Position numbers and translations under genes: made by a program
Part shown: in pieces, positions 1 through 34,065 of the stretch
How positions within the stretch are numbered: position 1 is the first letter of the stretch
Layout: each line of letters begins with the position of its first letter
Notes under the pieces: generated by a model
Databases searched by the model: none
Told to the model about the DNA's origin: nothing
Seen by the model: only the letters and a program-made list of their open reading frames with translations
Origin: Candidatus Yanofskybacteria bacterium RIFCSPHIGHO2_01_FULL_43_32
Lineage (GTDB): Bacteria; Patescibacteriota; Minisyncoccia; 2-02-FULL-40-12; GWA2-44-9
Reading direction: 5' to 3'
Length of the DNA: 34,065 nt
Assembly (NCBI GenBank): GCA_001794125.1
Contig: MGJF01000005.1
Coordinates: 1-34,065, forward strand

Positions 1-139
1 GAAACTCCTTGGCTAATTCCCTAGAACGTATAAGATGCCTAAAATACTCGCTTGTACTGGCGAATTTTCCCTTTTTTACATCCCTCTCGACCATTTTGGC
101 CATTGCTTCCGGCAATGAAATGTTAATAATGTTTCTCAT
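1..139 (-). CDS. Partial ribbon-helix-helix (ParD/CopG-like) antitoxin, truncated by window edge
   Basis: Reverse complement from the ATG at 139 reads MRNIINISLPEAMAKMVERDVKKGKFASTSEYFRHLIRSRELAKEF..., open to the window edge; ISLPEAM...VKKGKFASTSEYFRHLIR pattern is typical of RHH antitoxins. Not in the supplied ORF track. Confidence 0.62.
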   Translation of the reverse strand, partial: MRNIINISLPEAMAKMVERDVKKGKFASTSEYFRHLIRSRELAKEF

Positions 140-212
140 GTATTACATATTATTACAGCCTGATATCTTTGTCAACATCATTTAAAAATGTTATTCTGTC
201 AAGATAATTAAC

Positions 213-284
213 GCCCTCGTAGCTTAATGGATAAAGCAGGCCCGTCCTAAGGGCAAGATGGGGGTCCGATTCCCTCCGAGGGCA
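213..284 (+). tRNA. tRNA-Arg(CCT)
   Basis: Cloverleaf GCCCTCG...CGAGGGC-A; D arm GCTTAATGGATAAAGC; anticodon loop GTCCTAA; T arm GGGGG TCCGATT CCCTC. No encoded CCA. Confidence 0.88.
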
Positions 285-292
285 TAAAATCA

Positions 293-1726
293 ATGCCTTT
301 ACCCGAAGAAGTCAAAAAAATAATAAAGAAACTTCGAGACTCCGGTTTTCAAGGCTATGCCGTAGGCGGATGCGTCCGAGATTTATTATTGGGCAAGGAG
401 CCTAAAGATTGGGACATCACCACCAATGCCAAGCCGGAAGAAATACAAAAATTGTTTCCTGAAAATGTTTACGAGAACACTTTCGGCACAGTGGCAATTA
501 AGACGGGTTCGGAAAAACCTGAACTTGCGTTAATTGAGATTACGCCATATCGCATTGAAGGAAAATACACCGACAAACGCCATCCTGACAGTATTAAATT
601 CGCCGATAAGCTCGAAGACGACCTCTCGCGGCGCGATTTTACGGTCAACGCAATGGCAATGGATGCAGACGGCAAAGTGGTAGATCTTTTTGACGGCCAG
701 AAAGATTTAAAATCAAAAGTTATAAGAACGGTAGGAGGGCCGGAAGAAAGGTTTGGTGAAGACGCCTTGAGATTATTAAGAGCTGTAAGATTTGCCACGG
801 TCCTTGGTTTTAAGATAGAGAAAAAAACCATTGAAGCTGTGATTAAAAATGCCGACTGGCTGATTGCCATCTCCAAAGAAAGAGTAAGGGATGAATTTGT
901 AAAAATCCTAAATTCCGAAAATGCTTACGATGGTATTATGCTTCTTTATGAAACAGAGTTGCTTAAACACATAGTTCCGGAACTGCTGGAAGGAGTAGGT
1001 GTCGGCCAGAATCTTCATCACATCTATACCGTTTGGGAGCATAATACCTTGGCCTTAAAGTATGCGGCCGGTAAAAATTATTCTTTGGAGGTCCGCCTCG
1101 GCTCGCTGTTCCACGACATCGGCAAGCCCCAAACCAAGAGGGGGGAGGGGAAATATTCTACGTTTTACGGGCATGATGTTGTCGGAGCTAAAATAACCGC
1201 CGGGATAATGGGCCGGCTAAAATTTTCCAAAGAAACCGCCGAAAAAGTAATAAAATTGGTCCGCTATCATCTTTTCTACTATAATGTCGGCGAAGTAACC
1301 GAGTCGTCGGTCAGGCGTTTATTGGCCAATGTCGGCCCTGAAAACATCAATGACCTGATTAAAGTCCGTGAAGCGGACAGGATTGGCTCGGGCAGGCCCA
1401 AAGCCGTGCCCTATAAATTAAGACACATGCAGTATATTATAGACAAGGTTTCCCATGACCCGATTTCCGTAAAAATGTTGAAGATCGGCGGGGAAGAGGT
1501 AATGAAGGAGCTTGATGCCAAACCGGGACCGAAAATCGGATTAATCTTAAATTGCCTCTTGGCTGATGTAATAGACAATCCGACAAAAAACACAAAAGAA
1601 TATCTTGAAAAAAGAATTCATGAGCTTGATAAAAAATCGCCGGAAGAATTAAAAAAATCATTGGAAAAAATAGAAAAAGCCGTCCAGGAAGAGGAGAAAG
1701 GAAGAATGAAAAAATATTATGTCTAA
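293..1726 (+). CDS. cca: CCA tRNA nucleotidyltransferase / poly(A) polymerase family with HD domain
   Basis: GGCVRDLLLGKEPKDWDITTNA and RRDFTVNAMAMD nucleotidyltransferase motifs, RLLRAVRFA, and HD motif LFHDIGKP. Confidence 0.93.
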   Translation: MPLPEEVKKIIKKLRDSGFQGYAVGGCVRDLLLGKEPKDWDITTNAKPEEIQKLFPENVYENTFGTVAIKTGSEKPELALIEITPYRIEGKYTDKRHPDSIKFADKLEDDLSRRDFTVNAMAMDADGKVVDLFDGQKDLKSKVIRTVGGPEERFGEDALRLLRAVRFATVLGFKIEKKTIEAVIKNADWLIAISKERVRDEFVKILNSENAYDGIMLLYETELLKHIVPELLEGVGVGQNLHHIYTVWEHNTLALKYAAGKNYSLEVRLGSLFHDIGKPQTKRGEGKYSTFYGHDVVGAKITAGIMGRLKFSKETAEKVIKLVRYHLFYYNVGEVTESSVRRLLANVGPENINDLIKVREADRIGSGRPKAVPYKLRHMQYIIDKVSHDPISVKMLKIGGEEVMKELDAKPGPKIGLILNCLLADVIDNPTKNTKEYLEKRIHELDKKSPEELKKSLEKIEKAVQEEEKGRMKKYYV

Positions 1727-1730
1727 ATTT

Positions 1731-1802
1731 CAGGCTGTAGTGTAACGGTAACACGCACCGTTCGGGTCGGTGAGATTCCGGGTTCAAATCCCGGCAGCCT
1801 GA
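1731..1802 (+). tRNA. tRNA-Pro(CGG)
   Basis: CAGGCTG...CAGCCTG acceptor with C1-G72 and A73 (Pro identity); anticodon loop TTCGGGT; T arm CCGGG TTCAAAT CCCGG. No encoded CCA. Confidence 0.92.
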
Positions 1803-1816
1803 CAAAAAAATTCTTG

Positions 1817-1887
1817 TGGACCCGGCGGTAATCGAAACCGCGTCCCGGCAATGCGAATGCCGTATATTGCCACTATACGACGGGCCC
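1817..1887 (-). tRNA. tRNA-Ala(CGC)
   Basis: Reverse complement GGGCCCGTCGTATAGTGG...CGGCA TTCGCAT TGCCG...CGCGG TTTCGATT ACCGC CGGGTCC A; G3-U70 pair of Ala. No encoded CCA. Confidence 0.92.
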
Positions 1888-1913
1888 GTTTTAATCCAAT
1901 AATTCTATCAAAA

Positions 1914-3881
1914 ATGGACAGTATTTTCCAGAGTTTAAACGAAAAACAGATAGAAGCCGTCAAAGCAATTGACGGCCCTGTTTTAGTTATTTCCGGTCCG
2001 GGTTCAGGTAAAACCAGATGTCTGACCCATCGGGTGGCCTATTTAATTTCTCAAGGAATAAGACCCGATAACATTTTAGCCATAACCTTCACCAACAAAG
2101 CGGCAAATGAGATGAAAGAAAGAACTGGCAAATTGCTTAAACAAAAAGAAAAATTTGGCCAGCCGATAATAGGCACTTTTCATTCGGTTTGTCTAAGAAT
2201 ATTAAGGAGAGAAATTCCTCTTCTGGGTTATAAATCAAGTTTTTCAATTTTTGATTCTAACGATCAGCTAAGCTTGGTAAAGAGAGTAATGACCGGTCTG
2301 GAAATAGACTCCAAAAAATATAACCCGCATTTAATTTTAAACAAAATATCCAAACTAAAAACCGACCTGATTTTCCCCGAGAATTATAACCCCACGGAAT
2401 TCTTCACAAAAATTGTTTCCCGGGTCTATAGTAATTATCAGGCCGAATTAAAAAAAATGAACGGCCTGGATTTTAATGATTTGATCATTTTGACGGTTAA
2501 GATATTCAAACAAAATCCGGATATTCTGGAAAAATACCAAAATTATTGGAAATATATCCTTGTAGACGAATATCAGGACACAAGTCACGACCAATATACT
2601 CTGGTAAAACTTCTTTCGGCCAAGAACAGAAACATTTTTGCTATAGGCGATGATGCCCAGTCAATCTACGCTTTCCGCGACGCCGACATCCGGAATATTC
2701 TTAACTTCCAGAAAGATTACCCTGATGCAAAAATTGTTTTCCTTGAACAGAACTATCGCTCCACTAAAAATATTTTAGCCGCGGCTCAAAATATAATCTC
2801 CAATAACCAGACACAGGTTCCGAAAGAATTGTGGACCGAGAACGTGAAGGGGGAGAAAATTCACATTAAAGAAACCCTGAACGAAAGGGCCGAAGCTGAA
2901 TTTATGGTTGATAAGATGGACCAGCTAATGGAGTCGGGCTACAAAATTAAGGATTTTACAATTCTGTACCGCACTCATGCCCAATCGAGAGCTATTGAAG
3001 AAGCGCTTATTACCAGGGGGTTCCCGTATCAAATCGTGGGCGGAATCAGATTCTATGAAAGAAAAGAAATAAAAGACATCCTGGCCTACTTGCGATTCAT
3101 GGTCAACCCGGCCGATTTGATAAGTTTTGAAAGAATTTACAATGTTCCCACAAGGGGGATAGGGGAAACAACTTTTAACAAAATTGTTGCAATTAACGAA
3201 AAGGATCTGATTCAATCGATTGGAACGCTGGCCAAAGAAAAAGGCGACACCAAGCAGGCCAAATCTTTAGCCGAATTTAAAAAACTCCTGACCGACTTAT
3301 CCGAAAAGAAGGACGAGAAGAGTCTGACTTCGGTTATAAAATATGTGGTAAAAAGAGTCGGCTATGAAGATTATCTTAAAGCTTTGGTTGCAAAAAAAGA
3401 ACTGTACGATAACACTGCGGATAAGATGGAAAATCTGAAGGAACTTTTAACTGTAGCCAGAAAATATGACATGCTCAAAGGAGAAGAGGGGATAGAAAAG
3501 TTTCTGGAAGAAATAACATTACTTCAGGAGACTGACAAGCTTAAGGATTCGGCCGACAAAATAACTCTTATGACAATTCATTCTTCCAAAGGCCTGGAGT
3601 TTCCTGTTGTTTTTATAGCCGGAATGGAAGAGGGGCTTTTCCCGCACAGCCGGGCCACGTTGGCGCCGTTGGAACTGGAAGAAGAGAGACGGCTTTGTTA
3701 TGTAGCCATTACCCGGGCCAAGGACAGACTGATTCTAACTCACGCTAAATATCGAACAATCTTCGGAACAACCCAACATAACCTTCCCTCAAGATTTATT
3801 AACGAAATGCCCCAGGACGTTTTACAAATCCAGCCCCTCTTTGAAAACAACTACTTCGAAGACGAAGTAGTTGAATACTAA
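1914..3881 (+). CDS. pcrA: UvrD/PcrA-type SF1 DNA helicase
   Basis: Walker A SGPGSGKTRCLTHRV, VDEYQDTSHDQY, GDDAQSIYAFRDA, TIHSSKGLEFPVVFIAGMEEGLFPH, EEERRLCYVAITRAKDRL. Start placed at MDSIFQSLNEKQ; the upstream ORF extension overlaps tRNA-Ala. Confidence 0.95.
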   Translation: MDSIFQSLNEKQIEAVKAIDGPVLVISGPGSGKTRCLTHRVAYLISQGIRPDNILAITFTNKAANEMKERTGKLLKQKEKFGQPIIGTFHSVCLRILRREIPLLGYKSSFSIFDSNDQLSLVKRVMTGLEIDSKKYNPHLILNKISKLKTDLIFPENYNPTEFFTKIVSRVYSNYQAELKKMNGLDFNDLIILTVKIFKQNPDILEKYQNYWKYILVDEYQDTSHDQYTLVKLLSAKNRNIFAIGDDAQSIYAFRDADIRNILNFQKDYPDAKIVFLEQNYRSTKNILAAAQNIISNNQTQVPKELWTENVKGEKIHIKETLNERAEAEFMVDKMDQLMESGYKIKDFTILYRTHAQSRAIEEALITRGFPYQIVGGIRFYERKEIKDILAYLRFMVNPADLISFERIYNVPTRGIGETTFNKIVAINEKDLIQSIGTLAKEKGDTKQAKSLAEFKKLLTDLSEKKDEKSLTSVIKYVVKRVGYEDYLKALVAKKELYDNTADKMENLKELLTVARKYDMLKGEEGIEKFLEEITLLQETDKLKDSADKITLMTIHSSKGLEFPVVFIAGMEEGLFPHSRATLAPLELEEERRLCYVAITRAKDRLILTHAKYRTIFGTTQHNLPSRFINEMPQDVLQIQPLFENNYFEDEVVEY

Positions 3882-3914
3882 CTTTCCATAAGCCTTGCTT
3901 ATGGAAAGTTAGTA
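3848..3914. repeat. REP-like double hairpin, copy 1 (upstream of RAYT, overlapping the uvrD 3' end)
   Basis: CAACTACTTCG-AAGA-CGAAGTAGTTG (3848-3873) then TACTAACTTTCCATAAG-CCTTG-CTTATGGAAAGTTAGTA (3876-3914, perfect 17-bp arms). Confidence 0.85.
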
Positions 3915-3930
3915 GAATATACTCACGAGC

Positions 3931-4626
3931 ATGGGAATACGTAAAATCATTATAGCAGAAGATGAATATTATCACTTCTACAACCGAGGCAACAGCAAGC
4001 AAGCTATTTTTCTTGACAGTAAAGATTATGATCGTTTTATAAAACTCTTATTTATCTGTAATTCCAGAAAAAACGTCAGTTTTAGGGTTGACATAGTCGA
4101 GAAAGGAATAGATGTTTGGGATTTTAATCGAGAAGATCCGCTTGTTTCCATCTGTTCTTGGGTTTTAATGCCAAATCATTTTCACTTATACATAAAAGCT
4201 CTAAGTAACAACGGGCCAGCTTTGTTTATGTTAAAAATCGGCACCGCATATGCAAAATATTTTAATGCTAAATATAATCGCACCGGATCTTTATTTGAAG
4301 GAAAATTCAAATCGGTGCACGTGGAAAATGATATGCAAGCTAGATACCTTTTTTCTTACATTCATTTGAATCCAGTAAAAATAATCCAGCCCACATGGAA
4401 AGAAGAGGGGATTAAGGACAAAAAAGCAGCCATCAAATTTGTCGAAAACTATAGATACTCCAGCTTTAAGGATTGGGCGGGGTCTGAAAGAAAAGAGTCA
4501 TTAATCCTTAACAAACAAGAATTATATAATATTCTCCCCACAAACTTCTCACCGAGAGATGATGTGTTTCATTGGTTAGCTGAAGGTTCCACAAGCAAGG
4601 CTTATGGAGAAGATAATGAAACATGA
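3931..4626 (+). CDS. REP-associated tyrosine transposase (RAYT, Y1_Tnp/IS200-like HUH family)
   Basis: YHFYNRGNSKQAIF, WVLMPNHFHLYIKAL (HxH of the HUH motif), FEGKFKSVHVENDMQARYLFSYIHLNPVK, YRYSSFKDW are characteristic RAYT motifs. Confidence 0.9.
   Translation: MGIRKIIIAEDEYYHFYNRGNSKQAIFLDSKDYDRFIKLLFICNSRKNVSFRVDIVEKGIDVWDFNREDPLVSICSWVLMPNHFHLYIKALSNNGPALFMLKIGTAYAKYFNAKYNRTGSLFEGKFKSVHVENDMQARYLFSYIHLNPVKIIQPTWKEEGIKDKKAAIKFVENYRYSSFKDWAGSERKESLILNKQELYNILPTNFSPRDDVFHWLAEGSTSKAYGEDNET
4587..4611. repeat. REP-like palindrome, degenerate inverted copy at the RAYT 3' end
   Basis: TTCCACAAGCAAGGCTTATGGAGAA; its reverse complement contains TCCATAAGCCTTGCTTGTGGAA, one mismatch from the core TCCATAAGCCTTGCTTATGGAA. 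Confidence 0.7.
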
Positions 4627-5432
4627 AACTATTCCCAAAAAAATCATTGGGGCAAAATTTTCTTATAAATCAAGGCATTTTGGATAAAATAATCCAGGCC
4701 GTCGAGGTCGAACCGGAAGATATTATTATTGAGGTCGGGCCCGGAACTGGAAATTTAACAGAAAAACTTGCAAAAAAAGCTGATCAAGTCATAGCAATTG
4801 AAAAAGATAGACGATTAATTGAGCTACTTAAAGAAAAATTCAAAGATTCTAATATTGAAATAGTGGAGGGTGATGCCCTGGAAGTAGATATTGGAAATCT
4901 ACTCCTTTCTTCCATAAGCCTTGCTTATGGAAGAAAGGTAAATTATAAAGTGGTGGGGAATATTCCATATTATATTACTTCAAACCTGCTCCGAACCATA
5001 TTTGAAAAATGGCCCAAGCCGAAATTAATAGTTCTGACGGTTCAAAAAGAAGTGGCCAAAAGAATCGTGGCCAAACCGCCCGACATGAACCTGTTGGCAT
5101 TATCTGTCCAATTTTATTCCAGTCCTGAAATAATCGGTTATGTTTCCAAGGGCAGTTTCCGGCCGATGCCAAAAGTTGATTCGGCAATAATCAAACTCAC
5201 ACCACACGCCACGCAACACGCAATAGAGGAAACAGAAAGGTTTTTCAAATTAATAAAAGCCGGCTTTTCCGGAAAGAGGAAGCAGTTAATAAATAATTTG
5301 GTTAAAAATTTTGGTATAATGAGAGAGAACCTGCTCAAGATATTCGAAAAAACGGGTCTCGAGCCCGATATTCGGGCGGAAAACCTTTCATTGAACCAAT
5401 GGATAGAGTTATCAAAATTTATGGAAAAATAG
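4623..5432 (+). CDS. rsmA: 16S rRNA (adenine(1518)-N(6)/adenine(1519)-N(6))-dimethyltransferase
   Basis: KKSLGQNFLINQGILDKI, VEVGPGTGNLTEKLA-like motif I, VVGNIPYYITSNLL (NIPY), FRPMPKVDSAIIKL. Confidence 0.95.
   Translation: MKLFPKKSLGQNFLINQGILDKIIQAVEVEPEDIIIEVGPGTGNLTEKLAKKADQVIAIEKDRRLIELLKEKFKDSNIEIVEGDALEVDIGNLLLSSISLAYGRKVNYKVVGNIPYYITSNLLRTIFEKWPKPKLIVLTVQKEVAKRIVAKPPDMNLLALSVQFYSSPEIIGYVSKGSFRPMPKVDSAIIKLTPHATQHAIEETERFFKLIKAGFSGKRKQLINNLVKNFGIMRENLLKIFEKTGLEPDIRAENLSLNQWIELSKFMEK
4884..4938. repeat. REP-like double hairpin, copy 2, in frame inside rsmA
   Basis: GTAGAT-ATTGGAA-ATCTAC (4884-4902) then CCTTTCTTCCATAAG-CCTTG-CTTATGGAAGAAAGG (4904-4938); 23-nt core TTCCATAAGCCTTGCTTATGGAA identical to copy 1. 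Confidence 0.85.
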
Positions 5433-6886
5433 CCCGTCTGCGCCCTTCCGGTTTCTGGCCAGGTTTTATTGTCGGATTAATTTATTTCTCTTACATATTC
5501 AGGTGGTATTGGCCGCTATATCCGCTTACTAATTTTGGCATTGAGAGCAATGTTCTTTCTGTTGTCTTTATATTATTCATGTTTTCCTTGAGTATAGCCG
5601 GAACAGCTTTATTCTGGGGCTTATTTTCTTTTTTTATACTCAAGGCAACGAAAAAAAGTTCCACTTTTTGGATTCCTTTAATAGCCGCTGGCACTTTTGT
5701 GTTTGCTGAATACGCGAAAGCCTGGGGATTTGGGCTTCTGTGGCTTGGCAATGGAAGCCTGCTCGGCCCACACTGGACCTTAGGAAATCCTGCTTATCTT
5801 TTTGTCTCTTGGCCGTTTATTTTAAGAATTTCTTCTGTTTGGGGAATTTACGGAATAGATTTTTTGTTGATATGGACGATAAGCATTGTTTACCTTTTAG
5901 CCACCGGTAAATATACAGCCAGTTCAAGAATTTTTCTATTAAATCTCGGGTTAATAATTTTTATATTTTTTATAACAATCGGACTTTCCACAAAAAGTAA
6001 TGAAATACTGACGCCAAACACAATAAAAATTTCCCTAATACAAACCGATGACCCTGCAAAATTTAAATTCTCCGCGGATGAAGTGCTCGATAATTACGCT
6101 AAAAAAATAAGAATGCTAAAAGAGACGGCAGGTGCGGTTGACGGGGGAATCGTTATCTTTCCGGAAAGCTCAAATTTTTCAAAGACCTTGCTTAGTTTTT
6201 TAGACAATAATTCCGCAAAAAATTATTTTAACAGACTCTCTGATAAAGAGTTTGTTATTATAGACCATAACATATTGCAGGACCAGGAAGGTTACAAGTC
6301 AAAAACCTTGTTTATTAATTCCAAAAACGGGGTTTCCGGATTTTATGATAAACAGTTATTAACGCCCGCCGGAGAATACCTGCCCTACATTTTAAAATTG
6401 TTTTTTTTCGCCTTGAGAAAAAGTGTGCCCATCGGAGAAAACTATGAGTTGAAAGCAGGAACACACTCTGAATTACTGAATTATGACAATTTACCAATAA
6501 AGATTCTCGTATGCTCGGATGTCGTTTCTCCGGGCATATCATCTAAGAACCAATATGGTTTATTGGTATTTCTCCAAAACTTGAGCGGATTTAAGGGTAG
6601 CAAGACGATAGAATCTCAATTCTTGTCTATGTTGAGATTTAGAGCGGCTGAAAACGGGAAATATGCCGTTTTGGCCTCCAATTTTGCCCGTTCTTATGTC
6701 ATAGACAATAGTGGAAATATCGTAAAATCAACGGATTCCAGCGGCTACCAGATATTAACAGCTGACGTTGTGCCCAACAAAGAACGTACGTGGTATAATA
6801 AGTTAGGTGATTTGCCAATTTTATTGTTGTCTTTGGCTATTTTCGGCTTAGGACTAAAAAATCTTAGAAATGCCAAACAAGATTAA
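5399..6886 (+). CDS. lnt: Apolipoprotein N-acyltransferase-like membrane protein with CN-hydrolase domain
   Basis: N-terminal multi-TM segment, FAEYAKAWGFGLLWLGNGSLLG, GGIVIFPESSNF, FYDKQLLTPAGEYLPY, ILVCSDVVSP: Lnt-type nitrilase fold. Confidence 0.8.
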   Translation: MDRVIKIYGKIARLRPSGFWPGFIVGLIYFSYIFRWYWPLYPLTNFGIESNVLSVVFILFMFSLSIAGTALFWGLFSFFILKATKKSSTFWIPLIAAGTFVFAEYAKAWGFGLLWLGNGSLLGPHWTLGNPAYLFVSWPFILRISSVWGIYGIDFLLIWTISIVYLLATGKYTASSRIFLLNLGLIIFIFFITIGLSTKSNEILTPNTIKISLIQTDDPAKFKFSADEVLDNYAKKIRMLKETAGAVDGGIVIFPESSNFSKTLLSFLDNNSAKNYFNRLSDKEFVIIDHNILQDQEGYKSKTLFINSKNGVSGFYDKQLLTPAGEYLPYILKLFFFALRKSVPIGENYELKAGTHSELLNYDNLPIKILVCSDVVSPGISSKNQYGLLVFLQNLSGFKGSKTIESQFLSMLRFRAAENGKYAVLASNFARSYVIDNSGNIVKSTDSSGYQILTADVVPNKERTWYNKLGDLPILLLSLAIFGLGLKNLRNAKQD

Positions 6887-7766
6887 AATATTTTTCGGTT
6901 TTCTGGCAGTAATTGCCCTGTTTTCGGTTTACAGCGTTTTCAATTCCTTAAGCGGTAAATCCGCTCCTTTTGCGGCTATCGGCATACAAAATACCTTGCC
7001 AAGCCCCGATACTGACGCCGACCATGACGGACTGACTAATCGAGAGGAATCCTACTGGAACACTGACTTTCAAAATCCTGACACCGACGGCGATGGTTTT
7101 AAGGACGGAGAAGAGGTGGTGTCGGGGCATGACCCTTTAAAACCCGGACCAAATGATCTTTTAGCCAATTCCGCAAATTTAACGGAAAAAATACAAAACT
7201 TAGTCGTTGGAGGTATTTATTCTACGGATTTAAAACCCGATAACAAAAATTTTGATTCATCTATTGGAAACATATCCGCTGTAATCGTTGACGACTTTTA
7301 CCAATCTCAATCATTCCAAAAACCTCAAATAACCTTGACAAACAATTCCAAAGAAAACCAAGAATTATATCTAAAAAATACCGCGCAAATAATAAAGCAA
7401 CTTCTTCTGGCGCCCAATAATAATATCAGCGCCAAAGCCACCGGCGACCAATATATTGTTCTTCTTTCGGGATTAAAAAACAACTTCAAAGACGCTTACC
7501 GAGATTTGGCCCAAATGTCCGTTCCTAATGGTTGGCAGGAAATACACTATAACCTGTTAGACATAGTCAACCGGTCAACGGTGAATTATGAATCCTTAGG
7601 CTCTTACCAGACCGACCCCTACAGATCCTATATCGCTCTTGAAGATATTAAGAATATGGATAGCGATATAAAAGAACTGATAAAGCAGGTTAATTCACGC
7701 ATTACCCAAAACCATTTAAACCCTGATGACAACTTCTACAAACTCTTAAATCAGCTTTTCAAATAA
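6870..7766 (+). CDS. Secreted/anchored protein with thrombospondin type 3 (Ca-binding) repeats
   Basis: N-terminal TM/signal; DTDADHDGLTNREESYWNTDFQNPDTDGDGFKDGEEVVSGHDPLKPG. Confidence 0.8.
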   Translation: MPNKIKIFFGFLAVIALFSVYSVFNSLSGKSAPFAAIGIQNTLPSPDTDADHDGLTNREESYWNTDFQNPDTDGDGFKDGEEVVSGHDPLKPGPNDLLANSANLTEKIQNLVVGGIYSTDLKPDNKNFDSSIGNISAVIVDDFYQSQSFQKPQITLTNNSKENQELYLKNTAQIIKQLLLAPNNNISAKATGDQYIVLLSGLKNNFKDAYRDLAQMSVPNGWQEIHYNLLDIVNRSTVNYESLGSYQTDPYRSYIALEDIKNMDSDIKELIKQVNSRITQNHLNPDDNFYKLLNQLFK

Positions 7767-9157
7767 TGTTCAGAAAACTAACTATCGTTATTATTGTTAT
7801 CGGGCTTGCCTGGAACTTGTTTGTTTATGCCCCAAAAACAAAAGCCGCGGCAGTAGTCCATGATCCTCTCAATGCAATAATTAACGGAGTAACCGCTGGC
7901 TCCTCCACATCCTTGGCGGTCAAGGAGTATGTTCTTGATACCATAGCCCGAGCTATCGCCAGAAGTTTATTAAACGTCGCTGTCTCCGGAATAATTAACA
8001 AAATTCAGACCGGCGGGAGGGACGGGGGGCCGGCTTTTGTTCAAAATTGGAGAAATTTCCAGACCGACGCCCAATATCGCGGAGAAAATGTATTCAGAAG
8101 CATATTGGCCTCAACAACGCTATGCAATTACACATCTGTAGGCATTAAGAGTCTTTTCGGAGCAAACCAAAGAGTATCTTCCACAGGACAAAATCTGCGT
8201 GTAAATAATTTTGATCCTTTCTCTTTGAGAGCGGCATGCACCATGCCTTCAAATTTCAATCTTACCAATTATCAAAACGACTTTGCAGGAAATGGCGGTT
8301 GGAATGCCTGGTCAAGAATGCTTGAACCTCAAAATAATTATTACGGCCTCTTATTTGGCTCACTTGATGAGGCGGCCAGACAAAGGGCACTTGAAGAATC
8401 GGGGGATATGAACGAAGCATTAGCCGGCAGTGGATATACCTCAATTAGGGACAAGAATTGTACCGGTACAGGAGCAGGGGCTAAATGCGTTTTTATGGGT
8501 AAAATTTTTACACCCGGAGACCTGCTCGGCAAGAGCGCAGCCAGTACCATAGACAGTGACTTGGGATGGCTTGTTTCGTCAGACGAACTAAGCGAAGTAA
8601 TTATTGCTCTTGGCTCCGCAATTACAAACAGGATAATAAATTTAGCAACATCTAATTCTTCAAATGATTATAGAAACGCTCCCAGAGCCGACACTTCGAG
8701 TTCTGACGGATATCTTGCGTGTATTAACGCCTGCCCGGCAGCCAATGACCTTACTTGTCAAACTAACTGTGCAAGTGCTTGGGGTTATAATACACCGCAA
8801 GCAAGTTCCACGCCCCCTAATGAACCCCCGCCACCTGAAGAAGAACCGGATTCACTGCTTTCAGACATACAAGCCGAACGGGGAAATTATGGCACTCCGA
8901 TGAGTCCGGTACAACTTTCAGCCCTTCTTAATGCCGTGGCGTGGAGAAACCAAGCAGTCGGATGGGGACTCTTAAGCAAGCCCAGCGGTAATAATTGTCC
9001 TTCTGCTTCGGGTCCAATTTCTTGTGATATATTATTCCATAGGCCAAGCGGATTACATTATGATGTTCTGTCTGATTCAGAAAATACGGCAGCTCCGACA
9101 TGGAATTTAGTTGGTCCAATGGATATTTCACGCTGGATCGCGCCAATTCAGCCATAA
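7766..9157 (+). CDS. Secreted hypothetical protein of the T4SS-like cluster (possible VirB5/TrbJ-position component), Cys- and Pro-rich C-terminal region
   Basis: Signal peptide MFRKLTIVIIVIGLAWNLFVYAPKTKAAA; CINACPAANDLTCQTNCASAWG and STPPNEPPPPEEEP; ORF overlaps the previous stop. Function assigned by position only. Confidence 0.55.
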   Translation: MFRKLTIVIIVIGLAWNLFVYAPKTKAAAVVHDPLNAIINGVTAGSSTSLAVKEYVLDTIARAIARSLLNVAVSGIINKIQTGGRDGGPAFVQNWRNFQTDAQYRGENVFRSILASTTLCNYTSVGIKSLFGANQRVSSTGQNLRVNNFDPFSLRAACTMPSNFNLTNYQNDFAGNGGWNAWSRMLEPQNNYYGLLFGSLDEAARQRALEESGDMNEALAGSGYTSIRDKNCTGTGAGAKCVFMGKIFTPGDLLGKSAASTIDSDLGWLVSSDELSEVIIALGSAITNRIINLATSNSSNDYRNAPRADTSSSDGYLACINACPAANDLTCQTNCASAWGYNTPQASSTPPNEPPPPEEEPDSLLSDIQAERGNYGTPMSPVQLSALLNAVAWRNQAVGWGLLSKPSGNNCPSASGPISCDILFHRPSGLHYDVLSDSENTAAPTWNLVGPMDISRWIAPIQP

Positions 9158-9159
9158 AA

Positions 9160-11193
9160 ATGTCAAGAAATTTTAAAAAATACCGGAAATATTACTTAGC
9201 AATATTGTTTGCGGTTATTTTAGTTTTACTGCCGATTCATCCGGCTAAGGCTGGCTGGCTGGCAGAGTGGACCATTGAACACACCTTCGGTTATGTTCTT
9301 TTTATTGTCATGTCGGTTGCCGGAAAAATGATTGGAGCTCTGGCGACACTCCTGAACTGGGCAATCCATATACCAGTATATCCCGATGGTGGAATAGCTG
9401 TTATAGACAAGAGTTGGGAAATAATGAGAAATTTTGCCAATATGTTTTTTATCGTTGCTCTCATCATGATGGCGTTTGCAACCATCTTTGATGTTCTTCC
9501 CGGAGCGGCAAAATACAACGCCCGAGCGCTGTTCGGCAGATTCCTGCTAACGGCTCTGCTCATAAATTTCAGTTTGGTTCTTGGAGTTCTTGTTATTCAG
9601 GGCACCCAAGTTTTAAGCAATACATTCCTCGTAGCCATAGGTGATATGGCTAATCGATTGGGGCAAGACCTTAATCCCTCGCAATTATTACCCAGCCAAA
9701 GTTCTGTCACGGCCGCCGTTTCGTTAGATGCTGTAGTCTTTGGAACCTTGGCAACTCTAATTTTTAGCATAATTTTAATATTCACTTATCTTTTCAGTAT
9801 TCTTACAGCTTTAATATTTGTTTTTATAAGAATACCAATCTTATGGGCTCTGTTAATTGTTTCACCGATGGCTTGGATAATGAATGTTTTTCCGGCCGGG
9901 GAAGGGACATTCAAAAAATGGTGGGCCATATTTTTCGGTTGGAATATGTTTCTGCCCATCTATCTTTTCTTCCTATATTTCGGCCTTTATTTTTTGAGCA
10001 ATCAGAGAAATATAATCCAGAGCATTGCTTCCGAAGTCTCTCAAGCCAAAATAAGCGAATCCCTTCCATTCAGCTTGCAGTTGGTATTTTTCTACGTCAT
10101 GACCGCGATTTTTATGATTGGCGGAACGATAGTGGCGATGAAGGCCTCCATGTTCTCCGGAACCGGAGTGGTTGGAATTGCCAAGTGGTCTCGGGGGATT
10201 GCGGCGAAAAGATTAGGGTTGACTGGAGCAAATCAGGCTTGGCAAGAAAAGAGAAAAGAAATTGAGGGAGGAGAAGGGCGACTGGGTAGAATATTTGGTG
10301 GACCACCTGCAGGGCTTGAAACGTCCAGAAGATTACTGGGTGTTCAAGGTGCCGGCGATATAAAACCTCAAAAAGAGTTCTTAGCAAAGATGGACAAGGA
10401 GGCAGCAGTCCTACGGGATCAAGAAACTACCGGCAAAATTATCGTGGACAACACTTTTAAAGCCTCCGCGCTTAGACAAGGCGCTAACACAGCAAAAGGA
10501 GCGGCCATGCGTTCGATATTATACGAAAGAGGAATGATTGATGCTACTGAATTTGATCGGGATATGGCCGAATGGACACAAAAAAATCCATTCCTTGCAC
10601 AAAGAATGTCAGAACAGGCTAAGAAAGGTAAATACAAAAAAGTTCCAGGAAAACAATTGAATGACATGTACACAGCCCAGGCAGGCAGTACATATGAGAA
10701 ATATAGAACCCCAGGTGCTACAGCCAGTCGCAAAGAATGGTTTAGTTTTGCAGCCGAAGATGATGATTCATTAAAAACCATGGACACAAATAACATAGCT
10801 ACAGGTGTAGGTTTACATGGCGGCAAAGACAGTAATGACGGTAAAGAGAAACTCAAAACAGTCGCCAAAAAAAGGCCTGATGTCGTTGCTGAATACAAAT
10901 TAAAAGAAGACGGTCTAACCACAACGCCCCTACAACTATCACGCTATATATTTAAAGAAATCAAAAACAAGAGTCCCATAGATCTTAGCAAAATGCTTGA
11001 TGCAACATGGGCAAACCCATCCTTCCAAGATGCTCTTAGCAGAAAAGCGTCACTACTTCAAAGAATACAACCTTCGCAACCCGCTCGTCCAGGCAAAAAA
11101 GCTGTTCCAGGAGGAGGAGACACCTTCAAATCTGGACTTAAGAAGGCGGTTCAAAATAATCCCCGCAAACTTAAAATTGCAAGAACTATATAG
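9160..11193 (+). CDS. VirB6/TrbL-like polytopic membrane protein with long soluble C-terminal extension
   Basis: Start reassigned to MSRNFKKYRKYYLAILFAV (signal-like). Multiple TM segments to about residue 340, then ~330-aa charged region. WNMFLPIYLFFLYFGLYF-type TrbL/VirB6 pattern. Confidence 0.7.
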   Translation: MSRNFKKYRKYYLAILFAVILVLLPIHPAKAGWLAEWTIEHTFGYVLFIVMSVAGKMIGALATLLNWAIHIPVYPDGGIAVIDKSWEIMRNFANMFFIVALIMMAFATIFDVLPGAAKYNARALFGRFLLTALLINFSLVLGVLVIQGTQVLSNTFLVAIGDMANRLGQDLNPSQLLPSQSSVTAAVSLDAVVFGTLATLIFSIILIFTYLFSILTALIFVFIRIPILWALLIVSPMAWIMNVFPAGEGTFKKWWAIFFGWNMFLPIYLFFLYFGLYFLSNQRNIIQSIASEVSQAKISESLPFSLQLVFFYVMTAIFMIGGTIVAMKASMFSGTGVVGIAKWSRGIAAKRLGLTGANQAWQEKRKEIEGGEGRLGRIFGGPPAGLETSRRLLGVQGAGDIKPQKEFLAKMDKEAAVLRDQETTGKIIVDNTFKASALRQGANTAKGAAMRSILYERGMIDATEFDRDMAEWTQKNPFLAQRMSEQAKKGKYKKVPGKQLNDMYTAQAGSTYEKYRTPGATASRKEWFSFAAEDDDSLKTMDTNNIATGVGLHGGKDSNDGKEKLKTVAKKRPDVVAEYKLKEDGLTTTPLQLSRYIFKEIKNKSPIDLSKMLDATWANPSFQDALSRKASLLQRIQPSQPARPGKKAVPGGGDTFKSGLKKAVQNNPRKLKIARTI

Positions 11194-11195
11194 CC

Positions 11196-11738
11196 ATGGA
11201 TAATCAAGATAACCTGTTCGACACAATTGATAATGATGAAAGTTCCTACTCCTCTTTGAGTACGGAACAGGACAATAGCATGGACATTTACAGCCCTTTT
11301 GATGTTGATGCAGAAGAGTGGAGCAACGATGATTATAAATGGAGTGAATTCGTTGGTAGGATTGGCCGATTACCTGCTTCTGCACAAGATGTCTTGTTTG
11401 ACTCCAATGCAGCCTATTCCATCAAAGACATCGCCTCAAACCATGAGCTAACCGAGGACCAGATAAAAAATCTTTCTAGGGTAGTGAGGGATACAATATT
11501 GGGGGATTTGGTTTTGGGGGAAATGAGTTCTAATATTGCTACCAAACTAAACCTTTCAAATGACATAGCATCCGCCATAGCAAATTCAATTATTTCCGAA
11601 CTATTCAAAGTCGCACCTCAAAACAAAACGATCCCAAAGGAACTGCCACCCAGACCACCTGTACTCCCCAACAGACCTAACCTAAAAATAGAACCAGATG
11701 TAAGCAGGGGAAATGTAGTGGATTTAAGAAATAAATAA
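11196..11738 (+). CDS. Hypothetical protein of the T4SS-like cluster, acidic N-terminus, Pro-rich C-terminus
   Basis: 180-aa ORF directly after the VirB6-like gene; helical middle region FVGRIGRLPASAQDVLFD...ELTEDQIKNLSRVVRDTILGDLVLGEM; LPPRPPVLPNRP near the C-terminus. Confidence 0.6.
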   Translation: MDNQDNLFDTIDNDESSYSSLSTEQDNSMDIYSPFDVDAEEWSNDDYKWSEFVGRIGRLPASAQDVLFDSNAAYSIKDIASNHELTEDQIKNLSRVVRDTILGDLVLGEMSSNIATKLNLSNDIASAIANSIISELFKVAPQNKTIPKELPPRPPVLPNRPNLKIEPDVSRGNVVDLRNK

Positions 11739-11763
11739 AAAAAGCGTAATATTACGCTTTTTT
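11738..11763. terminator. Bidirectional intrinsic terminator
   Basis: AAAAAAGCGTAAT/ATTACGCTTTTTT, perfect palindrome between convergent genes; the minus gene's stop codon lies inside it. Confidence 0.85.
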
Positions 11764-12300
11764 GCTTTTTGGGCCAAAAAATAAGTCCTTAGCCCCTTGT
11801 TTGCTTTCTTCTCTGGCATTTACCAGACTCCTGTGTGCCTTGTTACTCTTCACGAAACTAATCAAGAAAAAGATGGCATCCCTATCTTCGTCATTGTTTA
11901 TTCCGTAAGACTGACAATAAGCTATGGCACCCGATATTTCTATCCAAATAGAAGCTCCTGAAATATGGCCATCAAGAAAATGAGTAGTACCTATTAGCCC
12001 TTTACAAATTTTGTTCTCAATAGGTCTTGAAAACTCTAATGTATTCACCTCAAAGTATGAGTCTCGAGTTGAACTAGCCACCCATTCAGGACCCAATCTC
12101 GTAATCACCACCACGACCTCTTGCAATTCACTCAAGACTCGAGCCCGGTTTTTATCCCTTGTAAGTTTCAATAACTCCTGGGACTTTTGAAAACCTAAAG
12201 TGTTCCGAGCACATTGAACCTCTACTAACCTTCGGGCCTCTCGATCTTTTCGAATTTCTCTGGCTTCTCGAATTCTGTCTATCAACCAGAATATCCCCAT
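11752..12300 (-). CDS. Orphan hypothetical protein encoded against the T4SS-like cluster
   Basis: Start reassigned to MGIFWLIDRIREAREIRKDREARR at 12300, preceded by SD-like GGAGAG; own terminator and promoter. No family recognised. Confidence 0.7.
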   Translation of the reverse strand: MGIFWLIDRIREAREIRKDREARRLVEVQCARNTLGFQKSQELLKLTRDKNRARVLSELQEVVVVITRLGPEWVASSTRDSYFEVNTLEFSRPIENKICKGLIGTTHFLDGHISGASIWIEISGAIAYCQSYGINNDEDRDAIFFLISFVKSNKAHRSLVNAREESKQGAKDLFFGPKSKKA

Positions 12301-12326
12301 CGCACTCTCCTTGATTTCTGTTATAA

Positions 12327-12376
12327 TTGTTATAGAGCAATTGTGCATATTATACGCTAAATTAGGATTTCGTCAA
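12327..12376. promoter_or_regulatory. Overlapping divergent promoters for prgI (+) and the orphan gene (-)
   Basis: + : TTGTTA (12327-12332)-N17-TTATAC (12350-12355). - : TTGACG (12376-12371)-N16-TATAAT (12354-12349). Confidence 0.6.
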
Positions 12377-12681
12377 TGCGTTTCCAATTACCACAATTCA
12401 TAGAGACGGAGGTAAAAATTGTCGGGCCGTTCACGCTCCAGCAGTTCTTATGGGTTGCCGGGGGAGCAGCTTTTACGTTTTTGCTTTATACTTTAGTTAA
12501 GGGCGTCCTGTTCTTTGTTTTAGCGCTACCGATACTCGGAATTTTTCTTGCTTTTGCTTTTATCAAAATAGACGGCGTTCCATTGATAGTTTATGCCAGC
12601 TATAGCTTATCCTATTTCACGAATCCCAAGAAATACATTTTCAAGAAAGAGGACGAGGGGCTAAAGAATTATATTAAATAA
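12376..12681 (+). CDS. prgI: PrgI family protein (T4SS-associated small membrane protein)
   Basis: MRFQLPQFIETEVKIVGPFTLQQFLWVAGGA...SLSYFTNPKKYIFKK; two TM segments; directly upstream of VirB4. Confidence 0.85.
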   Translation: MRFQLPQFIETEVKIVGPFTLQQFLWVAGGAAFTFLLYTLVKGVLFFVLALPILGIFLAFAFIKIDGVPLIVYASYSLSYFTNPKKYIFKKEDEGLKNYIK

Positions 12682-12682
12682 T

Positions 12683-13312
12683 ATGGCTGTTCAATCCACC
12701 AAACAATTAGTAGAAGTAGCGAATATTGTCGATAACGTCGTTTTGCTGAAAAACGGCTCTTTGAGGTCCGTAATAGAAGTTTCGGCGACTAATTTTGAAC
12801 TCCGCTCGGAAGGGGAGCAAGTAGCCATTCTCCAAAATTTCCAGCGTTTTGTAAATTCTATAGATTTTCCGCTTCAGATAGTGATACATTCAAGGAAGCT
12901 GAACATAGACGAATATTTGAAATTGATTGACCAGTCCTCGGCCTCACTGACAAATGAATTGCTGAAAATACAAGCCTCGGAGTATTCCAAATTCATTAAG
13001 GAGCTTTCGGATCTTTCCAACATTATGTCCAAAAAGTTTTATATTGTCGTTCCTTTCTATGTTTTTGAAACACCGACAACTTCCGGAATAACCCAGAGTT
13101 TAAAAAGCATATTTAAACCCTCAACGGTCGTGAAAGAGCTTACATCCGAACAGTTGGAAACCTACAGGAGCCAACTCCTCCAGAGAACGGAACTGATCTT
13201 CGATGGTTTGGTTGGGATGGGACTTAGGGCAAAAACACTGGAGAAGGATGACCTGATGAATCTTTTTTACGGACTGTATAACCCCGGAAACAAAATAGCT
13301 CAACAACAATGA
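12683..13312 (+). CDS. VirB4/TraC-type ATPase, N-terminal part
   Basis: VEVANIVDNVVLLKNGSLRSVIEVSATNFELRSEGEQVAILQNFQRFVNSIDFPLQIVIHSRKLN; ATGA overlap with the next ORF. Confidence 0.8.
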   Translation: MAVQSTKQLVEVANIVDNVVLLKNGSLRSVIEVSATNFELRSEGEQVAILQNFQRFVNSIDFPLQIVIHSRKLNIDEYLKLIDQSSASLTNELLKIQASEYSKFIKELSDLSNIMSKKFYIVVPFYVFETPTTSGITQSLKSIFKPSTVVKELTSEQLETYRSQLLQRTELIFDGLVGMGLRAKTLEKDDLMNLFYGLYNPGNKIAQQQ

Positions 13313-15051
13313 ACGGACAACCAAAAAATTTAGACGAACTGTTTGCCCCATCAGCCTTCAGTGTTTCGCCTAATTACTTCCAAATAGGCGATAGATACGC
13401 CCGCACAATATTTCTTGCGACTTATCCGCGCTACCTCCAGACCAACTGGTTCTCGCCGATAATCAATCTTGACCGGGTATTTGATATTTCTATTTTTATA
13501 CTGCCCAAAAACACGGCCACCGTACTGAAACAATTAAGAGACCAGCTAGCCCGGCTTGAATCACAGGCCATGGAAGAGGCCTCCAAAGGCAAGGTTCGCG
13601 ATCCAGTGCTCGAAACCGGCATTCAGGACATTGAAACATTGAGGGACAAGCTTCAGCAGGGGACGGATAAGTTCTTTGAACTTGGGGTTTACATCACCAT
13701 TTACGAAAACAGTGTAAAAGAATTGGATGAGACGGGGAACAAAATAAAGGGTCTTCTGGAATATCAATTAGTCTTCCCAAAACCCGCCATTTTCAGAATG
13801 AACGACGGTTTCAATTCGACCCTGCCCATCAACGATGACCGGCTCAATGTCCACACATCCCTGAACACAGAGCCCCTTTCTTCTTTATTTCCGTTTGTTT
13901 CTTTCGACCTGACCTCCGATTCTGGAATTCTTTACGGCATAAACACCCACAATAATTCTCTCGTACTTTTTGACCGGTTCAACCTGGAAAATGCAAATGC
14001 CGTTGTTTTTGGAAAATCCGGAGGAGGCAAAAGTTATACCGTAAAACTGGAAATACTGCGAAGTCTTCTTTTTGGAACCCAGGTTTTGATAGTTGACCCG
14101 GAAAACGAATATAAATACCTCTCGGATACTATCGGGGGGTCTTCAATAAAAATTTCCATCAATTCCGACCAGCATATCAATCCGTTCGATTTGCCTGTTC
14201 CCAAACCCGACGAATCATCAGCGGATGTCTTTAAGTCGCATATTCTGGATCTGACGGGGCTTTTAAGGCTTATCCTTGGGGAATTGACCCCCGAAGAAGC
14301 GGCCATACTGGACGAGGCGCTGATCCAGACCTACGCCATCAAGGACATAACCCCGGAAGCAGACTTCACAAAGTCCTCTCCTCCTTTGCTTTCCGACCTC
14401 CAAAGCATACTTGAAGGACTGACCGGGGCGGAATCAATGGCAATAAGGCTGAAAAAATACACCCAAGGAACCTTCGCGGGATTTTTGAACAAACCGACCA
14501 ATGTTTCTTTGGACAACCAAATTATTGTGTTCAGTATCAGAGAGATGGAAGAAGAGTTGCGGCCGATAGCCATGTATCTGATATTAAATTTTCTCTGGGT
14601 AACCATCAGAAGGACGTTGAAAAAGAGAATCTTGGTGGTTGACGAAGCCTGGTGGCTTATGAAATATGAGTTAGGAGCAAACTTCCTTTCCAATATCGCC
14701 AAGAGGGCCAGAAAATACTACGCCGGACTTACAACAATATCCCAGGACATACCCGACTTTTTAGCATCGCCCCAAGGAAAAACCATTCTAAGCAATTCTT
14801 CCATTCAAGTTTTGATGAAACAGTCGCCCTCGTCTATTGAAGTGGTCAAAACGACATTCAACCTTACCGACGCCGAGAAATATTATCTGTTGGAAGCGCG
14901 CGTAGGTTTCGGATTATTTTTCTTAGGACAAAACCACATCGGCATCCGTGTCGTCGCTTCTTATGCCGAAGACCAGATAATCACATCCGATCCGCGGCAA
15001 CTGCTTGAAATAGAAAAGGCAAAAGAAGAGTGGGCGAAGTTAAGGGGATAA
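13309..15051 (+). CDS. virB4: VirB4/TraC-type ATPase, C-terminal ATPase part
   Basis: Walker A GKSGGGKSYTVKLE, VLIVDPENEYKYL, Walker B-like RILVVDEAWWLMKYE, TTISQDIPDFL. Confidence 0.9.
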   Translation: MNGQPKNLDELFAPSAFSVSPNYFQIGDRYARTIFLATYPRYLQTNWFSPIINLDRVFDISIFILPKNTATVLKQLRDQLARLESQAMEEASKGKVRDPVLETGIQDIETLRDKLQQGTDKFFELGVYITIYENSVKELDETGNKIKGLLEYQLVFPKPAIFRMNDGFNSTLPINDDRLNVHTSLNTEPLSSLFPFVSFDLTSDSGILYGINTHNNSLVLFDRFNLENANAVVFGKSGGGKSYTVKLEILRSLLFGTQVLIVDPENEYKYLSDTIGGSSIKISINSDQHINPFDLPVPKPDESSADVFKSHILDLTGLLRLILGELTPEEAAILDEALIQTYAIKDITPEADFTKSSPPLLSDLQSILEGLTGAESMAIRLKKYTQGTFAGFLNKPTNVSLDNQIIVFSIREMEEELRPIAMYLILNFLWVTIRRTLKKRILVVDEAWWLMKYELGANFLSNIAKRARKYYAGLTTISQDIPDFLASPQGKTILSNSSIQVLMKQSPSSIEVVKTTFNLTDAEKYYLLEARVGFGLFFLGQNHIGIRVVASYAEDQIITSDPRQLLEIEKAKEEWAKLRG

Positions 15052-15067
15052 CCAACAACTGATAACT

Positions 15068-15781
15068 ATGGGATACGAATCAGAAGAAAAAAAAGAAGCG
15101 CAAGAGACACCATATAAATCTTGGATTTTAGACCCAAAATCGATTCGAAACCAGCAACAAAACTACGAGACTGAAGAAAAATATGCGGAACAATTGGCCG
15201 CAGATCAGGAACGCTATCAAACAGAGCAGCAGCTTATTGATTTTCATAATGAAGGCATCCGATATGGACATCCGTCTTATACCAAATATGCCATAGTTTC
15301 CTTGCTTGGATTAATAACTGAAAGTACTGACTTTTTAGACTTGATTGGTATTGGCATGGTAATCAGTAAGCCAGTTTCTTTATTTCTTACATTTGTCATT
15401 TTCTTAATTTTTTGGTTAACGAACACGAGGCAAAAGGGGGCCGATAACTATGTCGGCAAAGCAGAAAAAGTAGTTGAAGCGATTACGGCTAATCTTGCTC
15501 ACATTGAAAGACGGGCGTTCCAGGCAGCTAAAATAGCAAGGCGTTTCGGAGCAACTCGTTTTGCCGCTCGCATTAGAGTTAGTTCCCGCCTTATAAGACG
15601 TAACCCCTTGTTTAAATTTGCGGTAGCGGGAGCGGCCAACCTTATCCCCTTTTTAGCCGTGTTCCCGTGGGTTTTGCTGGGTATTTACCTTAGCTATCGA
15701 GACGAAAAAAAATCTTACCAAAACGCCAGGGAAACAGCCACAGAAATAGCTGAACAGATTCCCGAATTACAAAATACGTAG
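15068..15781 (+). CDS. Hypothetical membrane protein of the T4SS-like cluster
   Basis: 237-aa ORF, acidic/Gln-rich N-terminus, three or so TM segments, basic segment FQAAKIARRFGATRFAARIRVSSRLIRR. Confidence 0.6.
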   Translation: MGYESEEKKEAQETPYKSWILDPKSIRNQQQNYETEEKYAEQLAADQERYQTEQQLIDFHNEGIRYGHPSYTKYAIVSLLGLITESTDFLDLIGIGMVISKPVSLFLTFVIFLIFWLTNTRQKGADNYVGKAEKVVEAITANLAHIERRAFQAAKIARRFGATRFAARIRVSSRLIRRNPLFKFAVAGAANLIPFLAVFPWVLLGIYLSYRDEKKSYQNARETATEIAEQIPELQNT

Positions 15782-15798
15782 TAGAATAAGGATAAGAA

Positions 15799-16887
15799 AT
15801 GAGTCAAAAATTTTTAATCACCCTAACTGTTGTATCCATATCTTTAACCGCTTTTTTGTCGGGATATTTGATAAGCCGGACGGACTTCCACAGAAACCCA
15901 AGTTCAGATTCTACTGGAAATATTCTGGATAAATTCAGTGATACATTCGGGTCTGCTGACCTCAGTATTTCGTCGCCTTCGCTCCTCAACAATGGAAACT
16001 TAAGGCTCCTAAGCCCCCGAGGAGCAATATCTCCTGCCATATCCCAAGGAAAAGACAGCGTTATTTATTATGAAAAAGATACTGGAAAGGTTTTTGAGGT
16101 TACCCTGGGGGGCTTGAGTGAAAAATCTATTTCTGATACCCCCTTAGCTAACTTAATAAAAACAATCTGGGCACCTTCAAAAAAAGAAGTTGTATCTCTT
16201 TTCTATTATCCGCGTGGAAGCCATTACAAATACTTCAGTTATAAAACAAAGATTTCCGCAGATTTAGGAACGAACATTAAATCCTTATCCTTTTCTCCGG
16301 ATGGAAGCCAGATAGCTTATTTCGGAAGAAAGGAGGACTCACAAGGTATATTCATATCCCAACCCGACGGCAGTTCTTTCAAAAACATACTGCCAAGCCG
16401 GCTGGAAAGTGCCGAGGTCTATTGGCCCTCGGACGATTTCTTGGCTTTCAAAACAGAAGTCATGAATGGATCCGAAATTTATAGCTTATCCGAAGACGGA
16501 GAAATTAAAAAAATATTAGACTCAAGAGACGGGCTTGAGGTCAAATGGTCCAAAGACGGGTCTAAATTATTGTTTTCTCAAAAATTAGAGTCAGGAATTG
16601 GTTTATTCCATAAAGATATCGCTTCCGGAACCGAGACACCCTTAAACACATCCACCTCGGCATCAAAATGCGATTGGGGCATAGATGGAAAAACAGTTGT
16701 CTGCGGAGTGCCTCGGTCCTCGGCATCCGGAGAAGATTTTTACGAAATCAGCCTAGATGGAGCTAAGAAACTGCTTTCTTCACCAACCTCCAAAATAAAT
16801 ACTTCAGAACTCTTTCTTTCCGGTCTGGACGACTACATAGTGATTCTCAATAGTTTGGACAATAAACTCTATGTTTTAAAAAAGTAG
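15799..16887 (+). CDS. TolB/PD40-like beta-propeller protein, N-terminal membrane anchor
   Basis: N-terminal TM; repeats such as LSFSPDGSQIAYFGRKEDSQGIFISQPDGSSFKNI and VKWSKDGSKLLFSQK. Confidence 0.75.
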   Translation: MSQKFLITLTVVSISLTAFLSGYLISRTDFHRNPSSDSTGNILDKFSDTFGSADLSISSPSLLNNGNLRLLSPRGAISPAISQGKDSVIYYEKDTGKVFEVTLGGLSEKSISDTPLANLIKTIWAPSKKEVVSLFYYPRGSHYKYFSYKTKISADLGTNIKSLSFSPDGSQIAYFGRKEDSQGIFISQPDGSSFKNILPSRLESAEVYWPSDDFLAFKTEVMNGSEIYSLSEDGEIKKILDSRDGLEVKWSKDGSKLLFSQKLESGIGLFHKDIASGTETPLNTSTSASKCDWGIDGKTVVCGVPRSSASGEDFYEISLDGAKKLLSSPTSKINTSELFLSGLDDYIVILNSLDNKLYVLKK

Positions 16888-16935
16888 TAATTCAGTGTCT
16901 GAAATAAGCGAAGCCCTTATAACACCAAGGAGGAG

Positions 16936-17155
16936 ACCCCGTCCCCATTTGAGGCTATTTGGTTTCGTCAGGTAACACAATACTAAAATTAACTGATAAT
17001 TTGCTTATTTAATAAATTTTAGCCGGAAAATCCCCGCCAGCTGGCGGGGAGGAACGGTTGCTGAAATTTATTAAGCAAATTGAGAGCTAATTTTAGTATT
17101 TGTCTGGCGAAGATCCAAAGGACGTAACCAATAGGCCAGCAAATGGGGGCGGGGT
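16936..17155. repeat. ~220-nt imperfect inverted repeat / rod-like hairpin between convergent genes
   Basis: ACCCCGTCCCCATTTG (16936-16951) vs CAAATGGGGGCGGGGT (17140-17155); AATACTAAAATTA (16979-16991) vs TAATTTTAGTATT (17088-17100); apical CCCCGCC-AGCT-GGCGGGG. Confidence 0.85.
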
Positions 17156-17165
17156 TGAGCGATGT

Positions 17166-17642
17166 CTATGGATAGGGTTTGATGACTATCCTTCTTTGCG
17201 GTTCGTCTCCGATGCTCTCAGTGGCCACATCGGGATAAGATGCCAATTCCATATGAACGATTCGTCTCTCATAAGCCGACATAGGAGCAAGAACTTCCGC
17301 TTTTTGGGTATTCCTTACCCGGGACACCGCTTGTTTGGCCGAGTCAACAACAAGAGAAGCCCGTGATTTCTTATAGTCATTAACATCTACGACAATATTC
17401 CGGTTATCATTGTTCTTTAAAAGCACGGCTCTGACTAAATGCTCGAAGGATTTAAGATTCTGCCCGTTCTTACCGATAATAAACCTGACATCATCAGGAG
17501 TATACACAGAGACTATCATTGCCCTTGATCCGGGACCGCTTTCTTCCTGTATTTCCACCTGACAATCAAGGTTCATAAAACCGACGATCTTTTTGACCAT
17601 TGCGGTTATTCTATCCTTATTTTGCCCGGTTATGTTATCCAC
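17166..17642 (-). CDS. jag: Jag/KhpB-like RNA-binding protein (KH + R3H)
   Basis: IGKNGQNLKSFEHLVRAVL (KH GxxG region), VDVNDYKKSRASLVVDSAKQAVSRV, APMSAYERRIVHMELASYPDVATESIGDEPQRRIVI (R3H). Confidence 0.92.
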   Translation of the reverse strand: MDNITGQNKDRITAMVKKIVGFMNLDCQVEIQEESGPGSRAMIVSVYTPDDVRFIIGKNGQNLKSFEHLVRAVLLKNNDNRNIVVDVNDYKKSRASLVVDSAKQAVSRVRNTQKAEVLAPMSAYERRIVHMELASYPDVATESIGDEPQRRIVIKPYP

Positions 17643-18327
17643 GATATTTAATGTATAGCTGTTCCAAGATTGAAAAAACTGTAGTTGTTATCCAGTATAA
17701 TACCAGACCTGCCGGTAAATTCCAGCCAATAATTATTATCATAACCGGAAAAAAATACAACATCTGGCTGTTTAAAGCCGCCATTTCTTTATTGGGATTC
17801 GAGTCTTGGTTCTGTGCCTTGGTCGCCCATGCCTGAATAAACTGCGCCGCTCCGGCCAATATTGCCAAAAGGGGCATCTTGGAGGTTGTATCTATAAAGC
17901 CAAATGATATTTTGTTGACTACTCCGGGATTTGAAACGAACCCGTAAAGCATGTTCAAGTTTTCCGGTTTCAGCCCCGCGATAAAAGCCTGGTACAGCGC
18001 TATCAATATCGGTAGCTGGATTAGAAGGGGCAGGCATCCGGCCAAGGGATTGATATTATTCTCCTTGTAAAGTTTCATCGTTTCCGCCGATTGAGCGGAC
18101 TTATCGCCTTTAAATTTTTGCTTGATTTCCTGTATTTTGGGGTTCAGTTGGTTCAAGGCTTTTTGAGACCTGACCGTTCGGATGGACAAAGGAAAGAACA
18201 TTATCCTTATGAGAGTTGTCAGAACGATTATCGCCAAGCCAAAATCATGCCCCGGTAAAATATCGTAAAGAAAAACGACTGCATTAAACAGTGGGCGATA
18301 TAAAATTTCATTAAATAGTGTTCCCAT
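17635..18327 (-). CDS. yidC: Membrane protein insertase YidC/Oxa1
   Basis: GLAIIVLTTLIRIMFFPLSIRTVRSQKALNQLNPKIQEIKQKF and NPLAGCLPLLIQLPILIALYQAF. Confidence 0.95.
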   Translation of the reverse strand: MGTLFNEILYRPLFNAVVFLYDILPGHDFGLAIIVLTTLIRIMFFPLSIRTVRSQKALNQLNPKIQEIKQKFKGDKSAQSAETMKLYKENNINPLAGCLPLLIQLPILIALYQAFIAGLKPENLNMLYGFVSNPGVVNKISFGFIDTTSKMPLLAILAGAAQFIQAWATKAQNQDSNPNKEMAALNSQMLYFFPVMIIIIGWNLPAGLVLYWITTTVFSILEQLYIKYRG

Positions 18328-18328
18328 A

Positions 18329-18565
18329 TTATGCTTCGTCTATGCCAGGCTTCGAAAAAGGATTGCACCTTAAAACCCTGCCGACGGCTTTTAACGTCCC
18401 CCTTCCGGTTCCGTATTTGGAAACGGCATCAAGAGCGTAATCGGAACATGTGGGATAGAACCGGCAAGCAGAATTAAACGACCCGAAAGGGCTGCCGGCC
18501 CAAAAAGGGGATATTGCCTTTTTATAGAATCTTATTAATTTGATTATTATCTTTTTGGTTATCAT
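18329..18565 (-). CDS. yidD: Membrane protein insertion efficiency factor YidD
   Basis: IRFYKKAISPF...CRFYPTCSDYALDAVSKYGTGRGTLKAVGRVLRCNPFSKPGID. Confidence 0.95.
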   Translation of the reverse strand: MITKKIIIKLIRFYKKAISPFWAGSPFGSFNSACRFYPTCSDYALDAVSKYGTGRGTLKAVGRVLRCNPFSKPGIDEA

Positions 18566-18894
18566 CGTATTTTTTTGATTACCTCCAGAAAATCTTTAAC
18601 AATGTCTTCTTTGTGCGCGGCGGTTATTTTACCGGCCGCAAATACAACAATATCATGGCCGCCTAAATCACTTATCCTGCCCCCGACAGCTTCCGAAAGA
18701 ATTCTTCTTATCTTGTTTCTTTCAACCGCTTTTTTGGCAACCTTGGCCGATACCACAAAACCGAACCGGGGCGCGCCTAATTCATTGTTTTTGTGTTTAA
18801 TAAACAAAAAGCTGCCCTTAACAGCTTTCCCTTTTTTAAAAACATCCTCGAAGTCGCGTTTCTTCTTCAGCCGGTTTTTTTTATTCAGGGACAT
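18562..18894 (-). CDS. rnpA: Ribonuclease P protein component
   Basis: KKRDFEDVFKKGKAVKGSFLFI, RFGFVVSAKVAKKAVERNKIRRILSEA. Confidence 0.93.
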   Translation of the reverse strand: MSLNKKNRLKKKRDFEDVFKKGKAVKGSFLFIKHKNNELGAPRFGFVVSAKVAKKAVERNKIRRILSEAVGGRISDLGGHDIVVFAAGKITAAHKEDIVKDFLEVIKKIR

Positions 18895-19032
18895 TTATAC
18901 AGTTAGGCTACGCCTGCCCTTTCTTCTTCGTCTGGTTATAACGTTCCTCCCGGACTTGGTCTGCATCCTTCCAAGAAAGCCGTGTTTTACTTTTCTTTTC
19001 TTCTTTTTTGGCCTATATAAGGTAGATTTCAT
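18895..19032 (-). CDS. rpmH: 50S ribosomal protein bL34
   Basis: Manual translation of the reverse complement: [45 protein letters not shown]. Absent from the supplied ORF track (short). Confidence 0.95.
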
Positions 19033-19191
19033 AAGTCTTAGTTTACTACTTTCTTAATTTTTGGTCAATTTTAAATTTTCAAATCACTTTTAAAGCTTGT
19101 CAATATTGTGTTAATATTTTCCACTTGTTATACACACTATATCAACTGATTTCTTATCCCGCTAAAATTTTATCGAGGTATAATAAAACGT
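19033..19191. other. rpmH-dnaA intergenic region, candidate oriC part 1
   Basis: AT-rich divergent spacer; DnaA-box-like TTATACACA at 19128-19136; TATAAT at 19179-19184 just before dnaA. Confidence 0.65.
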
Positions 19192-20565
19192 ATGACCAAC
19201 GAAGAACTCTGGAAAGCGGTATTGGGCGAGATGGAATTGTCTTTAACCAAGGCTAATTTCACTACCTGGTTTAGAAACACCACAATATTGTCCAAGGACA
19301 AAAATGCCGTCGTTGTCAGTGTGCCTAACGGTTTTATCAAAGAGTGGCTTGAAAATAAATTCAACAAAAAAATCCTCCAGTCCATCAGAAACCTCACTCC
19401 GGAAATAAGAGAAATTAAATACGCGATTGGCCGTCCCAAATTGGAACTCGTGAAACAAGACCTATCCAGAATAAACTTAGATACCGAATTAGAGGCTAAA
19501 GCCGAGTCGGATCTGGACAAGGACTTGGATAAAGCCACCAATCTTAATCGAAAATATTCTTTTGAATCTTTTGTTGTCGGCTCTAATAATGAGCTGGCTT
19601 ACGCCGCCGCTTCAGCCGTAACCAAGAATCTCGGCCGGCTTTATAATCCCTTATTTCTTTACGGCGGAGTGGGGCTGGGCAAGACCCATCTTCTTCAGGC
19701 TATCGGCAACAAAATATCGTCTGAAAATCGGGACAGAAAGGTTTATTACATCCCCGCGGAAAGATTTACAGCCGAAATTGTTGAGGCAATCCGAAACAAA
19801 AACATAGAAGAACTGAAAAACCAATACGCAAAACTTGACCTGCTCATGATTGACGATGTTCAGTTTATCGCCGGAAAAGAGAAGACCCAGGATATTTTCT
19901 TTTCAACTTTCAACGAACTCTACGGCAAAAATAAACAAATAATTCTTTCATCAGACCGTCCTCCCCAGACAATTCCGGCTCTTGAAGAGCGTTTACGTTC
20001 ACGTTTTCAGGGCGGTATGGTAGCCGATGTGGGTCTTCCCGATTTTGAAACAAGATTAGCAATATTAAAATTAAAAGCCGCTGAAAGGAATTATGACCTT
20101 AATTTGGAAATTCTTAGTTATATAGCCACTCACATCCAAAAGAACGTCAGGGAGCTGGAAGGAGCTTTAAACAGGGTGGTGGCTTTCGGCCAGATCTATA
20201 ATCGGGTTCCAGACCTAAAAGAAGTGAAAAACATTCTTAATACTTATCTAAGCACTCCCTACAGAAAGACCTCTCCTCAAACAATTCTTAAGTCTGTTGC
20301 CGACTTTTACAGTATTTCCTTAACTGACCTGGTAAAAAGAAGTCGCAAAAAAGAGATAGTCCGGCCCAGACAAATAGCGATGTTTCTGCTTAGAGAGGAG
20401 ACTAAGCTTTCTTTTCCCGAAATAGGGCAAAAATTAGGCGGCCGAGACCACTCAACGGTAATTCACGCTTGTGAAAAAATTAAGAGTGAGGTTTCCGTAG
20501 ATGAGCCCTTAAAACAAGAGTTGATTTTAATAAAAGAGCGTGTTTATAATTCATTTGATAAGTAG
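19192..20565 (+). CDS. dnaA: Chromosomal replication initiator protein DnaA
   Basis: FVVGSNNELAYAAASAV, GGVGLGKTHLLQAIGN, LLMIDDVQFIAGKEKTQ, GGRDHSTVIHACEKI. Confidence 0.98.
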   Translation: MTNEELWKAVLGEMELSLTKANFTTWFRNTTILSKDKNAVVVSVPNGFIKEWLENKFNKKILQSIRNLTPEIREIKYAIGRPKLELVKQDLSRINLDTELEAKAESDLDKDLDKATNLNRKYSFESFVVGSNNELAYAAASAVTKNLGRLYNPLFLYGGVGLGKTHLLQAIGNKISSENRDRKVYYIPAERFTAEIVEAIRNKNIEELKNQYAKLDLLMIDDVQFIAGKEKTQDIFFSTFNELYGKNKQIILSSDRPPQTIPALEERLRSRFQGGMVADVGLPDFETRLAILKLKAAERNYDLNLEILSYIATHIQKNVRELEGALNRVVAFGQIYNRVPDLKEVKNILNTYLSTPYRKTSPQTILKSVADFYSISLTDLVKRSRKKEIVRPRQIAMFLLREETKLSFPEIGQKLGGRDHSTVIHACEKIKSEVSVDEPLKQELILIKERVYNSFDK

Positions 20566-20805
20566 TCCTTCAATTCGTTCAGGACTATACTGAACCTGTT
20601 GAAGTATAGTTGATAAAGTTTAAGGAATAAAAATTATCCCGTTTATATCCTTAGGTAATCAATCTTTTATTAACACTTCAATAAAAATAAATCAGTTTCA
20701 TTTTCATAGGGTTTGTTTAATAAAACACAGTAAGCAGAAAATGTTTTCCACATTTCCACAGCATTAATGATAGTAATAATATTTTTAATTAATAATTACT
20801 GAGGT
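20566..20805. other. dnaA-dnaN intergenic region, candidate oriC part 2
   Basis: AT-rich; near-consensus DnaA boxes TTTTCCACA (20744-20752) and TTTCCACA (20753-20760); imperfect hairpin 20568-20604. Confidence 0.55.
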
Positions 20806-21897
20806 ATGAAAATCACCGTTAACCAAAAAAATTTAAAAAAAGCCCTTAATTTGGTCGAGAAGATCGTTTCCAAGAACACATCTCTTCCTATTTTGAATAA
20901 TATTCTTCTTAAAACCGAGAATGGACGGCTTAAAGTGTCAGCCACGAACCTTGAGATAGGAATAAATTATATTATAGGCGCAAAAATAGAAGAAGTGGGA
21001 CAAATAGCCGTACCGGCGAGGATAATCTCCGATTTTATAGGAAATATAGTAGACGATAAAGTTTCTCTTACAACTAAAAATAATATTTTAAACGTAAATT
21101 CGGAAAGATATAAGACCCAGATATTAGGATTTGACGCCAAAGATTTCCCGATAATACCAAAAATAAAATCCACACCCTTAGCTGTTATTCCGGCCAAACT
21201 GCTTAGAAATTCTCTCATGACGGTTTTGGACTCGGTGGCGATATCTGAAACAAGGCCGGAATTGGCGGGAGTATTTATGGATTTTAATAACGACAAGATT
21301 GTCTTTGCGGCCACCGATAGTTTTAGGCTTACCGAAAAAAGCGTAGATTTTAAAAATATTGAAAAACAGTCCTTTATTATTCCCCGGAATACAGTTGTGG
21401 AATTGATAAGAATTGCCGGTGATTTGGAAGGGGATATGGTTTTCAGTACCAGCGACAATCAAATCTCTTTCTTTAATGACGATTTTGAGATGGTATCAAG
21501 GATTGTAGACGGGAATTATCCGGATTATAAAAAAGTAATTCCTGAAAAATGCATATCCAGGGTATTGATAAAGAAAGATGAACTTGACAAGACTATACGG
21601 ATAGCCGGCTTATTCTCATCAAATATATCGGATATCAGGATTAATTGCTTGGAAGGCAAGATGGCTGTTTTAGCCAAAAATTCCGACAAAGGAGAAATAG
21701 AAACTCTTATTGACGCATCCCTTAAAAACCAGCCGTTCGAAGTCTCTTTGAATTTTCACTACCTTCTTGACGGCCTGAAAATATTGGATACGGAAAAAAT
21801 TATCATGGAATTTACCGGGCAAGGAAGTCCTTTGGTTATAAGGCCGAATGACGACAAAAAAGACGTGGTTTACCTCATTATGCCACTAAGAAATTAA
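20806..21897 (+). CDS. dnaN: DNA polymerase III beta subunit (sliding clamp)
   Basis: MKITVNQKNLKKALNLVEKIVSKNTSLPILNNILLKTENGRLKVSATNLEIGI...; ends YLIMPLRN. Confidence 0.97.
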   Translation: MKITVNQKNLKKALNLVEKIVSKNTSLPILNNILLKTENGRLKVSATNLEIGINYIIGAKIEEVGQIAVPARIISDFIGNIVDDKVSLTTKNNILNVNSERYKTQILGFDAKDFPIIPKIKSTPLAVIPAKLLRNSLMTVLDSVAISETRPELAGVFMDFNNDKIVFAATDSFRLTEKSVDFKNIEKQSFIIPRNTVVELIRIAGDLEGDMVFSTSDNQISFFNDDFEMVSRIVDGNYPDYKKVIPEKCISRVLIKKDELDKTIRIAGLFSSNISDIRINCLEGKMAVLAKNSDKGEIETLIDASLKNQPFEVSLNFHYLLDGLKILDTEKIIMEFTGQGSPLVIRPNDDKKDVVYLIMPLRN

Positions 21898-21905
21898 ACA
21901 GAATT

Positions 21906-22193
21906 ATGTTCAGACCTATTGGAGGGGCGTTGGATAAAAAAAAAGAGAACCTCATTAAGACGGAAGAAAAAAACTCCGAAATAAGCCGGGTTTTTGATGA
22001 GTTTTTAAATAAACACTTTGCCGAGTATAAGAATTTATTTAGATGGGAGGCCTCCTACAATCCTAAAGACGGTAAGGTTATTATCAATACCGGCAGTAAA
22101 TTAATAGCCGGAGAGTTAAGTTTAAAAATAAAAGAGCTGTCGAAGCTCTTAAAAGAAGCAAATCTAAAAGCAACTCAAATAGTTATTGCGTAA
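21906..22193 (+). CDS. Small DUF721/DciA-like protein (tentative)
   Basis: Small ORF after dnaN; DGKVIINTGSKLIAGELSLKIKELSKLL resembles the DUF721 core; position next to dnaA-dnaN. Confidence 0.5.
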   Translation: MFRPIGGALDKKKENLIKTEEKNSEISRVFDEFLNKHFAEYKNLFRWEASYNPKDGKVIINTGSKLIAGELSLKIKELSKLLKEANLKATQIVIA

Positions 22194-24324
22194 GAGGTAG
22201 AGCGTAGATTTTATTTACAGCCCATTCCCAGTTAGCGAACTGCGAATCAAGATTTGGATCTGTCGGTATCGGACCCAGGGGATTGCGCTTGTCTATATAG
22301 AAAAGTATTTCATGATATTCGGGAAATGAACTGCCGTCCCGCAGATAAGCATAGTTGCCGTTTAACATCACTTTATCGGCGGTTACCGGGTCAGGATTGG
22401 CAAATTTCTCGTTGGGCATGGCGCTTAAGGCCTTAGCCATGAATTCATGCCACATTGGGCCGGAAGCGCTTATTCCGGCTCCTTCTTTGGTCATGGAATC
22501 ATTAAAGTTGTTATTTCCCGTCCATACACCGGTAACCAAAGAAGGGGCGTATCCTACCACCCAGGCGTCTTTATTGTCTTGAGTGGTTCCGGTCTTGGCG
22601 GCCACGTCGCGTCCGGGGATATACAAAGAACTTGAATATCCGAATACCGGAGCTCGCGCCGAATTGTCGGAAAGCATGTTGTTGATGAGGCGGGCTATTT
22701 GAGGGTCAAGAACCCGTTCGGGTTTATTTTCTTTTTCCTCCAAAATCTGACCGTTCGAAGATTCAACTTTCTGAATAAAAGACCATGGGCTTCGCATGCC
22801 TTCATTCGCAAAAACTCCATAAGCGGAAACTAAATCAACAAGTTTGACCTCCGCTCCTCCTAAAACAAGAGACAAGCCGAAACGCGATTTATCGCCCAAG
22901 GTCGTGATGCCCATCTTTTCGGCAAGTTCCATTGTGTCGTTGACTCCCGCCAAATAGAGCACCTTAACTGAAGGAACGTTTAAAGATTGCGCCAAGCTCT
23001 GGCGGAATGTAACCGGTCCGCGATATCTCCCGTCATAATTCTGGGGATGATAACAATCTACCCCATAGGAGTCTTTTTCTTGAGAACTATCCGGTTCACA
23101 GTTTGGGTTAAATTCCGTCTTAAGATCAAAAACGACCGTGTCGTCAGGGTAGCCTTTTTCCAAGGCGGCGGCATAGGCAAAAGGCTTGAAAGCGGAACCG
23201 GGCTGCCTGTTTGGAGCTATCGCGACGTTAAAATTTCCTTCGTCGGCAACGTTATAGTAGTCCTTAGAACCGACTAAAGCCAAGAGGTCGCCAGTCTTGG
23301 GATCTATCGCCACCAAAGAGGCATTCGTTGCTTTATATTTTTCCTTGTTTATCTCCGCGTATTTTTTGACGGTTTCTTGCGCTAAGGTTTGAAGGCTGGA
23401 ATCCAAAGTGGTAATAACTTTGAATCCGCCGCTTTCAGCCGCATTCTCACCGTATTTTGAAGCCAAGTATTCTTTTACCATAATGACAAAATGCATAGGA
23501 CGCTGGTTATCTCCGATTTCTTTCTGGATATTGATGAATTCTATTTTTTGAGCCAAAGCTTTTTGATATTCGACGTTGGAGATGAAACCGAGGGTTTCCA
23601 TTCGCGATAGAACAGAATTTTTTCTGGCCAACAGCTCATTGACGTGATTGCCAAAGGGGGAGTAGTAGCTTGGAGCTTTTGTAACAGAAGCAATTGTTGC
23701 CGCTTCGGCTATGGTCAATTGAGAAGCTTTTTTACCGAAGAATGCCTTAGCCGCTGCTTCGATGCCGTAAGCGTTGGAACCGTAGGGGATCTGATTCAGA
23801 TACATCCAGAATATCTGGTCTTTAGAAAACTTTCTCTCAATTTCAATGGCCAAGACAGCCTCTTTTATTTTTCTGGAGATTGTCCGCTCATCGCTTAACA
23901 GGGCTTTCTTAATCAGTTGTTGAGTAATAGTGGAGCCACCCTGGGAAACGTCCAAATTTATAATATCCTTAAAAAACGCCCTTGCGATACCTTTCAGGTC
24001 CAGTCCTTTATGATTATAAAAATCGCTGTCCTCGGAAGCTAACGTGGCTTCCTTGACCGTATCGGGTATTTGTTCCCAAGGTATGACGGTTCTTTTTTCT
24101 TCGCCATGAATATCGTAAAGAAGAATCTCGCCGGTACGGTCGTATATTTTAGTTGACTCGCCGACTTTTCTTGCGGCAATCGATTCCGGATCGGGCAAGG
24201 TTCTCTGAAGATATAAAAAGAAGGAAAAAAGCAGAATCGCCCCGATTACAAAGAACCACAAAAAAAGCATTGATAATGCCTTCAAGGTTTTGGAGAAACG
24301 GGACTTTCTTGTCGATTCAATCAT
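22183..24324 (-). CDS. Class A penicillin-binding protein (transglycosylase/transpeptidase, PBP1A-like)
   Basis: ATLASEDSDFYNHKGLDLKGIARAF, QGGSTITQQLIKK, RQPGSAFKPFAYAAAL, SLNVPSVKV, AAKTGTTQDNKDAWVVGYAP. Start reassigned to MIESTRKSRF. Confidence 0.95.
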   Translation of the reverse strand: MIESTRKSRFSKTLKALSMLFLWFFVIGAILLFSFFLYLQRTLPDPESIAARKVGESTKIYDRTGEILLYDIHGEEKRTVIPWEQIPDTVKEATLASEDSDFYNHKGLDLKGIARAFFKDIINLDVSQGGSTITQQLIKKALLSDERTISRKIKEAVLAIEIERKFSKDQIFWMYLNQIPYGSNAYGIEAAAKAFFGKKASQLTIAEAATIASVTKAPSYYSPFGNHVNELLARKNSVLSRMETLGFISNVEYQKALAQKIEFINIQKEIGDNQRPMHFVIMVKEYLASKYGENAAESGGFKVITTLDSSLQTLAQETVKKYAEINKEKYKATNASLVAIDPKTGDLLALVGSKDYYNVADEGNFNVAIAPNRQPGSAFKPFAYAAALEKGYPDDTVVFDLKTEFNPNCEPDSSQEKDSYGVDCYHPQNYDGRYRGPVTFRQSLAQSLNVPSVKVLYLAGVNDTMELAEKMGITTLGDKSRFGLSLVLGGAEVKLVDLVSAYGVFANEGMRSPWSFIQKVESSNGQILEEKENKPERVLDPQIARLINNMLSDNSARAPVFGYSSSLYIPGRDVAAKTGTTQDNKDAWVVGYAPSLVTGVWTGNNNFNDSMTKEGAGISASGPMWHEFMAKALSAMPNEKFANPDPVTADKVMLNGNYAYLRDGSSFPEYHEILFYIDKRNPLGPIPTDPNLDSQFANWEWAVNKIYALPLTQ

Positions 24325-24403
24325 TAATATTATTGTGCCACAAAAGGCGCGTATTAACAAGAGTATGGAAATATAATATTTAAATGATAGAATTGAGATA
24401 CCT

Positions 24404-25591
24404 ATGTTTGGTAAAAAAATAATAACAGAAGAAGGAAAAATAAAACAACTGCTCACCAGAGGGGTTCAGGAGGTTATAGATGTCGATCATTTAAAGAAGC
24501 GTCTTTTAAGCGGAGAAAAACTCAGAGTAAAACTGGGGATAGATCCCACCAGCCCCGATATTCACATCGGCCGCGCAGCGGTTCTCTGGAAATTAAGAGA
24601 ATTTCAAGACCTCGGCCATATCGCGGTTTTTATTGTGGGCGATTTTACGGGTTTGGTCGGAGATGCGTCGGATAAAGAATCCGAACGGCCGATGTTAACA
24701 GAAACCCAAATTAAGGCCAACATGAAAACTTATACGGAGCAGGCGTTTAAAATTTTGGATTCCAAAAAAACAGAAGTTTATCATAACTCTACGTGGCTTA
24801 GAAAGTTGGGTTTTATGGAATTGTCTAAAATGGCCAATCTTTTTGGGCTTCACGAATTTGAATCAAGAGAAGTTATCGCCAGGCGTATGAAAGCCGGCAA
24901 GAGAGTGTCCTATCATGAATTGCTGTACCCATTAATGCAGGGCTACGATTCGGTAGCCGTGAAGGCGGACGTAGAGTTAGGAGGAGTCGACCAAAGATTT
25001 AATCTACTAACCGGTCGCACTCTGCAAAAATTTTACGGGCAAGAACCACAAGATATTATGACGATGGAATATTTAGTCGGGTCGGATGGCCGGAAAATGA
25101 GTTCTTCTTGGGGTAATGTCGTTAATATCACCGATAAACCAAATAATATGTTCGGCAAAGTAATGAGTATTCATGATGATCTGATGCCTCAATATTTTGA
25201 ATTAGCGACACGATTATCTGCGGAGGAAATTGAAAAGATCGGGGATATGCTTAAAAAAGAAAGTCCGAAAAATATAAAGATTCGTTTGGCTGAAGAAATA
25301 GTAAGAATGTATCACGGAGAAAGAGAAGCCAAAAAAGCCAGAGACGAATGGGAAAAAGTATTTTCAAAAAAGGAGCTTCCCGAAGACATTGAAGAAGCTC
25401 CGGGAGATGGAATGAAACTTATAGATTTCATGACGGAACACGCTCTTGCGGGTTCTTCTTCGGAAGCCAAAAGATTATTGGATCAGGGAGCGGTTAGTAT
25501 AAATGATGAAGTGTCCAAAGAGTGGGGCCGTATCCTTAAAAAGGGGGATGTTGTCCGGGTTGGTCCGAGGAAGTTTCTCAAAGTATCTTAA
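24404..25591 (+). CDS. tyrS: Tyrosyl-tRNA synthetase
   Basis: LGIDPTSPDIHIGRAAVLWKLREFQDLGH, GDFTGLVGD, GSDGRKMSSSWGN, C-terminal S4 domain. Confidence 0.95.
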   Translation: MFGKKIITEEGKIKQLLTRGVQEVIDVDHLKKRLLSGEKLRVKLGIDPTSPDIHIGRAAVLWKLREFQDLGHIAVFIVGDFTGLVGDASDKESERPMLTETQIKANMKTYTEQAFKILDSKKTEVYHNSTWLRKLGFMELSKMANLFGLHEFESREVIARRMKAGKRVSYHELLYPLMQGYDSVAVKADVELGGVDQRFNLLTGRTLQKFYGQEPQDIMTMEYLVGSDGRKMSSSWGNVVNITDKPNNMFGKVMSIHDDLMPQYFELATRLSAEEIEKIGDMLKKESPKNIKIRLAEEIVRMYHGEREAKKARDEWEKVFSKKELPEDIEEAPGDGMKLIDFMTEHALAGSSSEAKRLLDQGAVSINDEVSKEWGRILKKGDVVRVGPRKFLKVS

Positions 25592-25638
25592 TAATCAACA
25601 GCTCATCCGCCGGCCGGCGGATGAGCTGTTGATTATTA
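25589..25638. terminator. 50-bp perfect palindrome between convergent tyrS and the acidic ORF
   Basis: TAATAATCAACAGCTCATCCGCCGG/CCGGCGGATGAGCTGTTGATTATTA, 25-bp arms, no spacer. Confidence 0.8.
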
Positions 25639-25640
25639 TA

Positions 25641-25889
25641 CTACCAAGTTGATACCTCCTCTTCTTCTTCATCTCCCTCTCCCTCTTCATCCTCTTCCTC
25701 ATCACCATCATCTTCCTCATCGTCCAAATCCTCCTCCTCATTATCTTCTTCTTTGTCATCTGCTTCATCTGCCCTTAAAACCGACTCCTCCATAGAGGCG
25801 AACTCGCTATTTAACATAATAGCCCGGTCATGTTTTATTTGTATGTTTAGTCTCCGGAAGAGGGCTACTAAGCGATACAAACGAGACAT
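25641..25889 (-). CDS. Small protein with extreme Asp/Glu-rich C-terminal tail
   Basis: 82 aa, 22 bp after the ruvC stop in the same direction; tail ADEADDKEEDNEEEDLDDEEDDGDEEEDEEGEGDEEEEEVSTW. Confidence 0.6.
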   Translation of the reverse strand: MSRLYRLVALFRRLNIQIKHDRAIMLNSEFASMEESVLRADEADDKEEDNEEEDLDDEEDDGDEEEDEEGEGDEEEEEVSTW

Positions 25890-25911
25890 TTATTAAATTT
25901 ATATTAGATAT

Positions 25912-26382
25912 CTACGTAATTTTATTACTCACTCCGCAAATTGCAATAGCTAAAGCATCGGCGGCGTCATCGGGCCTGATTTCTTCTTTTATACCCAGTA
26001 TCAATCGAACCATTTTTTGAACCTGATTTTTATCGGCCCTGCCATATCCAGAAAGTGCCTGCTTTATCTGCATGGGGGTAAATTCAAAAATTTCTAAATT
26101 ATGATTGGCGAGAGTCAGCATTATAACTCCGCGCATTTCTCCGACCGGCATGACGGTTTTTTGGTTTTTAAAAAAGAAAAGCTTTTCCACAACCGCGACC
26201 TCAGGTTTGTATTTAGTGATCAGTTTTGAGAGTTCTTTTGCTGTCTTTTTGTAATCAAACAGCTTATCTTTGCCGGTGTTTTTGATTATTCCGAAATCCA
26301 AGGCCTCAAAGCGGTTGCCTTCATTTTTAATGATTCCGAAACCGATTTGTGTAGTGCCCGGGTCTATACCGAGAATGATCAT
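25912..26382 (-). CDS. ruvC: Crossover junction endodeoxyribonuclease RuvC
   Basis: MIILGIDPGTTQIGFGII, VVEKLFFFKNQKTVMPVGEMRGVIML, GRADKNQVQKMV, RPDDAADALAIAIC. Confidence 0.95.
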   Translation of the reverse strand: MIILGIDPGTTQIGFGIIKNEGNRFEALDFGIIKNTGKDKLFDYKKTAKELSKLITKYKPEVAVVEKLFFFKNQKTVMPVGEMRGVIMLTLANHNLEIFEFTPMQIKQALSGYGRADKNQVQKMVRLILGIKEEIRPDDAADALAIAICGVSNKIT

Positions 26383-27392
26383 AACAAGGTTTCTTTTGTG
26401 GGCAAGCCGAGATGTTTTAGTCCGCCCGTGGTTATAATTCTGCCCTTCGGGGTTCTTGAGAGAAAACCCATCTGCATCAGGTATGGCTCATAGACATCTT
26501 CAATCGTTCCTTCCTCTTCCGAGATGGCCGCCGCTATTGATTTTAATCCAACAGGTCCGCCGTCAAACTTTTCAGCAATAGCCAAGAGTATCTTCCTGTC
26601 GGTCTCTTCAAGGCCTTTATGGTCGATTTCCAGCAGCTTGAGACTCTCTGTGGCTAAAGTCTCGTTCACATAATCCTTGTCCTTCATTTGAGCGTAATCT
26701 CGGACCCTTTTTAACAGGCGGTTAGCCACGCGGGGAGTAAATCTGGATGAGGCGGCCACTATTTTTATCGCCGGTTTGTCTATTTTTATATCCAGCAAAT
26801 TGGCGGAACGGCCGATTATTTTTTCAATATCCTCGTCTTTATAGAAATCCAAACGGAAATTTGCTCCGAATCTTGACCGGAAAGGCGCCGAGAGCAGAGA
26901 TATTTTGGTAGTCGCGGCTATCAGGGTGAATCTCGGCAGGTCTATCTGAAGGGTTTTTGCCGAATTACCCTTGCCGATGACGATATCAAGCTTGAAGTTC
27001 TCCATTGCCGGATAGATGACCTCTTCCACCATTTTGTTAAGCCGATGGACCTCGTCTATAAACAAGACATCTCCGTCGTTAAGACCGGTCAAAATTGAAC
27101 CGACATCGCCAGCTTTTTCCAAAGCTGTACCCGAAGTTATCTTTATGCTTGCTCCCAGTTCTTTGGCGATAAGATAGGCAAGAGTGGTTTTTCCCAAGCC
27201 GGACGGGCCGTGCAGAAGAAGATGTTCGATAGGTTCTTTTCTTTTTTTTGCCGCCCCGATTACCACTTTAAGGTTCTCTTTTATCCTGTTTTGGCCGATA
27301 TACTCCTCGAAAGTTTTGGGCCTTAAAGCCTGATCAAGCAATTGGTCTTCAGGAACCGGTTTTGGGGTTATAGAATTGGGCTTGACATTCAT
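26379..27392 (-). CDS. ruvB: Holliday junction DNA helicase RuvB
   Basis: LRPKTFEEYIGQNRIKENLKVVI, LLHGPSGLGKTTLAYLIA, LFIDEVHRLNKMVEEVIYPAMEN. Start set at MNVKPNS (27392); the ORF-track N-terminal extension is not supported. Confidence 0.95.
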   Translation of the reverse strand: MNVKPNSITPKPVPEDQLLDQALRPKTFEEYIGQNRIKENLKVVIGAAKKRKEPIEHLLLHGPSGLGKTTLAYLIAKELGASIKITSGTALEKAGDVGSILTGLNDGDVLFIDEVHRLNKMVEEVIYPAMENFKLDIVIGKGNSAKTLQIDLPRFTLIAATTKISLLSAPFRSRFGANFRLDFYKDEDIEKIIGRSANLLDIKIDKPAIKIVAASSRFTPRVANRLLKRVRDYAQMKDKDYVNETLATESLKLLEIDHKGLEETDRKILLAIAEKFDGGPVGLKSIAAAISEEEGTIEDVYEPYLMQMGFLSRTPKGRIITTGGLKHLGLPTKETLL

Positions 27393-27410
27393 AGTGATTT
27401 GAACTAAAAT
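27382..27410 (+). promoter_or_regulatory. Sigma70-like promoter for the + strand RNA, overlapping the ruvB start codon
   Basis: TTGACA (27382-27387)-N17-TAAAAT (27405-27410). Confidence 0.6.
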
Positions 27411-27416
27411 ATGGGG

Positions 27417-27607
27417 ACTAATCCGCCAGCCGGCGGAAAGGACCTTTATAATCTGTAGGCAATTGGGTCGGAGTATTTTAATACACAGGTCCAATCGGGA
27501 TATTATCTAGTTCGGACAGCTTGGTTTCGACTGGGCTACTCCTCGGAATTATCCTGCCCCGCGTTTTGTAAATTCGGGCATTTGCCTACAGATTATAAGG
27601 GTCCTTT
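27417..27607 (+). ncRNA. Candidate novel structured RNA (four-way junction)
   Basis: 26-bp closing helix 27437-27462/27582-27607 enclosing three hairpins (27462-27495; 27496-27556; 27557-27578); G-U wobbles fit + strand; promoter upstream. Confidence 0.65.
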
Positions 27608-29264
27608 AACCTAAAATTCTCTCTATCTCTTCAATCGAGGTGATTCCGCTCAATAATTTCAAATAAGCATCCTGCAACATGGTCACCATGCCTTCTTTTT
27701 CGGCTAATTCTTTAACGTCGGAAATAGCGGGCGATTTTAAAATAAGCCTCTCCATTTCTTTGCTGATTGAGAATGCTTCGTAAACTCCGATCCTTCCTTT
27801 GTAGCCCAGTTCGTTGCATTCTTTACAGCCTTTTCCCGGAAAATAAATTTTTAACGAGGAGTCCAGTTTGGGCAGTTTAAAGCGGTCTTTTATCGGCGAC
27901 AAGTTTTTTTGTATTTTCTCCAAAGCTTCCGGCTCAATCTTATCCTGTCTTTTGCAATTAAGGCAAAGCTTTCTTATTAATCGTTGAGCCATGGCCATGT
28001 TAATGGCAGGAGCGATTATCTGGGGTTGGATGCCCAAGTCAACGAGCCGGGGGATGGTTCCGGCCGAATCGTTGGTGTGAATGGTAGACAAAACCAGATG
28101 TCCAGTAAGAGCTGCTTGGAGGGCAATGTCGGCCGTTTCCTCGTCTCGTATCTCTCCCACAAGAATTATATCCGGATCCTGTCTGACAATTGCCCTTAAA
28201 CCATTGGCGAAGCCGTAGCCCTTTTTAGTGTCAACCTGGGTCTGAGAGATGCCCTGTACGTGGTATTCAATCGGGTCTTCGATGGTAATTATTTTTGTGC
28301 CGGATGAATTTAAATACTGAACAAAAGAATATAAGCTGGTGGTCTTACCGGAACCGGTAGGGCCGGTAGTAAGAATGGCGCCGGTGGCCCGGTCCAACTG
28401 TTCCTTTACTATTTTCAAAAGATCCTCCCTCATTCCGAGATCTTCAAGTTTTGTCTTGATGGTTCGGGGGTCCAATAAACGCATAACGATAGCTTCTCCG
28501 AATTCGCTGGGGAGAACGGAAACCCTTACCTCAATATCAACGGTCTTTTGCCTGATGGTGAACCTGCCGTCTTGGGGAGAACTGTGAATATTGAGCTTGA
28601 GTTTAGATAATACTTTGATACGGTTCAGAATCTTCTCGTATGAAGATTTTTCCAGAACAGTAACGTCATTCAAAACCCCGTCGAATCTGTAACGGAGACG
28701 GGTTCTTTCAGCTTCCGGTTCAAAGTGAATATCGGAAGCGCCTATTTTAAGAGCTCCGGCAATTAATGTTTCAAGCATCCTGGTGGCCGAAATTTTAGTG
28801 ACTTTGTCTTTCAGGTCCCCGATGTTTTTTATTTCATCCTGTATTTTGTTAAGCTCTTCTTCTTTTATCTCTATCGCTCCGACCTCGAAAAGCTCCTGTG
28901 ACTGGGCGAATTTATACCGGCTTAAGATACCTTCAAGAACAGAAGGGGAAGTAACGACGGGGTTAATAGTAAACCCCTTTGTTTTGAGCGCTTCCATGGT
29001 TTTTTGAGTATTTGAATTTTCCGGGTTGGTGATGGCTACTGTCAGCTTGTTTCCCGATTTGTAGATTATGGCCAAACTTGAGGAGCGAGCGGTATCTTCG
29101 TCTATTGTAACCAAGGCCTCATTATCAATAGGAGCCGACTTTAAATCTGAAAATGGCAGATCAAATTTTTTAGCCAAAGCCACGGAATCTTCTTCGGTTC
29201 TTTTGAGCTGAATTTCAGACAGCTTCTTCTCCAATTCCTCCTCTTTTTTGTTTAGGGTTGGCAT
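27606..29264 (-). CDS. pilB: Type IV pilus assembly / type II secretion ATPase (PilB/GspE)
   Basis: ASDIHFEPEAERTRLRYRFDG, TGPTGSGKTTSLYSFVQYLN, ITIEDPIEYHVQGISQTQV, LVGEIRDEETADIALQAALTGHLVLSTIHTND, CKECNELGYKGRIGVYE. Confidence 0.95.
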   Translation of the reverse strand: MPTLNKKEEELEKKLSEIQLKRTEEDSVALAKKFDLPFSDLKSAPIDNEALVTIDEDTARSSSLAIIYKSGNKLTVAITNPENSNTQKTMEALKTKGFTINPVVTSPSVLEGILSRYKFAQSQELFEVGAIEIKEEELNKIQDEIKNIGDLKDKVTKISATRMLETLIAGALKIGASDIHFEPEAERTRLRYRFDGVLNDVTVLEKSSYEKILNRIKVLSKLKLNIHSSPQDGRFTIRQKTVDIEVRVSVLPSEFGEAIVMRLLDPRTIKTKLEDLGMREDLLKIVKEQLDRATGAILTTGPTGSGKTTSLYSFVQYLNSSGTKIITIEDPIEYHVQGISQTQVDTKKGYGFANGLRAIVRQDPDIILVGEIRDEETADIALQAALTGHLVLSTIHTNDSAGTIPRLVDLGIQPQIIAPAINMAMAQRLIRKLCLNCKRQDKIEPEALEKIQKNLSPIKDRFKLPKLDSSLKIYFPGKGCKECNELGYKGRIGVYEAFSISKEMERLILKSPAISDVKELAEKEGMVTMLQDAYLKLLSGITSIEEIERILG

Positions 29265-29400
29265 ATTGTATGTATTCCCATCTTAACATTTCGTATCTCT
29301 CGATTTATGAACAAGTATGGAGCCAACATAGCGAACCCACTTCTTTTGTAAAGATAAATTTGTGGATAAGGTGCTTATCGCCCTGTCGGTTTCTGCGAGG

Positions 29401-29429
29401 TTGACTTTGTTTCAGGAATCTGATAATAT
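29401..29429 (+). promoter_or_regulatory. Putative nusA promoter
   Basis: TTGACT (29401-29406)-N17-TAATAT (29424-29429). Confidence 0.5.
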
Positions 29430-29505
29430 GGCTGTATAAAGATTGATTACTACTGAATGTCCGCCGATGGCGGTCATTTGTTTAATAATCTCAACAAAAC
29501 TGAAT

Positions 29506-30726
29506 ATGGATACAAAACAATTCGTGTCGGCAATCAAACAAATCTCCGAAGAAAAAGGCATATCGGAAGCAAGCGTTTTGGAAACGATAGAGGCGGCTAT
29601 TGCGGCCGCCTATAAGAGAGACTATGGCAAAAAGGGTCAGATAATCAAAGCTAAGCTTGATACCGAAAGCGGTGATCTTGTTATGACCCAGATTCACTAC
29701 GTTGTCGAAGGCGCTGATGAAGAAGGTTATTTAACCGGAACTTTGCCGACTAAAGTAATGGAAGAAAAACCCGATCCTCAAGATTACGATTCACGCAGGG
29801 AAAGAAGAAAAGAAGAGGATGCCGTTGTCGGAGAAAATGACATAATTAAGATTAAATATAATCCCGAAAAGCACATTTTGCTGGAAGAAGCCAAAAAGAA
29901 AAATAAAAAAATTAAAGTAGGAGATGAAATTACAACTAAACTTGAAACACATACAGATTTTGGCCGCATTGCCGCTCAAACCGCAAAACAGGTGATTATT
30001 CAGCGGCTCCGCGAGGCGGAAAGAGAGGCCATATTTTCCGAATTCAAAGGGAGGGAAGGAGAAATAATCAGCGGTGTTGTTCAGAGAAAAGAAGGCCAGC
30101 TGGTCTTTATCGATCTTGGAAAAACAAACGGCTTGCTGATTCCTGCCGAGCAAATACCGACAGATAATTACAGAATAAGCCAGAGATTCCGGTTTATGAT
30201 CTTAAAGGTTGAAGAAACTCCCCGCGGACCGGTAGTTCTGCTTTCCCGTTCCCATCCCAAACTTGTGTTGGGGTTGTTCAGGGTTGAAGTTCCCGAAATA
30301 GACAGCGGTTCCGTAGAGGTTAAAGCAATTGCCAGAGAAGCAGGTTCCAGAACCAAAATAGCGGTTATGTCCAAAGAAGAAGGGGTAGACCCGATCGGTT
30401 CATTGGTCGGACAGAAAGGGGTTCGCGTTCAGACGGTTATAAACGAATTGTCCGGAGAAAAAATAGATATTATTTTGTGGAGCGAAAAAGCAAAAGATTT
30501 TATATCCAATTCGTTCTCTCCGGCGAAGGTTTCGGATGTTGTAATTATTGATGAACCCAGGCGGCACGCTTTAGTTGAAGTTTCGGATGACCAATTTTCC
30601 CTTGCCATCGGAAAGAGGGGGCAAAATGTCCGTTTGGCGGCCAAACTGACCGGATGGAAGATAGATGTCCGTTCCCCCAAGGAAGATTTAAGCCATAAAG
30701 AAATTGAAGATGAACCACACTCTTAA
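29506..30726 (+). CDS. nusA: Transcription termination/antitermination factor NusA
   Basis: MDTKQFVSAIKQISEEKGISEASVLETIEAAIAAAYKRDYGK, S1 and KH motifs (GSLVGQKGVRVQTVINELSGEKIDIILW; LAIGKRGQNVRLAAKLTGWKIDV). Confidence 0.95.
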   Translation: MDTKQFVSAIKQISEEKGISEASVLETIEAAIAAAYKRDYGKKGQIIKAKLDTESGDLVMTQIHYVVEGADEEGYLTGTLPTKVMEEKPDPQDYDSRRERRKEEDAVVGENDIIKIKYNPEKHILLEEAKKKNKKIKVGDEITTKLETHTDFGRIAAQTAKQVIIQRLREAEREAIFSEFKGREGEIISGVVQRKEGQLVFIDLGKTNGLLIPAEQIPTDNYRISQRFRFMILKVEETPRGPVVLLSRSHPKLVLGLFRVEVPEIDSGSVEVKAIAREAGSRTKIAVMSKEEGVDPIGSLVGQKGVRVQTVINELSGEKIDIILWSEKAKDFISNSFSPAKVSDVVIIDEPRRHALVEVSDDQFSLAIGKRGQNVRLAAKLTGWKIDVRSPKEDLSHKEIEDEPHS

Positions 30727-31990
30727 AAAAATTGACCAAGATCAGGCGGAATTAGTCGTTGAGCTGGCCAAAGACGATCTCAAAGCATACATAGACAGAA
30801 CCGAGTCCGAACTCGGTAGAGATTTGCAATTGGACGGATTCAGAAAAGGAAAAGCTCCGAAAGATTTGTTAAAAAATAATCTTGACGCAAAACAGGTTCT
30901 TGAATCCGCATTAGACCTGGCCATGAAAGACAGTTTGGCCAAGACCATAGAGAAAGAAAAGCTGGACGTTCTGAACGTTTCCGGACTCGAGATTAAAGAA
31001 AACACCCCGGACAAGCTTGTTTATAGAGTTGTACTCACTCTTTTTCCGGAAATTAAGATCCGGGATTTTTCTGAATTCAAAGTAGTCAGACGCGATATTA
31101 AAGTAGATCAGAAAGATATAGACAACACCCTCGAAACGATAAAAACCTCGAGGAGTATATTGCGCGATAAAGAAGGAACGGTTCAAAACGGCGACAGGGT
31201 GGAAGTTGATTTTGAGGTCAGACATAACGGGCAAATGTTGGAAGGCGGAATAAGCAAAAACCACCCCTTAATAATCGGGGGCAAGAATTTCATGCCCGGT
31301 TTTGAGGATAATCTTTTGGAAATGAACAAAGACGAGGAAAAAACTTTTTCGCTGGTCGCCCCGAATGATTATTATGTGAAGAAGATCGCCGGCCAAAAAT
31401 TGGATTTTACCGTAAGGGTTAATAATATCAAGTCAGTGGAACTGCCCAAAATTGACGATGAGTTTGTTAAGAATTTAGGCGGTTTTCAGAATCTGAATCA
31501 GTTGATGGGCAGCATTAAAGAAGGAATAACGGAGGAAAAAAAACTTAAAGAAAAACAAAGAGTCCGTCTGGAAATCATTAATCACATCATAAAAAATTCC
31601 AGCGCGGCAATACCGGAATTTCTCGCAAACCAGCAGTTGGATTCCATGATGAGCAATTTAGACAAGGATTTGCATACCAAAGGAATGGAGTTGGGCCTGT
31701 ATTTAGCGCAGATGGGCAAAACCCAGGATGATTTGAGAAAAGAATGGCGCAACGAAGCGGAAAAACAGGTAAAAATAGTCATGGTCCTGCACAAGATAGC
31801 CAAAGATAACAAAATCTCGGCTTCACGCGAAGAGGTGGATGAGGCCTTGAGCGCCGCTGTCCAGTCAGTGATAATGAAAGGGGAAGCAGATAAGGCAAAT
31901 CTGGATATGGAAAGTCTTCGCGATAATATTTCCAGCCACATTATAAATGAAAAAGTATTCGATTTTTTGGAGAAGACATGCTCTGTTTAA
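30710..31990 (+). CDS. tig: Trigger factor
   Basis: LDGFRKGKAPKDLLKN, VEVDFEVRHNGQMLEGG...IIGGKNFMPGFEDNLLEMNKDEEKTF (FKBP-like PPIase domain). Start at the ATG 30710 rather than TTG 30704. Confidence 0.93.
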   Translation: MNHTLKKIDQDQAELVVELAKDDLKAYIDRTESELGRDLQLDGFRKGKAPKDLLKNNLDAKQVLESALDLAMKDSLAKTIEKEKLDVLNVSGLEIKENTPDKLVYRVVLTLFPEIKIRDFSEFKVVRRDIKVDQKDIDNTLETIKTSRSILRDKEGTVQNGDRVEVDFEVRHNGQMLEGGISKNHPLIIGGKNFMPGFEDNLLEMNKDEEKTFSLVAPNDYYVKKIAGQKLDFTVRVNNIKSVELPKIDDEFVKNLGGFQNLNQLMGSIKEGITEEKKLKEKQRVRLEIINHIIKNSSAAIPEFLANQQLDSMMSNLDKDLHTKGMELGLYLAQMGKTQDDLRKEWRNEAEKQVKIVMVLHKIAKDNKISASREEVDEALSAAVQSVIMKGEADKANLDMESLRDNISSHIINEKVFDFLEKTCSV

Positions 31991-31991
31991 A

Positions 31992-32035
31992 GGTTAAAAC
32001 ACAAAAGCCCCTTACGGGGCTTTTGTGTTTTAACC
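31992..32035 (+). terminator. Intrinsic terminator after tig
   Basis: GGTTAAAACACAAAAGCCCC-TTAC-GGGGCTTTTGTGTTTTAACC, perfect 20-bp arms. Confidence 0.88.
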
Positions 32036-32052
32036 ATAGGTCCGATATCCTC

Positions 32053-32124
32053 TTGCGGCGAATAGTCTCTTTATTATAATAAAGAAGTAAGGGTTACCCC
32101 TTGGGGTAACTTTTAGTGTCGCAA
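32053..32124 (+). other. Possible three-way-junction RNA / 5' leader upstream of the DoxX-like gene
   Basis: TTGCGGC/GTCGCAA closing helix; TCTTTATTA/TAATAAAGA; TAAGGGTTACCCC-TT-GGGGTAACTTTTA with G-U pairs fitting + strand. Confidence 0.45.
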
Positions 32125-32177
32125 AGGAAACGCAACCTTCAGTAACGGTATCTATACTATACACTATTGAAGTCTAA

Positions 32178-32564
32178 TTGTCAAGCATGTTCCAATCCTT
32201 AAGATATTCCAATATAGCCCTCCGTCTTAGCTTAGCTGTCGTATTTTTTTGGTTTGGCATAGACAAATTTTTCCACCCGGAGTATTGGGTCAATGCCTGG
32301 GTTCCTCAATCAATATCTTTGTTTGCGGCAGATTTCAAGATCCGGCCGATAGACATCATTTACGTATCAGGTGTCTTTGAGATTCTTGTCGGAACCAGTT
32401 TGGCAACGAATATTTTTATTGTCCTATTCTCTTCATTAGCCGTTTTGTTTTTGGGCGGCATAATATTTTTCAACGGTTTCAGTGAAATTCTTATAAGAGA
32501 TATAGGATTGATGGGGGCGTTATTGTCTTTAATTTTTTGGCCCCGGCAGAGATACCACCAGTAG
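32178..32564 (+). CDS. DoxX-like membrane protein
   Basis: SLAVVFFWFGIDKFFHPEYWVNAWVPQ..., four TM segments, VSGVFEILVGTSLATN. Confidence 0.7.
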   Translation: MSSMFQSLRYSNIALRLSLAVVFFWFGIDKFFHPEYWVNAWVPQSISLFAADFKIRPIDIIYVSGVFEILVGTSLATNIFIVLFSSLAVLFLGGIIFFNGFSEILIRDIGLMGALLSLIFWPRQRYHQ

Positions 32565-32617
32565 AAAAAACATCTAAATCGTGCTAATATTAATCAACAG
32601 CCAAGAGCTGTTTTTTA

Positions 32618-33805
32618 ATGAAAAATATCTATATGGACAATGCGGCTGCGGCTCCGACAGAATCGAGAGTCCGGAAAGAAGCGGATAGGGGAATGAAAAT
32701 ATGCGGCAACCCTTCTTCTTTTAACGATTCCGGACGAAAGGCCGCCAATGAATTAACCGGGGCGCGCCTGAAAGTAGCCCGGTTTTTAGGCGCCCATCCG
32801 GAGGAGATTATTTTTGCCGGTTCCGGTTCGGAGGCGAATAACCTTGCAATTTTTGGTGTTGCAAAAGTAAACCAAAAATTGCAAATCTTAAATTCTAAGC
32901 CCCATATTATCACCACGAAAATAGAGCATCCCTCTGTGCTTGAGCCGATAAAACAACTGGAGAAAAATGGTTTTGAGGTTACTTATCTTTCAGCAGACAG
33001 GGAAGGGTTTATAGACCCCGAAGAATTTCTAAACGCCTTACGTCCGGAGACTGTTTTGGTTTCTGTTATGTACGCTAATAACGAGATTGGAACGATAGAG
33101 CCGGTAAATAAAATAGGAAAAATAATCGGGTCATTCAGAAAGAAAGGGGCCATGTTCCCGCTTTTCCATGTTGATGCCTGCCAAGCGGCGGGATATTTGA
33201 ATATGAACGTTAACAGTCTTCAGTCCGACCTCCTTACCTTTAACGGCTCAAAAATAGGCGGACCCGGAGGTGTAGGTGTTTTATACTTAAGACGAGGAAC
33301 CGAAATATCCCCCCTTATTTTAGGAGGGGGGCAGGAAAGAGGATTGAGGGCGGGGACTGAGAATCTGCCGGCGATATTGGGCTTGGCTAAGGCGATTGAA
33401 TTGATCGATATCAAAGAATCGGCCAGGCTTATAAAATTGAGAGATTTCTTTATTAACAAAATCAGAGAGATGGATCCCGGTATAAAATTAAACGGTCCGA
33501 CGAGAAAAGACCGGCTTCCGAACAATATAAACATATCTATTCCGGGTTTGGACAGCGAAAATCTTCTTTTGGAGCTTGATAAGCATGGTATCCACGCCGG
33601 CAGCGGTTCGGCCTGCACATCTCGTGCTGTTGAGCCGTCTCATGTATTGAAAGCCATCGGAGCAGACAAAAAGTACTTATTGGGCGCCTTGAGATTCTCA
33701 ATGGGCAAAGAAACGACAAAAAATGATATAGATTATGTATTGAAAATACTCCCGAAGATAATTTCAGACCTGAAGAAGAGGTATAAAATAATTGAAAAAA
33801 CCTGA
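32618..33805 (+). CDS. Cysteine desulfurase (NifS/IscS family)
   Basis: IYMDNAAAAPTESRV, GSGSEANNLAIFGVAK, FHVDACQAAGY, NGSKIGGPGGVGVLYLRRG, GSGSACTSRAVEPSHVLKAIG. Confidence 0.95.
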   Translation: MKNIYMDNAAAAPTESRVRKEADRGMKICGNPSSFNDSGRKAANELTGARLKVARFLGAHPEEIIFAGSGSEANNLAIFGVAKVNQKLQILNSKPHIITTKIEHPSVLEPIKQLEKNGFEVTYLSADREGFIDPEEFLNALRPETVLVSVMYANNEIGTIEPVNKIGKIIGSFRKKGAMFPLFHVDACQAAGYLNMNVNSLQSDLLTFNGSKIGGPGGVGVLYLRRGTEISPLILGGGQERGLRAGTENLPAILGLAKAIELIDIKESARLIKLRDFFINKIREMDPGIKLNGPTRKDRLPNNINISIPGLDSENLLLELDKHGIHAGSGSACTSRAVEPSHVLKAIGADKKYLLGALRFSMGKETTKNDIDYVLKILPKIISDLKKRYKIIEKT

Positions 33806-33832
33806 ATTTATGGTAAAATATCTTCAAGCATT

Positions 33833-33904
33833 GCCCCTATAGCTCAATGGATAGAGCGACACCCTTCGAAGGTGGAGATCTGGGTTCAACTCCTGGTGGG
33901 GGCA
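33833..33904 (+). tRNA. tRNA-Arg(TCG)
   Basis: GCCCCTA...TGGGGGC-A acceptor; D arm GCTCAATGGATAGAGC; anticodon loop CTTCGAA; T loop TTCAACT. No encoded CCA. Confidence 0.9.
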
Positions 33905-33916
33905 TAATAAAGACAT

Positions 33917-33992
33917 GCGCCCGTAGCTCAGTTGGTAGAGCTGCTCCCTCTTAAGGAGAAGGTCGTTGGTTCGAATCCAACCGGGCGCACCA
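33917..33992 (+). tRNA. tRNA-Lys(CTT)
   Basis: GCGCCCG...CGGGCGC-A-CCA; anticodon loop CTCTTAA; T arm GTTGG TTCGAAT CCAAC; CCA encoded. Confidence 0.93.
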
Positions 33993-34065
33993 GTAGTAAC
34001 TTGTTCGGAATTAGAAATATGGAGCGATTTTGCGGAAGCCAAAATCGCGCTTTGATTTTCGCCAA

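Follow-up and report, generated by a model that had tools for sequence, protein, structure and literature searches.

We identified a structured RNA gene that almost certainly represents a new family of RNAs in the class Paceibacteria (Parcubacteria), and which is found far beyond the window, a stretch of 34,065 nucleotides from the genome of Candidatus Yanofskybacteria bacterium RIFCSPHIGHO2_01_FULL_43_32. As the best explanation of the evidence as a whole we tentatively propose a trans-acting, rod-shaped RNA, for which 6S-like binding to RNA polymerase would be the most likely mechanism.

By sequence inspection the RNA comprises 171 nt on the + strand between ruvB and a gene for a PilB/GspE-type ATPase, and a covariance model matches it with 176 bits (Table 1). 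Re-reading of the sequence reproduced most of what a preceding sequence-only reading had described: the letters and their coordinates, a 26-bp P1 helix with one non-Watson-Crick position (a U-G pair), P3 with its cap, P4, and a TTGACA-N17-TAAAAT promoter just upstream on the + strand (27382-27410). The P2 hairpin of that reading also exists, but A27462 had been counted in both P1 and P2, and the distal part of P2, given a loop of 2 nt, is impossible as drawn and is not conserved. The flanking genes, which it had named gspE and ruvB, were recovered with Pfam, ruvB on the 5' side and the ATPase on the 3' side. The -35 box falls within the initial codons of ruvB, whose start ATG is at 27392, the stop codon of the ATPase touches the end of P1, and transcription is expected to start at about 27417 on the + strand. 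A GC-rich palindrome, CCGCCNGCCGGCGG, is present at 27423-27436, between the RNA promoter and P1, and again at 25607-25620 and 17034-17047, where chance would give 0.13 matches in the window; it has many copies in this and related genomes and is a REP-like dispersed repeat. Adjoining ruvC in the same window is an 82-codon open frame on the minus strand (25641-25889), which has a stretch of almost pure Asp/Glu in its C-terminal half.

Table 1. Positions of the RNA, its parts and its neighbors in the window.
Feature	Position	Strand	Evidence and remarks
-35 box TTGACA	27382..27387	+	sequence; within first ruvB codons on opposite strand
-10 box TAAAAT	27405..27410	+	sequence; 17-nt spacer after -35 box
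Structured RNA	27437..27607	+	covariance model match, covariation
P1 closing helix, 5' arm	27437..27462	+	alignment, covariation; inner part CUGUAGGCAA best conserved
P1 closing helix, 3' arm	27582..27607	+	alignment, covariation; U-rich end (terminator-like) in many relatives
P2 hairpin (27463-27469 with 27488-27494)	27463..27494	+	covariation; optional arm
P3, 5' strand	27496..27502	+	covariation
P3, 3' strand	27550..27556	+	covariation
Conserved internal loop, 5' side	27503..27513	+	alignment
Conserved internal loop, 3' side (UCGGAAU)	27543..27549	+	alignment
P3b apical helix	27514..27542	+	covariation; three consecutive G-U wobbles, UUCG loop
P4 hairpin (27558-27561 with 27575-27578)	27558..27578	+	covariation
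ruvB, divergent neighbor	26379..27392	-	Pfam RuvB_N/RuvB_C; synteny, kept class-wide
pilB/gspE-type ATPase, convergent neighbor	27606..29264	-	Pfam T2SSE; synteny, kept class-wide

Folding of both strands, which had been suggested as a check, gave -82.6 kcal/mol for the + strand (RNAfold, z -5.8, none of 200 shuffles as stable) and a similar z for the minus strand, because P1 is palindromic; therefore folding energy alone does not give the strand. The strand is instead given by the non-Watson-Crick cells of the alignments. Those that had been read in the window as G-U on the + strand and A-C on the minus strand follow the same pattern in homologs, where G-U outnumbers A-C by 194:29 in the family and by 392:58 in the class, with a G-U majority in all 50 class sequences, and therefore the RNA is on the + strand. 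The model scores 170 bits on the + strand versus 54 bits on the minus strand. These counts and scores rule out a minus-strand leader of ruvB, and a cis-acting leader or riboswitch was rejected since both neighbors are encoded on the opposite strand class-wide. A sigma70-like promoter close to consensus (TTGACA, 17 nt and a TATAAT-like box, at least 9 of 12 positions) precedes the RNA in 83% of 132 loci, compared with 27% of shuffled flanks. At the level of sequence, the strand counts and promoter statistics support transcription well, and we infer that it proceeds from the RNA's own sigma70-type promoter on the + strand. Together with covariation and absence from Rfam 15, they support the original suggestion of a novel, structured and independently transcribed + strand RNA.

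The modelled fold holds. When 29 homologs were aligned with MAFFT without structure information, 37 of 57 pairs were found to change on both sides, and 92.7% of the pair cells were standard. In the same alignment there were 168 double-change cells versus 54 expected from shuffles, none of 500 shuffles reached any of the covariation measures, and pairing fell to 49% when the partner was slid by one column. In an alignment of 50 sequences from across the class, both-side changes occur at 53 of 57 pairs and 92.4% of the cells pair; this second alignment, unlike the 29-sequence one, had been fitted to the model and so leans towards it. Alignment A4 was rebuilt without three rows of A3, which were antisense copies of true matches.

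Alignment and covariation define the conserved core as a rod made of P1, P3, the internal loop and P3b. P1 is 24-26 bp long, with an inner part (CUGUAGGCAA/UUGCCUACAG) that is favored in sequence yet able to covary and with A-rich and U-rich outer ends, while P3 and P3b together span about 20 bp. A G-U pair near the base of P3 is nearly invariant in the family and class alignments (the second P3 pair is G-U in 29 of 29 sequences), and P3b carries consecutive wobbles and a GGY/RCU tip. P4 is common in the class; P2 is absent in L103, L121, L124 and L125. The compact four-way junction proposed at the outset fits the local family and a large part of the class, but the RNA is not defined by it: several lineages lack P2, and in other classes neither P2 nor P4 is present. 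The RNA of genome G043 (L079, 3038-3168) is without P2 and the 5' portion of P3, either because the copy is degenerate or through an assembly fault. Since a perfect four-way junction adjoins ruvB, with ruvC nearby, the RNA could be imagined as a Holliday-junction mimic that titrates or recruits RuvABC. We consider this barely credible and rejected it: lineages that lost P2 (L121, L124 and L125) still have the RNA adjacent to ruvB, and the forms of other classes are rods without a four-way junction.

In order to determine how widely the RNA is distributed, we combined a DNA search of 58 relatives with scans by successive models. The DNA search returned homologs in nearly all of the 28 family genomes and partial ones in the order. 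Model R1 located the RNA in 41 of 45 genomes of the order. The assemblies of the other four also lack ruvB, and thus probably do not include this region. Model R2 was run with strict filters on 384 genomes from across the class and found the RNA in 228, with rare exceptions at a single place per genome. Twenty-six ruvB-bearing genomes that were first scored negative were re-examined, and most of them do carry the RNA: model R3 places it immediately next to ruvB in 19, L268 and L276 also plainly have it, and L279 has a closed rod at the same place. In four of the 26 (L262, L271, L272 and L275) the RNA is not beside ruvB and has either moved or been lost. A scan of named groups located it in Yanofskybacteria, Harrisonbacteria, Portnoybacteria, Jorgensenbacteria, Wolfebacteria, Colwellbacteria and Niyogibacteria, and an exact-motif scan of viral contigs gave no match. 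The 762-kb genome to which the window belongs has a single copy, which together with the fixed locus rules out a mobile element with inverted repeats (MITE).

In other classes of the phylum R3 yields weak but repeated matches, in 11 of about 350 genomes. Among these, the loci L182-187, together with others picked up with the motif GGCACGACAAGCATGG, encode rods of about 120 nt without P2 and P4. In this short form an unpaired bulge of about 10 nt on the 5' side, ACGACAAG(C)A, is invariant, as is UUUCUUG on the opposite strand, and in nine sequences 31 of 40 pairs change on both sides. Three features recur in both the short form and the Paceibacteria form: the sequence proximal to P1, the basal G-U of P3 and the GGY/RCU tip. 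Judging by these shared features, the short rods are most probably distant homologs of the Paceibacteria RNA.

Within Paceibacteria the RNA lies between divergent ruvB and convergent pilB in 120 of 157 loci, and one of the two neighbors is seen in 25 more; in this set some genomes are counted twice and some loci are cut by contig ends. In other classes it adjoins ruvB and yebC, or vanW and clpP, or follows 5S rRNA. Retention of the RNA while its neighbors change argues for action in trans, which we regard as very probable, rather than for a function bound up with pilB, ruvB or Holliday junctions. A cis-acting element, that is, a bidirectional terminator or an antisense regulator of the pilB-ruvB region, would account for the prevailing position and for the A-rich and U-rich outer ends of P1. 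It is improbable, however, because a terminator has no need of P2, P3, P4, an internal loop or invariant wobbles, and the RNA of other classes stands beside vanW/clpP or after rRNA.

We compared the RNA with known families. At the gathering level of Rfam 15 the window matches only four tRNAs, with no match for this RNA, and at E <= 10 the spacer gives only one chance snoRNA match and no 6S; no description of the RNA was found in the open-licence literature searched. The family is new relative to both sources, as expected from the sequence-only reading, which had recognised no known family. A scan of the complete relative G012 with all Rfam families showed rRNA, tRNAs, RNase P class A and tmRNA; neither SRP RNA nor 6S RNA was found. 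One segment of the RNA, GGTTTCGAC, bears a superficial resemblance to tmRNA, and a tmRNA fragment was ruled out because tmRNA is encoded elsewhere: it is over the cut-off in 11 of 11 genomes, including that of the window. The new RNA resembles tmRNA (RF00023) and RNase P RNA (RF00010) as a conserved, single-copy housekeeping RNA, but both are encoded separately from it.

Bacterial SRP RNA (4.5S, RF00169) is likewise small, rod-like and encoded in a single copy, and it too has a conserved internal loop close to its tip. The conserved tip of the new RNA, UUGGYUYCGRCUGG, is however not the SRP domain IV motif (AGCA / CAGG loop, GNRA tip). A pattern search for that motif was negative over the whole complete relative with up to 3 substitutions, R3 has no match to E. 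coli ffs, and RF00169 was not found in the window's own genome, nor over the cut-off in 10 relatives. The SRP54 GTPase domain of Ffh and FtsY is absent from 112 genomes of the class, save for P-loop cross-hits of 18-25 bits, and from the 11 other-class genomes with R3 matches (controls 14 of 14 positive). This extends to these genomes the published observation by Nelson and Stegen that ffh and 4.5S were lost in Parcubacteria (PMC4508563). Given the missing SRP54 domains, the missing SRP RNA and this published loss, we conclude that the RNA is not SRP RNA; a diverged SRP RNA was ruled out on the lack of the domain IV motif, of Ffh/FtsY and of an R3 match to ffs. The same observations leave room for a ribonucleoprotein of translation or protein targeting in cells without SRP, in which the RNA would be a scaffold for the ribosome or a membrane-insertion factor. 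Its size and rod shape resemble SRP RNA and one short-form copy follows 5S rRNA, yet a common absence of SRP does not show replacement, and with the negative domain IV and ffs searches we consider this reading unlikely.

The 6S model was above its cut-off in none of 28 relatives; this model is insensitive, passing only 4 of 14 control genomes, and so the absence of 6S is weak evidence. R3 gives only noise against E. coli ssrS, which together with the Rfam scan up to E = 10 led us to reject 6S by descent. More generally, descent from a known family, either 6S or 4.5S, followed by strong divergence would fit genomes from which both are missing, but it is very improbable as there is no similarity in either direction.

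The likeness to 6S RNA (ssrS, RF00013), which binds sigma70 RNA polymerase and templates pRNA, is one of build. In the published description (PMC8414754) 6S is a rod of two arms, with a bulge or side hairpins at its mid-point. Both RNAs are rods closed by a long terminal helix, of similar size (160-200 nt in 6S, 171 nt here), with two long arms, which here are P1 and P3/P3b; both have an apical stem with an internal loop, and both are independent genes with strong synteny. P4 corresponds to the 3' side hairpin, and the 5' bulge of the short form is a further point of likeness. The two also differ: the new RNA has no sequence or model similarity to 6S, it has a wobble-rich tip and a P2 arm, and its Paceibacteria junction is almost without unpaired nucleotides where 6S has a large central bulge or bubble that resembles an open promoter, a feature with a one-sided counterpart only in the short form. 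We know of no 6S counterpart for the best conserved parts, namely the wobble-rich tip, the internal loop and the P3 G-U.

In the mechanism that we propose, a small, usually single-copy gene has a strong sigma70-type promoter of its own, which would drive + strand transcription of a structured RNA that the long P1 helix closes end to end. The RNA would act in trans as a stable, protein-bound rod in which P1 is stacked on P3 and P3b and whose mid-point carries side arms or a bulge. It might then bind the RNA polymerase holoenzyme, the rod with its mid-point discontinuity taking the place of a promoter, and could thereby tune transcription in cells without a recognisable 6S RNA. This 6S-like conjecture is based on size, on the two-armed rod with mid-point bulge or side hairpins and on the lack of a recognised 6S; the same rod beside other genes (vanW/clpP, ruvB/yebC) is not tied to pilB or ruvB. 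The absence of model similarity in either direction and of an open bubble in the Paceibacteria form count against polymerase binding, which from comparison of structures appears possible but short of probable. Another trans-acting ribonucleoprotein or regulatory RNA, for instance a decoy or scaffold for a lineage-specific RNA-binding protein, would agree with a deeply conserved fold that includes a conserved internal loop and tip, and with a Paceibacteria form that has no conserved single-stranded, antisense-like region; nothing speaks specifically in its favor, and we hold it to be rather unlikely.

Class-wide, normally single-copy structured RNAs are rare, the examples being rRNA, tRNA, RNase P, tmRNA, SRP and 6S, and the new RNA may be a core RNA of these cells. 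We are inclined to see in it an undescribed RNA, nearly universal in Paceibacteria and of phylum-wide ancestry, with a fold unlike known housekeeping RNAs and a core task in transcription control or in SRP-independent targeting or translation. Patescibacteria are a very large and poorly understood share of bacterial diversity, without SRP and recognisable 6S RNA, and the RNA offers a concrete handle on how such reduced cells manage without core RNAs. The covariance model is ready for an Rfam entry, genome annotation and checks against RNA-seq.

Several features were seen among the loci of other classes. In nine short-form loci (L182-L187, L285, L291 and L292) the bulge ACGACAAG(C)A and UUUCUUG have the potential for an alternative CAAG/CUUG pairing against the inner end of P1, which as far as the sequences indicate may be a conformational switch. 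Genome G691 carries two tandem, diverged short-form copies (L285, minus strand, at about 1286 and about 1501), and the copy in L286 (1479-1623) directly follows the 23S-5S rRNA genes. In L177 and L181 the other-class form adjoins a gene for a bacterial eRF1-like protein (baeRF family 10).
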